From Alcaligenaceae bacterium (lineage in GTDB: Bacteria; Pseudomonadota; Gammaproteobacteria; Burkholderiales; Burkholderiaceae_B): a stretch of 64,000 nt of DNA. Each line of letters opens with the position of its first letter. Positions within the stretch are counted from its first letter, which is position 1. Where the stretch lies: positions 558,001 to 622,000 of the forward strand of contig JACCET010000001.1 of assembly GCA_013416405.1 (NCBI GenBank), in the 5' to 3' direction. A program made the position numbers and the translations under genes. Positions 1-64,000 of the stretch are shown here, piece by piece. The notes beneath the pieces were generated by a model. That model ran no database searches. It saw only the letters and a program-made list of their open reading frames with translations, and was not told the origin of the DNA.

Positions 1-61
1 CGGCAGCGCCACAACGGCAGCCGTCACTGAAGCCATGTGCAAGCAAATAGCTCAGACCTGA
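1..61 (+). CDS. 3' end of a gene cut by the window edge (possibly isocitrate/isopropylmalate dehydrogenase family)
   Basis: Only the last 19 codons are visible, in the frame starting at base 2 and ending with TGA at 59-61. The tail begins Gly-Ala/Ser-Thr-Thr-like (GSATTAAVTEAM), which resembles the C-terminal 'GG-x-A-T-T' segment of isocitrate/isopropylmalate/tartrate dehydrogenases. That resemblance rests on a few residues. The stop lies 52 bases before the Bug receptor gene, so the two may be co-transcribed, which is common for Bug receptors and catabolic enzymes. No other open frame crosses this edge convincingly. Confidence 0.35.
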   Translation, partial: GSATTAAVTEAMCKQIAQT

Positions 62-113
62 TCCATCGCAGCACCCATGCGCTGAAGGCGCCTATTCCAA
101 CACTGGAGACAAC

Positions 114-1115
114 ATGCAGAAAAAACAAATAATAGGCCTGGTAAAGAAAGTAGCCGGTTTATCTTTAGCAGGCGTCAGTGCTCTGACGCTTTCCACCTCG
201 GTAGCCCAGGTACAGAGCTGGCCGGAAAAACCAGTCAGCCTGGTGGTTCCTTTTGCTGCGGGCGGCACGACCGACGTACTGGCAAGAGCCCTGGGCGACG
301 AGTTGTCAAAGTCACTGCGCCAACCAGTCATTGTCGAGAACCGGCCCGGAGCGGGTGCCACGTTGGGCGCCGATGTGGTCTCGCGAGCCAAGCCCGATGG
401 CTACACCCTGCTGATGGGAGCGGTCCATCACACCATCGCCACCAGTGTCTATAAGAACTTGTCCTATGACTTCCAGAAAAGCTTTGATCCGGTCACCGTC
501 GTTGCCCTGGTGCCCAACGTGCTGGTGATTAACGCAGCCAATACACCCGCCAAAACTCCTGCCGAGCTGGTCGATATCGCCAGGAAATCAGCAGAAAGCA
601 TGCCCTTCGGGTCCAATGGCTACGGCACGCTTCAACATCTGATCGGCACCCAGTTCTCCATGCAGAACGGCATAGAGCTGCTGCATGTGCCTTATAAGGG
701 CAGCGGGCCGTTGACCACCGACTTGATCGGCGGCCAAGTAGCCATGTCCTTCGATACCATCACACCCGTCTTGCCTCATATACAAGCCGGTAAGCTGCGT
801 GCACTGGCCGTAACGACCGCCAAGCGTTCTTCGGCGCTGCCCGACACACCAACACTGAACGAATCAGGCATGCATGATTTCGATCTGGGCACTTGGTTCG
901 GTATCCTGGCACCCGCAGGCACGCCCGACGATATCCTGGACAAGCTGAATACCGAAATGGTCAAGATCATCAAGTCTCCTGAATTCGGCGAGAAAATGGC
1001 CAAGATCGGTGCCGAAACCATAGGAAATTCGCGTGAAGAAATGGTTGCCCAAATTGACGATGACACCAAGCGCTTTGCCGAAGTCATAAAAAAAGCCAAG
1101 ATCTCCGTCAACTGA
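114..1115 (+). CDS. Tripartite tricarboxylate transporter (Bug family) periplasmic substrate-binding protein
   Basis: This is a 333-residue protein, the normal length for the family. Residues 1-32 form a signal peptide (basic N-terminus, Leu/Ala-rich core). The mature part opens with the Bug hallmarks 'WPEKPVSLVVPFAAGGTTDVLAR' region (residues ~36-60), followed by the 'ENRPGAGATLGADVVSRAKPDGYTLL' type stretch, and later 'LLHVPYKGSGP' and 'GQVAMSFD'. Family knowledge: Bug proteins bind carboxylates or other small organic molecules in the periplasm; many are orphans without their TctA/TctB membrane partners, and none are seen here. The start is ATG with GGAGA a few bases upstream. The ligand cannot be deduced. 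A second Bug paralogue lies at 31943-32923. Confidence 0.93.
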   Translation: MQKKQIIGLVKKVAGLSLAGVSALTLSTSVAQVQSWPEKPVSLVVPFAAGGTTDVLARALGDELSKSLRQPVIVENRPGAGATLGADVVSRAKPDGYTLLMGAVHHTIATSVYKNLSYDFQKSFDPVTVVALVPNVLVINAANTPAKTPAELVDIARKSAESMPFGSNGYGTLQHLIGTQFSMQNGIELLHVPYKGSGPLTTDLIGGQVAMSFDTITPVLPHIQAGKLRALAVTTAKRSSALPDTPTLNESGMHDFDLGTWFGILAPAGTPDDILDKLNTEMVKIIKSPEFGEKMAKIGAETIGNSREEMVAQIDDDTKRFAEVIKKAKISVN

Positions 1116-1152
1116 AATATCGAGACAAGCTGCACGCGTCCCCCAAAATCAC

Positions 1153-1190
1153 AAGCCGCCACGCGTTCTACGTCTGGCGGCTTTTTTTAC
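1153..1190 (+). terminator. Rho-independent terminator after the Bug gene
   Basis: A 9-bp stem AAGCCGCCA (1153-1161) / TGGCGGCTT (1175-1183) is followed by a T run to 1188. It sits 38 bases after the Bug stop codon and separates that unit from the peptidase gene downstream. Confidence 0.85.
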
Positions 1191-1200
1191 GCACGACATA

Positions 1201-1216
1201 CTGTATATAAAAACAG
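1201..1216. promoter_or_regulatory. Putative LexA (SOS) box upstream of the PBP7-like gene
   Basis: CTGTATATAAAAACAG fits CTG-N10-CAG, with the AT-rich centre typical of proteobacterial LexA boxes, and is preceded by TA. It lies just after the Bug terminator and 131 bases before the peptidase start at 1347. No other gene starts in this interval. The distance is long for a LexA operator, so a functional role depends on where the promoter is. Confidence 0.5.
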
Positions 1217-1346
1217 CAAACTTCAAATATCCCGGAAGCTTATAGGGCAGACTTAAAAAAAAACTTAAATTGATGCTGTAACTATCTAATATATAGCAAT
1301 TTTTCTGATATTATTTGTTCAATCAAAAATATACGGATGACCGGCT

Positions 1347-2384
1347 ATGCCTTTCCCCTGGAATCCACCCTATCCCCTACGTTCATTATTCGCTGCGGCG
1401 CCCCTGTTGCTTGCAGCCAGCTTTAGCCTGCCCTTGCAGGCCGAACCGACTGCAGGCGTGCAGGCTGAATCAACACACATCGTCAAGCGCCAAAACCTGC
1501 AACCCGTCAACTACGCCACCAACGGCGCAGCAAGGGGTCAAATACGTGTTGGCGTGCGTAATCCGGACGACAGCGACATCGTTGTCCACCGACCTGTCCA
1601 ACAAGCCCATCTTGCCCCGTTGACTGACTTGGCCAGCCTGCGCGCCGAGGTCGCCTTTGTGCAAGACCTGGAAAGCCAGAATGTGCTGTACGACAAAAAC
1701 AGCGACGAAGTTCGCCCGATTGCCTCTATTTCCAAACTGATGACCGCCCTGGTGGTGGCCGAGGCAGGTCTGTCCATGGATGAAATTCTCACGATTTCAG
1801 ACGCCGACGTCGACCGCATGCGTTATTCACGCTCGCGCCTGCCGGTGGGCACGGAACTGACTCGTGCCGAAATGCTGCATGTGGCCCTGATGTCATCGGA
1901 AAACCGCGCAGCCCATGCCCTTGGCCGATACTATCCGGGCGGCATGCCTGCCTTTGTGCGCGCCATGAACGACAAGGCTCGCGCCCTGGGCATGCGCAAC
2001 ACGCACTTTATTGAGCCTACCGGCCTATCCAGCGAAAATGTCTCCACTTCACGCGACCTGGTCAAGCTCCTGCAAGCCACCAGCAAGCAAAAGCTCATCC
2101 ACCGCTACACCACCGACGACACCCACGAATTCACCGTCGGCCGGGGCCGCCAACTGGTATACAACAACACCAATCGACTGGTGGGCAACGCCAAATGGGA
2201 CATCCAGGTATCCAAGACCGGCTTCATCAACGAGGCCGGAGAATGTCTGGTCATGCTGACCCGCATCGATGACCGCGAAGTTGCCATCGTTCTGTTGAAC
2301 GCAAGCAACCATACCCGCATAGGTGATGCATTGCGCATACGCACACTTTTGGTTGAAAACGAAAGCAAGCTGGCCATGCTCTGA
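1347..2384 (+). CDS. pbpG: D-alanyl-D-alanine endopeptidase / PBP7-type serine peptidase (S11)
   Basis: The 345-residue product has an N-terminal export signal (residues ~10-32) and the three active-site motifs of penicillin-binding S11 peptidases: S127-x-x-K130 (SISK), S184-E-N186 and K290-T-G. It belongs with the DacA/PBP7 group that hydrolyses D-Ala-containing cross-links or stem peptides in periplasmic murein. The C-terminal domain 5 of the PBP5 carboxypeptidases is absent, which favours the PBP7 endopeptidase type. The ATG at 1347 is preceded by a GGA-containing stretch. A LexA-like palindrome lies 131 bases upstream, and the NRDE gene starts 10 bases downstream of the stop, so the two may share a transcript. 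Confidence 0.9.
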   Translation: MPFPWNPPYPLRSLFAAAPLLLAASFSLPLQAEPTAGVQAESTHIVKRQNLQPVNYATNGAARGQIRVGVRNPDDSDIVVHRPVQQAHLAPLTDLASLRAEVAFVQDLESQNVLYDKNSDEVRPIASISKLMTALVVAEAGLSMDEILTISDADVDRMRYSRSRLPVGTELTRAEMLHVALMSSENRAAHALGRYYPGGMPAFVRAMNDKARALGMRNTHFIEPTGLSSENVSTSRDLVKLLQATSKQKLIHRYTTDDTHEFTVGRGRQLVYNNTNRLVGNAKWDIQVSKTGFINEAGECLVMLTRIDDREVAIVLLNASNHTRIGDALRIRTLLVENESKLAML

Positions 2385-2394
2385 TTTCCGCACA

Positions 2395-3195
2395 ATGTGT
2401 ATTGCCTACCTTGCCATTGCCGCGCACCCTGACTGGCCCTTGTTCATAGCCGCCAACCGCGACGAATACCACAAGCGGCCCTGCCTGCCCGCCGCGCCCT
2501 GGCCCGAATACTCCGATGTCATTGGCGGTCTGGACTGCCAGGGCAGCGGCAGCTGGCTGGGCATAACACGCCAGGGGCGGTTTGCCCTCATCACCAACTA
2601 CCGCGACCCGGCCCATGTAAAAGCCAACGCCCCTACACGAGGGCAGTTGGTCAGCCGCTATCTGACCGGCCATGAGCCGTCCCAGTCCTATGCACGCAAG
2701 GTGCACGACGAGGGCGCTGCCTATAACGGTTTCAACCTCATCGTCGGCGACAGGCACCAGACCTTTTATACCGGGAACCGTGCCGAAGAAGCCGAACCCA
2801 GCCGGCTGGCGCCGGGCCGCTACGTGCTGTCCAACCATTTATTGAATACATCCTGGCCCAAGGCCCAGCGCCTGCGTCTGGCGCTGGATGCCCTTCCCCT
2901 GGAAAGCCTGGATCAGTCGTTGACGACGGTTTTTGAAATTCTGAAAGATGGCACCCCCGCGCTGGATCATGACCTGCCCAGTACCGGCCTGTCGCTGGAA
3001 CGGGAGCGTCTGCTCAGCAGTCCATTCATCGTGAGCCCCGAATACGGCACGCGCTGTTCAACAGTCATTGCCCTGCATGTCAGCGGCCGCGCCCTGTTCA
3101 GTGAAATCAGCTACGACGCCTCTGGCGCGCCCACCGAGCGCCACGACTGGCCATTTCAGGTCGCAGATCAACGCGACTTGCACGCAAAAATGTAA
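2395..3195 (+). CDS. NRDE (TANGO2/DUF833) family protein
   Basis: The 266-residue protein opens with Met-Cys and carries the signature 'AANRDE' (residues ~19-24), which names the family. The Cys after the initiator is the expected nucleophile of this Ntn-hydrolase-like fold, and this decides the ATG at 2395 over in-frame codons further upstream. Other conserved features are 'GGSWLG'-like (QGSGSWLGITRQGRFALITNYR) and 'SRGQLV'-type (TRGQLVSRYL) segments. Family knowledge: TANGO2 homologues are linked to haem trafficking and lipid metabolism, but the bacterial role is unsettled. It follows the PBP7-like gene by 10 bases and abuts the convergent esterase gene, so the 3' ends touch. Confidence 0.9.
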   Translation: MCIAYLAIAAHPDWPLFIAANRDEYHKRPCLPAAPWPEYSDVIGGLDCQGSGSWLGITRQGRFALITNYRDPAHVKANAPTRGQLVSRYLTGHEPSQSYARKVHDEGAAYNGFNLIVGDRHQTFYTGNRAEEAEPSRLAPGRYVLSNHLLNTSWPKAQRLRLALDALPLESLDQSLTTVFEILKDGTPALDHDLPSTGLSLERERLLSSPFIVSPEYGTRCSTVIALHVSGRALFSEISYDASGAPTERHDWPFQVADQRDLHAKM

Positions 3196-3864
3196 TTAAT
3201 GCAGTGTTCGGTCGGAACCCGCAAGTAGCGGCGTACCTGGATCGGCCGGCTGTTGCATGGAGCTCATGGCTGCCTCCCAGCTGCGCAATGGCACGCAGGT
3301 TTGCAGTCGCACAATGGCTTGCTTAATCAGGGCCTCATGCAGCTCATGGCCAATTCTTGAAGCCACATCGAGCGTAGCATCGCCCTGCAGCTCGGCCAGG
3401 CGGCTGATCGTGGCTTCGACCTGGTCTACAGACACTTGCCTGTCATTGGCGCCATGGAAAAAATGTAGCATGGTGGCCGGAGGCGCATCGGTGGGCGGCG
3501 TTGCGTACAAGCCGGAAAAGGCCAGAACACGACCAACCAGATCAGGTTGCGCATGACTGGCCTCGAGTGCCATGGAGGCGCCTTGCGAAAAGCCGGCCAG
3601 CGCCGTTTGTTGGCCAGACAGGCCGTATGCATGCTGCCATTGCTGTACCTGCCCGATCAACTGGGGCAGTTGATGGGTAACATCGTGGTAACCGTGGGGC
3701 AGCACCACCATGCATAAGGGAAACGCCTGCTTCAGAGCATCGGCCAGAGGTAATAATTGCTCTGGGCTGGCAGCTTCGCCATGCAGCAAAACAAACAGCA
3801 ATTGCGGCCGGCCTTGCGCGGGAACAAAAATCAAAGGTTCGGGAAGATCCGGTTTGGTCGCCAT
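3196..3864 (-). CDS. Alpha/beta-hydrolase, carboxylesterase/phospholipase (YpfH-like)
   Basis: The 222-residue cytoplasmic protein has no signal peptide. It shows the strand-turn 'LLHGE' (~27-30), the nucleophile elbow G-F-S93-Q-G, a 'HGANDRQV' segment carrying the likely catalytic Asp (~150), and a late 'GHELHEAL' with the catalytic His. This is the layout of short carboxylesterases/lysophospholipases of the YpfH/Est type. The ATG at 3864 was chosen because the longer frame begins with TTG and has no ribosome site. It is transcribed divergently from imuA, and its promoter region contains the LexA box at 3941-3956. The substrate is unknown. Confidence 0.85.
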   Translation of the reverse strand: MATKPDLPEPLIFVPAQGRPQLLFVLLHGEAASPEQLLPLADALKQAFPLCMVVLPHGYHDVTHQLPQLIGQVQQWQHAYGLSGQQTALAGFSQGASMALEASHAQPDLVGRVLAFSGLYATPPTDAPPATMLHFFHGANDRQVSVDQVEATISRLAELQGDATLDVASRIGHELHEALIKQAIVRLQTCVPLRSWEAAMSSMQQPADPGTPLLAGSDRTLH

Positions 3865-3940
3865 GCAGTAGATATCTTTGGTGTGAAACAATAAAAATTG
3901 TACGCCAGTTAGCTGCCGTAGCCATTATGAGCTATATTAA

Positions 3941-3956
3941 CTGTATATTCATACAG
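3941..3956. promoter_or_regulatory. LexA (SOS) box of the imuA-imuB-dnaE2 operon
   Basis: CTGTATATTCATACAG is a near-perfect match to the CTGTATATATATACAG consensus. It lies 17 bases before the imuA start codon, where a bound repressor would block transcription. Family knowledge: ImuA/ImuB/DnaE2 cassettes are LexA-controlled in many proteobacteria. Confidence 0.9.
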
Positions 3957-3973
3957 TATTAATAGATGGCTAC

Positions 3974-4711
3974 ATGGCAAGTAAAAACAGTCCCTTCAAC
4001 CTGCAGCACCCAGAACGCATACATCCTGCGCTTTGGCGGGCAACGCAATTTGCGCGGGCTCGGCGTCAGGCCATTTCCACAGGTTTTACCCAGCTGAACC
4101 AGGAATTACCCGATCAGGGGTGGCCGTTGGGCACGCTTATCGAACTTATGCCTGCTCAACCTGGTATAGGCGAAATATCGCTATTGTGCCCAGCGCTGGC
4201 TCAGCTAAACACCCAACGCAGCATAGTCCTGATCAATCCACCCTATCAGCCTTATTTTCATTGCTGGCGCAACTGGCAACTACACCAACATCGTCTGCTA
4301 TGGGTTCGGCCACAAAGCTATGGCGATACGTTATGGGCCACCGAGCAAACCCTGAAACACAACGCCTGCGCCGCCCTGATTTGCTGGGCTACACACATGC
4401 GCCTGCCTGCCTTGCGCCGCCTGCATCTGGCCGCCCAACAAACCGACGCACTGCTGTTCCTGTTGCGCCCCCGGGCTGCGGGCGACCAGGCCAGCGCAGC
4501 ACCCTTGCGTCTGCTGCTGCAACCTAGCGCTTATGGCCTTGAAGTTCTGATCAGCAAGCGCCGCGGTCATCGCTCCAACCAACCTTTGCTTATCAACGTT
4601 GCTTCTTATACACGGGCCACTCAAGGCGCGAACACCCATGCCGCTCTGGATCAGTCTGAATTTACCCCTGCCCAGCAGCCCCGATACCAGCCTTCTGCAA
4701 CCGCCATCTAA
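3974..4711 (+). CDS. imuA: ImuA, SOS mutasome accessory protein (RecA-like)
   Basis: The 245-residue protein contains the ImuA/SulA-like pattern 'HPALWRATQFARAR...STGFTQLNQELPDQGWPLGTLIEL' at residues ~16-60, which is the degenerate RecA-like ATPase fold of the family. It is the first gene of the imuA-imuB-dnaE2 cassette, which carries out error-prone translesion synthesis after DNA damage. The LexA box 17 bases upstream explains its control. Its last 74 bases are shared, in another frame, with the 5' end of imuB, which implies translational coupling. Confidence 0.9.
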   Translation: MASKNSPFNLQHPERIHPALWRATQFARARRQAISTGFTQLNQELPDQGWPLGTLIELMPAQPGIGEISLLCPALAQLNTQRSIVLINPPYQPYFHCWRNWQLHQHRLLWVRPQSYGDTLWATEQTLKHNACAALICWATHMRLPALRRLHLAAQQTDALLFLLRPRAAGDQASAAPLRLLLQPSAYGLEVLISKRRGHRSNQPLLINVASYTRATQGANTHAALDQSEFTPAQQPRYQPSATAI

Positions 4712-6002
4712 TGCCAGCAAGACGGCACCGGCATTCTGCGCCAGGCAGCAAGTCATGCACTGCCTGGCGCTCAGCATGCTGCAATACACACCCAATGTTG
4801 CCTTATTCCAAGACAACGCCATCGTCATGGATGTAAGCGCCAGCCTCAGTCTGTTCCACGGGCCGCGCGCACTGCTCAAGCACCTGCGGCTAAGCTTGCA
4901 GAACATGCAAATCCAGGCCCAAACCGGTATGGCGCCTACAGCACTGGGCGCCTGGGTTTTGGCCAGCCACCCCCATCAAGGGCTACGTCATTGCCTGCGT
5001 CTGCATACCTTGCAGCGTCGCCTGCACAAGCTGCCTGCACAGGTATTACCCGCCGCCCGACCTTATGCCCAATGGTTGGATGGCCTGGGCTGTCACACAC
5101 TGGCTCAGTTGCGCCGTCTGCCACGAGCAGGCTTGCAACAACGCAGCAGCCCTTTGCTGGTACAACAATTAGACGCCGCCTACGGTGCTGCGGATCAGCA
5201 TTTCACCTGGTTCCGGGCCCCCAATACTTTTGCACAACGCCTGAATCTCGATGAACGACTAGAACACAGCCAAGCCCTGCTGGTGTATGCCGGACGGCTG
5301 GTAGAACAATTATGCGGCTGGCTGCAGGCACAACAAAAAGCTGCCCGCACACTTGTTTTTCACTTGCATCACGAAAAAGGTCGCCATGCGCAAGCACCCA
5401 GCGTTTTCACCCTGCGCTTGTCAACACAGGCCTGGCTGCCGGGCGACTTCCACAGCTTGCTGAAAGAACAGCTTAATACGTTAAGCCTGCAAGCCTCTGT
5501 GATCGCCCTGGAACTGCACGTTAACGACATTACAGACCGCCCTGTCGTCAGTGCCGGCCTGTTTCCCGAGCCTGCACAATGGCTGCGCCAAGAACATCAA
5601 CTGCTGGATCTGCTGCGTGCACGCCTGGGGTCAGATAGCGTGCTGCAAGCCAAACCCATAGCCGATTATCGGCCTGAACAGGCCAATCATTGGGCGACCG
5701 CAGTCGGCACCGCCAATCAAGCCACCTGCCTGCCACCTCTTTTGCCCGTACAAACGCGTCCCTTCTGGTTGCTGCCAACACCGGTGACCCTACAAACCGT
5801 CAATAACCGTCCGGTTTATTTGGGCAGCCCACTGCGTCTGATTCAGGGGCCTGAAAGAATGGAAACTGGCTGGTGGAACGACTCAGGGCATGAACGCCGT
5901 GATTACTTCATTGCACAGCACAGGCAAGGCGCCTATTACTGGATTTACCGCCAGCGCGAAACATCGATCCCGGGCTGGTTTCTGCAAGGCCTGTTCGCTT
6001 AG
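4638..6002 (+). CDS. imuB: ImuB, Y-family polymerase-like protein
   Basis: The 454-residue product starts at the ATG giving 'MPLWISLNL', the usual opening of ImuB ('LW-x-L-x-L'). A longer frame from 4599 is less likely. It contains 'QYTPNVALFQDNAIVMDVSASLSLFHG' (~60-90), corresponding to the palm segment of DinB/UmuC-type polymerases, then thumb and little-finger regions, and ends 'GWFLQGLFA'. Family knowledge: ImuB lacks the full set of catalytic acidic residues and acts as a hub linking the sliding clamp, ImuA and DnaE2. It overlaps imuA by 74 bases and is followed after 41 bases by dnaE2. Confidence 0.9.
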   Translation: MPLWISLNLPLPSSPDTSLLQPPSNASKTAPAFCARQQVMHCLALSMLQYTPNVALFQDNAIVMDVSASLSLFHGPRALLKHLRLSLQNMQIQAQTGMAPTALGAWVLASHPHQGLRHCLRLHTLQRRLHKLPAQVLPAARPYAQWLDGLGCHTLAQLRRLPRAGLQQRSSPLLVQQLDAAYGAADQHFTWFRAPNTFAQRLNLDERLEHSQALLVYAGRLVEQLCGWLQAQQKAARTLVFHLHHEKGRHAQAPSVFTLRLSTQAWLPGDFHSLLKEQLNTLSLQASVIALELHVNDITDRPVVSAGLFPEPAQWLRQEHQLLDLLRARLGSDSVLQAKPIADYRPEQANHWATAVGTANQATCLPPLLPVQTRPFWLLPTPVTLQTVNNRPVYLGSPLRLIQGPERMETGWWNDSGHERRDYFIAQHRQGAYYWIYRQRETSIPGWFLQGLFA

Positions 6003-6043
6003 CATGCGGTCCAGCCTTGCGCACTCAGATCAAACCCCCGGCA

Positions 6044-9000
6044 ATGAACACCTCAACACCGACCGCCTACGCCGAGCTCGATTGCATATCCAATTTTTCC
6101 TTTCTGCACGGCGCCTCGCACCCGGAAGAGCTCGTCAAGCGCGCCGCCGAACTGGGCTATGAAGCGCTGGCCCTGAGCGACGAGTGCTCTTTGGCAGGCG
6201 TGGTACGCGCCTGGACTGAAGCACAGGAACACCAGATCAAGCTGATCATCGGCAGCCGCTTCCTTATCAATGGCATGAATATCATTATTCTGGCTCGAAA
6301 CCTGAACGGCTATGGCAATCTTTCCGAACTCATCACCCTGGCACGCAGATCCAGTAAAAAAGGCCAGTACCAGTTAAGCCTGCAAGATATCCTCACTCCG
6401 CCCACTGGCCATGAACACCTGCGGCACATGCCAGACTGCCTGGTCATCTTCAAGCCTGACTATGGCGTCCGGGCTGCCGAGCTGAACGCTTCCATACCGT
6501 TGCTGCAACAAGCGTTTCCAGGGCGCCTGTGGCTGGGCCTGAGCCTTCACCATAGTCATACCGATGCGCAACACCAGGCCTACCTGCAAACCGCCGCTCA
6601 ACACCACGGACTGAAACTTCTGGCCACCGGACAGGTGCAAATGCATGTGCGCTCGCGTCAGCCTGTACACGATGCCATGACGGCCATTCGCCTGAAGCAG
6701 CCGGTACAACATTGCGGCTATGCGTTGCAGCCCAACGCAGAACGCTATTTGCGCAGTCGCTTGCGGTTGGTCAATATCTACCCTGAACCAGCCTTGCAGG
6801 AAACCCTGTTTCTCAGCCGGCTTTGCACTTTCGACCTAAAGGAAATACGTTATCAGTATCCGAAGGAAATTGTGCCGCAAGGCATGACGCCAGGCAGCTA
6901 TCTGCGCCAGGAAACCTTTGCCGGCGCCCACAAACGCTATCCCCAGGGACTCAGCCATCAACTCAAAAGCCAGCTGGAAAGCGAGCTGGCGATTATTGGG
7001 GGGCTGCAATATGAGCCTTATTTCCTGACGGTGTACGACATTGTCCAGTTTGCCAAGTCACGCAACATCTTGTGCCAGGGCCGAGGATCGGCCGCAAATT
7101 CCGCCGTATGCTATTGCCTGGGCATCACCGAGGTTGACCCAGAGAACGGCAACGCGCTGTTCGCACGCTTCATCAGCCAGGCACGCAAAGAGCCACCCGA
7201 CATCGATGTCGATTTCGAACATCAGCGTCGCGAAGAAGTCATTCAGTATGTCTATAACAAATACGGACGGCATCGGGCAGCCCTGACCGCGGTCGTCAGT
7301 TCTTATCGCAGTCGCAGCGTTCTGCGCGACACGGGCAAAGCCCTGGGCCTGGATACTGACCTGATAGACAAGGTGGCGAAATCCTTGCATTACTGGAGCG
7401 GCAAACAAAGCCTGCTGGAAAAAATCGCCGAACATGGCCTGGATGCCAACGCGCGTGTCGCCCGCCTGTGGGCCGGCCTGGCTCAGACCATGATGGGCTT
7501 TCCACGTCACTTGTCCCAGCATCCTGGCGGGTTTGTGATTGCTCACGGATCGCTATGCCGGCTGGTACCCATAGAAAATGCTGCCATGCCCGAGCGCAGC
7601 ATTGTGCAATGGGACAAAGACGATCTGGACACCATGGGGCTATTGAAGGTCGACATCCTGGCCCTGGGCATGCTCTCGGCCCTGCAGCGCTGCCTGCAGC
7701 TGGTATCGAGCCGGCGGGGCAAGAACTTTACCTTGCAAGACATCACCTCCGACGACGTGAAAACATTCACCATGATCCAGCAGGCCGATACCGTCGGCGT
7801 GTTTCAAATAGAGTCTCGCGCTCAAATGAGCATGCTGCCCCGACTCAAGCCCAAGGTTTTCTACGACTTGGTCATTCAGGTTGCCATTGTTCGCCCAGGC
7901 CCCATCCAGGGCGGCATGGTGCATCCTTACCTACGGCGGCGACAAGGACTGGAAGCGAATGATAGCCCCACCCCGGCCATCGCCAAGGCTTTGAAACGCA
8001 CCCTGGGCGTACCCATCTTTCAGGAACAAGCCATGCAAATTGCGATGGACGCTGCCGATTTCACCGCCGACGAGGCCGACCAACTGCGCCGCTCCATGGC
8101 CGCCTGGCGGCGCAAAGGCGGTGTCGACGCTTTTCGCGACCGCCTGATCAGCGGCATGATACGCAATGGCTGTACCGAAGAGTTTGCAGAAAGCATCTTC
8201 AAACAACTTGAAGGCTTCGGAGAATACGGTTTCCCCGAAAGCCACTCAGCCAGTTTTGCGAAACTGGCCTATTTCAGCGCCTGGTTGAAATGCCACGAAC
8301 CGGAAGCTTTTCTGGCTGCCTTGCTGAACTCACAGCCCATGGGGTTTTATTCGCCCAGCCAATTGGTTCAGGATGCCCGGCGTCATCAGGTGCTTGTACT
8401 GGAGGTTGATGTGGCACACAGTCTATGGGAGGCCAGCCTTGAGTCTTCGGACAGCGGCAAGCGCTCGGCCGTCAGGCTGGGATTGAACCAGATTCAAAGC
8501 TTGTCGAAACAAGCCGGCCTGCGCATAGCGTCCGCACGTAGTCAGCAGGCTTTTTCCAGTGTGCAAGACCTTGCGTTACGAGCCAATCTTGACCGATCCG
8601 CCCTGGATGCCCTGGCAGCCGCCAATGCCCTGCACGCATTAAGCGGGCATCGCCGCCAAGCACGCTGGCAGGCAGCAAGCCAGACTTTTCAAGGCCTGCT
8701 GCATAATGCGCCCATCGTTGATACCCATACGCCGCTGTTGTCCGCTCCCACCGAAGGCCAGGATATCAAGGCCGATTATCAGTCACTGGGCTTGACGCTG
8801 GGACGCCACCCTCTGGCCCTACTTCGTTCCACATTGCAAGCCCGACAGTTCATGCAGGCCTCAACACTGAATACCTATCCTGATCGACGTCTGGCCCGGG
8901 CCTGCGGCATCGTAACGGGCCGGCAGCGACCTCAAACCGCCAAGGGCACGATTTTTGTTACGCTGGAAGACGAAACCGGCAACGTCAATGTGATTGTGCG

Positions 9001-9169
9001 TGCCGGGCTGGCTGAAAGCCAGCGCGCCGAGCTGCTCGGCGCCGAACTCATGGGGGTTTATGGTGTATGGCAAAGCCATCAGGGCGTTTGTCATTTGGTG
9101 GCCAACCGATTGGTGAACCTAAGCCATTTACTGGGCACTTTGCCCACCCGCAGCCGAAACTTCCATTAA
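6044..9169 (+). CDS. dnaE2: Error-prone DNA polymerase DnaE2 (ImuC)
   Basis: The 1041-residue C-family polymerase begins with the PHP domain ('YAELDCISNFSFLHGASHPEELV', 'ALALSDECSLAGVVRAW'). It continues through the palm with 'RGSAANSAVCYCLGIT' and 'DIDVDFEHQRREEVIQY', whose aspartates form the active site, then fingers ('FQEQAMQIAMDAADFT', 'GFPESHSASFAKLAYFSAWLKCHEPEAFLAALL') and a C-terminal OB-fold. Its length, shorter than DnaE1 (about 1160), is typical of DnaE2. ATG at 6044 was preferred to TTG at 6017. It is the catalytic polymerase of the SOS mutasome with ImuA and ImuB, and is the last gene of the LexA-controlled operon. Confidence 0.93.
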   Translation: MNTSTPTAYAELDCISNFSFLHGASHPEELVKRAAELGYEALALSDECSLAGVVRAWTEAQEHQIKLIIGSRFLINGMNIIILARNLNGYGNLSELITLARRSSKKGQYQLSLQDILTPPTGHEHLRHMPDCLVIFKPDYGVRAAELNASIPLLQQAFPGRLWLGLSLHHSHTDAQHQAYLQTAAQHHGLKLLATGQVQMHVRSRQPVHDAMTAIRLKQPVQHCGYALQPNAERYLRSRLRLVNIYPEPALQETLFLSRLCTFDLKEIRYQYPKEIVPQGMTPGSYLRQETFAGAHKRYPQGLSHQLKSQLESELAIIGGLQYEPYFLTVYDIVQFAKSRNILCQGRGSAANSAVCYCLGITEVDPENGNALFARFISQARKEPPDIDVDFEHQRREEVIQYVYNKYGRHRAALTAVVSSYRSRSVLRDTGKALGLDTDLIDKVAKSLHYWSGKQSLLEKIAEHGLDANARVARLWAGLAQTMMGFPRHLSQHPGGFVIAHGSLCRLVPIENAAMPERSIVQWDKDDLDTMGLLKVDILALGMLSALQRCLQLVSSRRGKNFTLQDITSDDVKTFTMIQQADTVGVFQIESRAQMSMLPRLKPKVFYDLVIQVAIVRPGPIQGGMVHPYLRRRQGLEANDSPTPAIAKALKRTLGVPIFQEQAMQIAMDAADFTADEADQLRRSMAAWRRKGGVDAFRDRLISGMIRNGCTEEFAESIFKQLEGFGEYGFPESHSASFAKLAYFSAWLKCHEPEAFLAALLNSQPMGFYSPSQLVQDARRHQVLVLEVDVAHSLWEASLESSDSGKRSAVRLGLNQIQSLSKQAGLRIASARSQQAFSSVQDLALRANLDRSALDALAAANALHALSGHRRQARWQAASQTFQGLLHNAPIVDTHTPLLSAPTEGQDIKADYQSLGLTLGRHPLALLRSTLQARQFMQASTLNTYPDRRLARACGIVTGRQRPQTAKGTIFVTLEDETGNVNVIVRAGLAESQRAELLGAELMGVYGVWQSHQGVCHLVANRLVNLSHLLGTLPTRSRNFH

Positions 9170-9197
9170 AATGGCTCTCTTTACACTGGATATCTTC

Positions 9198-9656
9198 ATG
9201 GGAAATTCACTGAAACCCCAATTGGCCGAGGCCGTCAAAACCGCCATGCGTGCCAAAGATTCGGCCCGCCTGGGCACCTTGCGCTTCCTGCAGGCGGCGG
9301 TCAAACAAAAAGAGGTCGACGAGCGACGCGAACTGGACGACGCCGAAATCATCTCCATCATTGAAAAGCAGGTCAAGCAACGACGCGAATCCATCGCGGC
9401 CTTCGAGCAGGCCGGGCGCACTGAAACGGCTGAACAAGAAAAGGCCGAACTAAGCGTTTTGCAGGAATTCCTGCCCCAGGCGGCCGACCCCTCTGAGATC
9501 CAGTCCGTAATTGCCGCTGCCATTGCACAGGTAAGCAACGACGGCGTCACCGGTGCGCCTGCCATGGGTAAAGTTATGGCCCTGGTCAAAACCGCGTTGG
9601 CTGGTCGTGCCGATATGTCGACGATATCGGCCCAGGTCAAGAAAGAACTGATGTAA
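9198..9656 (+). CDS. GatB/YqeY domain-containing protein
   Basis: The 152-residue protein matches the YqeY family throughout: 'LKPQLAEAVKTAMRAKDSARLGTLRFLQAAVKQKEVDER' at the N-terminus, 'IISIIEKQVKQRRESI' in the middle and 'GAPAMGKVMALVKTALAGRAD' near the end. This is the small helical domain found at the C-terminus of the GatB amidotransferase subunit; the stand-alone role is not established. ATG at 9198 was chosen because the family begins close to this point. In many proteobacteria the gene follows rpsU, but no rpsU is seen here. It lies 28 bases after dnaE2 and may be read from that transcript. Confidence 0.9.
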   Translation: MGNSLKPQLAEAVKTAMRAKDSARLGTLRFLQAAVKQKEVDERRELDDAEIISIIEKQVKQRRESIAAFEQAGRTETAEQEKAELSVLQEFLPQAADPSEIQSVIAAAIAQVSNDGVTGAPAMGKVMALVKTALAGRADMSTISAQVKKELM

Positions 9657-9671
9657 AGGCTAGCCTTTTAC
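9655..9671. terminator. Small bidirectional hairpin between convergent genes
   Basis: AAAGGC-TA-GCCTTT with flanking T/A runs lies between the yqeY-like stop and the end of the convergent lipoprotein gene. The stem is short, so the assignment is tentative. Confidence 0.4.
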
Positions 9672-10078
9672 TTATAGGCCACACAAACCGAGGTATCCAT
9701 CAGTACAGACTCGCGCATGGCCTGCAAGGCCGAGCCGTCCCAGGGGGGATGCCCCCATACTGTATGAGTTACTTCAGTGTGGCTGGCATCGATGGCCCGG
9801 ATGTCGCTACGCGCCACTACCCCGCCCAACGGACTACGTACGGTTACGGTTCCAGTTTGCATGTCAGGATCCACCTGCGCATAAACATCGTATTGATTTT
9901 TTCCGGTCAGGCACTCGCCCGCCTGATTTTGAGCTCGTAAATAAACAATCTGATAGTTGCGCGGCACTGCATACGACACGCTGGGCGAATCACTACCAGG
10001 CTCGATGCCCATTACGCACCCAGACAACATTGCCAATACCCCAATACCGGATACCAACGCTTTCACACGACGTCTCAT
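9668..10078 (-). CDS. Predicted lipoprotein of unknown function
   Basis: The 136-residue protein starts with 'MRRRVKALVSGIGVLAMLSGCVMG': basic N-terminus, hydrophobic core and lipobox LSGC, so it is a predicted lipoprotein with Cys at about residue 21. The mature part has two further cysteines ('GECLTGKNQ' and 'DTSVCVAYK') that could form a disulfide. It shows no known domain. Related short lipoproteins occur in Bordetella/Achromobacter. ATG at 10078 gives a compact signal peptide; upstream in-frame Met codons at 10090 and 10096 are possible. Confidence 0.7.
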   Translation of the reverse strand: MRRRVKALVSGIGVLAMLSGCVMGIEPGSDSPSVSYAVPRNYQIVYLRAQNQAGECLTGKNQYDVYAQVDPDMQTGTVTVRSPLGGVVARSDIRAIDASHTEVTHTVWGHPPWDGSALQAMRESVLMDTSVCVAYK

Positions 10079-10192
10079 GACTGCTTCCATGCACACATTA
10101 AGCCGGTAAACCGCAGCGGCCAGCCTGCCACATGCGTATTCATACCGAAAGTTAGAAAGTTAGCATGCCAGGCACTATCAGGGGAAACTTTT

Positions 10193-11272
10193 TTAGGCGC
10201 AGGCTTCGTCCGCGATGGAGCTGTTCAAGCAAGGGTAATCGGTGTAACCGCGCACACCATCGGTATAGAAAGTGGATGCGTCCCACTCATTCAGTGGCGA
10301 GCTCGTTTGCAAACGGGCGACCAGGTCGGGATTGGCAATATACGGCTTGCCGAAGGCCACCGCGTCAGCCCGGCCTTCGCGTACAGCTTGCTGCCCACTG
10401 GCTGCATCATAGTTTTCGTTAACAATCACAGCGCCACGAAACAGTCGCTTTATTTCAGCGGCCAGGCTGTCAGGCCCGAATGATTCGCGAATACACAGAA
10501 ACGCCAGGCCTCTTTCGCCCAGTTCATGCGCTACATGGCTGAATAATTGCCTGGGATTGGAATCGCTGACGGAGTGCGCGTCGCCACGAGGTGAAAGATG
10601 CACCCCCACCCTGCCTGCGCCCCAGACGCTCATGCAGGCATCAACCACTTCCAGCAACAGGCGCGCCCGATTATGAACCGAGCCACCATACTCATCGGTA
10701 CGCTTGTTACTGCTATCTTGCAAAAACTGATCTATCAGATAACCGTTGGCAGCATGCACCTCGACCCCGTCGAATCCGGCTTCCCTGGCGTTGCGGGCGC
10801 CTACGGCAAAATCGGCCACAATAGCCCGAATTTCTTCAATATGCAGGGCACGTGGTACCGGATGGGGGCGTTCCGGGCGCAGTAGACGCACCGGGCCGTC
10901 GCAGGCGATGGCGCTAGGCGCCACCGGAATCTCACCGTTCAGGAACTCGGGGTCAGACACACGACCCACATGCCATAATTGCAGGAAGATTTTGCCGCCC
11001 TTGTTGTGGACGGCCTGGGTAATCATCTTCCAACCTTCGAGCTGTGCCGTGGTCCAGATACCCGGGGTGTCGGCATAGCCAACGCCCTGGGGCGAAACGG
11101 AAGTGGCTTCCGACAAAATCAGCCCGGCCGATGCACGCTGCGCATAATAGGAACGCATGAGATCATTTGGTATCCGCCCGCTGGATGCGCGGCTGCGTGT
11201 CAAGGGTGCCATGACTATGCGATTGGCTAACGTTACACAACCTAGCTGAACAGGGTCAAACAAACTTTTCAT
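10193..11272 (-). CDS. Alkene reductase, Old Yellow Enzyme family (NemA-like)
   Basis: The 359-residue FMN-dependent TIM-barrel oxidoreductase has the N-terminal 'LFDPVQLG...LANRIVMAPLTRSRA' (substrate/FMN loop), 'FLQLWHVGRVSDP' (FMN contacts) and the substrate-binding pair in 'DGVEVHAANGYLIDQFLQD' (His-x-x-Asn). 'RTDEYGGSVHNRARLL' and the late 'GKPYIANPDL' phosphate-binding loop are also typical. It would reduce activated C=C bonds, and possibly nitro compounds, with NAD(P)H in the cytoplasm. No adjacent TetR/NemR regulator is present. The gene is monocistronic on the minus strand, and its promoter lies in the 115 bases shared with the divergent ktrA-like gene. Confidence 0.92.
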   Translation of the reverse strand: MKSLFDPVQLGCVTLANRIVMAPLTRSRASSGRIPNDLMRSYYAQRASAGLILSEATSVSPQGVGYADTPGIWTTAQLEGWKMITQAVHNKGGKIFLQLWHVGRVSDPEFLNGEIPVAPSAIACDGPVRLLRPERPHPVPRALHIEEIRAIVADFAVGARNAREAGFDGVEVHAANGYLIDQFLQDSSNKRTDEYGGSVHNRARLLLEVVDACMSVWGAGRVGVHLSPRGDAHSVSDSNPRQLFSHVAHELGERGLAFLCIRESFGPDSLAAEIKRLFRGAVIVNENYDAASGQQAVREGRADAVAFGKPYIANPDLVARLQTSSPLNEWDASTFYTDGVRGYTDYPCLNSSIADEACA

Positions 11273-11387
11273 ATTTACTGCTGCCTTAAACTTAAGTCCA
11301 TAAGGGTTTGTACCAGAATTTCGGCTATCCTAGCAATCGACTATCGTATCGACACGTTTTTCTCTTGATACAAAGCAAGGATGCAGC

Positions 11388-12041
11388 ATGGGACAATTTG
11401 CCGTCATTGGCCTGGGACGCTTCGGAACCGCAGCCTCGTTGGAGCTTATGAAAATGGGTCACTCCGTTCTGGGCGTGGACACCAACAACAAGGTCGTGGA
11501 CAAGATGGCAGACCAGATCACCCACGCCGTGATAGCGGATGTAACCGATCGTGAGGCACTGGAAGAGCTGGGGCTGGATAACTACGATGTGGTGCTGGTT
11601 GCCATAGGAGAGGATGTACAGGCCAGCCTGCTGTGCGTAGTTCACCTGAAGTCGCTGGCCATACCCACTATTTGGGTTAAGGCCACCTCGCACGCCCAGC
11701 ATCTGATTCTAAGCAAGCTGGGCGTGGCCCGCATTATTCACCCCGAAGAAGAAATGGGTATACGGGTAGCCCAGGCGCTCAGCTATCCCATGGTCAACGA
11801 CTATATATCCATAGGCAACGGCGAATTCGTCGTGGAAATCGATGTGAGTGAACGCCTGGAGGGCACGTCGCTCAGCCAAGTATTGAAAGACGTGCCGGAC
11901 ACCATACATGTTCTGTTGGTCAAGCGTCGGGCCGACATCACAGTACACCCGCCCATCGAATTTACCCTGCAGGCCAAGGATGTGCTGGTTCTGCTGGGCC
12001 AGCTTGGCACCTTGAAAACCATAGCACCCAAGCTCGTCTGA
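11388..12041 (+). CDS. Potassium uptake regulatory subunit, KtrA/TrkA (RCK) family
   Basis: The 217-residue protein consists of an RCK-N Rossmann domain starting 'GQFAVIGLGRFGTAASLELMKMGHSVLGVD' (nucleotide motif GxGxxG, acidic residue at the end of the second strand) and an RCK-C domain from about residue 135. Single-copy RCK domains of this size are KtrA-like rather than the duplicated TrkA. It would sit on the cytoplasmic face of the KtrB channel and gate it in response to nucleotides. Four bases separate it from the ktrB-like gene, so they form an operon. Confidence 0.9.
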   Translation: MGQFAVIGLGRFGTAASLELMKMGHSVLGVDTNNKVVDKMADQITHAVIADVTDREALEELGLDNYDVVLVAIGEDVQASLLCVVHLKSLAIPTIWVKATSHAQHLILSKLGVARIIHPEEEMGIRVAQALSYPMVNDYISIGNGEFVVEIDVSERLEGTSLSQVLKDVPDTIHVLLVKRRADITVHPPIEFTLQAKDVLVLLGQLGTLKTIAPKLV

Positions 12042-12045
12042 TTCC

Positions 12046-13413
12046 ATGCGCAACTGGCTTCCCCTATACAGCTACCAGTCGTACCAGCACGTCAGGCGCA
12101 CTGGTATGTTCCGCGCCAGCCCTCCCGTGGTCCTGGCCTCGGGCTTTCTGGCCTTGATATTGCTTGGCACCCTGCTGCTGTCTCTGCCCATGGCCAGCCA
12201 GCAAGCCATCAGTCCGTTCACGGCATTTTTCATGGCGACATCGGCCGTGACCGTAACCGGCCTGACCGTCGTGGAGCCCTCGATTGCATTGACCCACTTT
12301 GGCCAGATCGTACTGATCTCGCTGGCGCAACTGGGTGGCCTGGGTTTTGTGACTTTTTCGATGGTGGCTGCCATCACACTGGGCAAGAAAATGAGCTTGT
12401 CCCATCAGGCCCTGGCCCTTGAAGCCCTGAATCAGACCAGCGTATCAAAAATACGGAAAACCGCTATTTCAGTATTCAAGCTGTCTTTGCTCATAGAGCT
12501 GATCGCTGCGGTGATATTGGCGCTCTGGTGGTGGCGCGACTACCCGGCGGCAACCGCCGTTTACTACGGAATCTTCCACGCCATTGCCGCATTCAACAAC
12601 GTGGGCTTTTCATTGTTTCCAGACAGCCTGGCCCAGTTCCTGGGCGACCCAGTCACCGTATTCGTGTTCACCTCGTGCATTATTTTGGGGGGCATAGGTT
12701 TTTCAGTGCTGGCCGACGTTGGTCAGAAAAAACGCTGGGCCACCTTGCGGCCCTATACCAAAGTCATCCTGATAGGCACCCTGACATTGAATGTGGCCGG
12801 CTTTGCAGTGCTATGGGCGCTGGAATTCAATAATTACGCAACGCTGGCCGGTTTGCCCTGGTACGAACAGGCGCTGGCGGCCTGGATGCAAAGCGTGACC
12901 TCACGCACCGCCGGTTTCGTCACGCTGGACATCACCCAATTACACGACAGTTCCACCCTGATTATGATGCTGCTGATGTTCATAGGCGGCGGCTCGCTCA
13001 GTACCGCCAGCGGTATCAAGGTGGGAACCTTCATCATCTTGTTGGCTGCCGTGTATTCCTATATGTGCCACCGCAAGGAAGTGGTGCTGTTCAAGCGGTC
13101 CGTGTCACCGGATACCGTCCAGAAGTCTCTGGCGCTGCTGCTGGTCAATAGCGCCTTGGTCTTTCTGGGTGTGCTGGCACTGACCACACTGGAAAAAGCA
13201 CCCTTCATCAGCATATTGTTCGAGGTGGTGTCGGCCGTAAGCACTACGGGCATGAGCCGTGACCTGACTCCGCAGTTGTCAACGGCCAGCCAAGCCATAC
13301 TGACGCTGCTGATGTTTGCCGGACGCCTGGGGCCCTTGACCCTGATCTATAGCCTGGCCACCCAGAAACGCAGCCGGGTACGCTATCCGGAAACGGAGTT
13401 CCAGGTGGGCTGA
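12046..13413 (+). CDS. TrkH/KtrB family potassium uptake membrane subunit
   Basis: The 455-residue integral membrane protein has about ten hydrophobic segments arranged as the MPM repeats of the Trk/Ktr/HKT superfamily. Selectivity-filter-like turns include 'SAVTVTGLTVVEP', 'FNNVGFSLF', 'TSRTAGFVTLD' and 'VSTTGMSRDL', each with the expected central glycine. It pairs with the RCK protein encoded four bases upstream, giving a KtrAB-type sodium-dependent or proton-coupled K+ uptake system. The start ATG immediately after the ktrA stop implies coupled translation. Confidence 0.92.
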   Translation: MRNWLPLYSYQSYQHVRRTGMFRASPPVVLASGFLALILLGTLLLSLPMASQQAISPFTAFFMATSAVTVTGLTVVEPSIALTHFGQIVLISLAQLGGLGFVTFSMVAAITLGKKMSLSHQALALEALNQTSVSKIRKTAISVFKLSLLIELIAAVILALWWWRDYPAATAVYYGIFHAIAAFNNVGFSLFPDSLAQFLGDPVTVFVFTSCIILGGIGFSVLADVGQKKRWATLRPYTKVILIGTLTLNVAGFAVLWALEFNNYATLAGLPWYEQALAAWMQSVTSRTAGFVTLDITQLHDSSTLIMMLLMFIGGGSLSTASGIKVGTFIILLAAVYSYMCHRKEVVLFKRSVSPDTVQKSLALLLVNSALVFLGVLALTTLEKAPFISILFEVVSAVSTTGMSRDLTPQLSTASQAILTLLMFAGRLGPLTLIYSLATQKRSRVRYPETEFQVG

Positions 13414-13440
13414 TGGGCAAATATGGCAAGTGCGCCATTA

Positions 13441-14631
13441 TTAAATAATGCCGCGCTTGCGCCAATCGTTGCGGATATCTTCGCTGATGCCTATACCTTC
13501 CAGAACCTCGTCGGTATGCTGACCCAGGCTTGGCGCCGGGCTTCGTACCTCGCCCGGCGTTGCACTTAACTTGGGCACGATGCCTGGCAGCTTGATCGGC
13601 GTTCCGTCAGGCAGGGACGAGTCCAGAATCATGTCCCTGGCCTGGTAGTGCGGGTCACTGGCGATATCGGCCACGTCGTAAATCTTTCCGGCCGGAATAT
13701 GGCTGGCATTCAATGCCGCCAAAACATCGTTGAGCCTGTTCTGCCCTGTCCAGTTGGAAATTGCCTCGTCTATCATTTCCACCTGCCTGACCCGGCCGAC
13801 ATTGTTCTCCAGCGCCGGATCGCTGCCCAGATCATCGCGTCCTATGACCGACATCAGTCTTTTGAAAATGCTGTCGCCATTACCCGCGATCAGCACATAT
13901 TTGTTGTCGGCGCAGCGATACGCGTTGCTGGGGGCGATGCCCGGCAGGCTGCTGCCGGCGGCCTGCCGGATTTCATTGAAGACGGAATATTCAGGCAGCA
14001 GGCTTTCCATCATATTGAACACGGACTCGTACAAGGCGACATCGATCACTTGTCCTTGGCCATTATCCTGGTCGCGTGCGCGCAAGGCCAGCAACACACC
14101 AATGACACCGTGAAGCGCAGACAAGGAGTCACCGATGGACACCCCCACCCGGACAGGCGAGCGCCCAGGCTCGCCACTAAGATGGCGCAAGCCACCCATG
14201 GCTTCGCCTATGGCGCCAAATCCGGGCAAGTCACGATATGGGCCGGTCTGGCCATACCCTGATACACGCAGCATGACAAGCCGGGGATTAATGGCTTTAA
14301 GATCTTCCCAGCCCAGGCCCCATCCTTCCAGGCAGCCAGGCTTGAAGTTCTCGACCAGAACGTCGATTTCCCTGATCAGCTTGCGCACAACGTCTTGCGC
14401 CTCGGGCTGGCGCAGATCCAGCGTGATTGACTTCTTGTTGCGTGACTGTACTTGCCACCATACCGAAGTATCGTCATGAACAAGACGCCACTTTCTTAAG
14501 GGGTCGCCTTTCACAGGCGGTTCGACCTTGATGACCTCGGCGCCAAATTCGCCCAGCATCTTGGCCGCAAAGGGTCCCGCAATCAATTGCCCCATTTCCA
14601 GGACACGGACTCCGGTCAACGGTTTTCTCAT
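13441..14631 (-). CDS. CaiB/BaiF family CoA-transferase (family III)
   Basis: The 396-residue protein begins 'MRKPLTGVRVLEMGQLIAGPFAAKMLGEFGAEVIKVE', the canonical family III opening, with 'RNKKSITLDLR' and 'LVENFKPGCLEGWGLG' following. The segment 'VGVSIGDSLSALHGVIGVLLAL' carries the conserved Asp expected to form the aspartyl-CoA intermediate. These enzymes move CoA between carboxylates in the cytoplasm; the substrate cannot be assigned. ATG at 14631 follows GAGG at proper spacing, and the longer upstream frame has no support. It is convergent with the ktrB-like gene. Confidence 0.9.
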   Translation of the reverse strand: MRKPLTGVRVLEMGQLIAGPFAAKMLGEFGAEVIKVEPPVKGDPLRKWRLVHDDTSVWWQVQSRNKKSITLDLRQPEAQDVVRKLIREIDVLVENFKPGCLEGWGLGWEDLKAINPRLVMLRVSGYGQTGPYRDLPGFGAIGEAMGGLRHLSGEPGRSPVRVGVSIGDSLSALHGVIGVLLALRARDQDNGQGQVIDVALYESVFNMMESLLPEYSVFNEIRQAAGSSLPGIAPSNAYRCADNKYVLIAGNGDSIFKRLMSVIGRDDLGSDPALENNVGRVRQVEMIDEAISNWTGQNRLNDVLAALNASHIPAGKIYDVADIASDPHYQARDMILDSSLPDGTPIKLPGIVPKLSATPGEVRSPAPSLGQHTDEVLEGIGISEDIRNDWRKRGII

Positions 14632-14744
14632 GTTTACCTCGTGAATAACTTTAATCTGCTGCCAGGCTCTATTTTCGTATGTTTCAGCCTGGCTGGGGGC
14701 AAATAATCGGCGCTTCCTGCCGCGTGCGCGAGTTTTGCCCGGCG

Positions 14745-14776
14745 TTCGCAAAACACAGTCAAATTTATGCTAGAAT
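14745..14776 (+). promoter_or_regulatory. Promoter of tRNA-Pro
   Basis: A -10 element TAGAAT lies at 14771-14776, and a weak -35 (CGCAAA at 14747 with an 18-base spacer). The -10 and downstream bases GCTAGAATCTTGTTCTT (14769-14785) recur identically in front of tRNA-Val at 52988-53004. Confidence 0.55.
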
Positions 14777-14841
14777 CTTGTTCTTCTCTGGTCTTGATTT
14801 GGTCGGCCAGTGAAACCGCTAAAGGCTGAAAAGCCGATAGT

Positions 14842-14920
<79 letters not shown>

Positions 14921-14930
14921 AACACAGAAA

Positions 14931-14964
14931 GGGCTTACAAGTTTTTTGCTTGTAAGCCCTTTTG
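14931..14964 (+). terminator. Terminator of tRNA-Pro
   Basis: An 11-bp perfect stem GGGCTTACAAG (14931-14941) / CTTGTAAGCCC (14949-14959), with a T-rich loop and a TTTT tail, lies ten bases after the tRNA. Confidence 0.9.
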
Positions 14965-15050
14965 CTTTACCTGCGTCATAGGCCTGTTCGGCTCTTGCTT
15001 GTTTGCCTCTTCCACTTTATTCGTTCCGGTCTTGCTTGCTCGGCCTGCCT

Positions 15051-15974
15051 TTACTGATTTGCGGCCAGTACCAGCAGCTGCGCCGGATCCATGTTGCGGG
15101 TAGGATGCGCCGGGTCGGTTACGTCCAGCGTTACCACGGGGTTGCCGGTATCGGGCACTGCGGCCAGCACCTCGGTTTCGGTGATTCTTATGCTGCCCAC
15201 CGGTCCCGATGCCTTGGCAGCGGGCTTGATGGCTTGGGCCGCAACATCAACGGGTCGGGTTAACGGTTCGCTAGGCGCGGGCTGTATCACATTGCCATAG
15301 ATGTCCCGACTCAAGTCGATTAGCCCGACCACCGCAACAGTAGTGGCATTAACGCCTGGGTTGGCGTGGCTGGTATCGGCGCCTGGGGCGGGCTCGCTTG
15401 CCGCCGGCGTGCGCGGCTCTTGAACGGGAACAGTCTGCGCACCATTTTCAGTGGCAGACGCAGGCGCAGCGGTGGCCCGACTGGCTATCTTGGTCAGGTC
15501 GGGACAGCTGTGGCCGGCAGCCTCATATGCTAGGCGATTGTCCGCTTCACCAAAGCAGAAAAAACGCACGACAGCCACTTCACGAAAACCCAGCCTGTAG
15601 GCTGTTGCCGTATCTTCGCGAGCATTACATGCCACGCTTTCGCTTGCGACAGACCCACCTATGCCGAATCCGGTCACGCCCACACCCAGGGTATTGCTCT
15701 TGCCGCAATTATTTGAACCGCCAAACATGCTGGGGGCCATGTAGACATTCGGCGTGGTATGTATACGTTGTTTATCTGGTATTACAGAATCGCCAAATGT
15801 GATGTTGCCCATTTGCATGTATGCGCCCTGCCCCATCTCGTTGGTCATGACGCCCGATTGTGAACTTGCGCCGGAGTTGCTGACTGCATCTGCTGCCGAA
15901 TTGGCCGTGGTTCCGGTTTGCCCGAAAGCTGCCGTACTGCACAAGACCAGTGCTGAAAGTATCAAGCGTTTCAT
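15051..15974 (-). CDS. Exported protein of unknown function, paralogue with long C-terminal extension
   Basis: The 307-residue protein has a clear signal peptide (MKRLILSALVLCSTAAFGQ, cleavage after Ala-Phe-Gly-Gln or nearby). Residues ~30-160 are a conserved module shared with the protein at 16512-17090: a Ser/Gln-rich start, 'MGNITFGDSV', 'TTPNVYMAPSMFGG', 'CGKSNTLGVGVTGFGIGGS', 'CNAREDTATAYRLG', 'RFFCFGEADNR' and 'GHSCPD', with four or five conserved Cys. A Pro/Ala-rich linker (~165-215) leads to a C-terminal extension absent from the paralogue. The Gly-Phe-Gly, Arg-Asp-rich and 'CP' spacing recalls small exported proteins of some phages and plasmids, but I cannot name the family. The ATG at 15974 follows AGGAGA. 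It is the last gene of a three-gene minus-strand set. Confidence 0.75.
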   Translation of the reverse strand: MKRLILSALVLCSTAAFGQTGTTANSAADAVSNSGASSQSGVMTNEMGQGAYMQMGNITFGDSVIPDKQRIHTTPNVYMAPSMFGGSNNCGKSNTLGVGVTGFGIGGSVASESVACNAREDTATAYRLGFREVAVVRFFCFGEADNRLAYEAAGHSCPDLTKIASRATAAPASATENGAQTVPVQEPRTPAASEPAPGADTSHANPGVNATTVAVVGLIDLSRDIYGNVIQPAPSEPLTRPVDVAAQAIKPAAKASGPVGSIRITETEVLAAVPDTGNPVVTLDVTDPAHPTRNMDPAQLLVLAANQ

Positions 15975-16033
15975 GGATATTCTCCTCTGAGGTAAACACC
16001 TCTGGGTACTGCTCAGGATTATTCTGTGTTTGC

Positions 16034-16432
16034 CTACCAATTGCCGAATCCGCCAAAGCCCATGGCAGCGTCAGTACTGGGGCTTGTATCTTCGCCATCT
16101 GTTTCGGCTAGGGCGTGATATTCGCTGGAGATGCTTACGTTCATGTTGCCCGAACCCGAACCAGTCGATGAAGCCGAGGTGTCAGCAGTCGACATGGAGC
16201 TGCCAAATGAATAAGTTTCAATACTGCTCATGGTTGTGTTTATGCCCGCGCTGGCACGGGATGATACGGAGCTTGCCGGGCTGCCTGAAGACGTGCCCGA
16301 ACTGGAGCTTGCTGCCAGCATGTCGTGGCTGTAGGTTTGGGTCAGCGATAAGGTGCCGCCCGGTATGGTTCCTGCGGCGCAAGCATAGCCTGCTGCCCCC
16401 AATGCCATCACCATAAATAAAGTCTTGCTCAT
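16034..16432 (-). CDS. Ser/Gly-rich exported small protein
   Basis: The 132-residue protein begins with a signal peptide (MSKTLFMVMALGAAGYACAAG). The mature chain is low-complexity: nearly half Ser, Gly, Thr and Ala, with no Cys after the signal region, and ends in 'MGFGGFGNW'. It is flanked by the two paralogous exported proteins, so it is probably co-expressed with them. Composition and an aromatic-glycine tail resemble secreted matrix, amyloid-like or surface subunits, but there are no recognisable curlin repeats. ATG at 16432 was chosen because the signal peptide starts there. The function is unknown. Confidence 0.65.
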   Translation of the reverse strand: MSKTLFMVMALGAAGYACAAGTIPGGTLSLTQTYSHDMLAASSSSGTSSGSPASSVSSRASAGINTTMSSIETYSFGSSMSTADTSASSTGSGSGNMNVSISSEYHALAETDGEDTSPSTDAAMGFGGFGNW

Positions 16433-16511
16433 GATGCATTTCTCCGTTGACGTCCGATTTATCCAGGCTGCTTTTGCCGCGCAGCACATCCGGGCGCATG
16501 ATGAATGGTGT

Positions 16512-17090
16512 TCAGTGTGGAATATTTTCCTGCACTGTTGTACTTTGGGGTGAAGAGCTGGAATTGTTGGCTACACGTTGCTTAACAGCCGCAATGGGCT
16601 GGGCGGTCGACGGGCAGCTGTTGCCCAACGCCACCCATGCCACCCGATTTTCATCCTCGCCAAAGCAGAAGAAGCGCAGCACTGCCACATCCTGGTAGCC
16701 CAGGCGAAAAGCAGTAGCAGTATCTTCACGTGCATTACACGGATCGCTTTCGCTGGCCATAGACCCGCCAATACCAAAGCCTGTCACCCCCACCCCCAGG
16801 GTATTGCTCTGGCCGCAGCTATTGGCGCCTCCAAACATGCTGGGCGCGGTATAGACGTTAGGTGTGGTGCGTATGCGCTGACTGTCGGGATACACTGAAT
16901 CGCCGAAAGTGATGTTTCCCATGCCCATTTCGGCCTGTTGGCCCATTTGCGACGACATATTCCCTGACTGCGACGTTGCACTCGAACCGCCCGATGCGTT
17001 GGCGGCTGCATCGGCAGTGGTATTGCTTTGAGCCAATGCAACGCTGCTGCCGCCACACAAGACTAGGGATATCAATAAAAGCCGTTTCAT
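16512..17090 (-). CDS. Exported protein of unknown function, short paralogue
   Basis: The 192-residue protein has signal peptide MKRLLLISLVLCGGSSVALAQ and then the same module as the product of 15051-15974: 'MGNITFGDSVYPD', 'TTPNVYTAPSMFGG', 'CGQSNTLGVGVTGFGIGGS', 'CNAREDTATAFRLG', 'RFFCFGEDENR', 'GNSCP'. It ends after a short Ser-rich tail. Identity between the two is high over about 130 residues and the DNA is also visibly related, so this is a tandem duplication with a third gene in between. A good ribosome site (GGAGAAG) precedes the ATG at 17090. It is the first gene of the three-gene set, with its promoter expected in the AT-rich stretch 17091-17319. Confidence 0.75.
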   Translation of the reverse strand: MKRLLLISLVLCGGSSVALAQSNTTADAAANASGGSSATSQSGNMSSQMGQQAEMGMGNITFGDSVYPDSQRIRTTPNVYTAPSMFGGANSCGQSNTLGVGVTGFGIGGSMASESDPCNAREDTATAFRLGYQDVAVLRFFCFGEDENRVAWVALGNSCPSTAQPIAAVKQRVANNSSSSPQSTTVQENIPH

Positions 17091-17319
17091 TTGTCTTCTC
17101 CTGTGGGGCTAGCCCCTTGTGGCGATGTTTTGCCTTTTGGATACCACCAAGATTTTTATTAAGCTGTATTTATTTTAGATAAGCATAATGGTAATTTTTT
17201 ATACATTTTGTGATGCTTGTCGGCTAAAAAATAATAATTAAATTTATTGAATAACTAATTTGAATGATAAATAACTAATCAATAAAGTAACAATTTTCTT
17301 TTAAATAAAATAAGACCAA
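17091..17319. other. AT-rich intergenic stretch
   Basis: Strongly AT-rich DNA, rich in AATAA/TTAAAT tracts, separates two minus-strand genes. It must carry the promoter of the exported-protein set that starts at 17090. No clear -10/-35 pair or hairpin terminator was singled out. The composition contrasts with the GC-richer flanks, consistent with acquired DNA or H-NS-like silencing. Confidence 0.5.
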
Positions 17320-17658
17320 TCAAGGCTCCTCGTTTGGCACTTGGGTTTGCTGCTTTTTCTTGCCCCGTAGCTCAAGCATGGCCTCTCCATATGCCTGCTG
17401 CAGCTCCTTGATCTGCCGCTCGTATTGCTCTTTCACTTCCAAAGGGTTCACGCGCAAGGCATTTTCCAGCCCGCGCTTGCCCTCGGCAACCCAGCGCTCA
17501 ATCTCGGATACAGGCAGGTCAAACGCCTGGCTGCCCTCTTTAATGGTCATTTTTCCTTGAATAATATTCATGACCAGCACGCTTTTACGGCGAACGGTCC
17601 AACGCTTGATTTCATCATTCGTTTTTCCATTTACCAATAAACCTTCTTTCTCATTCAT
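17320..17658 (-). CDS. DUF1153/SciP-like DNA-binding protein
   Basis: The 112-residue cytoplasmic protein has a helix-turn-helix core at residues ~15-65: 'IKRWTVRRKSVLVMNIIQGKMTIKEGSQAFDLPVSEIERWVAEGKRG'. The pattern RW-x-RRK ... G-x-x-(S/T)-x-x-E(A/G) ... L-(S/P)-x-x-E-x-x-W matches the DUF1153 fold, known in alphaproteobacteria as SciP and also close to the HTH of IS3-type OrfA. A charged coiled-coil-like C-terminus (~70-112, 'EQYERQIKELQQAYGEAMLELRGKKK') follows. No transposase OrfB or inverted repeats are near, so a regulator is more likely than an IS remnant. ATG at 17658 follows GGAGAGG. The targets may be the neighbouring exported genes. Confidence 0.65.
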   Translation of the reverse strand: MNEKEGLLVNGKTNDEIKRWTVRRKSVLVMNIIQGKMTIKEGSQAFDLPVSEIERWVAEGKRGLENALRVNPLEVKEQYERQIKELQQAYGEAMLELRGKKKQQTQVPNEEP

Positions 17659-17719
17659 CACACCTCTCCCTTCGCCCCGTGGTTGCAAGCCTATCTGCTC
17701 CAGACTGCCTGGCCTGCCG

Positions 17720-18127
17720 TCATTCCGCCCTGAGCTTTCGCCATCCGGATGAAAGAATGGACGGATTGTTGGAGCTGGGATAACTGGGCAGCAGGCGCAT
17801 CGCCTCCAGTGCCTGTGCACCAGGAACCTGCCATCTCATGCTTTGCTCTTGCTCCGCGCATGAAAAAGCGCCATCCACCCCCGACAGCCAATCCAGACGG
17901 TGATCAGAAGGAAACGACATGCTCGTGCCATACCCGGCAATATCTTCAAATTCACTGGCCTGCAGAGGGCTGAATGATTGCTTGGGTTCGCAAATTTTTC
18001 TTGAGGTCTGCGCGCTCCCGGTTGTTGCGACATCGGCCGCCAGAACAATGGGGGGTCGTATGATTGGCCGCTCAGCCATGGCGTTTGTCACGCAGACCAT
18101 GCAGATCAGCAGCATAGACAGTTTCAT
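17720..18127 (-). CDS. Exported protein of unknown function
   Basis: The 135-residue protein has an N-terminal signal peptide (MKLSMLLICMVCVTNAMAE). The mature part has two Cys ('KICEPKQSFSPLQ' and 'AFSCAEQEQSMRWQ') and no recognised domain. It lies 68 bases downstream of the Gly-rich protein gene, behind a strong 10-bp hairpin, and 61 bases upstream of the SciP-like gene, so the three look like one operon. Start codon ATG at 18127 follows GGAGAAAGG. It could be a chaperone or accessory factor for the Ser/Gly-rich partner, but that is only positional inference. Confidence 0.65.
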   Translation of the reverse strand: MKLSMLLICMVCVTNAMAERPIIRPPIVLAADVATTGSAQTSRKICEPKQSFSPLQASEFEDIAGYGTSMSFPSDHRLDWLSGVDGAFSCAEQEQSMRWQVPGAQALEAMRLLPSYPSSNNPSILSSGWRKLRAE

Positions 18128-18142
18128 GACCTTTCTCCGAGG

Positions 18143-18166
18143 GTGTGGGGAGTTGCCTCCCCACAC
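18143..18166. other. Intergenic stem-loop in the exported-protein operon
   Basis: A perfect 10-bp stem GTGTGGGGAG / CTCCCCACAC with a 4-base loop lies between two minus-strand genes, ending 16 bases before the start codon of the downstream gene. There is no T run, so it is more likely an RNA-stability or differential-expression element than a terminator. Confidence 0.55.
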
Positions 18167-18195
18167 ATGTGAAACTCACATCAGTACGAGGTGAA

Positions 18196-18591
18196 TTACC
18201 AGGTCCATGCACCAAAACCGACAGTGCCGACAGTGCCGCCACCGCCTGCATTGTGGCTGCCCCATGCATCACCAGTAGTGCCACCAATTGCAGTACCAAG
18301 AGTAAAACCACCGCCCAGCGAGCTTGTTGTAGTCTCGCCATAGGACTCGCTTACGACACCGGTAGGATTTAGGGTGACCATCGAACCAGACGCGGATGTG
18401 CTGCCTGATTGCGTGCCTTGAAGCGCAGCGCCGTTACCGATAGAAGCGCTACCGCTGGATGCGGTCGACCCTCCGCTTACGCTGGAGCCGGCTCCCCCCG
18501 TGCCACCGAAAGCTCCAACCGCGAAGCCTGCGGCATGTGCCATGCCAATGGAACTCACTGCCAATGCTGCAGCCAAAATTACTTTTTTCAT
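18196..18591 (-). CDS. Gly/Ser/Thr-rich exported small protein
   Basis: The 131-residue protein carries signal peptide MKKVILAAALAVSSIGMAHA, and a mature chain dominated by Gly, Ser, Thr and Ala with many short G-G-S/T runs. It has no Cys and ends in aromatics ('GTVGFGAWTW'). There is no exact repeat unit and no curlin-type Ser-x5-Gln pattern. The gene is first in its operon and is followed by a strong hairpin, an arrangement often seen for abundant structural subunits. It shares low-complexity character with the 132-residue protein at 16034-16432. The role (surface polymer, matrix protein or other) is not established. Confidence 0.65.
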   Translation of the reverse strand: MKKVILAAALAVSSIGMAHAAGFAVGAFGGTGGAGSSVSGGSTASSGSASIGNGAALQGTQSGSTSASGSMVTLNPTGVVSESYGETTTSSLGGGFTLGTAIGGTTGDAWGSHNAGGGGTVGTVGFGAWTW

Positions 18592-19100
18592 GATGCGTCT
18601 CCTGATAAATCGAGAAACCGTCTCGATGCGGCACTACTCCTGGTCGTGGCCCCATTCAATTGAAATGAACGCCCTGACGACTTCCATTTGAAGGCTTGCG
18701 CCATTCGTGTCCTGATAAACGAAATTCAAACCTGGGAATAATCCAGGCAAAACCGCTCCCCTGAGCCTTGAAGGCCCATTTCACATTTCTTTCGGGTATT
18801 CCCTCCCGACGAAAAGAGGAGGGTTTTCTGTTTAATCCTTATGGCCTATTCCACACCGCAAGGCTTGGTTACATAATCTCTTCCAAACGTATCTGTAAAC
18901 AAATAAACATGACAGCCATCTTATTTCTCAATTAATTTGAATTAAGCAGCTGGTTAATAATTTGCACTTACCACTGTTTATATTTGTGCTTATTCTAGGT
19001 TCGTGCTTATTAATAATATTCACAGTTTGTGATATTCAGAATTTTTCCAAAAAATAAATCCGTATAGCCGGATCAGATAAAAAGACTGGGAGGCAAACAG
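18592..19100. other. Long intergenic region with a plus-strand terminator-like hairpin
   Basis: No convincing gene is seen in these 509 bases. The left half holds the promoter of the Gly-rich protein gene (minus strand). At 18801-18827, CCCTCC...GGAGGG is followed by TTTT, a terminator-like structure on the plus strand although no plus-strand gene lies upstream. The right part (18880-19080) is very AT-rich and must contain the promoter of the AraC-type gene. Confidence 0.5.
18801..18827 (+). terminator. Orphan terminator-like hairpin
   Basis: A 6-bp GC-rich stem CCCTCC/GGAGGG with an 11-base loop and a TTTT tail, read on the plus strand. There is no protein gene upstream on that strand within about 3.8 kb, so it could end a small RNA starting in 18592-18800 or be fortuitous. 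Confidence 0.4.
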
Positions 19101-19964
19101 GTGGACCCTAGAATTCAGTACTGTGTGACACAGATAGAGCACAAAATACTTAACGGCTCAACCGAGTTCAATGCACACGACGCGCTCGTCCAGGAACTGG
19201 CCAGCCAAATCAAGCTGACCCGCTTCCACCTGACGCGATTATTTTTCAAGGAATTCAATTATTCACCGCACGACTATATCCAGCACAACCTCATGGGCCG
19301 ATGCGCACTGATGATTGCGCATACCACGCAGTCCATGTTCTCCATCGCCATAGACATGGGGTTCTCGAATCAGCAGGCATTCACGCGTGCCTTTACCAAA
19401 TACTGGGGCATAGCGCCGCAGCACTTTCGCCAGGCACATGCCTATTACATTGCCATGCGACGAAGAACGGCCGAGCCATCGGCATACGATGCTGACCAGT
19501 ACGATGTCAGGGTTACGAGCATGCCCGGCACACAACTTTGGGCGGCGCGTTATGAGGGACTATCCAGACAGAAACACGCATGCTGGAATGATTTCCGGCA
19601 TTTATATGAGCAGCATGCGCCCGAAGGATGGGGAAATTATTTTTCGGGCCTGACCTACGACACCGCCATGTTCGTACCGCAATCCTTCATGCGCTACTAC
19701 TGCGGCGTACCGGCATGCGCCGATATAGGTCGCAAGCCCAAGGACGCATTTGAAATATCCCTTCCAGCCGGACGCGTGGCGACTCTAAGTACCGAATGCC
19801 AGTCACACGAATTGACGGGCATCTATGACTATTTGCTGGACTGCTGGTTGCCCCGCTCGGGCTATAGCTTGCGCGCAACTTGTTTTGCGGAACAGTTCAC
19901 CAGCATTCCCATGCACTGGGAAAGCAAGAAGATTCCGCTCAAGCTGATGTGCTGGATAAGCTAA
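19101..19964 (+). CDS. AraC-family regulator with GyrI-like C-terminal domain
   Basis: The 287-residue protein starts at GTG, supported by GGGAGG seven bases upstream. Residues ~8-115 form an N-terminal AraC double helix-turn-helix ('LASQIKLTRFHLTRLFFKEFNYSPHDYIQ', 'SIAIDMGFSNQQAFTRAFTKYWGIAPQHFR'). Residues ~130-287 look like a GyrI/Rob-type ligand-binding domain ('YDVRVTSMPGTQLWAARYEG...'). This HTH-first order is that of Rob and related multidrug or stress regulators. It faces away from the exported-protein cluster and is followed by a LuxR regulator. Its targets are unknown. Confidence 0.8.
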   Translation: MDPRIQYCVTQIEHKILNGSTEFNAHDALVQELASQIKLTRFHLTRLFFKEFNYSPHDYIQHNLMGRCALMIAHTTQSMFSIAIDMGFSNQQAFTRAFTKYWGIAPQHFRQAHAYYIAMRRRTAEPSAYDADQYDVRVTSMPGTQLWAARYEGLSRQKHACWNDFRHLYEQHAPEGWGNYFSGLTYDTAMFVPQSFMRYYCGVPACADIGRKPKDAFEISLPAGRVATLSTECQSHELTGIYDYLLDCWLPRSGYSLRATCFAEQFTSIPMHWESKKIPLKLMCWIS

Positions 19965-20244
19965 GCAGCAGCAAACACGTCACTACATTCAGCCTGATCC
20001 AGCTACATTTCAATTAAATCACATTAAATTACATAAGAAACATTTAATTTCATATCTAGGACAATCTGATGTTTTTTTAATATATAGTGGTAACAAATAT
20101 ATGCGTCGCGGCGAGCGAACAGCAATAAATGGCTGGATAGGATCATGGCTCAAACTCCTCTCTGCTTAACAAGTTAAGATATAAAGCAAGCATGAAAGAT
20201 GCCTTCCATAGCGCTCGAATCTCAACGACACCCCAAGTTCGGAA

Positions 20245-20991
20245 ATGCGCATGGCTACCCTTATTGTCATCGAGCCCCATCCTTTACAAAGACTAGGCCT
20301 ACAACGACTTCTGGCTGAAATAACCACTCCTGCCTGCGTCGTCCATGCCGAAGACTATTCGGTTCTGAACAGCGAAGCACCAAGCCACGAGTGCGATCTT
20401 GTTCTGCTTTCTATTATTTCTTTCGAAGATATACAGAAGCTTGCAGCCGCGACCGAACGCATCTATTCGCCCAAAGCCATACTGCTGCTCTCGGAAAGCA
20501 ATGATATGCCGCATATGGTGCAAGGTCTTCCTGCCTCGGTCGCCGGTTATGTACCCAAGGATACCTGCCCAGCCGTACTCCAGGCATCGGTTATGCTGGT
20601 TCTGGCCGGAGGACGATGTTTTCCCATGCGTAGCCATTCCAGCGGCACACAAGAGGATTTCCTGACCAATCTCAAACTGCCCAAATTGTCATCCGCCGAC
20701 ACGCCAAAAACCAGCAAACCCAATGAGGAAATCGCGCGCACTGAATACGAACTGCTGGGCTTGACGCCGCGCCAGTACGAAGTGCTGGTGCTGTTGGCGC
20801 GCGGCCTACCAATGAAAGAAGTTGGGCGCCGCCTGAATATCTCGGTGGCTACGGCCAAGGCCCATACCGAAACGCTGTATCAGCGTCTGGATGTTCATAA
20901 CCGTAACGCCGCCGTTTATGAGGCGTTTGCCCGGGGAGCCTCTTTGGGCTGGACTACAGCAAACCCATCTGCAGGCGAGCAGACTCGCTGA
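20245..20991 (+). CDS. LuxR-family regulator with a degenerate receiver domain
   Basis: The 248-residue protein has a receiver-like N-terminus (1-125) and a C-terminal LuxR/FixJ HTH (~178-240: 'LGLTPRQYEVLVLLARGLPMKEVGRRLNISVATAKAHTETLYQRLDVHNR'). The acidic pair at the end of strand 1 reads Glu-Pro, and the position expected for the phospho-acceptor after 'DLVLL' is Ser (about S56), while the switch Lys ('GYVPKD') remains. It is therefore probably not phosphorylated by a kinase, resembling CsgD/VpsT-type atypical regulators. No sensor kinase is adjacent. The preceding 280 bases (19965-20244) are AT-rich and contain no gene. The last 38 bases overlap the convergent sufT gene. Confidence 0.82.
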   Translation: MRMATLIVIEPHPLQRLGLQRLLAEITTPACVVHAEDYSVLNSEAPSHECDLVLLSIISFEDIQKLAAATERIYSPKAILLLSESNDMPHMVQGLPASVAGYVPKDTCPAVLQASVMLVLAGGRCFPMRSHSSGTQEDFLTNLKLPKLSSADTPKTSKPNEEIARTEYELLGLTPRQYEVLVLLARGLPMKEVGRRLNISVATAKAHTETLYQRLDVHNRNAAVYEAFARGASLGWTTANPSAGEQTR

Positions 20992-21508
20992 TCATTTCCC
21001 TGCTCCAGGGAGGATCCCAAACCAGGTCGACCGTGACTTCGTCTACGCCGTGTATGGACAGCAGTTTGCCGCGCGCCTCGTCGGCAATGAAGGTGCCCAT
21101 GCCACAACCGGGCGCAGTCAACGTCATCTGCATTTCAATGCGATAAAGTTCATCGGCAATAGGAATGATATTGCAGCTGTACACCAGGCCCAGGTTGACA
21201 ATATCAACGGGAATTTCGGGGTCGTAGCAGGTAGCCAGCATACTCCAGGCTGCATCTTCGACAGCCTGCGCCGTGACCGGGCCATCGTGCTGGTGACGTA
21301 CATCTTCAGTTGGCTCGAAACCCAAGGCATCGCCGTCTACGCCTTCGACCCGGTACAGATTGCCTTCGACCATGACCGTATAGCTTCCACCCAGCTGTTG
21401 GGTAATGGTAGCTTCGCAACCTTTTTCTATGGTAACCGCCGAACCGTAAGGAACCGTCACGGCCGGGCAATCCCGGCTGACTATGACGTCTTCACGCGTG
21501 TAACTCAT
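20954..21508 (-). CDS. sufT: SufT, putative Fe-S cluster assembly protein
   Basis: The 184-residue protein comprises an N-terminal extension and a DUF59/MIP18-like domain: 'VEDAAWSMLATCYDPEIPVDIVNLGLVYSCNI' followed by 'MQMTLTAPGCGMGTFIADEAR' with the reactive Cys motif and 'DEVTVDLVWDPPWSREMISESAR'. Family knowledge: SufT acts in Fe-S cluster delivery or maturation. It is the last gene of the sufR-B-C-D-S-U-T operon, 13 bases after sufU. ATG at 21508 begins the recognisable family sequence. Confidence 0.9.
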   Translation of the reverse strand: MSYTREDVIVSRDCPAVTVPYGSAVTIEKGCEATITQQLGGSYTVMVEGNLYRVEGVDGDALGFEPTEDVRHQHDGPVTAQAVEDAAWSMLATCYDPEIPVDIVNLGLVYSCNIIPIADELYRIEMQMTLTAPGCGMGTFIADEARGKLLSIHGVDEVTVDLVWDPPWSREMISESARLQMGLL

Positions 21509-21521
21509 GACTGACCTCTTT

Positions 21522-21965
21522 CTATTCGGTGCGCGCGGTATCGCGCGCCAAAGTAATGGCGTTATGCAGGGTATGCCAGGCCAGCGTGGCGCACTTGACG
21601 CGCGCTGGGAACTCACGCACACCCGACAGCACTTCCAGCTTGCCGAAATCGCGCTCTTCCGGGTGCTTTTCAGTCAGCATGGCATGCATATCGCGGAACA
21701 GCGCTTCAACTTCGTCTATGGACTTGCCCTTGACCGCCTCGGTCATCAGCGAGGCTGACGCAGTCGAGATGGCACAGCCGTGGCCAATAAAACTGACCTC
21801 CTGAACAACGCCGTCGTTGACCTGCGCATAAACCGTCAGTTGATCGCCGCACAATGGGTTATGCCCGTCGGCACGATGGCTGGCGTCGTCCATGGCATGA
21901 AAATTGCGCGGATGGCGGTTATGGTCGAAGATAACTTCTTGGTAAAGCTCGCGTAGATCGCTCAT
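21522..21965 (-). CDS. sufU: SufU/IscU-like Fe-S scaffold or sulfur-transfer protein
   Basis: The 147-residue protein matches the SufU/NifU-N fold: 'LYQEVIFDHNRHPRNF' at the start and the three conserved Cys in 'GHNPLCGDQL', 'FIGHGCAISTASASLMTEAVKGKS' and 'RVKCATLAWHTL'. The insertion between the second and third Cys is typical of SufU, which in Gram-positives accepts sulfur from SufS. It overlaps sufS by four bases (ATGA), so translation is coupled. Earlier upstream codons in this frame lie inside sufS and are ignored. Confidence 0.92.
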   Translation of the reverse strand: MSDLRELYQEVIFDHNRHPRNFHAMDDASHRADGHNPLCGDQLTVYAQVNDGVVQEVSFIGHGCAISTASASLMTEAVKGKSIDEVEALFRDMHAMLTEKHPEERDFGKLEVLSGVREFPARVKCATLAWHTLHNAITLARDTARTE

Positions 21966-23221
21966 GCTTCGCGTCCCGTTCCAAACAATTTCTGTGCCTT
22001 GCGCAGGGCAGTCATCAGCGCAACAACGTCTTCTTGGGTGTTGTACAAGGCCAGCGACGCGCGGGCCGTGCCAGGTATGCCGAATCGTGTCATCAATGGC
22101 ATGGCGCAATGGTGTCCGGCACGAATGGCAACCCCATCGGTATCCAGTATGGTGCCCAGATCGTGGGGATGTATGCCATCGACCACAAATGACAATATTC
22201 CCGCCTTGGCGCGCGCCGTGCCTATCAGGCGTATGCCTGGCAGTTCAAGTAATTGCTCAGTGGCGAACTGCAGCAAATCTTGTTCATAACTGGCTATGGC
22301 TTCCAGCCCGATATCCTGCACATAGCGGATAGCGGCATCAAGGCCCACCACGCCGGCAATATTGGGGGTACCCGCTTCAAAGCGTTGCGGCACATCGGCA
22401 TAGGTGCTGCGCTCGAAGCTGACGGTGTGGATCATGTCGCCACCGCCTTGCCACGGAGGCATATCTTTCAATACATCATAGCGGGCGTACAGCGCGCCCA
22501 TGCCTGTAGGCCCATAAAGCTTATGGGCGGAAAACGTGTAGAAGTCGCAGCCTATGGCCTGCACGTCGACCACCTGATGGGCAACGGCCTGCGCGCCATC
22601 TATCAATACCAGTGCGCCGGCTTCATGCGCCAGGCGTGTCATTTCATCGACTGGATTGACGGTACCCAAGGCGTTGGACACATGGACGATACCGACCAAA
22701 CGGGTGCGTGCATTAAGCAAAGCCCGGTATTCATTCAGGTCGAGCTCACCGCTATCGGTAACCGGCACCACCCGCAGACGCGCGCCAGTGCGCTCGCACA
22801 GCAACTGCCAGGGCACAATATTGGAGTGATGCTCCATGCCTGTAATCAGGACTTCATCGCCCTCTTTCAGGTTGGCCCAACCCCAGCTGTAAGCCACCAG
22901 GTTAATGGCTTCAGTTGTGCCGCGCGTGAAGACGATTTCTTCGGCGCGGGCCGCGTTAAGCAAGCGACGCACACTTTCCCGACCTTGTTCGTACAGGTCG
23001 GTGGCATGCTGCGAGAGCCAGTGCACGCCCCGGTGGATATTGGCGTTGGACTGTTCGTAATACTGGCATTCCGCCTGAATCACCGACGCCGGCTTTTGTG
23101 TCGTGGCGCCGTTATCCAGATACACCAGCCGCCGCCCCTTGATGGGACGCGACAATATCGGAAAGTCACCTGCACGATTCAACGCGGATGCCCGGGGCTC
23201 GGCCAGGGTGGATGCACTCAT
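21962..23221 (-). CDS. sufS: Cysteine desulfurase SufS
   Basis: The 419-residue PLP enzyme of group II desulfurases has 'YLDNGATTQKPASVI' at the N-terminus, 'FTRGTTEAINLVAYSWG', 'LLCERTGARLRVVPV', the PLP lysine in 'FYTFSAHKLYGPTGMGALY', and the catalytic Cys in 'IRAGHHCAMPLM'. It removes sulfur from cysteine for Fe-S assembly, passing persulfide to SufU. It has four-base overlaps with sufD before and sufU after. The N-terminus carries about 20 extra residues before the family core. Confidence 0.95.
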   Translation of the reverse strand: MSASTLAEPRASALNRAGDFPILSRPIKGRRLVYLDNGATTQKPASVIQAECQYYEQSNANIHRGVHWLSQHATDLYEQGRESVRRLLNAARAEEIVFTRGTTEAINLVAYSWGWANLKEGDEVLITGMEHHSNIVPWQLLCERTGARLRVVPVTDSGELDLNEYRALLNARTRLVGIVHVSNALGTVNPVDEMTRLAHEAGALVLIDGAQAVAHQVVDVQAIGCDFYTFSAHKLYGPTGMGALYARYDVLKDMPPWQGGGDMIHTVSFERSTYADVPQRFEAGTPNIAGVVGLDAAIRYVQDIGLEAIASYEQDLLQFATEQLLELPGIRLIGTARAKAGILSFVVDGIHPHDLGTILDTDGVAIRAGHHCAMPLMTRFGIPGTARASLALYNTQEDVVALMTALRKAQKLFGTGREA

Positions 23222-24525
23222 GCAAATTCCCCCAGATCAAGGCCGTTGGGTGCCAAAGAGCGTATGGCGCCCACGATGCGTCGGCGCAAGACTTCGGGCT
23301 CGATACGCGCTACGGCTTCAGCCGCGAATGCGTAGGTCAGCACACTACGTGCGCTGGGTTCGTCCAGCCCTCGGGTGCGCAGATAAAACAGGCTGTCTTC
23401 GTCTATCTGGCCCACCGTGGCACCATGGGCGCACTTGACGTCGTCGGCATAGATTTCAAGTTCGGGCCGCGCATCAGCCTTGGCCATGCGCGACAACAGC
23501 AGACTGTCCGAGCGTTGTACCGCGTCGGTTTTGTCGGCGCCCGGTGCCACTAGGATACGACCACTGAACACGCCCCTGGCCGTATCGGCCAGCACGCCGC
23601 GATAATATTCGCGACTAATGCCATGCGGCATGGAATGCCCGATGAGCGTGTGATGGTCGACATGGCGCTTGCCATTGACGTAGTACAAGCCGTTAAGCAA
23701 GGTTTCGCAATGGTCGCCGGTAAAGTCGGTGGAGATATCGTGGCGTGCCAGGCGCGCGCCAAACGACATGGAGTGCGAGTTGTAGACCGAACCCTTGGCT
23801 TGCACAACATCGATAGCACCCAGGTGCACCGCCTGTTCGTCTTCGTGCTGCAGCTTAAGGTGCGTAATGTGCGCATCGGCAGCCAACTGCGCGCGCGTGA
23901 CGGTATTGGTCAGGCTGGCTCCGCTGCCTTGCCCAAGAAAGTGCTCGACAACCACTGCGCGCGAACCTGCTTCAGCCTGAATCAGGTTGCGAGGAAAGCT
24001 GGCAGCCTGCTGGCTGGCGGCAATGAATATCAGATGCACCGGTTTTTCAAGTTCGACGCCACGCGCAAGACGTATGACCGCGCCATCGCTGGCCAAGGCC
24101 AGATTAAGCGCCGCTGTGCTGGAACCCTGCGTTTCATCGCCAAACAGTTCTTGCACGGTATCGGGCGCGTCGTTCAGTGCGCTCGATAGCGCAAGCACTT
24201 GCGCGCCAGCGGGCAAATCACCGATATCCGAGAGTGCCGCATCGAATTGGCCGTCGGTGAACACCAGCCAATGACCAGGCTCGTTTGCGCGAACCTGGCT
24301 GACCAGGTCGGCTACAGAGGCCGGAGCCGCCGGCAGAAAAGTCTGTTTTTCCAGTGTGGCCAGCGACGTATGGCGCCAGTTTTCTTGTTTGGTTGTGGGC
24401 CAGCCCTGGCTGGCAAACCGCTCGATGGCACGTTTGCGCATGGCAGCCAGCCAGGGAACGTTGACGCCTGTCAAACCTTGCCCACGGGCTGCGAAATCAG
24501 CCTCCCAGGTTTGTGCAGTACTCAT
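23218..24525 (-). CDS. sufD: Fe-S cluster assembly protein SufD
   Basis: The 435-residue protein matches SufD, with the beta-helix core signature 'HSMSFGARLARHDISTDFTGDHCETLLNGLYYVNGKRHVDHHT', 'SRILVAPGADKTDAVQRSDSLLLS' and 'DVKCAHGATVGQIDEDSLFYLRTRGL'. It forms the SufBC2D complex with SufB and the ATPase SufC, a scaffold for nascent clusters. The N-terminal helical region is the most divergent part. It overlaps sufC and sufS by four bases each. Confidence 0.93.
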   Translation of the reverse strand: MSTAQTWEADFAARGQGLTGVNVPWLAAMRKRAIERFASQGWPTTKQENWRHTSLATLEKQTFLPAAPASVADLVSQVRANEPGHWLVFTDGQFDAALSDIGDLPAGAQVLALSSALNDAPDTVQELFGDETQGSSTAALNLALASDGAVIRLARGVELEKPVHLIFIAASQQAASFPRNLIQAEAGSRAVVVEHFLGQGSGASLTNTVTRAQLAADAHITHLKLQHEDEQAVHLGAIDVVQAKGSVYNSHSMSFGARLARHDISTDFTGDHCETLLNGLYYVNGKRHVDHHTLIGHSMPHGISREYYRGVLADTARGVFSGRILVAPGADKTDAVQRSDSLLLSRMAKADARPELEIYADDVKCAHGATVGQIDEDSLFYLRTRGLDEPSARSVLTYAFAAEAVARIEPEVLRRRIVGAIRSLAPNGLDLGEFA

Positions 24526-25292
24526 GCCGCTGCCCCTTTCTTTACCTCGGCTTTATCAGTGATCCAGCCGTAGCCACGCTCTTCGAGTTCGAGCGCAAGC
24601 TCGCGTCCGCCCGAGCGCACGATGCGGCCACCGGCCAGCACATGAACGAAGTCAGGCACGATGTAATCGAGCAGGCGTTGATAGTGCGTAATGACGACCA
24701 GCGCGCGTTCTGGCGAGCGCAGGCGGTTGACACCGTCGGCCACAACCTTAAGCGCATCGATATCCAGACCGGAATCGGTTTCATCCAGAATGGCCAACTT
24801 GGGCTCAAGCAAGGTCATTTGCAGGATTTCATTACGCTTCTTTTCGCCGCCTGAAAAACCTTCGTTGACGGAGCGGTATAGAAACTCTTCGCGCATGCCA
24901 ACAGCTTTCATTTCAGCCTTGACGCGCTTAAGGAAGTCCATGGCGTCAAGTTCGGGCAAGCCCTGGTGGCGCCGCGTTGCATTGACCGCTGCCTTCAGAA
25001 AATAGGCATTGGAGACACCCGGAATTTCGATGGGATACTGGAATGCCATGAACAGGCCCGAGCGGGCGCGATCTTCGATGGACATGGACAAAAGATCTTG
25101 CCCCATCCAGTCAACTTCGCCACTTTCTATCTTGTAGTCTTCACGCCCGGCCAGCACCTGTGACAAGGTGCTTTTACCGGAACCGTTAGGCCCCATGATG
25201 GCGTGTACTTCGCCGGCTTTGACTTCTAAATTCAGGCCTCGCAGTATCGACTTTTCTTCGACCGAGGCGTGCAGATTCTTGACGCTGAGCAT
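24522..25292 (-). CDS. sufC: Fe-S cluster assembly ATPase SufC
   Basis: The 256-residue ABC-type ATPase has Walker A GPNGSGKS, signature 'FSGGEKKRNEILQM', and Walker B 'LAILDETDSGLDIDAL' followed by the H-loop 'VVITHYQRLL'. These are diagnostic for SufC rather than a transporter ATPase. The start at 25292 (MLSVKNLH) was chosen over ATG at 25307 because GGAGAAG precedes it at proper spacing and family members begin 'MLSI'. The sufB stop codon lies 15 bases upstream. Confidence 0.94.
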   Translation of the reverse strand: MLSVKNLHASVEEKSILRGLNLEVKAGEVHAIMGPNGSGKSTLSQVLAGREDYKIESGEVDWMGQDLLSMSIEDRARSGLFMAFQYPIEIPGVSNAYFLKAAVNATRRHQGLPELDAMDFLKRVKAEMKAVGMREEFLYRSVNEGFSGGEKKRNEILQMTLLEPKLAILDETDSGLDIDALKVVADGVNRLRSPERALVVITHYQRLLDYIVPDFVHVLAGGRIVRSGGRELALELEERGYGWITDKAEVKKGAAA

Positions 25293-25306
25293 TACTGACT
25301 TCTCCA

Positions 25307-26790
<1,484 letters not shown>

Positions 26791-26794
<4 letters not shown>

Positions 26795-27285
26795 TTAGCT
26801 TGACTCCATGTCATGGGACGTGATTGGGCCCGGACACTTGATTTGGAAACCGGATGCTTGGTCATGGGAAATTCAATAGGTGTGGTGTGAATCATGTCGG
26901 CCACGCTGACCTCTTCAAGCGTACGCCTTACAATAGCGTTGATGCGCTGCCAATTGGTGCGTATGTGGCAGGCGGCCTCGACGCTGCAGACGCCGGGCAA
27001 GGCCGTGCATTCAGTCAGCCCGAAGGGCTGTTCCTCAAGAGCGTCTATAATGTCGGCCACACTGATTTCGCTGGCCGGTCGGCCAAGCATGTAGCCGCCA
27101 CGCGCGCCCCTGCTGCTGTTGACCAATTCTTGCTGGCCCAGCAACTTGAGTATTTTGCTGACGGTGGGTTGGCCCAAACCCAGCGCGCCGGCCAAATCCG
27201 ACGCACTGAATATGCGTTCCGGACTGCCCGCCATGTGGGTTAGCACCAAGGTGCCGTAATCAATGATTTTGCTGATGCGCAGCAC
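26791..27285 (-). CDS. sufR: SUF operon Rrf2-family regulator (SufR type)
   Basis: The 164-residue winged-helix protein begins '[19 protein letters not shown]', the usual opening of the SUF-type Rrf2 group. GTG at 27285 is preferred because GGAGG lies six bases before it, whereas ATG at 27315 has no ribosome site. The HTH covers ~20-60 ('[40 protein letters not shown]'). Three cysteines in '[21 protein letters not shown]' are the expected Fe-S ligands. It probably represses the operon when holo. A palindrome suitable as operator lies 33 bases upstream. The C-terminal 25 residues are basic and unusual. Confidence 0.88.
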
Positions 27286-27317
27286 TAGCTGCCTCCGACT
27301 TGCTACAGTAATCATAT

Positions 27318-27334
27318 AGTACTACTTTGGTACT
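27318..27334. promoter_or_regulatory. Putative Rrf2 operator/promoter of the suf operon
   Basis: A perfect inverted repeat AGTAC-N7-GTACT lies 33 bases upstream of the GTG start of the regulator, in the only non-coding gap before the operon. Placement and symmetry fit autoregulation by the Fe-S regulator. The site is not identical to the E. coli IscR consensus. Confidence 0.55.
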
Positions 27335-27354
27335 GTATGCGCAAATCAAAAAGA

Positions 27355-29139
27355 TCAATCCATATCATCCCCCGCCTGCTGCAAAGTCCACATTTGCGCA
27401 TAGCGCCCACGCCGCGCCAGCAGCTCTCGATGCGTTCCCCTTTCCAGCACTTTGCCGTGGTCCAGCACCAGGATTTCATCAGCGTCCACTATGGTGGACA
27501 GCCTGTGCGCAATAATGAGCGTAGTGCGCTCTTTGGCGATCTGATTCAACTCATCTTGTATGGATCGCTCAGTACGGGTATCGAGCGCACTGGTGGCCTC
27601 GTCCAGGATGAGTATGGGCGGGTTCTTCAATAAGGTGCGCGCAATGGCAACACGCTGTTTTTCGCCGCCGGAAAGCTTCAGACCGCGTTCGCCAACCTGT
27701 GTCTGGTAGCCATCGGGCAGCCCCATGATGAAGTCATGAATGCTGGCCGCACGCGCCGCCTGGAAGATCTCATCCTGGGTAGCCAAAGGGTTGCCGTAGG
27801 CAATGTTGTACAAAATACTGTCGTTGAACAGCACGGTATCTTGGGGAACTATGCCTATGTGCTGACGCAAGCTGGCCTGGGTCAGGCTGCGAATATCCTT
27901 GCCGTTGATCCGTATGGAGCCGGCAGTTACGTCGTAGAAGCGAAAGAGCAAGCGCGACAGGGTGGATTTGCCGGCACCCGACGAACCCACCACCGCCAGC
28001 GTTTTCCCAGCTGCAATAGTCAGGCTCACATCGAACAGAATCTGTCGCTTGCCCTCGTAGCTAAAATCCACATGGTCGAACTCTATGGATGCCTGGCTGG
28101 TCTTGAGATTGCGGGCATCGGGCAGATCGGCCACCTCCTCGCCCTGCTCCATCAAGTCGAACATGCGCTCCATGTCGGCCAGGGCATGTTTGATTTCCCT
28201 ATAGACAAATCCCAGAAAATTAAGCGGTGCATACAGCTGGGTCAGGTAGGCTGACACCAGCACGACGTCACCCACGGTCATATCGCCCTTGACCACGCCA
28301 TCGGCCGATAGCCACAGCAGCAGCGTTACGCCGAGCGTGATAATGGCGCCCTGCCCTATGTTCAGGAAATTCAACGACACCTGGTTCTTGACGGCCGAGT
28401 CCACCCACTTGCCCAGGTTGCGGTCATAACGATCCAGCTCATAGCCTTCATTGCCAAAATACTTGACCGTTTCATAATTGATCAGCGCATCGATAGCCTT
28501 GCTGTTGGCCTTGCTGTCAAGATCGTTCATGCTGCGCCGGTACACCATGCGCTTTTCGGTAACCAGCAGCGTAAACGCGATATATGCCGCTATTGTGCCC
28601 AGCGTAACCACCGCGAACGGCCAGTCATAGCGCCACAGCAGAATCCCGGCCACCATGCCGATTTCCAGCAAGGTGGGCAAAATATTGAACACCATGAAAT
28701 TGAGCAGGAAGCCTATGCCTTTGGTACCGCGCTCAATGTCGCGGCTCAGGCCACCCGTTTGACGCTGCATATGAAAACGCAGGGACAAGGCAAACAGATG
28801 TTTGAACAATTGCGCCGCAATACGCCTTATGGATCCCTGGGTTACCCGAGCAAACAAGGCATCGCGCAGTTCGCCGAATACGCTGCTGGCCAAGCGCGCA
28901 AAGCCGTACCCCAGCAACGCGGCAATCGGCAGGATCAGCATCGTGCTGGGCATGCTGAGCTGATCGACGATGTCTTTCAGGTATAGCGGCAAAATAACGC
29001 TGGCTACCTTGGCGGCCACCAGGCAGGCCATGGCGGCCATGACCCGCCATTTGAATTGCCAAACATAGGGCAATAAGGACTTCAGCGTCTGGAAATCGTT
29101 ACGACGACGAGGCGCTGGGCCTCGATGAGTGAATTTCAT
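27355..29139 (-). CDS. Atm1/HMT1-type ABC exporter (fused permease and ATPase)
   Basis: The 594-residue half-transporter has an N-terminal six-helix membrane domain (~25-320) carrying the Atm1-type hallmarks 'TGGLSRDIERGTKGIGFLL' and 'LINYETVKYFGNE', then an ATPase domain with Walker A GSSGAGKS, signature LSGGEKQR, and Walker B 'ILILDEATSALD'. Relatives export glutathione-linked sulfur or metal species and support Fe-S homeostasis, which agrees with its place next to the suf operon. Its start codon overlaps the LysR stop by four bases. The stop is close to the suf operator, and it reads in the same direction as suf. Confidence 0.92.
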   Translation of the reverse strand: MKFTHRGPAPRRRNDFQTLKSLLPYVWQFKWRVMAAMACLVAAKVASVILPLYLKDIVDQLSMPSTMLILPIAALLGYGFARLASSVFGELRDALFARVTQGSIRRIAAQLFKHLFALSLRFHMQRQTGGLSRDIERGTKGIGFLLNFMVFNILPTLLEIGMVAGILLWRYDWPFAVVTLGTIAAYIAFTLLVTEKRMVYRRSMNDLDSKANSKAIDALINYETVKYFGNEGYELDRYDRNLGKWVDSAVKNQVSLNFLNIGQGAIITLGVTLLLWLSADGVVKGDMTVGDVVLVSAYLTQLYAPLNFLGFVYREIKHALADMERMFDLMEQGEEVADLPDARNLKTSQASIEFDHVDFSYEGKRQILFDVSLTIAAGKTLAVVGSSGAGKSTLSRLLFRFYDVTAGSIRINGKDIRSLTQASLRQHIGIVPQDTVLFNDSILYNIAYGNPLATQDEIFQAARAASIHDFIMGLPDGYQTQVGERGLKLSGGEKQRVAIARTLLKNPPILILDEATSALDTRTERSIQDELNQIAKERTTLIIAHRLSTIVDADEILVLDHGKVLERGTHRELLARRGRYAQMWTLQQAGDDMD

Positions 29140-30095
29140 GGAAAAGTAGGAAAAGTATCTGCGCCCTGGATTGTACCGGGCGCCGAAGCAAAGTCGTTGC
29201 GCCGCGCTAGTTCGCCGCGTTGGCTCAGCAGCAGCTCGTAAAAAGCGCGCCCGGCACTGGACAGGCTTTTATCGCTGCGACGTATCAAATACAAAGAACG
29301 CTTTATCCGGCTGCGAGGCGCCAGAGGAATGACCTTGATCCGCTCGTGCTGGAACTGAAACAGCGTCATGGACGGCAGCAGACTGATACCCAGACCGGCA
29401 GTCACCAGACCCGTGACCGTAGCCAAGTGATCCACCTCGAGGAAGCTGTCCAGGCTGGAGAATGCAGCGTTTCGTACCAGGCTTTGACGAATGCTGCTGC
29501 CTTTGCCCAACTGAATAATCGCATTGCCTTTGAGCTCGCTCAGACGCACGGCATCGCGCTGCGCCAAAGGATGGTCATCGCGGCAAACCAAATGAAAATA
29601 GTCTTCACACAGGGGTTCGGTATGCAAACCGCTCATATCGCTGCCCTTGGCTGCCACCGCAATATCTGCCGACCCCAGCCTGACCATATCCAGGCAAGGC
29701 ACCAGCAAGGCATCGTGCAGATGCAGTTCCACCCCCGGGTACTGCTCATGAAACCTGGCATATATGCCAGGTAGCCAACCGGCGGCCAACGAAGGCAAGG
29801 CGGCCACGGCCACACTGCCTTTGCGCTTGGCGACATGATCCTGAATATCGCCCATGACGGCTTCCAAATCATTCAATAGCCGCAGCGCCGATTCATTGAA
29901 CAAATGGCCCTCGGGCGTGAGCTCTACGCGGCGGGTCGTGCGATCGAACAAACGTACCCCGGCCGCGTCTTCAAGTGAGCGTATGAGCGCGCTGAAGGCT
30001 GGCTGGGTTTGGTGGCAACGCCCAGCCGCCTTGGTGAAATGTTTTTCCTGCGCTAAAGCCACAAAGGCGCGCAGCTGGCGCGATGAAAGATTCAT
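29136..30095 (-). CDS. LysR-family transcriptional regulator
   Basis: The 319-residue protein opens with a typical LysR HTH ('LSSRQLRAFVALAQEKHFTKAAGRCHQTQPAFSALIRSLEDAAGVRLFDRTTRRVELT'), followed by a periplasmic-binding-like effector domain to about residue 290. It is divergent from the AtuA-type gene at 30190 across a 94-base AT-rich gap, the standard geometry for a regulator of that catabolic operon. Unusually, its stop codon overlaps the start of the Atm1-type exporter gene, so it may also head that transcript. The effector is unknown. Confidence 0.9.
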   Translation of the reverse strand: MNLSSRQLRAFVALAQEKHFTKAAGRCHQTQPAFSALIRSLEDAAGVRLFDRTTRRVELTPEGHLFNESALRLLNDLEAVMGDIQDHVAKRKGSVAVAALPSLAAGWLPGIYARFHEQYPGVELHLHDALLVPCLDMVRLGSADIAVAAKGSDMSGLHTEPLCEDYFHLVCRDDHPLAQRDAVRLSELKGNAIIQLGKGSSIRQSLVRNAAFSSLDSFLEVDHLATVTGLVTAGLGISLLPSMTLFQFQHERIKVIPLAPRSRIKRSLYLIRRSDKSLSSAGRAFYELLLSQRGELARRNDFASAPGTIQGADTFPTFP

Positions 30096-30189
30096 AAAAA
30101 AATAGTATTAATGAATAAGATATTTCTATTTAACTAATGAATATCATGCCCGTATAGTACGAGCAAAGCAACCACAGGCATGCACGCTC

Positions 30190-31542
30190 ATGGAGACAAA
30201 CTCATTCAAGATAGGCTGCGCCACCGGATTTTCCGGTGATCGCAGCGATGGCGTTCTGCCCGTCGTCCGGACGCTGGTGGATACGGGCGGGCACGCACTG
30301 ATATTCGAAACACTGGCCGAGCGCACGCTGGCGCTGGCCCAGCTTGAAAAAGACCGGGATCCCGAGCTGGGTTATGAGCCACTGCTGGTCGACCTGCTCA
30401 AACCCGTCCTGGGTATGTGCCTGCAGCACAATATTCGTATCGTCAGCAATTTCGGAGCCGCCAACCCACCCGCGGCGGCCCGCCGTATCAAGCTGCTGGC
30501 CCAGGAACTGGGGCTGCGTGCACCGCGCATTGCCGTGCTGTCGGGCGACCAGCTCACCGAGCCGGAGCAACTGTCTTATCTGCGCGAGCAGCTTGGTGCT
30601 GATTTCGACGGGCTGGACATCGTCAGTGCCAACGCCTACCAGGGCGCCAATGAAATTGCCCAGGCCTTGCGTGCCGATGCGGATATTGTCGTGGCCGGCC
30701 GGGTTGCTGATCCATCATTGGTGCTTGGCCCTGCGCTGGCCCACTTCGGATGGGCGGACAATGACTGGCACAAGATGGGCTGCGCCACAATAGCAGGACA
30801 CTTGCTCGAATGCGGCACGCAGGTCAGTGGCGGCTACTTTGCCGTCCCCGGCCTCAAGGATGTGCCGGGCATGGACAACCTGGGATTTCCCATCGCCGAC
30901 ATCAGCGCCACGGGCGCCGTCACCATCACCAAGGCAGCCAACACGGGCGGCGTAGTAAGCGAGCAAACCGTCAAAGAACAGCTGCTGTATGAAGTGCACA
31001 ATCCCGCAGCCTATCTGACGCCGGACGTCACCGCCGACATCAGCCAGGTTACCGTCGCCCAGACAGGGCCAGACATGGTGCGTGTCGGCCGGATCACAGG
31101 CCATCAACGCCCCGACACGCTGAAGGTCAACATCTGTCATCACGGAGGATGGCTGGCCGAGGCGGAGATTTCCTACGCGGGCGTGCAAGCCGAAGCCAGG
31201 GCGAGACTGGCGGCTGATGTCGTGCTCAAGCGGCTGGGCAATATCATGCCCCTGCGTGCCGATCTTATAGGTGTAGCCAGTATTTTTGGCGATGACGCTG
31301 GCGACTATTTGCGCAGATATCCGAGCGGTGCAGCACGCGATGTACGCCTGCGCATTGCCGGAACGCATGCGCAGAAAGAGATAGCCGAATGTGTGCTGCG
31401 CGAAGTCACCGCGCTATATTGCTGCGGGCCGGCAGGAGGGGGCGGCGTCAGAACATCGCTACGACCCAGGCTGAACAGTTTGTCGGGCACGATCCCCCGG
31501 GATCTCGCTCCGGCCAGTTGGTCGTTTATGGAGGACGCATAA
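30190..31542 (+). CDS. AtuA/DUF1446 family protein
   Basis: The 450-residue protein matches the acyclic terpene utilisation AtuA family (DUF1446): 'KIGCATGFSGDRSDG', 'GGHALIFETLAERTLALAQLEK', 'NIRIVSNFGAANPPAAARRIK', 'ADIVVAGRVADPSLVLGPALAHFGW', 'VSGGYFAVPGLKDVPGMDNLGFPIAD'. The biochemical function of the family is not established. Some members lie in terpene or branched-chain acid catabolic clusters. Its stop is directly followed by the start of the small companion gene (TAA-ATG), and a Bug receptor follows, suggesting uptake and processing of one organic acid. A divergent LysR gene likely controls it. Confidence 0.88.
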   Translation: METNSFKIGCATGFSGDRSDGVLPVVRTLVDTGGHALIFETLAERTLALAQLEKDRDPELGYEPLLVDLLKPVLGMCLQHNIRIVSNFGAANPPAAARRIKLLAQELGLRAPRIAVLSGDQLTEPEQLSYLREQLGADFDGLDIVSANAYQGANEIAQALRADADIVVAGRVADPSLVLGPALAHFGWADNDWHKMGCATIAGHLLECGTQVSGGYFAVPGLKDVPGMDNLGFPIADISATGAVTITKAANTGGVVSEQTVKEQLLYEVHNPAAYLTPDVTADISQVTVAQTGPDMVRVGRITGHQRPDTLKVNICHHGGWLAEAEISYAGVQAEARARLAADVVLKRLGNIMPLRADLIGVASIFGDDAGDYLRRYPSGAARDVRLRIAGTHAQKEIAECVLREVTALYCCGPAGGGGVRTSLRPRLNSLSGTIPRDLAPASWSFMEDA

Positions 31543-31911
31543 ATGCCATACGATGCACCACAAAACACCGTACCCCTATATCGATTGGCCCATAGCCGCA
31601 GCGGCGACAAGGGAAATATATCCAACATCAGCGTTATCGCCTTCAAGCCCGAATTCTTTCCCTTACTGAATGCTCAACTGACGGAACAAGCCGTGCTGGA
31701 GTGGTTCGCCTTTCGGCATCCCGCCCAGATACAGCGCTACACAATTGAATCGATTCATGCCCTGAACTTCGTGCTGCACGGCGTTCTGGACGGCGGCGTG
31801 AATGACGCCCTGAACCTCGATACCCATGGCAAGGCCTTGTCCTTCCATTTACTCGACTTTCCGGTAAAGCTGGACGGCACACCGGAAGCAAGCCTGGTGG
31901 ACATCACCTGA
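31543..31911 (+). CDS. Small AtuA-associated protein (C-terminal AtuA-type domain)
   Basis: The 122-residue protein starts immediately after the AtuA stop codon with no gap. The pattern 'PLYRLAHSRSGDKGNISNISVIAFKPEF' and 'LNFVLHGVLDGGVNDALNLDTHGKALSFHLLDFPV' corresponds to the domain that in other bacteria is the C-terminus of AtuA-like proteins. Here it is a separate polypeptide, so the two probably form one complex. The function is unknown. Confidence 0.8.
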   Translation: MPYDAPQNTVPLYRLAHSRSGDKGNISNISVIAFKPEFFPLLNAQLTEQAVLEWFAFRHPAQIQRYTIESIHALNFVLHGVLDGGVNDALNLDTHGKALSFHLLDFPVKLDGTPEASLVDIT

Positions 31912-31942
31912 GCTTGAAATATATCTACAAAAGGAGACTCTC

Positions 31943-32923
31943 ATGACATCCACAACTCTACGCAAGACCCTATTGGCCAGCCTGATTGGCATGTTAAGCC
32001 TGCCACTGGCCGGGCAAGCCCTGGCTGCAGGCTATCCCGACAAACCCATCACTTTTGTGGTGCCATTTGGGGCGGGCAGCGCAACCGATCAATTGGCCCG
32101 CGCCATCGGCCAGGGCATTACCGAGCAGACCGAGCAGGTGGTCGTCATCGAAAACAAGCCAGGTGCCAGCGCCATGATAGGCGCAAGCGATGTGGCCCGG
32201 GCCCAGCCAGACGGATACCGTGTGCTGATCACCACCAATACATCACAGTCCGCCAACCCGCATCTGTACAAGACGCTGAGCTACGATCCCGTGAAAGACT
32301 TTCAGCCCGTATCCCTGCTGGGCACCGGCGGACAAATCATGGTGGTGAACCTGAACTCCCCGGCCAAGACCGTCAAGGAATTCATTCAGCTTGCCAAAGA
32401 CAAGCCGGGCGAACTGACCTTTGGCAGCGGCAGCTCCAGCAGCCGGGTAGCCGGCGAACTCTTCCAGCAAATGGCGGATGTCGAGTTGCTGCATGTTCCC
32501 TACAAAAGCAATCCGCTGGTCATTACCGATTTGCTGGGCGGCCAGATAGACATGATGATGGCCGATATGGCCACGGGACTGCCGCAAGTCAAGGCGGGCA
32601 AGCTGCGCGCGCTTGGTGTCACCGACAACCAGCCTTTGCCGTTGGCACCCGATGTACCGACCATAGACAGTGCGGGCGTTCCCGGCTACAAGATGGGTTA
32701 TTGGTTCGGTGCCTACGTGCCGGCCAACACGCCGCCCGAAGTGGTCTCCAGGTTGAATGATCTGATCATCAACGCCACCACACGCAAGGCAGCGCAGCAG
32801 TTCTACACGCAGACAGGCACCAAGCCGGTCACATCGACGCCCGACGATTTGGCCAAATTCCAGGCAGAGGAAACCGAAAAATGGGGTGCCATCATCAAAA
32901 ATGCAGGCATAGAACCCTCATAA
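31943..32923 (+). CDS. Tripartite tricarboxylate transporter (Bug family) periplasmic receptor
   Basis: The 326-residue protein has a signal peptide cleaved near 'GQALAAG' (about residue 29), then the family motifs 'YPDKPITFVVPFGAGSATDQLARAIGQ', 'VIENKPGASAMIGASDVARAQPDGYRVL' and 'ELLHVPYKSNPLVITDLLGGQIDMMMADMAT'. The ATG follows AGGAG at 31932-31936. It is third in the operon after the AtuA pair, so it probably binds the substrate that pair acts on. No TctA/TctB membrane genes are in the window. Confidence 0.93.
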   Translation: MTSTTLRKTLLASLIGMLSLPLAGQALAAGYPDKPITFVVPFGAGSATDQLARAIGQGITEQTEQVVVIENKPGASAMIGASDVARAQPDGYRVLITTNTSQSANPHLYKTLSYDPVKDFQPVSLLGTGGQIMVVNLNSPAKTVKEFIQLAKDKPGELTFGSGSSSSRVAGELFQQMADVELLHVPYKSNPLVITDLLGGQIDMMMADMATGLPQVKAGKLRALGVTDNQPLPLAPDVPTIDSAGVPGYKMGYWFGAYVPANTPPEVVSRLNDLIINATTRKAAQQFYTQTGTKPVTSTPDDLAKFQAEETEKWGAIIKNAGIEPS

Positions 32924-33021
32924 GTTAACTCCTGTTACCGCTGATTTTCAGTCCGCGCACAAACAGGACTGGAACAGCTAATACAATATCCCCTGCCCCA
33001 ATGGGGTATATCGGAGAATGT

Positions 33022-33546
33022 ATGGCTGTTCCACCTTTTGACTACGACGCCGCACTGCTTGCGTGCGCGCAAGGCGATCAACACGCCTTCCAACATCTAT
33101 ATCTGCACGAGGCGCCGCATATGCTGGCGCTAGGCTTAAAAATGCTGACCGAACGCGCCGGTGCCGAAGACCTGGTCCGCGATGCCTTCATCCTTATCTG
33201 GAAGAATGCCGACAGCTACGACCCGCAAGTAAGCGGGGCAAGAGCCTGGATGCACAGCATACTTCGCTACCGTGCCCTTGGGCGACTGCGCCAGACCGGA
33301 CGTACGCGCCCGGGCCTGGCCTCGTGGTCGGACACGCTACCCACACTTCCAGCCCATGCGGGTGAAGACAGCCTGGCCCAGGTATTGAACACACTGGACG
33401 ATATTCCGCGCCAAGCCATACTGATGGCCTACTACCATGGCCACCATTACGAGCAAATCTCCGAACGCCTGGGGGCTTCAGTACCTCATATCAAGGCGCG
33501 CGTACAACAGGGGCTGGCCAAGCTCGCGGAGCGCCAGCAAGCATGA
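33022..33546 (+). CDS. ECF-type RNA polymerase sigma factor
   Basis: The 174-residue protein has region 2 ('AFQHLYLHEAPHMLALGLKMLTERAGAEDLVRDAFILIWKNADSYD', with the DxV/L-x-DAF-x-x-W pattern) and region 4 ('LNTLDDIPRQAILMAYYHGHHYEQISERLGASVPHIKARVQQGLAKL'). This is the two-domain layout of extracytoplasmic-function sigma factors. ATG at 33022 has GGAG at suitable distance. It overlaps the membrane anti-sigma gene by four bases, so the two are co-translated. Its regulon is unknown. Confidence 0.9.
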   Translation: MAVPPFDYDAALLACAQGDQHAFQHLYLHEAPHMLALGLKMLTERAGAEDLVRDAFILIWKNADSYDPQVSGARAWMHSILRYRALGRLRQTGRTRPGLASWSDTLPTLPAHAGEDSLAQVLNTLDDIPRQAILMAYYHGHHYEQISERLGASVPHIKARVQQGLAKLAERQQA

Positions 33547-34607
33547 CCAGCAGCACCCAACACGCCACCCTCCTGGCTGAATACACGCTGGGACTCTTGA
33601 ATACCAGCGAAACCGCCCAGGCGCATGCCCTGCTGGGCAGCGACCAGAATGCCGTTTCTGTTGCGCTGGCCTGGGAACAAAGCCTGCTTGAGCTGACTGA
33701 CCTGCTGGCACCGGTCGATCCATCGCCCCTGCTGCTGCAACGCATACAAAGCAGTCTGGGCCACGACACCATGCCCACGCCGGCAAGCCTTTATCGCAAG
33801 CCCGACAATGACAGTCGGCCTGAACGCGCAAACCCGGCCAGCCAGACCCGCGCCGATCCCACTGTTCCTGCGGCGCCAGTGGCATCAGCTGCTAGCGTAA
33901 GCAGCTTGCGCACCGAGCCGTCATTCAAGCCCGAACCGGTCAGTCAAACCAGCGCGCCTATCGAGACGCAGGCAAATGGCTCCGCGCCGGGCATGCAGGT
34001 GCATGCTCAGCCCCCCGCCAGCGAACCAGAACAGAGCGTAGGCACAGATGCCCTGCCACCGCCGATAGATGCACGTGGCACCACACACACAAGGGTCAAA
34101 CACGGCAACATCTGGCTCTGGCGTTGCGCGACGCTGGTCTTTGCCCTGATCGCACTGGCCCTGGCCCTGATTCCCTCTGAACCGATTCCGCCACCCATCA
34201 ATATCGTTCAGGTAGCGCCCACCCAGGCAGCCATACTGCAGGCACCCGGACAAAGCTCCACGCCTGCATGGGTCGTGACGGTGGATCCGCACAACAATAT
34301 ATTGATGAGCCCCAAGGTTCGAAGTGACATTCCCGCCGATGCGTCGGTGCAGCTGTGGACGCACAACAAAAGCCTGCCGGTGGCACGCTCACTGGGTCTG
34401 ATTGACCCCAATCAGCCTGTAGCCATACCGGCCTCCCTGATGGGTAGCATAGGCGCGGATCAAATATTTGAAATGACGCTGGAACCCCAGGGCGGCTCGC
34501 CTACGGCCAGCCCGAGCGGCCCCATACTCTTCATAGGCCGCATTGTGACGTTTGGCGCGCCAGCGCCCAAGGCAACAGAGGAAATCGCTAGCAGACCACA
34601 ACATTAA
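33543..34607 (+). CDS. Membrane anti-sigma factor (RskA-like C-terminal domain)
   Basis: The 354-residue protein has a cytoplasmic N-terminal sigma-binding region (~1-80, 'LLAEYTLGLLNTSETAQAHALLGSD...WEQSLLELTDLL'), an unusually long Pro/Ala/Ser-rich linker (~85-185), one transmembrane helix (~196-214, 'WRCATLVFALIALALALIP') and a periplasmic RskA-type domain (~220-350, 'PAWVVTVDPHNNILMSPKV...SVQLWTH...LPVARSLGLIDP'). It should hold the adjacent ECF sigma factor inactive. No zinc-binding His-x3-Cys-x2-Cys motif is visible. Its 3' end overlaps the convergent sdaA gene by 20 bases. Confidence 0.85.
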   Translation: MTSSTQHATLLAEYTLGLLNTSETAQAHALLGSDQNAVSVALAWEQSLLELTDLLAPVDPSPLLLQRIQSSLGHDTMPTPASLYRKPDNDSRPERANPASQTRADPTVPAAPVASAASVSSLRTEPSFKPEPVSQTSAPIETQANGSAPGMQVHAQPPASEPEQSVGTDALPPPIDARGTTHTRVKHGNIWLWRCATLVFALIALALALIPSEPIPPPINIVQVAPTQAAILQAPGQSSTPAWVVTVDPHNNILMSPKVRSDIPADASVQLWTHNKSLPVARSLGLIDPNQPVAIPASLMGSIGADQIFEMTLEPQGGSPTASPSGPILFIGRIVTFGAPAPKATEEIASRPQH

Positions 34608-35973
34608 CGGCCAGGCCGCCGCGCGAGGTTTCCTTGTATTTGGTGCGCATGTCGGCCCCCGTTTGACGCATGGTCTCGATGACGGCATCCAGCGACACAT
34701 GGTGAATGCCATCGCCCTGCAGCGCCAGTCGTGCCGCATTGATGGCCTTGACCGCACCCATGGCATTGCGCTCTATGCAGGGAATCTGAACCAGGCCGCC
34801 TATGGGGTCGCACGTCAGGCCAAGGTTGTGCTCCATGCCTATTTCAGCCGCGTTTTCCACCTGCTGTGGACTGCCGCCCAGCACGGCGGCCAGCCCTGCG
34901 GCCGCCATGGAACAGGCCACGCCGACCTCTCCCTGGCACCCTACTTCAGCCCCTGAAATCGATGCGTTTTCTTTATACAGAAAGCCCACGGCCGCAGCAG
35001 TCAGCAAGAAATCAATCACACCTTGCTGACTATAGCTGGGAATAAACTTCTGGTAGTAGCGCAATACGGCAGGCACCAGGCCTGCCGCCCCATTGGTTGG
35101 CGCCGTGACCACCCGCCCACTGGCCGCGTTCTCTTCATTGACAGCCATGGCAAACAGATTGACCCAATCCATGGCGTACAAGACATCGGCCTTGTTGGCG
35201 TCACGCAGCAGTTCGCGATATAGCGCGGGTGCACGGCGGCGAACTTTCAATCCGCCCGGCAAGAGCTCGTTGGCCTGCGCATTGTCTATGCCGCAACCCC
35301 GGTCTATACAGGCATTCATGACATTGGCTATTTGCAGCACGCCCTGGATAACCTCGTGCGAAGGCGCCAGTGCCGTCTCGTTAGCCATCATGATCTGCGC
35401 GACGGACAAATTCGTTGAGGCGCACAAGTCCAGCAACTGACGCCCCGTGGAGAATTCGTAGGGCACCGGATCATGCTGGGGTACGGTTTCGTCGGTTTCG
35501 ATTACATCCAGCGCCCGTATGAAGCCACCGCCTATGGACACATAGCGTTCTGTGCTGATGCTTGCACCGCTGGCATCCAGCGCCTGAAAACGCATACCAT
35601 TCGGATGCTCGACCATGGGCTTGATGCGGTAGGAAAACGCCTGTTCGGGATCAAATGCTATGGGCTGAGCACCCCATAACTGAAGCTTGCCCGTTGTTTT
35701 GACCTGGCCTATCAGTCGCGCGATATCGGAAGGTTCGACGGTATCGGGCGAAGCGCCCATAAGCCCCAGCATAATGCCCATATCGGTGCAATGCCCCTTG
35801 CCAGTTTCTGCCAACGAGCCATAAAGCGCCACATTAAGCGTCGCTACCTGATCCAGAAGGCCGCTTGCCTGCAAGTTACGCGCAAAGTTGCGGGCGGCGC
35901 GCATGGGCCCCACCGTGTGCGAGCTTGATGGACCTATGCCGATTTTGAAGATGTCAAATACCGAGAGTGTCAT
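34588..35973 (-). CDS. sdaA: L-serine ammonia-lyase (serine deaminase)
   Basis: The 461-residue single-chain Fe-S enzyme starts '[30 protein letters not shown]', the standard opening of type 2 serine deaminases, and contains '[21 protein letters not shown]', '[21 protein letters not shown]' and the C-terminal Cys near the end. The conserved Cys residues ligate the [4Fe-4S] cluster. It converts L-serine to pyruvate and ammonia in the cytoplasm. ATG at 35973 was chosen over TTG at 35982. It is monocistronic on the minus strand, with a short AraC-type gene 113 bases upstream. Confidence 0.95.
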
Positions 35974-36086
35974 GGCGTGCAACCTGTGATGCAGTCCCGC
36001 CGATTCTACACCGCAGCTCCAGGGAATACACCAGGGCCAGGCTCGACCACGTCCGCAACCCGCTCATACCGTCAAAAGCAGGCCCG

Positions 36087-36500
36087 TCATAGTTCCGAAG
36101 AAGACCACCGCATGGAGCCTTGCAAGGCAGTAATTGATTCGATGGGCGCTTTTTCACGAAAGTCACTGGGCGACATGCCGACATGATCACGAAAGGCATT
36201 GGAGAAATTGGCCGTGCTGGAATAACCCAGGCGCTGCGCAATCTCCTGCACGCCTAACGAGGTTTGCACCAGCAGACGCTGCGCCCTGCACATGCGCTCC
36301 TCGCGCAGGAACTGCGACAGACTGATTCCATATTGCTTGCGGAAGATGCTGGAAAGATGCTTTTTACTGCAGCCCGTGACGTACGCCAAGTCATCCAGAC
36401 CCAGCGTGGCCGGGCCGTTGGCAACGTACTGCTTGACGGATGTCAGCAACTGTTGCTCGTTGTTTTCTTCTATTTGAATGACCGGAGGAAGGTAATACAT
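36087..36500 (-). CDS. Short AraC-type regulator, DNA-binding domain only
   Basis: From ATG at 36500 the product is 137 residues. It consists almost entirely of an AraC double HTH ('LGLDDLAYVTGCSKKHLSSIFRKQYGISLSQFLREERMCRAQRLLVQTSLGVQEIAQRLGYSSTANFSNAFRDHVGMSPSDFR') with a brief N-terminal lead. The same frame is open to a TTG at 36593, with two stop codons just upstream, so a full effector domain cannot exist. No clear ribosome site precedes either start. It is either a truncated PchR-like regulator or a stand-alone HTH protein. It lies upstream of sdaA in the same orientation. Confidence 0.6.
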   Translation of the reverse strand: MYYLPPVIQIEENNEQQLLTSVKQYVANGPATLGLDDLAYVTGCSKKHLSSIFRKQYGISLSQFLREERMCRAQRLLVQTSLGVQEIAQRLGYSSTANFSNAFRDHVGMSPSDFREKAPIESITALQGSMRWSSSEL

Positions 36501-36743
36501 GAGGGGCGTGACGAACAGGCGCAGACGACCAGGTTGGCCTGTAGCGTAAACAATGATAGACGTAAGGTACGGCCCCGCGCACCGTTTGTCCAAGCATTTA
36601 GCTCTTTATTATTTTTTGTAGATTTTAGTCACTAATATGACAAAAATTTGCTAAAAGTTCAAAAAATCCCAACAGTGTTCATGTCGGGACAGTGAACGAT
36701 GCTGGGGTTGTCGTAAGTGCCCTGCGCAGGCAGAGGACGAGTA

Positions 36744-37166
36744 TCAGGACGGAAGGGAGTTCTGCGTGGAATCCGGGCCGGATGTTTGCTCGAGAGCCTG
36801 GGCCAGCATATCCTTGACCGCATTCAGGTCGTTGCGCAAGGCTTGCAGCTCGGCACCGGACAGCCGCACGGCGGCATCCTGATCGTGCGGGACGTCATTC
36901 AGATCGCCCAGACGATTACGCGCACCGCTGATGGTGAAGCCCTGCTCGTACAGCAGGTCGCGTATGCGACGAATCAGCAATACCTCGTGGTGCTGATAAT
37001 AGCGGCGATTACCGCGCCGCTTGACTGGCTTGAGCTGAGTAAATTCCTGTTCCCAGTAGCGCAATACATGCGGCTTGACACAGCAAAGGTCGCTGACTTC
37101 GCCTATCGTGAAGTAGCGCTTGGCGGGAATGGGCGGCAAGGTGACTGGAGTTTCGCTGGTGCTCAT
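36744..37166 (-). CDS. MerR-family transcriptional regulator
   Basis: The 140-residue protein has a MerR winged HTH at ~17-85 ('RYFTIGEVSDLCCVKPHVLRYWEQEFTQLKPVKRRGNRRYYQHHEVLLIRRIRDLLYEQGFTISGARNRL'). A short helical C-terminus follows, without the Cys residues of metal-sensing members. This is the MerR gene found right after ihfA in many betaproteobacteria. It starts three bases after the ihfA stop, so it belongs to the pheS-pheT-ihfA transcript. Its target is not known. Confidence 0.9.
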   Translation of the reverse strand: MSTSETPVTLPPIPAKRYFTIGEVSDLCCVKPHVLRYWEQEFTQLKPVKRRGNRRYYQHHEVLLIRRIRDLLYEQGFTISGARNRLGDLNDVPHDQDAAVRLSGAELQALRNDLNAVKDMLAQALEQTSGPDSTQNSLPS

Positions 37167-37169
37167 GGC

Positions 37170-37490
37170 TTACCCGATGGATGCAGAGGCCTTACCGGCC
37201 GACTCGACAACAACCTTGAGTTTTTGGCTGGCATGAAAGGTTACGACCCGACGGGCCGCGATGGGAATGACTTCACCGGTTTTGGGATTGCGCCCAGGAC
37301 GAGGTGGTTTGTCACGCACCTGAAAATTGCCAAAACCAGATAGCTTGACCTCGACGCCGCGCGCAAGCGAATCACGGATTTCTTCGAAGAAAGTATCGAC
37401 AATATCTTTGGCTTCGCGCTTGTTCAAACCCACGCGATCAAACAGCAACTCGGCCAGCTCAGCCTTGGTCAGGGTACGTTCCGGGTTCAT
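37170..37490 (-). CDS. ihfA: Integration host factor alpha subunit
   Basis: The 106-residue HU/IHF protein contains '[86 protein letters not shown]', including the Pro at the tip of the beta arm ('GRNPKTGE') that intercalates in DNA. With IhfB it bends DNA in the nucleoid and at sigma-54 promoters. ATG at 37490 has GGAG upstream. It lies 13 bases after pheT, in the conserved pheST-ihfA order. Confidence 0.96.
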
Positions 37491-37503
37491 AGTGTGTTGC
37501 TCC

Positions 37504-39915
37504 TTATGCGCGCTGGCGTACGCCGTGGGCACTGATCAGCGCATCAAGCAGCAGTGCCATGCATTGTTCAACTGTAGCGTCGTCCAGTGTAGCTTCCTGA
37601 TTCTGGAGCCAGAAACGGAAAGCCATGCTTTTCTCGACGGTTTGCGCCGACTTATCGCGCCAGACATCAAACAGTTTAATATCTTTAACGATGCCAAGAG
37701 TAGCATTAGATTCGGTCGCACGAGTAAGCGTATTTAACAAATCCTGATACGCCACATCCAGGCCGGCCAAAACCGCCAAATCGCGGATCACGACAGGCTG
37801 ACGTGATATTTCCGCAGGCGCCGGCAACTCACCTACGGAAATCGCCTCGACATCGAGCTCGAATACCACTGGCGCTTGTGTCAGGTCGCGCTGCTGGGCC
37901 CAGCGCGGGTGCAGCTCACCCAACCAGCCTATATGCTTGCCGTCCAGTTCCAGCCGGGCCGAACGGCCAGGATGTAGAGCGGGATGCGTATCGGCGATGC
38001 AAACCAGATCGGTAGCTCGCGCGCCCAGCAAACATTCCACATCGTTTCTAACGTCGTAGAAATCAACCGGACGCAGCGGCGTAGCCCATTGCTCTTCCAC
38101 GGCAGGCCCCCAGGCCGCACCGGCCAGACGCTGCGGCTGGCTGATGCCTGCCACTGTCAGGCCGCCATCGGCGACTTGAGCGTCACGCGTAAAAACACGC
38201 CCGAGTTCAAAGACTCGTACCCGGCTTTGCTTGCGGTTGGCATTATGAACAATATTGGCCAGCAGGCCGCCCATCAGACTGGATCGCATGACCGCCAGTT
38301 GACTGGCGATAGGATTAAGCAGCTTGATGGGGTTTTCATTGCCCGCGTAGTCGCGCTCCCAGGCCTCTTCCACAAAAGCAAAGTTAATGACTTCCTGGTA
38401 GTCCTGGGCCGCCATGCTCGCCCGCAAGGCGTGTGGCCCGCGCAATACTTCCGGACTGGCCAGCATGCTTGCGCGCGCAACAGGAGGCACATCGGGAATA
38501 CGCTCAAAGCCGTATACGCGTGCGACTTCTTCGATCAGATCCTCTTCAATGAACAGGTCGAATCGATACGATGGGGGGGTAACGACAAAGACGTCCCCAT
38601 CCTGAACCTCAAAAGGCAGGCCCAGGTTGGTAAAAATAGAAGCGACTTCCGTGTGCGAGACCGGCACACCCAGAACACGGTGGCAGCGTGCCAGGCGCAT
38701 GGAAACGGGCTCGCGAGCGGGCAAGTTGATGACCTGATCATCCAGGGGGCCGACTTGCCCGCCGCAGATATCAATCAGCAGGCGAGTCATGAATTCAAGA
38801 TCGTCAGTCACCGAGGCAAAATCAACGCCCCGCTCGAAGCGGTGGCTGGCCTCGGAGCTGAACTTATACCGACGTGGGCGGCCCATGATGGCCTCTGGCC
38901 ACCAAAAAGCGCCTTCAAGATAAATATCAGTCGTGTCCAGCGTAACGGCGGTGGCTTCTCCACCCATAATGCCCGCCAGGCTTTCCACGATATCGCCGGC
39001 GGAAATAATGCCGACGTCGGGCTCCAGCGTAATGGTTTGCCCGTTCAAAAGTTCCAGCTGTTCGCCTTGGTTCGCCCAGCGTACCGTCAGGCCGCCTTGT
39101 ATGCGCTTCAGGTCGAACACGTGGGTAGGCCGGCCCAATTCCAGCATGACGTAGTTGGAAATATCGACCAGGGCCGAAATCGAACGCTGCCCTGCCCGCT
39201 CCAGACGAGACTTCATCCAGGCTGGCGTGGCTGCCCGCGCATTGACGCCACGGATGACACGGCCGGCGAAGCGTCCGCATAGGTCAGGCGCTTGCACCGT
39301 CACGGGCAGGCGGTCGTCCAGGGTGACCGGTACAGGCTGGAAATCAGGACGCGTGAGTGGCGCGCCGGTAAGTGCGGCAACCTCGCGGGCCACACCCAGA
39401 ATGGACAGACAATCGGCCCGGTTGGGTGTCATCTTCAACGTAAACAGGGTGTCGTCCAGATCAAGCGCAGCGCGCATGGATGCGCCCACAGGCGCATCGT
39501 GATCCAGCTCCAGCAAGCCTGCATGATCTTGCGACAGACCGAGTTCGCGCGCGGAGCACAGCATGCCGGCCGAGGCCACGCCGCGCATCTTGGCCACGCC
39601 TATTTTCATGCCGCCAGGCAGCTCAGCCCCTACGCGGGCCAGTGGCACCTTGATACCGGCCGCCGCATTGGGTGCACCGCAAACAATTTGCAACAACTCA
39701 CCCGAGCCGTCGTCCACCTGGCAGATACGCAGCTTATCGGCGTCGGGGTGCGGCGCAATTTCCTTGATGTGTGCAACCACTACACCGCTAAAGGGAGGTG
39801 CCACTGTGGTGGTTTCCTCGACCTCGAGACCCGCCATGGTCAGGCGATGCGACAAGGCATCGGTGTCTAGGTCGGGATTTACAAAAGCGCGTAGCCAGGA
39901 CTCAGGAAATTGCAT
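37504..39915 (-). CDS. pheT: Phenylalanine-tRNA ligase beta subunit
   Basis: The 803-residue protein shows the domain order of bacterial PheT: '[12 protein letters not shown]' start, the tRNA-binding OB domain (~40-150, '[24 protein letters not shown]'), B3/B4 editing domain ('[31 protein letters not shown]'), B5 ('[17 protein letters not shown]' follows), and the C-terminal anticodon-recognition FDX-ACB domain ('[15 protein letters not shown]...FDVWRD...MAFRFWLQN'). It forms a heterotetramer with PheS to charge tRNA-Phe. It starts 77 bases after pheS. Confidence 0.96.
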
Positions 39916-39992
39916 TATGTACTCGTCGTATTCGTTTTACAGCGGGGCTAGGCCAGCCATGATCAGGCGCAGTGCCGCCTGCTTGCAGGGTT

Positions 39993-41015
39993 TCAGCGGT
40001 TGAACTGGCGCAGAAAGCGCAGATCGCCCTCGAAGAACTGGCGCAAATCATTGACGCCATAACGCAACATGGTCAGGCGTTCCAGCCCCGAACCAAATGC
40101 GAAGCCGATATAGCGCTCGGGATCTAGCCCGAAATTGCGCACCACCTGCGGATGCACCTGGCCTGAACCCGAAATTTCCAGCCAGCGCCCTTGATTCGGC
40201 CCCGATGTGAACATCATGTCGATTTCTGCCGAGGGCTCGGTAAAGGGGAAAAACGAAGGACGGAAACGCACGCAAAGGTCTTCGGTCTCGAAGAAAGCAC
40301 GCAAGAAGTCGGTGTAAACACCCTTCAGATCGGCGAAAGAGATATCTTCGGCGATCCACAGGCCTTCAACCTGGTGAAACATGGGCGAGTGTGTAGCGTC
40401 GCTGTCGACGCGGTAGGTACGCCCCGGAGCAATCACCTTGATGGGCGGCTTGTGCATGCGGGCGTAACGCACCTGCATGGGACTGGTATGCGTGCGCAAC
40501 AACAAAGGCAAGCCCTGGCTGTCTTGCATGTCGACGTAGAAGGTATCCTGCATGGAGCGTGCAGGATGGTTTTCAGGATTGTTCAGGGCCGTGAAGTTGG
40601 TCCAGTCGTTTTCGATTTCAGGGCCGTCGGCCACATCGAAACCGATAGAGCGAAATATCGCCTCGACGCGCTGCCACGACTGAATGACCGGGTGTATGCC
40701 CCCTACTCCCTTGCCTCGCCCCGGCAGACTGACATCTATCGTTTCGGCGGCCAGGCGCTTGTCGAGTTCGGCCTGGGCCATTTCCTGGCGTCGGGCATTG
40801 AGCAAACCCTCGATGTGCTGCTTGACCTGATTGATGCGGGCCCCTTCGGCCTTTTTCTGATCAGGCGTTAACTGCGCCAAACCTTTCATCAGGGCGGTTA
40901 ACGCACCCTGCTTGCCCAAAAATCGGGCCTTGGCATTTTCAAGCGCCGCAGCATCACTGGCTTGGGCAAACTGTTCTTGCGCCTGAGCGATCAGGTCATC
41001 AACAGGAGGAGTCAT
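39993..41015 (-). CDS. pheS: Phenylalanine-tRNA ligase alpha subunit
   Basis: The 340-residue class II synthetase subunit has an N-terminal coiled-coil (~1-85), motif 1 near '[38 protein letters not shown]', motif 2 '[50 protein letters not shown]' and motif 3 '[25 protein letters not shown]'. It catalyses phenylalanine activation with PheT. ATG at 41015 was chosen since the 41036 alternative is TTG. It lies 69 bases after rplT, with a hairpin between them. Confidence 0.96.
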
Positions 41016-41034
41016 AGGTAGCGTTTCCAAATAC

Positions 41035-41060
41035 AAACGGAGCCCGCTAGAGCCCCGTTT
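41035..41060. other. Hairpin between rplT and pheS
   Basis: Eleven paired bases, two of them G-U on the minus strand, surround a 4-base loop (AAACGGAGCCC/GAGCCCCGTTT as written on the plus strand). The minus-strand transcript has only a broken T-rich tail, so it is at best a partial terminator or processing site. Confidence 0.4.
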
Positions 41061-41084
41061 GCAGCAATACAGAATCGAGATTGA

Positions 41085-41444
41085 TCAAGCAGCCAAAGCA
41101 GACTTGGCTTGTTCAACCACGGCAGCAAAGCCGGCTTTATCGTTTACAGCCATATCGGCCAGAACTTTGCGATCCAGTTCAATCGAGGCTTTTTTGGTGC
41201 CGGCGATGAATACGCTGTAGGATACGCCCAGTTCACGGCAAGCCGCATTGATACGGGTGATCCAGAGCGCGCGGAAAGTACGCTTTTTGTTGCGACGGTC
41301 GCGGTAGGCATATTGCCCAGCCTTCATTACCGCCTGTTTGGCGATACGGAATACATTACCGCGGCGACCACGATAACCTTTTGCTGCTTTAATGACTTTT
41401 TTGTGACGAGCACGGGCAGTAACGCCGCGTTTTACGCGTGGCAT
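41085..41444 (-). CDS. rplT: 50S ribosomal protein L20
   Basis: The 119-residue basic protein matches bL20 from end to end ('[62 protein letters not shown]'). It is needed for early 50S assembly and in other bacteria represses its own operon through the leader RNA. It lies 13 bases after rpmI. In this genome infC is not adjacent, so any L20 autoregulation must act on the rpmI leader at 41656-41825. Confidence 0.97.
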
Positions 41445-41457
41445 ATCAGATCTCCTA

Positions 41458-41655
41458 TCAAGCGAACGGCAACATTGCCTTGACCGCGCTCACATCTGCA
41501 TCGTGAACGGCGGTAGAACCGCGCAACTGGCGCTTGTTCTTGGTTGTTTTCTTGGTAAGGATGTGACGCTTGAACGCGTGACCCCGCTTGATAGACCCGC
41601 TACCGCGAACCTTAAAGCGCTTGGCAGCGCCTTTCTTGGTTTTCATCTTAGGCAT
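41458..41655 (-). CDS. rpmI: 50S ribosomal protein L35
   Basis: The 65-residue bL35 has '[32 protein letters not shown]' and '[12 protein letters not shown]' as expected. ATG at 41655 is the family start. It is the first gene of the rpmI-rplT-pheS-pheT-ihfA-merR unit here, with a good sigma-70 promoter about 170 bases upstream. Confidence 0.97.
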
Positions 41656-41753
41656 GATGTAACTCTGTGATTGATGAATGTAGGTGGCCCCCAAACAAAC
41701 TGGCAGCGCTTGTGTAACCTGGCATTCACTTATTGATTTCTTTCAAAAGCACC

Positions 41754-41783
41754 CAACGGGTTTGCCACCAACGGGTTTGCCAC
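41754..41783. repeat. Tandem 15-bp repeat in the rpmI leader
   Basis: Two exact, head-to-tail copies of CAACGGGTTTGCCAC lie in the non-coding leader between the rpmI promoter and gene. On the transcribed strand they fall inside a 22-codon open frame (41730-41798) as repeated Val-Ala-Asn-Pro-Leu codons. Confidence 0.85.
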
Positions 41784-41826
41784 ATAACTTTGCTGCATTG
41801 TCGGTATGCGCTTAGGAAAGCCCTTG

Positions 41827-41856
41827 ATTATACGATGAATTAAAGATGTTTGTCTA
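41827..41856 (-). promoter_or_regulatory. Sigma-70 promoter of the rpmI operon
   Basis: On the minus strand TAGACA (41851-41856) and a perfect TATAAT (41827-41832) are separated by 18 bases. The start point would be near 41820, giving a leader of about 165 bases before rpmI. It is placed just after the comM stop codon. This promoter lets rpmI-rplT-pheST run independently of infC. Confidence 0.75.
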
Positions 41857-41874
41857 ACGAATTCAAGCACTACA

Positions 41875-43392
41875 TCAATCGTTCCAGGGCAGCCGGTATT
41901 GTACTGCTTCTGCAACATGTACCGATGCAATCTGCTCGTGCCCCGCCATGTCTGCCAGCGTGCGTGCAACCCTGAGAATTCGGTGGACGACGCGGGCAGA
42001 CCAGCTCCAGCGCTGCATACCCTGCGCCAGCAGCGTTTTACCTTGCTCGTCTAGCTGGCAATGCACATTGATGCCGGTCATGCCCAGCCTGGCATTGGTT
42101 GTACCTTGACGTTGCTGCTGGCGTGCGCGGCACTGCGCCACCCGCAGCCGCACGGGCTCCGAGCCCTCTCCTTCTGGTAGGTCGACCCAATTGGACTCGG
42201 CCGCCGGAAGGGATATTTGCAGATCTACCCGATCAAGCAAGGGGCCAGACAGCCGGCTGCGATAGGCTTCGATACGATCGGGCGTACAGCGGCAGCTTTT
42301 CTTTTTATGCCCTTGCCAGCCGCAGGGACAAGGATTCATAGCTGCGACCAACTGGAACGCTGCCGGAAAGGTCAGCGTACGCGATGCACGTGCAATAGAC
42401 ACACACCCGGTTTCCAGCGGTTCGCGCAAAGATTCCAGGGCGCGCCGCTGGAACTCAGGCAGTTCGTCAAGGAAAAGGACGCCCTGGTGAGCCAAGCTGA
42501 TTTCACCCGGCCTGGGATAAGCGCCACCACCCACCAATGCAGGCATGGATGCCGAGTGATGCGGTGACCTGAATGGCGGCCTGTCGGTAAATGTGGGCGT
42601 GAGCCCGCTTAGACCGGCCAGCGCAGACACTTCCAGCGCCTGCTCTGGTGCCAGCCTGGGTAACAGGCCCGGCAGCCTATGCGCCAGCATGCTTTTACCG
42701 GTACCCGGCGGGCCAGACATCAATAGGCTGTGGCCCCCGGCTGCTGCGATTTCAAGCACGTGGCGCGCCAATTCCTGCCCTTTTACTTCGGACAGACACG
42801 GTTCCGCGTGATGACAGACTGCCAATGCAGGCGGCGTGGCCGGAGGCAGGGGCTGGATTGCGGCAACATGGTGGACGACATCAAGCAGGCTAGCCGCAGA
42901 CAATACGGTGAGCCCCGGCACGAGCGCCGCATGGTCAGCGCAGCCTACGGGCAGCACCAGCACGGCATCGGGATTGCTGCGCGCCACGGCCAGCGCAATG
43001 GCCAGCGGCGCTCCGACTGGCGCAATGGCGCCTGTAAGCGACAATTCGCCAGCAAAAACGTAGTTTTGAAGCTGGCAGGTATTATCGGGAGCAAGCGATT
43101 CTTGCACCTGCCCCGAAGCAAGCAGGACACCCAGGGCAATTGGCAAGTCGAAGCGCCCGGACTCTTTGGGAAGATCGGCCGGCGCCAAGTTGACCGTGAG
43201 GCGCCCCGCAGGAAACTCGAACCCGCTGCTAAGTATGGCCGAGCGTACTCTTTCACGGCTTTCCCGCACACCGGCATCGGGCAAGCCGACCACATGGAAG
43301 GCCGGCAAGCCCGGCGCCATATGGACTTCGACACGCACCGGTAGCGCCTGAAGGCCGCATAGCGCTCGGCTGGCCAGCACCGCTAAAGACAT
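41875..43392 (-). CDS. comM: YifB/ComM family Mg chelatase-like AAA+ ATPase
   Basis: The 505-residue protein has the ComM layout: N-terminal Lon-protease-like domain (~1-170, 'VEVHMAPGLPAFHVVGLPDAGVRESRERVRSAILSSGFEFP'), AAA+ domain with Walker A GPPGTGKS, 'GVLFLDELPEFQRRALESLREPLE' Walker B, and a Cys-rich loop 'NPCPCGWQGHKKKSCRC', and a C-terminal domain. Family knowledge: ComM is a hexameric helicase promoting branch migration in natural transformation. It is convergent with no gene and precedes the rpmI promoter. Confidence 0.93.
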   Translation of the reverse strand: MSLAVLASRALCGLQALPVRVEVHMAPGLPAFHVVGLPDAGVRESRERVRSAILSSGFEFPAGRLTVNLAPADLPKESGRFDLPIALGVLLASGQVQESLAPDNTCQLQNYVFAGELSLTGAIAPVGAPLAIALAVARSNPDAVLVLPVGCADHAALVPGLTVLSAASLLDVVHHVAAIQPLPPATPPALAVCHHAEPCLSEVKGQELARHVLEIAAAGGHSLLMSGPPGTGKSMLAHRLPGLLPRLAPEQALEVSALAGLSGLTPTFTDRPPFRSPHHSASMPALVGGGAYPRPGEISLAHQGVLFLDELPEFQRRALESLREPLETGCVSIARASRTLTFPAAFQLVAAMNPCPCGWQGHKKKSCRCTPDRIEAYRSRLSGPLLDRVDLQISLPAAESNWVDLPEGEGSEPVRLRVAQCRARQQQRQGTTNARLGMTGINVHCQLDEQGKTLLAQGMQRWSWSARVVHRILRVARTLADMAGHEQIASVHVAEAVQYRLPWND

Positions 43393-43506
43393 ATACGAAC
43401 CTCGTGGCTATTTCACACAAGAGTCAGTATGCGGCGCTTATGCCATGCACGAGATCACGCACGCAGCCGATTATCCATTAGCGCTACTACGGCAACGCTC
43501 CCTTGC

Positions 43507-43785
43507 TTATTGGGTGCCTGTGGCGCCTGGCCCTGGCTGCAAAGGAGTGTCGGGCCGTCCTTCCAGCGCCTGAACCCGTGACTCCAGCGCAGTGATGCGT
43601 GCCAATGCGCGTTCCAGCAACTGAGCCTGCACATCAAATTCCTCGCGCGTGATCAAATCCATGCGCGAGAAGGTTTGCGCCATCATGGCCTTGACGTTGC
43701 GCTCGATATCGGCGGCCGGGCTTTTGGCAATGAGCTCGGACATATTCTTCTGAAAATCTTCAAACCAATCATTGCGGTTAACCAT
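43507..43785 (-). CDS. ubiK: Accessory factor UbiK family (BMFP) protein
   Basis: The 92-residue protein matches BMFP/YqiC: 'WFEDFQKNMSELIAKSPAADIERNVKAMMAQTFSRMDLITREEFDVQAQLLERALARITALESRVQALE', ending in a coiled coil and a Pro/Gly-rich tail. Family knowledge: UbiK aids aerobic ubiquinone biosynthesis as a membrane-associated trimer, and others are membrane-fusogenic. ATG at 43785 follows GGAGA. Its neighbour comM lies downstream on the same strand. Confidence 0.9.
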   Translation of the reverse strand: MVNRNDWFEDFQKNMSELIAKSPAADIERNVKAMMAQTFSRMDLITREEFDVQAQLLERALARITALESRVQALEGRPDTPLQPGPGATGTQ

Positions 43786-43879
43786 TGCTATCTCCGGGTT
43801 CATTCATATACGCTTGGCGGCTTGGTGCCCTGCCGCCACGGACACTAGTGTAATAAAAAATACTGGCGTGGATAATATT

Positions 43880-43917
43880 AAAGCACCCATAGGCTGGTTG
43901 CAGTCCATGGGTGCTTT
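43880..43917. terminator. Terminator after the lipoprotein gene (minus strand)
   Basis: An 11-bp perfect stem AAAGCACCCAT (43880-43890)/ATGGGTGCTTT (43907-43917). On the minus strand it is followed by a T/A-rich tail. It lies 60 bases downstream of the minus-strand lipoprotein stop and before the ubiK promoter. Confidence 0.75.
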
Positions 43918-43976
43918 CATGCGGCCAGTGCTAGTGCCGCCTTGCGGCCAGGCTGGCAGCAGCCTGGCAGACAGCC

Positions 43977-44378
43977 TTACGACTTGGGCGCTGTCTCGTC
44001 GGCGGGAGGCGTCACGCCCGGATTGGGGCTGCCATCACCCACCGAGTTCTGGATGGCATTGTCAGCCTTGGCCGCACCTTCTTTAACGGCATCGCCCACT
44101 GCGCTGGCAGCGTCAGATGCCGCATCGCCAGCCTGGCTTGCAGCCGACGACAGTTGCTCGCCCGTGCTGGGCTCGGGTGTGACATCAGCAGCCGAGCCGG
44201 ACGATGGCGCGGGAGCTGGGGCAGGTGCAGGATCAGGAGTAGGTGCAGGAGCTGGTGCTTCCGTCCCGGCAGAACCACCCATGGGTGCACTGCTGTCATC
44301 GGCATCCGAGCATGCGGCGAGCAGACTCATGGAAGCAACCATTGCAATAACAGCCAAATGTGTACGAGTCTTTTTCAT
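43977..44378 (-). CDS. Ala/Pro-rich predicted lipoprotein
   Basis: The 133-residue protein has a lipoprotein signal ending LAAC (MKKTRTHLAVIAMVASMSLLAACS, Cys at 23). It continues as a Pro-Ala dipeptide-rich segment (~42-60) and an Ala-rich helix with a repeated 'A-x-D-A-x-S-A' pattern (~75-115). The low-complexity design suggests a cell-envelope spacer. I see no known domain. It is divergent from glnK, whose long control region lies upstream. Confidence 0.7.
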   Translation of the reverse strand: MKKTRTHLAVIAMVASMSLLAACSDADDSSAPMGGSAGTEAPAPAPTPDPAPAPAPAPSSGSAADVTPEPSTGEQLSSAASQAGDAASDAASAVGDAVKEGAAKADNAIQNSVGDGSPNPGVTPPADETAPKS

Positions 44379-44677
44379 ATTTACCTCTCTTATCCAACGT
44401 CGCGTTTATTCTGTTTTGCTGATGCCGGTGCGACTAGCGGTTCAGCAGCGAGCTTGTTACAACTGGCTTGAAAATCATTCTAGCCACAGAACCGCACAGG
44501 TAAGCAGACCTAGTGTAAATACTAATTTCAATTATTTTATTTACTGGATTGAAATTTCCCCCACTTCCCTTACAAGATAGGTGCTTACGGTCAGCGGCAT
44601 GAAATTCCGCTCTGAACACACCGATACAAAATCTGCCGCTTTATTCTTGTTTGCTTACAGTATGCGGCATGCTGGAA

Positions 44678-44694
44678 CGCCCCAATTTGGTGCA
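44678..44694. promoter_or_regulatory. Putative NtrC binding site upstream of glnK
   Basis: CGCCCCAATTTGGTGCA matches TGCACCA-N3-TGGTGCA at 12 of 14 positions. It lies 141 bases upstream of the -24 element, a normal enhancer distance. A second perfect half-site TGCACCA follows at 44710-44716. Confidence 0.65.
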
Positions 44695-44801
44695 TTGAGC
44701 GCTTCAACGTGCACCACAACAAAGCCTTTATCGATGCAGGCACATGGCAAAGTGCCCTACGGCATGAACTTACATCGCTCTGCTCTTCCCTTGCTACTTG
44801 A

Positions 44802-45221
<420 letters not shown>

Positions 45222-45295
45222 GCAAACTTAATTGGTAAATGCCCGGGTCTGTCGACAACGCACGGCGAAGCAGGCTCAATACTGGAGAATAAATA

Positions 45296-46522
45296 ATGGA
45301 TAAAGCCGATTTGGCATGGGTCAGTGTCTCTACCCTGCTGGTACTGTTAATGGTCGTACCCGGACTGGCCCTGTTCTACGGCGGCCTGGTACGGGCCAAG
45401 AATGTGCTGTCCGTACTGATGCAGGTTTTGTCGACCTTCGCGCTGGCATTGATCATCTGGTTCGTTTACGGATACTCACTGGCCTTCACCGAGGCAAACG
45501 CCATAATAGGCGGCTTCTCACGCCTGATGTTCAGCGGCATGCTCGACCTGAATACGCAAACTTTCGAAATGGCCGGCAGCATACCTGAACTGAGCTTTGC
45601 CGCCTTCCAGGCCACTTTTGCCGGCATTACCTGCGCGTTGATTGTGGGCGGATTTGCCGAACGCACCAAATATTCGGCCGTATTGGTCTTTACGCTCATC
45701 TGGATGACATTCGCCTATCTGCCTGTGGCTCATATGGTCTGGGCGCCAGGGGGCTGGTTGTTTGAACGTGGCGCACTGGACTTCGCCGGTGGTACCGTCG
45801 TACACATCAACTCGGGTATTGCAGGTCTGGTTGGCGCCTACGTCATAGGCAAGCGCATAGGCTATGGCCGCGAATCCATGCAACCTCACAACCTGCCTAT
45901 GGCCATGATCGGTGCCTCGCTGCTATGGGTAGGCTGGTTTGGGTTTAATGCTGGCTCGGCGCTCAGCGCCAACGAAACGGCTGCCTTGGCTTTCTTCAAC
46001 ACCATGGTTGCCACGGCCGGCGGTGTGCTTGCCTGGATACTGGCCGAGTGGAAATACAAGGGCAAACCTTCCCTGCTTGGCGCTATTTCCGGGGCGATAG
46101 CCGGACTGGTGGGCATCACCCCTGCCGCCGGCTTGGTGGGACCCGGCGGCGCCCTGATCATAGGAGCAGTAGCAGGTGTTGCCTGCCTGTGGGGTGTGAA
46201 CGGCCTGAAGCGCCTGCTGGGCGCGGACGACACCCTGGATGTGTTCGGCATACATGGCGTAGGCGGTATTGTGGGTGCGCTGCTAACAGGAGTCTTTAAC
46301 GCCAAACCCCTGGGCGGGCCCGGCCTGGAACGCCTAAGCGACATCCCCTATCAAGTGTGGCTGCAGGCCGAAGGCGTGCTGATCACCATACTCTGGTCGT
46401 CCGTCGTTGCGTGGATCGCTTACTTTATTGCCGACAAGACTTGCGGCCTTAGGGTGAGCACCGATGAGGAGCGGGAAGGTCTGGACATCAGCACTCACGG
46501 CGAAACGGCCTACCATCGCTGA
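45296..46522 (+). CDS. amtB: Ammonium transporter
   Basis: The 408-residue protein has about eleven membrane segments, with 'DLAWVSVSTLLVLLMVVPGLALFYGGLVRAKNVLSVLMQ' at the N-terminus, 'AHMVWAPGGWLFERGALDFAGGTVVHINSGIAGLVGAYVIGKR' (pore His) and 'FGIHGVGGIVGALLTGVF' (second pore His). This is the AmtB/Mep fold that conducts ammonium into the cell. It has no long N-terminal signal, unlike E. coli AmtB. It lies 74 bases after glnK in the same operon and ends at a strong terminator. Confidence 0.95.
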   Translation: MDKADLAWVSVSTLLVLLMVVPGLALFYGGLVRAKNVLSVLMQVLSTFALALIIWFVYGYSLAFTEANAIIGGFSRLMFSGMLDLNTQTFEMAGSIPELSFAAFQATFAGITCALIVGGFAERTKYSAVLVFTLIWMTFAYLPVAHMVWAPGGWLFERGALDFAGGTVVHINSGIAGLVGAYVIGKRIGYGRESMQPHNLPMAMIGASLLWVGWFGFNAGSALSANETAALAFFNTMVATAGGVLAWILAEWKYKGKPSLLGAISGAIAGLVGITPAAGLVGPGGALIIGAVAGVACLWGVNGLKRLLGADDTLDVFGIHGVGGIVGALLTGVFNAKPLGGPGLERLSDIPYQVWLQAEGVLITILWSSVVAWIAYFIADKTCGLRVSTDEEREGLDISTHGETAYHR

Positions 46523-46564
46523 GTCTGAAGTATGTCGCGGGCGCACCAAACTGGGTGTGTCCTG

Positions 46565-46596
46565 AAAAAGCCAGCTCCGAGGGGCTGGCTTTTTTT
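46565..46596 (+). terminator. Terminator of glnK-amtB
   Basis: The stem AAAGCCAGCTCC/GGGGCTGGCTTT has a 3-base loop and one G-U pair and is followed by a T run. It lies 43 bases after the amtB stop. Confidence 0.9.
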
Positions 46597-46622
46597 GAGC
46601 TAAAGTGTTTGTTGCCGGCCTT

Positions 46623-48380
46623 TTAAGCCGACAAGGTAGCCAGATCTATGCGCTCGGCCCGATTCAGCGCTGAGGCGACTTTGACTCGCAGCGCGTTCGA
46701 GTGCGCTTGCCGCACTTCATTCTTGACGTCCAACAGTTGTTGGGGATGCATGGAAAAACCAGTCAGACCCAAACCGAGTAGCATACGCGTCACGGTAGAA
46801 TCGCCGGCCATTTCCCCGCATATCGACACGGGTTTGCCCGCACGTTCTCCGGCATTGATGGTATGAGCAATCAGGCGCAAGACGGCCGGATGCATGGGAT
46901 CGTACAAATCCGCCACTTCGCTGTCTCCCCTATCGATGGCCAGCGTATATTGGATCAAATCGTTGGTGCCTATGGACAGGAAATCCAGCGCTTCAACAAA
47001 AGGTTCTATGGCAATGGCAATGGCGGGAATTTCAACCATGGCACCCAGCGAAATATTGCGCGCATAGGCAACGCCATCGGCATCCAGGCTGGCACAGGCC
47101 ACCTCTATGGCTTCCCGGGTGGCACGAACCTCGTGCATATGCGAGATCATGGGAATGAGTATGCGTACATGGCCATGCAGCGACGCCCGCAACAAAGCAC
47201 GTAACTGCGTCTTAAAAATATCGGGGTTGGCCAGGCAATATCGTATGGCGCGCAGACCCAGGGCCGGATTGGCCGCTACCGTTATTTCGCCGTCCAGGTT
47301 TTTATCCGCGCCCAGATCCAGCGTGCGTATGGTGACCGGTCGGCCGTCCATGGTCTTCACCACGGAGGAGTAGGCCTGGTACTGCTCTTGTTCAGTTGGC
47401 AGGTCGTGGCGCCCCATAAACAGAAACTCGCTGCGAAACAGGCCTATGCCGTCTGCGCCCGCAGCCATGGCTTCGAACGCCTCTTCAGGCAGCTCGATAT
47501 TGGCTTCAAGCTTGATGGAAATGCCATCCAGCGTCTCGGCGGGCGTGTCTCGAAGCAAGGCAAGCTTGGCCCGCTGCAGTCGATAATCCTCTTGGCGCTG
47601 GCGATATTCATCAAGCACTTTTTCCGAGGGATTAACCAGCACCGCACCTGAAAATCCATCGGCGACCAGAATGTCGCCATCGCGCACCAGTGCCCGGAAA
47701 TGACCCAAGCCCACCACGGCGGGCACATTCATGCTGCGTGCCACTATCGCCGTATGGGAAGTAGGCCCACCCAGGTCAGTCAGAAAGGCGGCAAAACGCC
47801 CACCGCGCAAGCGCAGCATGTCGGCAGGAGAAATATCCCGGGCCACCACGATGAGCGGGTCAGTGCAGTGATCGGCTTGCAGGCTGGACAAAAGCGCCGT
47901 AGAACCAGAAAGTACACGCAATACCCTTTCAATTACCTGGCGAATATCTGCGCCACGTTCACGCAGGTATTCATCTTCCATCAGGGCGAACTGCTCGGCC
48001 AGCAACTGCCCCTGACTGGTCAGGGCCCATTCCGCGTTGTAATGCCGCTCGATAATCAGTGCACAAGTTTGCTCAAGCAGCATGGGATCGTCGAGCAACA
48101 TGGCATGCACGGTCAGCAACGGGCCAAGCTCGCGTGGCGCATCATCGGGCAGCGTATCGGCCATAAGCTGCAGCTCGTCGCGAGCCTTGGCCAATGCCGA
48201 TTTCAGGCGTTCACACTCAGCGTCGACTTCCTGTTCGGCAATACGATAGTGCGCAACCTCAAGCGCTGCAGCGCTCATGACGGCCGCCCGGCCTATGGCA
48301 TAGCCTTTCACTACGCCCTGCCCTTGCATGCACAGCATGGCGCACAGATCTGGCGTGTCGGTGTATGCAGACATAGTCAT
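46623..48380 (-). CDS. ptsI: PTS enzyme I (PEP-protein phosphotransferase)
   Basis: The 585-residue protein has the phospho-His domain 'GGPTSHTAIVARSMNVPAVVGLG', the PEP-binding barrel 'GADGIGLFRSEFLFMGRHDLPTEQEQYQAY', 'IRTLDLGADKN', 'MIEIPAIAIAIEPF'-type and the C-terminal Cys motif 'PVSICGEMAGD'. It phosphorylates HPr from PEP. With HPr and a lone mannose-type EIIA but no sugar permease, this is the regulatory PTS of betaproteobacteria. ATG at 48380 follows AGGAA. It is the last gene of the gshB-EIIA-ptsH-ptsI set. Confidence 0.94.
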   Translation of the reverse strand: MTMSAYTDTPDLCAMLCMQGQGVVKGYAIGRAAVMSAAALEVAHYRIAEQEVDAECERLKSALAKARDELQLMADTLPDDAPRELGPLLTVHAMLLDDPMLLEQTCALIIERHYNAEWALTSQGQLLAEQFALMEDEYLRERGADIRQVIERVLRVLSGSTALLSSLQADHCTDPLIVVARDISPADMLRLRGGRFAAFLTDLGGPTSHTAIVARSMNVPAVVGLGHFRALVRDGDILVADGFSGAVLVNPSEKVLDEYRQRQEDYRLQRAKLALLRDTPAETLDGISIKLEANIELPEEAFEAMAAGADGIGLFRSEFLFMGRHDLPTEQEQYQAYSSVVKTMDGRPVTIRTLDLGADKNLDGEITVAANPALGLRAIRYCLANPDIFKTQLRALLRASLHGHVRILIPMISHMHEVRATREAIEVACASLDADGVAYARNISLGAMVEIPAIAIAIEPFVEALDFLSIGTNDLIQYTLAIDRGDSEVADLYDPMHPAVLRLIAHTINAGERAGKPVSICGEMAGDSTVTRMLLGLGLTGFSMHPQQLLDVKNEVRQAHSNALRVKVASALNRAERIDLATLSA

Positions 48381-48408
48381 GGTTTCGGTTCCTGACAAGG
48401 GAAAGTAT

Positions 48409-48678
48409 TTATTCCTGTTCGCCGAATTTATTATCAAATAAGGACTGGATGTCGTCCAGGGCCTGTTGCGCGTCGTCTCCGATGGCATCGACCTTGACGG
48501 TTACCCCCAGCCCCGCGGCAAGCATCATCACGCCCATGATGCTTTTGGCATTGACACGCTGCGCGCCGCGCGCGATAAAAACTTCACTTTGGTACCGGCC
48601 GGCCAGCTGAGTCAGCTTGGCTGCAGCCCGTGCATGCAAACCCAATTTATTACTGATGACGATATCGATGGATGGCAT
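48409..48678 (-). CDS. ptsH: Phosphocarrier protein HPr
   Basis: The 89-residue HPr has the active His in 'NKLGLHARAAAKLTQLAG' (His15) and the regulatory Ser in 'VNAKSIMGVMMLAA' (Ser46), so it could be phosphorylated by EI and by an HPr kinase encoded elsewhere. It lies 28 bases before ptsI and 43 bases after the EIIA gene. Confidence 0.95.
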   Translation of the reverse strand: MPSIDIVISNKLGLHARAAAKLTQLAGRYQSEVFIARGAQRVNAKSIMGVMMLAAGLGVTVKVDAIGDDAQQALDDIQSLFDNKFGEQE

Positions 48679-48721
48679 AAAGTTTCTTTTTTATAGGAAT
48701 GATCGGGCCTGAGCTGGCCGA

Positions 48722-49132
48722 TCAGAGCTTGCATTCGTGGTCAGCATTGACGATGCCTTTTTGGGCGCCAAGTTGGACGTTTCTGCTTAGCTGCTCGGGA
48801 TTATCCTGGCGTTCGGTCAGGGCCTTGAGTACCATGCACAAATTGGTGCCGGTAATCAGATGTGCACTATGACCGCGCTCTGACGCCAGTTTAATCGCTC
48901 GCTTGGCAATATTGAATGGCGTTGCGCCAAATATATCGCAAAGCACCAGCGTGCCCTGGCTCTCGGGCGTTTCTTGCAGCAAGCCAGCCAGCTCTGTAGA
49001 CAACGCTTCTGGCTCGGCATCGGCAGGCACGTCAAATACTGTTAAATCGGGCACCTGACCCAGTACATGCTCGGAACAGGACGCAAAGGCCGTACCCAGG
49101 GGCTGATGCATGACCAATATTATGCGTGTCAT
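48722..49132 (-). CDS. PTS EIIA, mannose/fructose type
   Basis: The 136-residue protein matches EIIA-Man domains, with the phospho-accepting His9 in 'IILVMHQPLGTAF', 'GTLVLCDIFGATPFNIAKRA' (typical DxFGxTP) and 'NLCMVLKAL'. No EIIB/C/D partners are present, so it is a regulatory EIIA receiving phosphate from HPr. It starts one base after the gshB stop, so it is translationally linked with it. Confidence 0.92.
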   Translation of the reverse strand: MTRIILVMHQPLGTAFASCSEHVLGQVPDLTVFDVPADAEPEALSTELAGLLQETPESQGTLVLCDIFGATPFNIAKRAIKLASERGHSAHLITGTNLCMVLKALTERQDNPEQLSRNVQLGAQKGIVNADHECKL

Positions 49133-49133
49133 G

Positions 49134-50126
49134 TCAGACTGCGCTTGCGTCAGGAGCCAAGCCTGCGCTGTCGGCTACGGCTTGCTCTAGCGCTGCGGCA
49201 AAGCAGTCAGCCACATCAAAGCCGGTTTGTTCGGTGATTTCGACAAAGCAGGTTGGACTGGTGACATTAACCTCGGTCAGGTAATCGCCGATTACGTCCA
49301 GCCCTATAAGCAGCAGCCCTCGCCCAGCCAGGCGCGAACCCACGATTTCGGCAATTTCAAGATCGCGTGCGGTCAGGGGCTGAGCCACGCCACGCCCACC
49401 AGCCGCCAAGTTGCCGCGCGTTTCACCGGCCAGCGGTATACGCGCCAGCGCGTAAGGCACTGGCTTACCGCCTATCAACAAAATACGCTTGTCGCCCTTG
49501 GCGATTTCAGGAATGTAGCGCTGGGCCATGATAGAGCGCGTGCCGTTTTCGGTAAGCGTTTCCAGTATGGCACCCACATTGGGTTCTTGTTCGCCCATAC
49601 GGAAAATACCGGTTCCGCCCATGCCATCGAGTGGCTTGACGATAACATCGTTGTATTTGGCATGGAAGGCACGCAGGCGGGTCATGTCTCGTGTGACCAG
49701 CGTGGGCGAAGTCAGTGAGGCAAACTCGGTAATCGTGAGCTTTTCCGGATGATTGCGTATGGCTGCACCCGAATTGAATACTCGCGCACCTTGGGACTGT
49801 GCATATTCGAGCAGATGCGTGGCGTATACATATTCCATGTCGAAGGGCGGATCCTTGCGCATGACCACGGCATCGAATTCCGACAGCGAGGTCTCGCAGG
49901 AAGGCGAGCGTTCAACCCACCAGGCGTGCCCATGCAGATCAGCGTCCCGCACCATGCCTATGCCTGTCGACACGGCCTTGACAGCGCCTTCGTCGATATA
50001 CAGACCTTCTTGGTATGCAACGCTGAGCGTATGGCCCCGGGCGGTCAGGGCACGCATCATTGCAACTGAAGAGTCTTTATAGGCCTTGAGCGTGGGTAAA
50101 GGATCAATAACAAACAATACATGCAT
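49134..50126 (-). CDS. gshB: Glutathione synthetase
   Basis: The 330-residue ATP-grasp enzyme has 'MHVLFVIDPLPTLKAYKDSSVAMMRALTARGHTL' at the N-terminus, 'VMRKDPPFDMEYVYATHLLEYAQSQGARVFNSGAAIRNHPEKLTITEFASLTSPTLVTR', 'DVIVKPLDGMGGTGIFRM' (ATP-grasp loop) and 'LLIGLDVIGDYLTEVNVTSPTCFVEI'. It joins gamma-Glu-Cys and Gly. ATG at 50126 is the family start. In many betaproteobacteria gshA lies next to it, but no gshA is seen in this window. It is 68 bases downstream of infC. Confidence 0.94.
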   Translation of the reverse strand: MHVLFVIDPLPTLKAYKDSSVAMMRALTARGHTLSVAYQEGLYIDEGAVKAVSTGIGMVRDADLHGHAWWVERSPSCETSLSEFDAVVMRKDPPFDMEYVYATHLLEYAQSQGARVFNSGAAIRNHPEKLTITEFASLTSPTLVTRDMTRLRAFHAKYNDVIVKPLDGMGGTGIFRMGEQEPNVGAILETLTENGTRSIMAQRYIPEIAKGDKRILLIGGKPVPYALARIPLAGETRGNLAAGGRGVAQPLTARDLEIAEIVGSRLAGRGLLLIGLDVIGDYLTEVNVTSPTCFVEITEQTGFDVADCFAAALEQAVADSAGLAPDASAV

Positions 50127-50194
50127 AAAACACACCTGCCTGCTCTTGCCGGCCATGGCCGACAAGAGCGCTAAAGGAATGCAGAGCCAGCTGC

Positions 50195-50737
50195 CTATTC
50201 GCCCGCTTTGCCTGCCACGGATTTCTTGCGAGGTGCAAGCACCATGACCATTTGGCGGCCTTCAAGCTTGGGCATGGCTTCAACCTGGCAAAGCTCGACC
50301 AAATCGTCGCGCACGCGCTCGAGTACGCGCATACCCAGTTCCTGGTGAGCCATTTCACGGCCACGGAAACGCAAGGTTACTTTGGCCTTGTCGCCGTCTT
50401 CGATGAAGCGGCGCAGATTGCGCAGCTTGACTTGATAGTCGCCTTCATCGGTACCAGGACGGAATTTGACTTCTTTGACCTGGATGACTTTCTGCTTGGC
50501 TCGCGCCTCTTGTTGGCGTTTTTGTTCTTGGTATTTGAACTTGCCGTAATCCATCAGGCGACATACAGGCGGCGACGCATTGGGTGCGATCTCGACCAGG
50601 TCGACTTCATTTTGCTCGGACAACTGCAGCGCGTCAGCGGTTTTTACGACCCCTAGCTGCTCGCCGTCGACTCCAATAAGACGCACCTCGGGGACACGGA
50701 TTTCGCCATTGATGCGATGAGGTTTTTCGGTTGCGAT
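50195..50737 (-). CDS. infC: Translation initiation factor IF-3, with ATC start codon
   Basis: The 180-residue protein has exactly the E. coli length when started at ATC (50735-50737). The N-terminus then reads [15 protein letters not shown], the standard IF-3 opening. AGGAG (50746-50750) lies eight bases upstream. A later GTG at 50686 would remove the conserved N-terminal segment, and no ATG is available. Family knowledge: infC uses rare start codons (AUU in E. coli) for IF-3 autoregulation by start-codon discrimination. It lies 29 bases after thrS. Its usual followers rpmI-rplT are 8.5 kb away. Confidence 0.93.
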
Positions 50738-50766
50738 GTCTAAAACTCCTAGAATTAATAAAAAAA

Positions 50767-52713
50767 TCAGGCCTGACCGGATTCACCGCCATTATGACGG
50801 GTATTGATGGCGTTATGCAGGCGCTCGGTAAAGTCGTTGACCGACATGACACCAAGATCGACGCCGCCACGCCCACGTACCGCCACTTGTCCGGTTTCAC
50901 GCTCTTTTTCGCCGACTACCAGAATGTACGGTATTTTTTGCATACTGTGTTCGCGGATTTTACGGGTGATTTTTTCGCCACGCAAATCGGAAAACGCCCT
51001 AAACCCTTGTTTTTTCAGGCCTAGAGCAACTTCTGCGGCGTAATCGGCCGAAGATTCGGAAATACAGCACACCACGGCATGCTCGGGAGACAGCCAGGCA
51101 GGCATAGCGCCAGCGTGGTTTTCGATCAGCATGCCTATGAAACGCTCGAATGAACCCAGTATGGCACGATGCAGCATGACCGGCGTGCGGCGCTGATCGC
51201 TGGCATCGACATATTCGGCACCCAGGCGCTGCGGCATGGAAAAATCAACCTGTATCGTGCCACATTGCCAATGGCGTCCAATGGCATCTTTCAGGGTGTA
51301 TTCGATTTTCGGGCCATAAAAAGCACCTTCGCCAGGCGTGACTTCATACTTACAACCCGTACGATCCAGGCTTTCCATCAGCGCCTGCTCTGCCTTATCC
51401 CAGACTTCGTCCGAGCCTATACGCTTTTCGGGACGAGTAGCCACCTTGTACAGAATCTCGGTAAAGCCAAAATCAGCATACACTTTTTGCAGCAAGGCGG
51501 TGAAGTCGGCGCATTCATCCTGCAATTGATCTTCAGTGCAGAAAATATGGCCGTCGTCTTGAGTAAAGCCGCGCACGCGCATCATGCCATGCAAGGAGCC
51601 GGAAGGTTCATTGCGATGGCACTGCCCGAATTCGCCATAGCGTATGGGCAGCTCGCGATAGGAATGCAAGCCGGCGTTGAAAATCTGCACGTGTCCGGGA
51701 CAGTTCATGGGCTTCAAGCCATAAACACGATGCTCCGATTCGGTCGTGAACATGTTTTCGGCGTAGTTATCCCAGTGGCCGGTTTTCTTCCAGAGCGACA
51801 GATCAAGAATTTGCGGCGCCTTGACTTCCTGATAGCCGTTGTCACGGTATACAGCGCGCATGTACTGCTCGACTTGCTGCCATAACACCCAGCCTTTAGG
51901 GTGCCAGAAAATCAGGCCCGGCGCTTCTTCCTGAAAATGGAACAGGTCCAGCTCGCGGCCCAGCTTGCGATGGTCTCGCCTTTCGGCCTCTTCCAGCATG
52001 GTCAGGTAAGCACTTTGCTCTTCTTTGCTGGCCCAGGCTGTGCCGTAGATACGCTGTAGCATTTCATTGTTGCTATCGCCGCGCCAATAGGCACCAGCCA
52101 CCTTCATCAACTTGAAAACCTTAAGCTTGCCGGTCGAGGGCACGTGCGGGCCACGGCACAGGTCGATGAAATCGCCTTCTCGATACAGACTGATGGCTTC
52201 ATTGGACGGAATCGAGGCAATGATTTCGGCCTTGTAATGCTCGCCTATGCCCTTGAAATATTCCACAGCATCGTCGCGCATCCACTCTTCGCGCGTAACG
52301 ACCTCATCTTTCTTGGCCAATTCGGCCATTTTCTTTTCAATGGCTTCCAGATCTTCAGGCGTGAACGCACGCTTGTACGAGAAATCGTAGTAAAAGCCGT
52401 TGTCTATCACTGGCCCTATGGTTACTTGCGCGTCGGGGAACAGGGACTTGACCGCATAGGCCAGCAAATGCGCGGTGGAATGACGGATAAGGTCAAGACC
52501 ATCGGCATCTTTGGCCGTAATGATGGCCAGCTGCGCATCTTGTTCAATGACGAAACTGGTGTCAACCAACCGCGCCTCTGAGCCTGCCGTGCTTATACGC
52601 CCCGCCAGTGCGGCGCGGCCCAAGCCCGTTCCAATGGAGTGAGCCACATCGCTGACCGCGACGGGGCCTGGATACTCGCGCTGGGAACCATCGGGCAGTG
52701 TAATTTGAACCAT
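50767..52713 (-). CDS. thrS: Threonine-tRNA ligase
   Basis: The 648-residue class II enzyme has the TGS domain (~1-62), the editing domain with '[35 protein letters not shown]' and '[19 protein letters not shown]', the catalytic core with motif 1-3 ('[10 protein letters not shown]', '[35 protein letters not shown]', '[19 protein letters not shown]') and the C-terminal anticodon domain. ATG at 52713 has AGGACG upstream. The leader carries a Thr-codon attenuator and an intrinsic terminator that ends 18 bases before the start codon. Confidence 0.96.
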
Positions 52714-52731
52714 AGAACGTCCTGAAATGCA

Positions 52732-52755
52732 AAAACGCGGCACTAGCCGCGTTTT
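52732..52755 (-). terminator. Intrinsic terminator in the thrS leader
   Basis: A 10-bp perfect stem AAAACGCGGC/GCCGCGTTTT with loop TAGT, read on the minus strand and ending in a five-T run, lies 18 bases before the thrS start codon. It is the 3:4 hairpin of the attenuator. Confidence 0.85.
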
Positions 52756-52802
52756 GGGAATATTGTTTTGCTAGTTAGCAGATAAACAGTACGCGGCGAC
52801 AG

Positions 52803-52838
52803 CTAGAAAGGCGTGATCGTAGTTCGCGTAGTGGTCAT
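52803..52838 (-). CDS. Threonine-rich leader peptide of thrS (11 codons)
   Basis: The minus-strand frame encodes Met-Thr-Thr-Thr-Arg-Thr-Thr-Ile-Thr-Pro-Phe then TAG: six of eleven codons are Thr (ACC, ACT, ACG, ACT, ACG, ACG). It ends 90 bases upstream of the thrS start and directly before the attenuator RNA elements. No clear Shine-Dalgarno precedes its ATG (CTTAGCCCC lies there). The nearby AT-rich TATATTTTAT could be a -10 element, in which case the message would be nearly leaderless. Too short for automatic gene callers. Confidence 0.7.
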   Translation of the reverse strand: MTTTRTTITPF

Positions 52839-52965
52839 GGGGCTAAGATAGATAAAATATAAGTTGTTCAAGTGTAACACCTGTTGCGACCGTGGCAGCC
52901 GACTGATCCCGAAGTACCTCAAAACGTCCACTATTAAAATGCCTGGTGTTGTGAAAAAGCCCGTT

Positions 52966-52995
52966 TTGACAAACCATAAATAAATAAGCTAGAAT
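52966..52995 (+). promoter_or_regulatory. Promoter of tRNA-Val
   Basis: The consensus -35 TTGACA (52966-52971) and -10 TAGAAT (52990-52995) have an 18-base spacer. The tRNA begins 12 bases after the -10. Confidence 0.85.
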
Positions 52996-53007
52996 CTTGT
53001 TCTTTCT

Positions 53008-53084
53008 AGGCGGTTAGCTCAGTTGGTTAGAGCGCTACGTTGACATCGTAGAGGTCGCTGGTTCGAACCCAGTACTGCCTACCA
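53008..53084 (+). tRNA. tRNA-Val (anticodon GAC)
   Basis: The 77-base cloverleaf has acceptor AGGCGGT paired with ACTGCCT, an encoded ACCA end, and anticodon stem CTACG/CGTAG enclosing TTGACAT, hence anticodon GAC. The integrase gene 181 bases downstream indicates that its 3' end served as the attachment site of a mobile element. No second copy of the 3' end was found to the right within the window. Confidence 0.96.
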
Positions 53085-53130
53085 TTACCTTTTTTCCATG
53101 ATGCCCCACAGGTGTCCACGACCGTCCATG

Positions 53131-53164
53131 ACCCGCAAAAAATAACGCTTTGCGGGTTTTTTTG
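53131..53164 (+). terminator. Terminator after tRNA-Val
   Basis: ACCCGCAAA (53131-53139)/TTTGCGGGT (53149-53157), with a 9-base loop and a run of seven T. It lies 46 bases after the tRNA. Confidence 0.88.
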
Positions 53165-53227
53165 TGCCCGTCTCACCTTCCATGACTGTCAGACACAGTC
53201 AGTCCAGCCAAATTTCTTTGGGGTATA

Positions 53228-53266
53228 TTTGGGGGTATGGAGAAAGCTTTTGGGGGTATGGAGAAA
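53228..53266 (+). repeat. Direct repeats in front of the integrase
   Basis: TTTGGGGGTATGGAGAAA occurs at 53228-53245 and again at 53249-53266, with a shorter related copy TTTGGGGTAT at 53215-53224. The second copy runs up to the integrase start codon and may include its ribosome site. Such iterons next to an integrase can be arm-type or excisionase sites. Confidence 0.75.
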
Positions 53267-54495
53267 TGGCGCGTATTGTCACGCCTTTGACCGACATTCG
53301 GTGTCGTCAGGCAAAGTATAGTGCGGATGGGACAAAAAAGCTCTTTGACGGTGGTGGCTTATATTTAGAATTAATGGCCAGCGGATCAAAGAAATGGCGG
53401 ATGAAGTTTCGCCAGCCCAACGGCAAAGAGAACATGCTGACCTTTGGGGACTATCCCGAGGTCGGCCTGCAGGCTGCACGAGATAAGCGCCGGGAAGTGA
53501 AGGCGCAGATCGAGCAAGGAAAGAATCCCGCTATAGAGCGAGAGCTGGCAAAGCAGCTCACCATTCAAGAACAAAACGACACATTCAAGGTAGTTGCTGA
53601 AGAATGGCTGACCATGAAGAAGGGCGGCTGGAGCGATGGCTATCACTCGCGGATGTCCAACGCCCTGAAATCCAACGTCTACCCCGATATCGGTAATCTG
53701 CCTATTGCGCAGATACCAGGGATTGTGATTCTGAAGATTGTCCAAAAGGTGGAAAAGCGTGGTGCTCTGGAAATGGCCAGCCGTGTATTGGATGCCATTG
53801 GTATGGTATTTAAATACGCAACCGCCACCGGCCGGGTCAGAGCCAATCCCGCCGATGGCCTGGATCAATTCCTAAAGGATAGGCCGCCGGTTCAGCATTA
53901 TCCGCACGTGGATGCGCCAAGTATCCCGGAGATGCTGCGCAGAATCGACAGCTACCATGGCCGGGCGGAGACGATTTTCGCCACCAAGCTGATGGTGCAC
54001 ACTTTCCCGCGCACCTCAGAGCTTATATGGGCTGAATGGCCAGAGTTCGACCTTGATGGCGCCGTGTGGGTGATTCCATCGGCCAGGATGAAAGGCAGGC
54101 TCATGGCTAAACAGCACGGCCCGGTACACCTGATACCGCTGGCCAGCCAGATGGTCGACATGCTGCGCGATCTGAAATCAATCAATGGCCGCTTCAAGTA
54201 TCTATTTCCCGGAGAGCGCAACCCGGCCACAAGGCCGATATCGAACGAGACTATCAACAAAGCGCTCAAGATCATGGGCTATGGAGGGGAGCAGACCGGG
54301 CACGGGTTTCGCGGGCTGGCGTCTACCATCATGAACGAATCGGGCCTTTTCCGCGACAAAGCCATCGATGCACATTCACCTTTCCGATCCAGAAGATCGT
54401 TGCGGACGGATGAAATCAAAGACATTGCGATTGATCCAGTTTCTTTCGATACTGAGCAATCTAGCATTTTATGGCTAGATACTCAAGCGCCATAA
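53266..54495 (+). CDS. Tyrosine-recombinase integrase of the P4 type, C-terminus lost
   Basis: The 409-residue product from ATG 53266 has the N-terminal DUF4102 arm-binding domain ('LTDIRCRQAKYSADGTKKLFDGGGLYLELMASGSKKWRMKFRQPNGKENMLTFGDYPEVGLQAARDKRRE'), the central SAM-like domain and part of the catalytic domain: the first catalytic Arg in 'HTFPRTSELIWAEW' and the H-x-x-R in 'GHGFRGLASTIMNESG'. After about residue 365 the sequence no longer resembles the family. The second His and the nucleophilic Tyr region ('H...AYN..EYL') are absent and replaced by an unrelated tail. It is therefore probably inactive. Inserted at tRNA-Val, it marks a degraded genomic island. Confidence 0.85.
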   Translation: MARIVTPLTDIRCRQAKYSADGTKKLFDGGGLYLELMASGSKKWRMKFRQPNGKENMLTFGDYPEVGLQAARDKRREVKAQIEQGKNPAIERELAKQLTIQEQNDTFKVVAEEWLTMKKGGWSDGYHSRMSNALKSNVYPDIGNLPIAQIPGIVILKIVQKVEKRGALEMASRVLDAIGMVFKYATATGRVRANPADGLDQFLKDRPPVQHYPHVDAPSIPEMLRRIDSYHGRAETIFATKLMVHTFPRTSELIWAEWPEFDLDGAVWVIPSARMKGRLMAKQHGPVHLIPLASQMVDMLRDLKSINGRFKYLFPGERNPATRPISNETINKALKIMGYGGEQTGHGFRGLASTIMNESGLFRDKAIDAHSPFRSRRSLRTDEIKDIAIDPVSFDTEQSSILWLDTQAP

Positions 54496-54533
54496 TGCTA
54501 AATACTTCCGATAGACTGGCATTATGGTGCTAG
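54461..54533. promoter_or_regulatory. Left group of three 18-bp operator-like palindromes
   Basis: CTAGCATTTTATGGCTAG (54461-54478), the reverse-oriented CAAGCGCCATAATGCTAA (54484-54501) and CTGGCATTATGGTGCTAG (54516-54533) share the consensus CTAGCATTaTggyGCTaG. They flank and overlap the start of the XRE repressor gene at 54524 and the end of the integrase frame. Three further copies lie at 56624-56684. Confidence 0.75.
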
Positions 54534-54997
54534 ATGCAAAGACAATTCTGAAAAATAGTGTGGGACAGCTGCTGGATTCCCGGCCAGATATCTCGCGCCT
54601 AAACCTATCGCGACAAATGCATGTCGCCGATGGAACGTTGGGCCGTATCCAGTACGGCAATGGGAATCCAACCGTCGACACCATCGAAGCAATCGCACGG
54701 TTTTTCAGACTTCAGCCTTGGCAACTATTGATCGAGGACTTCGATCGTGACGCGCCTCCGCAAGTGATATCTCCAGAGCACACGCCCGACGGGCTGACTG
54801 AAGATGAACGCGAACTCATCCGCGTTCTTCGTATCTTGCGCGAGCCTGAGCGCTCATATTTGTTCAAGCAGGCTAAAAACTATATGGAGTCTATGGAGGG
54901 TCGTCACGAAACTGCCGACAAAAGCCAGTTGGTCGAGCGGAACGGCACCAACGACCGCCCAGCCAGTGAAGAGCATCCTTTATGGGGTACGTGGTAA
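54524..54997 (+). CDS. XRE/Cro-C1 family repressor-like regulator
   Basis: The 157-residue protein has an N-terminal helix-turn-helix (~9-65, 'LLDSRPDISRLNLSRQMHVADGTLGRIQYGNGNPTVDTIEAIARFFRLQPWQLL') of the Cro/C1 type and a C-terminal part lacking a LexA-like peptidase domain ('LTEDERELIRVLRILREPERSYLFKQAKNYME'). This layout is common in prophage and island repressors. Its start is embedded in the third operator-like palindrome, so autoregulation is likely. ATG at 54524 has no good ribosome site, so the message could be leaderless. Confidence 0.8.
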   Translation: MVLDAKTILKNSVGQLLDSRPDISRLNLSRQMHVADGTLGRIQYGNGNPTVDTIEAIARFFRLQPWQLLIEDFDRDAPPQVISPEHTPDGLTEDERELIRVLRILREPERSYLFKQAKNYMESMEGRHETADKSQLVERNGTNDRPASEEHPLWGTW

Positions 54998-55045
54998 CGT
55001 CCTTTACGGAAACTTTAAAAAAAGTTGACTCCTAGGTAACGGCAT

Positions 55046-55360
55046 ATGTTCAGAGTAACAAAATTGCTTACAGGTATCGTACCAATCATGCTCGCTGGAT
55101 GCGTTTCAACCAGTGAGATTACCCAACTGGACCGTGACTCATATACCGTAGCCTCATCAAGCACGTCGGTACTTGTAGACAATCAGAAGCTCTTGCTTGA
55201 GTCCGCCAAAAAAGCAACGGCCTATTGCTACCAACAAACAAGGACATGGTGCGGGACGATGGTTTGTTATCTCATCAGGGACTTACCAAGCGTCAGTTCA
55301 TGTTCAATTTTCGATGTGTTTCAAAATCGCGGTAAAGGGCGATCCGCTGTTGTTAAATGA
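55046..55360 (+). CDS. Small predicted lipoprotein with a probable frameshift
   Basis: The frame encodes 104 residues starting with a lipoprotein signal ending LAGC (MFRVTKLLTGIVPIMLAGC). Residues 20-63 ('TQLDRDSYTVASSS...ESAKKATAYCYQQ') look like small island/phage lipoproteins. Beyond about 55235 the other frame gives a more family-like end: after 'YCYQQ' it continues Asn-Lys-Asp-Met-Val ... 'FNFRCV' and stops at 55335. A one-base deletion in the CAACAAACAAGG stretch would explain this. The annotated C-terminus is therefore probably an artefact of frameshift or of sequence error. Confidence 0.6.
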   Translation: MFRVTKLLTGIVPIMLAGCVSTSEITQLDRDSYTVASSSTSVLVDNQKLLLESAKKATAYCYQQTRTWCGTMVCYLIRDLPSVSSCSIFDVFQNRGKGRSAVVK

Positions 55361-56574
55361 TGGCTCAAAATAAACATACACACTACGACAACCTGAAGGT
55401 TGCACGCAACGCTCCGGAGTTTGTGGTTAGAGCGGCATACAGGGCGCTCTCCCAGCGATATCATCCAGACAAAAATCCAGATGCCGACGCGACAAGGATT
55501 ATGGTGATAATCAATGATGCCTACGCCATACTCTCGGACCCCCAGGCTCGCCGTGAATATGACGCTTATCTAGATCGGGTAGAGCGCGCATCCCAGCGAG
55601 CCGCATCTCCACCCCCAGATGAAAAGCCTTCGCCACCTAAGAAGCGCTCCCAACCGTCCCGACCGTCATCACCGATACGCGATCATGACAAGCCAGCGTC
55701 GCAAAATGCCCCTGCGCGCGAAGAATCCCTAGGTTGGGTTACGCCATTGCTTTTCGTCGTGTCCATTGTAGTTTTCCTATTTTGGGCTGCCAGTCGACAT
55801 GAGCGTCAGCCTTCGATTGACCAGACAACCCCGCCACGACTGGCGCCAGGCGTCATCGCCTCCCCTATTGTGGGCCCCCAGGCAACTGATCCACCATCGC
55901 CAAAGATCGCCTTACCTACCAAAATTGAGCCCACGACCCCGCAGGTAGTAGCAACTCATGCTCGAGTGATATCCCCAGAGTTGAATCTACGATCTGGTCC
56001 AGGCACCAGCTTTCCTGTTATTGCCCGCCTCAAATATGCTCAGGCAGTGACGATAATCAACGACCCTGAGAGCGACTGGGCAACCATCAAACTCGAAACA
56101 GGCGATGGCTATGCGCATAAAGCCTATCTTAGAGCCGGAAGCCCGGAGACAACACTTCGCGAGCTTTGCCCGGTAAACACTGGCGGCATCCGGAACGGAC
56201 AAATTCTATCTGGCGCCATGACCGGAGAACACTCGTTAAGCATTACCGCTCCAACCACCCATGATGTCTTAGTCAAACTAAAGCGGCCGGATTCTACCGA
56301 CTTGTTTCTGGGTTTTGTAGAGCAAGGCCGAACAGTGACTTTCAACGGGATTCCCAACGGAACGTTTCGCACTTGGTTTGCCACTGGCAAGAGCTTCAGC
56401 GCGAAATGCGGACGTTTCGTAGAGGACTCGATCGTCAGTTTCGATGAAACGCTTCGTGAATATCGCGTAAAGCAGGATGGGTATGCCGCTTACACAACCG
56501 AAATGTCCTATCAGCTCCAGCGAACACAGTCTGGAAACTTCTCTCCCAGCCATGCGTCGGTAGAGGATTTCTAA
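55357..56574 (+). CDS. J-domain membrane protein with SH3-like domain
   Basis: The 405-residue protein starts with a J-domain (~8-70, 'HYDNLKVARNAPEFVVRAAYRALSQRYHPDKNPDADATRIMVIINDAYAILSDPQARREYD', intact HPD). A Pro/Ser/Lys-rich linker leads to one transmembrane helix (~125-143, 'WVTPLLFVVSIVVFLFWAA'), a second Pro-rich linker and a bacterial SH3 domain (~200-260, 'ARVISPELNLRSGPGTSFPVIARLKYAQAVTIINDPESDWATIKLETGDGYAHKAYL'). The C-terminus is unassigned. With the J-domain in the cytoplasm the SH3 part would be periplasmic. It overlaps the end of the lipoprotein frame. The domain combination is unusual and its partner chaperone is unknown. Confidence 0.8.
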   Translation: MMAQNKHTHYDNLKVARNAPEFVVRAAYRALSQRYHPDKNPDADATRIMVIINDAYAILSDPQARREYDAYLDRVERASQRAASPPPDEKPSPPKKRSQPSRPSSPIRDHDKPASQNAPAREESLGWVTPLLFVVSIVVFLFWAASRHERQPSIDQTTPPRLAPGVIASPIVGPQATDPPSPKIALPTKIEPTTPQVVATHARVISPELNLRSGPGTSFPVIARLKYAQAVTIINDPESDWATIKLETGDGYAHKAYLRAGSPETTLRELCPVNTGGIRNGQILSGAMTGEHSLSITAPTTHDVLVKLKRPDSTDLFLGFVEQGRTVTFNGIPNGTFRTWFATGKSFSAKCGRFVEDSIVSFDETLREYRVKQDGYAAYTTEMSYQLQRTQSGNFSPSHASVEDF

Positions 56575-56623
56575 GGCTAGGCTAGCCCCAACCCAACCTA
56601 CTCCCCAGCAACGCTCGATCGTT

Positions 56624-56684
56624 CTAGCATTTAAGTGCTTGGCACTAGCATTATTATGCTTGCATTCTAGCCATATAGCGCTAG
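56624..56684. promoter_or_regulatory. Right group of three 18-bp operator-like palindromes
   Basis: CTAGCATTTAAGTGCTTG (56624-56641), CTAGCATTATTATGCTTG (56645-56662) and CTAGCCATATAGCGCTAG (56667-56684) start 21 and 22 bases apart, two helical turns. They follow the same consensus as the group at 54461-54533 and lie 50 bases after the J-domain gene. Confidence 0.75.
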
Positions 56685-57035
56685 CTCACAGCACTGAAAT
56701 GAATCGCTCTTTGACAACTTGGGATTTGAGGAAGGGGTATATGCAATACACCCCGAGAGGCCGCGCGGCGCTTGTCGCTGCAATCTGTACATCGTCGATG
56801 CGTCGGCGATGATCGGTAGGCCGCATGAGAACGATGGGCATAGAGCGCATGCTGTGTCTATCTGGACGGTCATCCGCATGGCCGCACCCGCTGCAATATG
56901 GTCTCGTCGTAGAGGCATGACGCAGCAGCTGGACGAGGGTAAGCAGCGCCATCATCAAATCGGAAGCGGTGAAACCTTCGGGTAACGGGACCGCACCACA
57001 GCCGAAACGCGAGGGATAGACGAGCAAAGGCGCTC
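56685..57035. other. Gene-poor stretch after the operator group
   Basis: Open frames of 80-114 codons exist on both strands, but none has a recognisable domain, a good ribosome site or a clean start, and they overlap each other. A plus-strand transcript from the operator group would run through here into the phage-like frame at 57036. Confidence 0.4.
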
Positions 57036-57683
57036 GTGGAGGTTGAAGATGTTTGCGGCCGGGATGGGCACGGTGGCCAATTAGAGGATGGCGAATCGGA
57101 TTTGATCGACCGAGTGCGGGAGTATCTTTCTGGCACCGTCCCTAGAGCACAGCCAGCCGCGAGCGCGGAGCCGTGCAAGTCAGAGGCGATTCGTATTGGT
57201 AATCTACCAACCATAAATCAGGACGAATACCCCGGCTTGGGTGATTGGTGGGTACAGCTTCGTATTGGCAATGAGGGCGATGAGGTGCTGGCACGCGTGT
57301 ACGGCGACACGCCAGCACAGGCCAGAAACCGGGCAGTTGCGCTCGCCACCCCCATTACCGCACAGCCGAGCGTGCCGGAGTGCCCACAATGCGGCACGCA
57401 TGAAGTCTCGTTAGAGCGTACCTGCCATAACTCAGCGTGCCAGGGTTATGGCAGGGCCGTGACGGTACATGAGGGATGGCGAACCACCCCACCAGCAACC
57501 GGTCACCCTCGATGCGCTGACGTTTTTCGTCAGAGCGTATGGTTCGATTTTCATAAGCGCCTGCCACGCCAACAAACCAGTTTGGCGCAATGCTGCGCTG
57601 CGCGCCTACTTGATACCAAACCCCTTCGGATTTCAGCCCAGGCGTACCGCCGGTGCCGTCCATCCGTGTGGCGTTGCCAGTGA
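57036..57683 (+). CDS. Phage/island-like protein fragment with zinc-ribbon, chimeric 3' end
   Basis: The 215-residue frame starts at GTG. Residues ~20-145 look real: 'WWVQLRIGNEGDEVLARVYGDTPAQARNRAVALA' resembles short phage-encoded proteins, and 'PECPQCGTHEVSLERTCHNSACQGYGRAV' is a four-Cys zinc-ribbon-like motif. From about residue 148 (57480) on, the frame runs antisense through the autotransporter remnant, so its last 70 residues are not genuine. The true gene has therefore lost its 3' end at a recombination junction near 57475-57485. Confidence 0.5.
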   Translation: MEVEDVCGRDGHGGQLEDGESDLIDRVREYLSGTVPRAQPAASAEPCKSEAIRIGNLPTINQDEYPGLGDWWVQLRIGNEGDEVLARVYGDTPAQARNRAVALATPITAQPSVPECPQCGTHEVSLERTCHNSACQGYGRAVTVHEGWRTTPPATGHPRCADVFRQSVWFDFHKRLPRQQTSLAQCCAARLLDTKPLRISAQAYRRCRPSVWRCQ

Positions 57684-58087
57684 TGCGACCCCAAACGCAA
57701 TTATTCTCGCCCATTTGGGTGCCTGCGCCAAAATAACCAGGGCAGCTCATGAGTGAGTTCGAGAACGACACCATCGGCTTGCTTGAGCGCAGCGGGCGCA
57801 GCCAGCACGCCAGGAGAAAGATCTTTCAATGCGTGGGCATAACTTTCACTACCCTGGCCGGCTGAGCGGTTCAACACGGCGTACAGGGCACCGAACTCTT
57901 CGGAGCTGCCCCGATCCCACACCTCTTGCAGATGCTGTCCTAGCGCATGCAGATTGCTGCCTACGCCAAAAACGCTGGAAGTCTCATGGAAACGCGCCTG
58001 GTCAACCCGAACGGCGCTCAAGGATGAGGTTCGCTGGACTCTCAAATTTTTCTGGTGTGTTTGCTTCATGACTTTTTTCCGATTCAC
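57475..58087 (-). pseudogene. Autotransporter remnant (end of passenger and start of beta-barrel)
   Basis: Two minus-strand frames join to give the C-terminal part of a type V autotransporter. Frame 58087 to ~57765 carries 'SSVFGVGSNLHALGQHLQEVWDRGSSEEFGALYAVLNRSAGQGSESYAHALKDLSPGVLAAPAALKQADGVV'. Frame 57774 to ~57480 continues with 'FSNSLMSCPGYFGAG', 'ENNCVWGRITGN' and 'WYQVGAQRSIAPNWFVGVAGAYENRTI', the start of the outer-membrane barrel domain. A frameshift lies near 57765. The barrel stops after roughly 70 residues at the junction with phage-like DNA, and the passenger upstream is missing. It cannot be functional. Confidence 0.75.
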
Positions 58088-58229
58088 AACATGGGTAGCT
58101 GGCTATAGTCACTCCAGGCCCTGGGCCCGTCTATCGGTTTCAGGCCGCCGACTATCGGAAAAATCACATTTTCTTGCATTACGCCGATACTCCAGTACTA
58201 TGATGGACACTCAGCAGACGTGAAATCAG

Positions 58230-58736
58230 ATGATTGCCTCCCTATTTGCCCACGTGCCATTCGAGCAATACCGAGTCGTCAATACCGCCGACTTCGACGA
58301 GGCCCATCCTCTTATCTGCCAAGCCCTAAACTCAGCCCGGTTTCAAGTGCTGCGCGGCAAAATCACTCATAACCAGCTAGATTTGCTCCCCTGTGGAAAT
58401 TTGTCACTGCTGCAATTGCGGTACGGGCATGGCGCGGAAGTCAGCGTCGATCCCGATTGTCTTGAGGGCTATTACCTGCTGGTGTTGTCTCTGCGCCGAA
58501 TGCCATACGCCGCGCGCAGACTTATATGCTTGAACACTTGGGTGAACGCCTGCCGGTTGCCATGGTCGCCAGCCATTGCGGGCTGTCAGTCAAACGCTTG
58601 CAAGCCCTATTCCGGGACGAATGCGGACAAGGTCAGCGAAATTGCAGGGCGTTTCGGCTTCACCCATCTGGGCGAATTTTCCCAGGCTTACCGCCAGGCT
58701 TTCGGCGAAACACCGAAACAGACGCGCGGCAGGTAA
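58230..58736 (+). pseudogene. AraC-family regulator remnant with frameshifts and an internal deletion
   Basis: The first frame (58230 to ~58500) encodes the N-terminal effector part of an AraC_binding_2-type regulator ('FDEAHPLICQALNSARFQVLRG', 'LLQLRYGHGAEVSVDPDCLEGYYLLVL'). A second frame (~58526-58620) carries the first HTH ('LGERLPVAMVASHCGLSVKRLQALFRDECG'). The original frame resumes with the end of the second HTH ('VSEIAGRFGFTHLGEFSQAYRQAFGETPKQT'). About 30 residues between the HTHs are missing. The gene is disrupted at two points. It lies upstream of the dioxygenase/reductase pair that it may once have controlled. Confidence 0.75.
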
Positions 58737-58788
58737 AAAAATTCGCCTTATCTGATTCGATGAATACACATTCATGAAAGGAATTCGC

Positions 58789-59640
58789 ATGAGCAAAACT
58801 CCCGCTTTGTTTATCGGCCACGGAAGTCCCATGAACACGTTCGAGCAGAACGGCTACACCGAAGCGTGGCAAGCTTTTGGGCGGAACCTTCCCCGGCCCA
58901 AAGCGTTGCTGGTCGTTTCCGCGCATTGGTATTTCGGCGCGACGGCCATCACGGCAATGCCCAACCCTCGAACTATTCATGACTTTTACGGTTTCCCGCA
59001 GGCACTGTTTGATTATGAATACCCTGCTGCCGGCGACCCTGACCTTGCACGCGAAATTACCGAGCTGGTTAAACCTGAATGGATGGGCCTGGATCGCGAC
59101 CAATGGGGCCTGGATCATGGCACCTGGTCGGTTCTGGCGCACATGTACCCCGAAGCTGATATCCCCTGTCTCCAGCTTTCCATCAATGCCCTGAAGCCGC
59201 TGGACTACCACCTCAAGCTGGCGGCACGCCTTGCCGCGCTCAGGGAACGCGGTGTCATGATCATTGCCAGCGGCAACATCGTGCACAACCTTCAGAAGAT
59301 TCAATGGCATCAACCGAATCTCGCCCTGGACTGGGCGGAGCGATTCGACGATGCCGTTGCCGAGCAACTGGCGCACGAACCAGGCGATATCCTTAAGGTA
59401 TGCGGCCACCAGGACTACGACCTGGCCGTCCCCACCCCCGATCATTTCATACCCTTGCTTTACATTGCGGGTCTGGCCGCCGCTGAAAACACCAAGCCAG
59501 AACCGCTGGTGAGAGGCTATTCATTAGGATCGCTCTCGATGTCCTGCTACGGAATGGATGCCGCAGTAGAATTGCGTAAGATTAAAAATGGCGCCGCGCA
59601 ACTACCCGAAGGCGTACCAGCGGACCAAACGAATATCTAA
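58789..59640 (+). CDS. 4,5-DOPA dioxygenase extradiol family protein (YgiD-like)
   Basis: The 283-residue protein starts 'MSKTPALFIGHGSPMNTFEQNGYTEAW' and has 'PKALLVVSAHWYF' and 'IHDFYGFPQALFDYEYPAAGDP', 'DHGTWSVLAHMYPEADIPCLQLSI' and 'GNIVHNL', with metal-binding His residues in HGSPM, SAHW, and the late 'PDHFIPLLY'. It is a class III extradiol dioxygenase acting on catechols such as DOPA; the physiological substrate is unknown. ATG at 58789 follows AGGA. The FMN reductase gene starts 31 bases downstream, so they form an operon. Confidence 0.92.
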   Translation: MSKTPALFIGHGSPMNTFEQNGYTEAWQAFGRNLPRPKALLVVSAHWYFGATAITAMPNPRTIHDFYGFPQALFDYEYPAAGDPDLAREITELVKPEWMGLDRDQWGLDHGTWSVLAHMYPEADIPCLQLSINALKPLDYHLKLAARLAALRERGVMIIASGNIVHNLQKIQWHQPNLALDWAERFDDAVAEQLAHEPGDILKVCGHQDYDLAVPTPDHFIPLLYIAGLAAAENTKPEPLVRGYSLGSLSMSCYGMDAAVELRKIKNGAAQLPEGVPADQTNI

Positions 59641-59671
59641 TTCCATGCATTTAAATAAAGGTAATACCCCC

Positions 59672-60223
59672 ATGACCAAACTGAAAGTCGCCGTTATCGT
59701 TGGCAGCAATCGCAAGGAATCCATCAACCGTAAACTTGCCGAGGGCTTGGTTGACCTGATCCCCGACTCCATAGAGACCAGCTTCGTTCAGATCGATGAT
59801 CTTCCCATGTACAACATGGATCTTGAAGCAAATCGCCCCGACGTCGTCAATCGATTCACGCGTGAAGTTGCAGCCACCGATGCCGTTTTGTTTGTAACGC
59901 CAGAGTTCAACCGATCCATTCCGGCCGTACTCAAGAACGCAATTGACTGGGGTTCCAAACCCGTGGACAAGAATGTTTGGAACGGCAAGGTAGTCGCCCT
60001 GACAGGCACCTCGCCGGGTGCGATAGGGACGGCCGTGGGACAACAGCATTTGCGTCAAATTCTGGGCATATTGGGATCACTGGTCATAGGCGGTGAAGCC
60101 TACATTACCTTCAAGCCAGACCTGATCGAAGATGGCAAGATTGCCAATGAAAGCACCAAGGCTTTCCTTCAGGCCCACATCGACAAGTTCATTGCCATCG
60201 CGCAAAAACTCAATACGCCATAA
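59672..60223 (+). CDS. NADPH-dependent FMN reductase (ChrR/YieF-like)
   Basis: The 183-residue flavodoxin-like protein has the FMN phosphate loop 'VIVGSNRKESINRKLA', 'FVTPEFNRSIPAVLKNAIDWGSKP' and 'VALTGTSPGAIGTAVGQQHLRQIL', typical of quinone/chromate/azo reductases. It acts in the cytoplasm, reducing quinones or flavins with NAD(P)H. Next to the DOPA dioxygenase it may recycle quinoid products. ATG at 59672 is preceded by AAAGG. Confidence 0.92.
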   Translation: MTKLKVAVIVGSNRKESINRKLAEGLVDLIPDSIETSFVQIDDLPMYNMDLEANRPDVVNRFTREVAATDAVLFVTPEFNRSIPAVLKNAIDWGSKPVDKNVWNGKVVALTGTSPGAIGTAVGQQHLRQILGILGSLVIGGEAYITFKPDLIEDGKIANESTKAFLQAHIDKFIAIAQKLNTP

Positions 60224-60283
60224 GCGGATAGCCATAACTGGTTGTGTGTGAAATAAATTGTGTGCGAAAAATAAATATAATAG

Positions 60284-60304
60284 AATCGAGAATCGTTCTC
60301 AATC
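60284..60304. promoter_or_regulatory. Putative Fur box of the siderophore receptor gene
   Basis: The inverted repeat GAGAA-TCG-TTCTC (60288-60300) within AATCGAGAATCGTTCTCAATC resembles the GATAATGATAATCATTATC-type Fur consensus. It lies 110 bases before the TonB-dependent receptor start, in a tRNA-free 190-base gap. Confidence 0.65.
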
Positions 60305-60413
60305 AATTTAAAATAATTCGCTCCAGTTTGGAGGGAATCTGAACACTTGAGCCTTCAGTGCGGCTCTTGGGCATCGGCATTCCCTCGCGCAAACGCAAAC
60401 AAGGCAGGCAAAA

Positions 60414-62468
60414 ATGACTCGCTCATCCCATGCATGGGTAATTCTGGCAATAACTAGCGGAATAACCATAGCAGCGCCCAGTCACGCGCAAGAATCCGAT
60501 ACGGCCTCCCCGGTCGAAACACTCAACACCGTCACCGTGGTGGGAACTGTGGGTGACTTGCAAAGCCTGGATTTTTTCGCGCCGAATTCCAGCTTTGTGC
60601 TGAACCGCAACGATATCGATGACCAGGGGGCGCGTAAGCTGGATCAGGCCTTACAGTACCAGGCGGGCGTCCTCAGCGAACCATTTGGCGCCGACAATAA
60701 AGTGGAGTGGTTCAAGATTCGTGGCTTTGACGCATCTATATCCATGGACGGCAGCCCCACCACGCCCAACGGATACTTCGTCTGGAAGCCTGAGATTTTC
60801 GGTGTTGAATCCGTGGAAGTCCTGAAAGGCCCCAATTCGCTGATATTCGGCGCCTCTGAAGCGGGCGGCGTCGTCAACCTGGTTACCAAGCGACCCAAAA
60901 AGGAAGAGGCTCTGCTGATGCAGGCAGAGGTGGGCCATCCCGACAGCATGGGACTGGGCATAGACTACAACGGCATAGCCAATGAGGCTGGGACGGCCTA
61001 TTACCGCATCGTGGCCCAGGCACGCCGCCAGGATGGCATGCTGCATGATACCGACATGGACAGCTATTATCTGGCTCCCAGCTTTACATTCGAGTTCACG
61101 CCACGCACCTCGCTGACGCTACTGACCAGCATCCAGCACGAAGACGGTACGCCCACCAACGGTTTCCTGCCTGCCTACGGCACCATTATCGATACGCCTT
61201 ATGGACTGATCGACAGCGACATGAATCCAGGAGAGCCCGACTTTGACCGGCTCAAGCGTACGCAGATTTCCGCCGGCTGGCTGTTCAGCCATGAGTTCTC
61301 CCCTGACTGGACTTACACCCAAAACTACAGATTCACACGCCTGGACATCGACCAGAAAAACGTATTTGCCTATGGTTCTGATGGTGACAGACAGCTCTTT
61401 CGCGGCTACACCCTTACCGATGGCAATACTCGTAATCATTATTTTGACAACCGCATGAGCGGCAAGCTGCGCTTGAGCGACAGCGTCGAACTGCTGCCTA
61501 CCTTTGGCATCGACTACCTAAGGTCGGACACATCCGGCCTGAACAATGGCTTTGGCCTGGCCCCCAACCTGGATATGTTCGAACCCGTGTATGGCGCGCC
61601 ATTCACGGTGGATGGCACGCCATACGATCTTGATACCAAACAGTTGGGTATGTATGCCTCGGCCCAACTACGTGTGGGCGATCACTGGAACTTCAATGCC
61701 GGCATACGCCATGATCGCGCCGAGAGCAGCGGCAACATAAACGGTGGGGATGCCGGCTACGACGTCAGCCACAACAGCGTCAACATCGGCGCCATGTATA
61801 TCAGCGACTACGGTGTCTCGCCCTACATCGGCTATTCAGAGTCGTTCAAGCCCCTGGCCGGCGTAGACGGACACGGCAACAGCTACCGCCCTTATGAAGC
61901 GAAACAGACGGAAGTCGGCGTCAAGCTTGAGCCCACCTGGCTGGACGGCACGATAACTCTTGCCTACTTCGACATCGAAGAGAAAAACGCATTGGGCGCC
62001 GACGCGACCAATATCCAGACGCAGATCGGCAAGCGCACCAACAAGGGTGTGGAATTGCAAGGTGATTTCAACATAACCCCTGCTACGGCGGTCAGGGTTT
62101 CGTATACGCACAACGATTCCCGTCAGGATCTCAGCGTCGACCAGACCATACGCACACCGCTGATTCCCAAGCATCAGGCCAGCCTGTGGGTCAGTCACCG
62201 TTTCAACCTGCCCAACAGCAATCCGCTGACTGTGGCCGCCGGTCTGCGCTACAACGGCTCGACCGTAGACGAGCGCTACTATCCGGGCGAAGAAATTCCC
62301 AGCTTTACCCTCGTGGATTTAATGATGAAATATCAATTCAACCACGATTGGACTTTGCAGTTTAATGCCCGCAACCTCACCGACAAGACTTACGTGTCCG
62401 GTTGCGACTTCTATTGCTACTATGGCGGCGGCAGGACACTCGATCTACAGCTTCAGTACCAGTGGTAG
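60414..62468 (+). CDS. TonB-dependent siderophore receptor
   Basis: The 684-residue outer-membrane protein has a signal peptide (~1-25, ending 'SHAQ'), a TonB-box-like 'TLNTVTVVG' (~36-44), a plug domain with 'LDQALQYQAGVLSEPFGADNKVEWFKIRGFDASISMDG' and 'VESVEVLKGPNSLIFGASEAGGVVNLVTKRPKKE', and a 22-strand barrel ending in the aromatic 'LQLQYQW'. Hydroxamate or catecholate siderophores are the likely ligands, as in FhuA/FoxA-type receptors. Iron control is indicated by the Fur box. The MFS gene overlaps its stop codon. Confidence 0.93.
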   Translation: MTRSSHAWVILAITSGITIAAPSHAQESDTASPVETLNTVTVVGTVGDLQSLDFFAPNSSFVLNRNDIDDQGARKLDQALQYQAGVLSEPFGADNKVEWFKIRGFDASISMDGSPTTPNGYFVWKPEIFGVESVEVLKGPNSLIFGASEAGGVVNLVTKRPKKEEALLMQAEVGHPDSMGLGIDYNGIANEAGTAYYRIVAQARRQDGMLHDTDMDSYYLAPSFTFEFTPRTSLTLLTSIQHEDGTPTNGFLPAYGTIIDTPYGLIDSDMNPGEPDFDRLKRTQISAGWLFSHEFSPDWTYTQNYRFTRLDIDQKNVFAYGSDGDRQLFRGYTLTDGNTRNHYFDNRMSGKLRLSDSVELLPTFGIDYLRSDTSGLNNGFGLAPNLDMFEPVYGAPFTVDGTPYDLDTKQLGMYASAQLRVGDHWNFNAGIRHDRAESSGNINGGDAGYDVSHNSVNIGAMYISDYGVSPYIGYSESFKPLAGVDGHGNSYRPYEAKQTEVGVKLEPTWLDGTITLAYFDIEEKNALGADATNIQTQIGKRTNKGVELQGDFNITPATAVRVSYTHNDSRQDLSVDQTIRTPLIPKHQASLWVSHRFNLPNSNPLTVAAGLRYNGSTVDERYYPGEEIPSFTLVDLMMKYQFNHDWTLQFNARNLTDKTYVSGCDFYCYYGGGRTLDLQLQYQW

Positions 62469-63742
62469 CAACACCTGAAAAATGGACGCTGCAAGGGCTT
62501 TTCACGGTAGCCTTCCTGGGTATCACGGCTGGCGTTCAAATGAGCGATATGGGACTGCAGGCCATATCGCTTTCCGCCATCCAGAATACCTTTGGCGTGA
62601 GCGACGCCACCCTGGGCGCATTGCAGGGGCTTGCCGGTGTCTTGGTGGGAAGCGCCCTTGCCATACCGCTTGCGCGGTTTGCCGACCGCTATTCCCGCAA
62701 ACGTGTATTGCTGTGTCTGATTGCGGCCTCGACCGCGATGATGATATTGAGTGCGCTGGCACCGAATTTTCCTTTGTTCTTCATCGGCCGCTCGGCGGCG
62801 GGCATCACCGAATTTGCCATGGTGCCTTTGGTGTACTCGATGATTCCCGACCTGGCACCAGAGCGCCACCGCGTCATCGCCAATCTCAGCTTTGCCGCCC
62901 TGATGGCGGCCGGCGCCAGCGGCGGGTTTTTCTTTGCCGGCTCCCTGCTTTCAACGGCCGCCGAACTGATGCCATGGACCATAGCATCCTGGCGTAAGGC
63001 CTTCCTGCTGCTTTCCTGTGCCGGCCTGCCGCTGCTGCTGCTCTGTACGCTGACGGTGAACCCGCCCAGGCATATGGGCGCCGCAGCTCTGAGCGCTGAT
63101 AGCTCATTAAAGTCTTTCCTGCGCCAACGCTGGCAAACCATAGGTCTTTTTGTCGGTATCGCCGGCTTTCTAGTGATTGCCGTACAGGCCATCAACCAGT
63201 TGATTTCCCTGGCTCTGGAGCGCAGATTCAATGCCGTTCCCGGCGATATTGGGCAAGCAATGGGATTCATCATATTGATTGCCGCAGCGGGATGCCTGCC
63301 TGTGGCGGGTTTCCTGGATCGCATGCTGGCACGGCGTCTTGGCCGGGCCGTACGCCCATTGCTCATGGGTGTCTGCGCACTGATCACAGCGCCGGTAACA
63401 CTGCTGCTTGCTACAGCGGGATCGCTTGATCATGCCTTTGTCGTCGTGGGGGCAGCACTATTTGTGACCAGCACGGCCAATGCCCTGGTTCCCACCATGC
63501 TGCAAGATCTTACACCGGCTTCATTAAGGGCACGCAGCTTTGCAATATGGAGCTTTGTTGTATCAGTATTCGGCGCCGCCGGGCCTTTGTTGGCGGGTAC
63601 GCTTTCAGAATGGGTGTTCGACGGACATTTACTGAGTGCGATTGTTGCTACCGCTGTTCCAGCGCTGATCGTATCGGCATTTTGCGCCTTGCGGTCGTTC
63701 TCAGGCATGCGATACACAATGCCGGGCAAAAGCCCAGAATAA
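62462..63742 (+). CDS. MFS transporter linked to the siderophore receptor
   Basis: The 426-residue product from GTG 62462 has about twelve transmembrane helices, with the first beginning 'WTLQGLFTVAFLGITAGVQMSD' and the loop motif 'RFADRYSRKRVLL' between helices 2 and 3. A Met start at 62540 would remove helix 1. The GTG overlaps the receptor stop, so coupled translation is likely although no ribosome site is evident; the frame is open upstream to TTG 62402. It may export a siderophore or take up ferri-siderophore. The 3' end overlaps the convergent S9 peptidase gene by 42 bases. Confidence 0.85.
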   Translation: MVATPEKWTLQGLFTVAFLGITAGVQMSDMGLQAISLSAIQNTFGVSDATLGALQGLAGVLVGSALAIPLARFADRYSRKRVLLCLIAASTAMMILSALAPNFPLFFIGRSAAGITEFAMVPLVYSMIPDLAPERHRVIANLSFAALMAAGASGGFFFAGSLLSTAAELMPWTIASWRKAFLLLSCAGLPLLLLCTLTVNPPRHMGAAALSADSSLKSFLRQRWQTIGLFVGIAGFLVIAVQAINQLISLALERRFNAVPGDIGQAMGFIILIAAAGCLPVAGFLDRMLARRLGRAVRPLLMGVCALITAPVTLLLATAGSLDHAFVVVGAALFVTSTANALVPTMLQDLTPASLRARSFAIWSFVVSVFGAAGPLLAGTLSEWVFDGHLLSAIVATAVPALIVSAFCALRSFSGMRYTMPGKSPE

Positions 63743-64000
63743 AGCCGCCTGGGCGAACTCGGCATTCTGATCGTCGCTTTCCTGATGGCCACTATCGGGA
63801 TTCAACAGCAGCACGGCAGGGTCATGACTGGTGGACTGATGACGTATATTGGCCACCAGCTTTGCCGGCTCCCAGTAAGGCACACGGTCATCCTTCAGGC
63901 CCGCCGTACACAGGACGGGCGGATAGGCGGCCTGATTTATATTCTCGTAGGGAGAGATATCGGCAATATGGTCATAGGCCTTGGGATCAGACAGCGGATC
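63701..64000 (-). CDS. S9-family peptidase (oligopeptidase B-like), C-terminal part, cut by window edge
   Basis: The frame is open from the edge to a stop at 63701, giving the last 99 residues. They show the end of a prolyl-oligopeptidase catalytic domain: 'DPKAYDHIADISPYENI', 'YPPVLCTAGLKDDRVPYWEPAKLVANIR' (catalytic Asp in KDDRV) and 'NPDSGHQES' (catalytic His). 'YWEPAKWVA' spacing favours oligopeptidase B (PtrB). The Ser and the propeller domain lie outside the window. Confidence 0.85.
   Translation of the reverse strand, partial: DPLSDPKAYDHIADISPYENINQAAYPPVLCTAGLKDDRVPYWEPAKLVANIRHQSTSHDPAVLLLNPDSGHQESDDQNAEFAQAALFWAFARHCVSHA

Follow-up and report, generated by a model that had tools for sequence, protein, structure and literature searches.

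The question raised by this locus is how threonyl-tRNA synthetase is controlled where its gene is preceded by a short reading frame rich in threonine codons and by a hairpin with a T-run. The textbook example of thrS control is the E. coli repressor-synthetase, which acts on the identical target gene by translational repression through tRNA-like stem-loops in the mRNA and not by transcription attenuation. The window analyzed here, a stretch of 64,000 nucleotides from an Alcaligenaceae bacterium, carries on its minus strand a 648-amino-acid ORF (50767..52713, ATG at 52713) that we take, judging by its sequence, to be thrS. A preliminary description of this DNA had proposed that the gene is attenuated through Thr codons. 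The coding frame of the leader, the position of the antiterminator strand at its stop codon, a pairing that is better than in shuffles and the retention of terminators among relatives all support this proposal, and we consider it very probable that a ribosome-mediated transcription attenuator couples thrS expression to the supply of threonyl-tRNA.

All elements of the predicted attenuator lie on the minus strand. The leader peptide ORF, MTTTRTTITPF, consists of 11 codons and a TAG stop (52803..52838) and is assigned from its sequence, its Thr content and the conservation of its frame in relatives. Its ATG is at 52838, its stop codon occupies 52805-52803, and it reads ATG ACC ACT ACG CGA ACT ACG ATC ACG CCT TTC TAG (52838..52803). 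Six of the 11 codons in this upstream ORF are for Thr, the amino acid of the target enzyme (p = 0.003 against 300 dinucleotide shuffles). Region 1 (TACGCG, 52825..52830) is complementary, read from 52830 to 52825, to CGCGTA (52795..52790) in region 2, GCCGCGTA (52790..52797), which begins five bases past the leader stop codon. Region 3, AAAACGCGGC (52746..52755), could form an antiterminator with region 2 or a terminator with region 4, as judged from sequence, folding and pairing in the family. It is separated from region 4 by the loop TAGT. The stem arm of region 4, GCCGCGTTTT, spans 52741..52732, and the T-run continues to 52731, so that arm and U-tract together, GCCGCGTTTTT (52731..52741), make up the 3' half of an intrinsic terminator. 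From the T-run to the thrS ATG there are 17 bases. The leader, regions 2, 3 and 4, their order before thrS and the five-base distance from stop codon to region 2 thus stand, to the base, where they had been placed before.

Folding calculations are consistent with this arrangement. The whole leader folds to -32.7 kcal/mol (z = -3.70), which none of 200 shuffles matches, and this minimum-energy fold contains helices 1:2 and 3:4. The 10-bp 3:4 terminator, a hairpin with a T-run, reaches -16.4 kcal/mol alone (z = -3.87), in agreement with the earlier claim. In a stretch that contains regions 2 and 3 and ends before region 4, the 2:3 pairing forms at -15.5 kcal/mol (z = -1.88), an energy matched by 10 of 200 shuffles, and an inner hairpin is also present. 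The 1:2 helix was correctly identified in the window, where it occurs in both sequence and fold, but it is specific to a clade. A generic terminator scan listed no terminator at the thrS leader. We take this to be a limit of the scan, since the 10-bp stem uses up most of the T-run.

A putative extended -10 element for the leader transcript, TGTTACACT (52871..52879, minus strand), is predicted from its sequence and from its recurrence in the family. It is found 8-75 nt 5' of the leader ORF at 54 of 85 family loci, as compared with a mean of 1.1 and a maximum of 4 in mononucleotide shuffles. The median distance from this element to the leader start is 35 nt in the family, and it is about 32 nt in the window, where the start point can be guessed at ~52864. 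Because the element recurs before the leader ORF, transcription probably begins 5' of the leader. A generic promoter scan listed no promoter on the minus strand at this site. A clear Shine-Dalgarno sequence before the leader ATG is absent in the window, as had been pointed out before. The sequence TATCTT just 5' of this ATG led us to consider a leaderless leader peptide, which was rejected in view of the family's recurrent -10 farther upstream.

A frame test was anchored on the bare sequence CGAAC, with neither an ORF nor Thr required, at 232 sites located 80-330 nt upstream of thrS. Behind this anchor, the dinucleotide AC recurs in 126 of the 232 sites at offset 6 and in 128 at offset 9, and out of frame, at offsets 7, 8, 10 and 11, in 8, 5, 20 and 9 of them. 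An ATG followed by an open frame within 45 nt upstream of CGAAC exists in frame 0 at 186 of 232 sites and in frames 1 and 2 at 17 and 14. The in-frame recurrence of AC and the in-frame ATG argue that the leader frame is coding, with the element read in codons that specify Thr. Starts, lengths and stops of the ORF shift between genera, and the frame and the Thr codons remain constant. Three loci, L219-L221 of family f30, have many Thr codons in a quite different sequence that lacks CGA-ACN. Third-base freedom of the Thr codons was rejected as coding evidence, because the ORFs had been chosen by their Thr content and an Arg-Thr pair, a selection that fixes two bases of the first Thr codon and makes Thr likelier at the following position, so that this freedom is partly built in. 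Single-Thr leaders such as MTPRTCFFLR and MTPRTFPSLI also exist and have few Thr codons for a sensor. The start codon of two MTPRT leaders (L175 and L179) is predicted to sit in the loop of a small hairpin, CGGT-tATGac-ACCG, that might affect leader initiation, and similar letters are present in other MTPRT leaders.

Leaders of this kind are widespread in the order. Of 151 genomes sampled from the family of the window, 148 contain relatives of the first 227 residues of ThrS. Genomes with no thrS match (G051, G141 and G148) or with a match at a contig edge (G110 and G123) were dropped, and the family set consists of the upstream DNA of 146 loci (30 + 116). The other sets comprise 60 upstream regions from 38 other families, selected among 119 genomes that had a match, together with 30 loci of the family to which genome G304 belongs and 80 named loci. 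Removing nine upstreams that are identical over 150 nt reduced 316 regions to 307 distinct ones. An in-frame CGA-ACN in a short ORF within the last 300 nt before thrS, counted with identical rows removed, occurs at 97 of 145 family loci, which represent 32 of 43 genera (5.9 on average in 10 dinucleotide shuffles; 6 on the reverse strand). A further 20 of 60 loci, spread over 16 of the 38 other families, have it (shuffles 1.7; reverse strand 5), as do 20 of 27 loci in the family of G304 (shuffles 1.3; reverse strand 1) and 49 of 75 named loci (shuffles 2.8; reverse strand 4). The sum over the four sets, which overlap in kinship and do not represent independent events, is 186 of 307 regions versus 11.7 in shuffles. 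Counted by threonine content instead, a Thr-rich short ORF ahead of a terminator (p <= 0.05 against 300 dinucleotide shuffles) is present at 84 of 146 family loci from 30 genera, a number that includes one locus (L134) that is likely an artefact of an overlapping tRNA. Leaders of the same type precede thrS in Cupriavidus (MTPRTTTAGKRQ), Ralstonia (MIQAPRTTTASERQ), Paraburkholderia (MTPRTLTETTSERR), Massilia (MTPRTTTLEGFKRR), Acidovorax (MTPRTTSEMLTGR), Roseateles (MTPRTTTTPTKV) and Vogesella (MFKRTTTTRISR).

This distribution has gaps. In other orders, a Thr-rich ORF before a terminator was found at none of the 24 loci for which the thrS start could be placed, among the best 29 loci from 55 genomes. 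There is no CGA-ACN ORF in 11 of 43 family genera (g8, g13, g20, g22, g26, g27, g29, g32, g34, g39 and g42) or in 22 of the 38 other families, as represented by 1-3 genomes per family. At least some members of g20, g22, g29 and g42 nevertheless keep a terminator close to thrS, and in g22 all five loci have a terminator and no leader. The preliminary description had held that relatives with the terminator and without the Thr codons would speak against attenuation. Such relatives make up a minority of genera (some or all members of g20, g22, g29 and g42, and L012 in g17), and the majority do not conform to this pattern. We tentatively read these cases as secondary losses of sensing that left the terminator behind, a reading that they fit. 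Individual loci with a terminator before thrS and no Thr leader ORF include L032, L033, L105, L110 and L126-L128. All terminator counts are lower bounds, as six loci (L038, L049, L058, L077, L090 and L100) have terminators that look real by eye and were missed. An order-wide search with an exact pattern matched 5 of 399 genomes and serves as a lead only, given that the pattern fixes the terminator letters and that a reversed control also matched a few. Overall, the comparison of upstream regions suggested earlier, carried out here on the 307 distinct regions, favors attenuation.

The pairing between regions 2 and 3 was evaluated at 157 loci by computing the best duplex between region 3 and the spacer behind the Thr codons and comparing it with shuffled spacers. 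The mean duplex energy is -14.33 kcal/mol versus -12.04 (sd 0.17) for shuffled spacers, and the mean z is below zero in 66 of 78 clade labels, with an individually significant duplex (p <= 0.05) at only 42 of 157 loci. The duplex starts within -12 to +8 of the end of the stop codon at 124 of 157 loci versus 59.6 (sd 5.6) in shuffles. The first Thr codon lies a median of 26 nt upstream of the duplex (interquartile range 24-29). In the window, the first Thr codon behind CGA is 19 nt from the computed duplex start and 26 nt from the GCCGCG core of region 2. Given the size of a ribosome footprint, these distances imply that a stalled ribosome would leave region 2 free and that a ribosome at the stop codon would cover it.

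The arms of the 2:3 helix differ between clades, with GCCGCG:CGCGGC in the window, TCGAGG:CCTCGA in Paraburkholderia, CTAGTC:GGCTAG in Janthinobacterium and GTTCGCGC:GCGCGGAC in Acidovorax. The 3:4 terminator is likewise kept with arm sequences that vary from clade to clade, which indicates that the pairing is conserved rather than the letters. Among 47 family sequences, 310 of 326 cells of the 2:3 helix are paired (0.17-0.56 in slid controls), as are 450 of 470 cells of the 3:4 helix. Covariation of the 2:3 helix within the family is slight because both regions are nearly invariant there: two cells show double changes, and the paired fraction is 0.951 for own rows, a value that 15 of 500 shuffles reach, versus 0.946 for exchanged rows. 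Within-family covariation is consequently weak evidence, and the cross-clade comparison carries the argument.

The sequence, the ORF, the hairpins, and the conservation and geometry of these elements are the observed part of the attenuation model; from the sequence we infer a transcription start, co-transcription of thrS with the downstream gene infC, ribosome stalling and a response to threonine. RNA polymerase would start at ~52864 and transcribe the leader with a ribosome following. When Thr-tRNA is ample, the ribosome would reach the stop codon and cover region 2, so that 3:4 folds and transcription terminates before thrS. When Thr-tRNA is scarce, the ribosome would stall on the Thr codons behind CGA and leave region 2 free to pair with region 3, and transcription could then proceed into thrS and perhaps infC. 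If the leader is not translated, helix 1:2 would hold region 2 and the 3:4 terminator would again form.

Three other explanations of the element were weighed. It might be a plain RNA regulatory structure, for example one bound by ThrRS as in the established autoregulation of the E. coli enzyme, with the Thr-rich ORF a by-product of conserved nucleotides such as CGAACTAC. The conservation of CGAACT beyond the codon level (ACT serves as the first Thr codon of 119 of 157 leaders) and the leaders with a single Thr codon are compatible with this idea, and the E. coli case is mentioned in the available part of PMC2965389. However, against this idea stand the three-base period of AC after CGAAC with an open ATG frame in the same register, leader start and stop codons that move between genera, and the f30 leaders that have many Thr codons but no CGA-ACN. 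The combination of a terminator with a region 2 that is anchored on the stop codon is also the layout of an attenuator read by translation, and we regard a plain RNA structure as improbable. Control by a T-box or another tRNA-binding riboswitch would have precedent, as T-boxes control thrS in Firmicutes. Nevertheless, neither a T-box nor any other cis-regulatory Rfam family matches the window or 20 relatives at gathering score, and the six sub-threshold matches (E = 0.44-4.8) belong to unrelated families far below their cut-offs, which makes this the least likely of the three.

The hairpin could also be a mere terminator of an upstream transcript that is accompanied by a chance ORF. A tRNA-Val gene does lie directly 5' on the thrS strand, with the terminator behind it, in g42 (L105 and L110) and g37 (L120 and L124), and the g22 loci, all five with a terminator and no leader, are as this explanation would have them. 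In the window, however, the tRNA-Val(gac) gene (53008-53084, plus strand) is divergent from thrS, and L120 carries both a tRNA and a leader. Moreover, thrS needs a promoter and the recurrent -10 sits upstream of the leader, whereas a chance ORF is at odds with 186 CGA-ACN ORFs where shuffles give 11.7. A simple upstream terminator is therefore very unlikely, and ribosome-mediated attenuation remains the strongly preferred reading.

The most conserved feature of the leader, which went unremarked in the preliminary description, is the codon pair CGA-ACN, represented in the window by the near-invariant CGA-ACT of Arg5-Thr6 (52821..52826, minus strand). Its frequency was examined in 168 Thr-rich leaders picked regardless of Arg; ORFs with VIQGG were dropped, being recurrent in one clade and apparently the tail of a neighboring gene. 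An Arg-Thr pair is present in 158 of the 168, and the Arg codon is CGA in 157 of these 158, the exception being CGG in Piscinibacter. At the remaining Arg positions of these leader ORFs, CGA is used in 34 of 172 cases, and it makes up 9.0% of Arg codons in the ORFs of the window. Among the 139 loci outside the 168, CGA is used in 21 of 25 short ORFs with Arg-Thr before a terminator, several of which have one Thr codon after it. The first Thr codon after CGA is also biased, as the ACT found in 119 of 157 leaders accounts for 12.9% of Thr codons in window ORFs. The hexamer CGA-ACT is better conserved than the number of Thr codons, and one-Thr leaders keep CGA-ACN. The ten Thr-rich leaders that lack Arg-Thr do not enter the CGA count, which requires that pair; two of them (L134 and L296) are taken for artefacts, four (L167, L169, L172 and L184) have CTG, CCG, CTG and CTG in place of CGA before the first Thr that follows the start, and L219-L221 contain unrelated runs of Thr.

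Several causes of this invariance were considered and rejected. A general codon-pair bias is contradicted by the ORFs of the window, in which just 5 of 54 Arg-Thr pairs use CGA. Base pairing alone is also insufficient: the C and G of the codon are mostly paired (0.81 and 0.88), but the third base is paired at only 0.50, and of 157 loci it is predicted to be unpaired (p > 0.7) at 63, which belong to 34 clade labels, mixed at 26 and paired at 68. Nor is CGA a general habit of attenuators in these bacteria, since the Arg of the WRWW motif in trpE leaders is CGC in 14 of 14 cases, with CGT in one WRYW leader. The frozen CGC demonstrates that a leader codon can be fixed without being CGA, which weakens a reading of the thrS leader in terms of codon speed. 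Of 16 family genomes (L357-L373), 14 carry such a Trp leader peptide with WRWW ahead of trpE, including the window's own genome (L362, contig C4: MTTTLYCTTAPRAYWRWWRLCSG). No clear leader was found in ilvB upstream regions (25 of 26 loci evaluated). A cause at the RNA or nucleotide level is possible, because ACT is also favored and Thr-rich leaders without Arg-Thr exist.

The decoding of CGA suggests a functional role. This codon is read only by an inosine-bearing Arg tRNA through a poor I:A pair. In the Salmonella his leader, according to the available part of PMC4046918, CGA is among the high-stalling codons and Arg pairs with CGA, AGA or AGG are strongly de-attenuated, and a CGA-CGA pair serves as a slow pair in the accessible portion of PMC11805395. 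Because CGA is slow in the Salmonella his leader, its fixation ahead of the first Thr codon likely matters, whether it sensitizes that Thr codon or provides a basal pause. CGA is thus probably part of the sensor, and we hypothesize that it provides a slow step that sets basal read-through or sensitizes the next Thr codon. A further, tentative proposal, which we find plausible but less likely than not, is that the sensing unit is a single CGA-ACU codon pair rather than a run of Thr codons. A slow CGA in the P site could make decoding of the following Thr codon hypersensitive to the supply of Thr-tRNA, or the pause could set basal read-through into an essential gene and keep ribosome and polymerase in step.

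The predicted attenuator resembles known systems in several respects. The E. coli thrL attenuator, which governs threonine biosynthesis (thrA) and senses Thr plus Ile, likewise has Thr codons in a leader peptide and acts by transcription attenuation. The corresponding Rfam family, RF00506 (Thr_leader), reaches gathering score neither in the window nor in 20 relatives and is not among the six matches to E = 5 in the stretch. Classical attenuators are cited in the available part of PMC1262725 for pheST in gamma-proteobacteria and for trpS and leuS in Streptomyces. Like the system here, these have a synthetase as target, a short leader ORF that carries cognate codons, and an antiterminator and a terminator that exclude each other. 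They serve other amino acids and lineages, whereas the system described here concerns thrS in many families of one order and has a near-invariant CGA before the first Thr. A threonine leader peptide, thrL, has likewise been proposed before thrS of Streptomyces lividans TK24 in the portion of PMC8079986 available to us. That leader, MKRVRPFLETTPGFVPAR, has two Thr, is leaderless and is followed by one hairpin with no U-rich stretch; compared by eye, it bears no evident likeness to the leaders here. The earlier statement that a Thr-codon attenuator on thrS is not a textbook case consequently holds for the open literature searched, but with the qualification of this two-Thr proposal, which lacks a clear terminator. 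Among the matches listed in open PMC literature, as far as their texts were available, no report of a thrS attenuator in Betaproteobacteria was found, nor any description of CGA-ACN as a conserved feature of other attenuators. The available part of PMC2965389 mentions threonyl-tRNA synthetase only for E. coli, and the word thrS is absent from the main texts of PMC2659441, PMC8632094 and PMC3766115. The choice of control codons is treated theoretically in the accessible part of PMC1183508.

The genes around thrS bear on what the attenuator might control. The minus-strand gene at 50195..50737, presumably infC by its resemblance to the IF3 sequence, is possibly co-transcribed with thrS. Read by eye, it has an apparent ATC start (ATC GCA ACC GAA AAA CCT CAT CGC ATC AAT GGC GAA) preceded by AGGAG. 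Downstream of it are what we take, judging by their translations, to be a glutathione-synthetase-like gene and PTS genes, and the rplT match of the same genome lies ~9 kb further on (41103-41444, minus strand). The usual gene order thrS-infC-rpmI-rplT is therefore interrupted here. On the other side, directly 3' of tRNA-Val(gac), is a putative integrase-like ORF (53164-54495, plus strand), as if an element had integrated at this tRNA gene.

These results suggest that, unlike in E. coli, charged tRNA-Thr is apparently sensed through a leader peptide in many families of this order, to which Bordetella, Achromobacter, Cupriavidus and Paraburkholderia belong. If thrS is co-transcribed with infC, then threonine supply would touch translation initiation as well. 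With well over a hundred attenuators that all precede one gene, the leaders form a natural collection for comparing sensor codons, and the near-invariant CGA ahead of the first Thr raises a well-defined question about the part that slow codons play in attenuation. If the two-codon sensor is real, then evolution would have fixed a slow codon for use in attenuation in many families of a single order.
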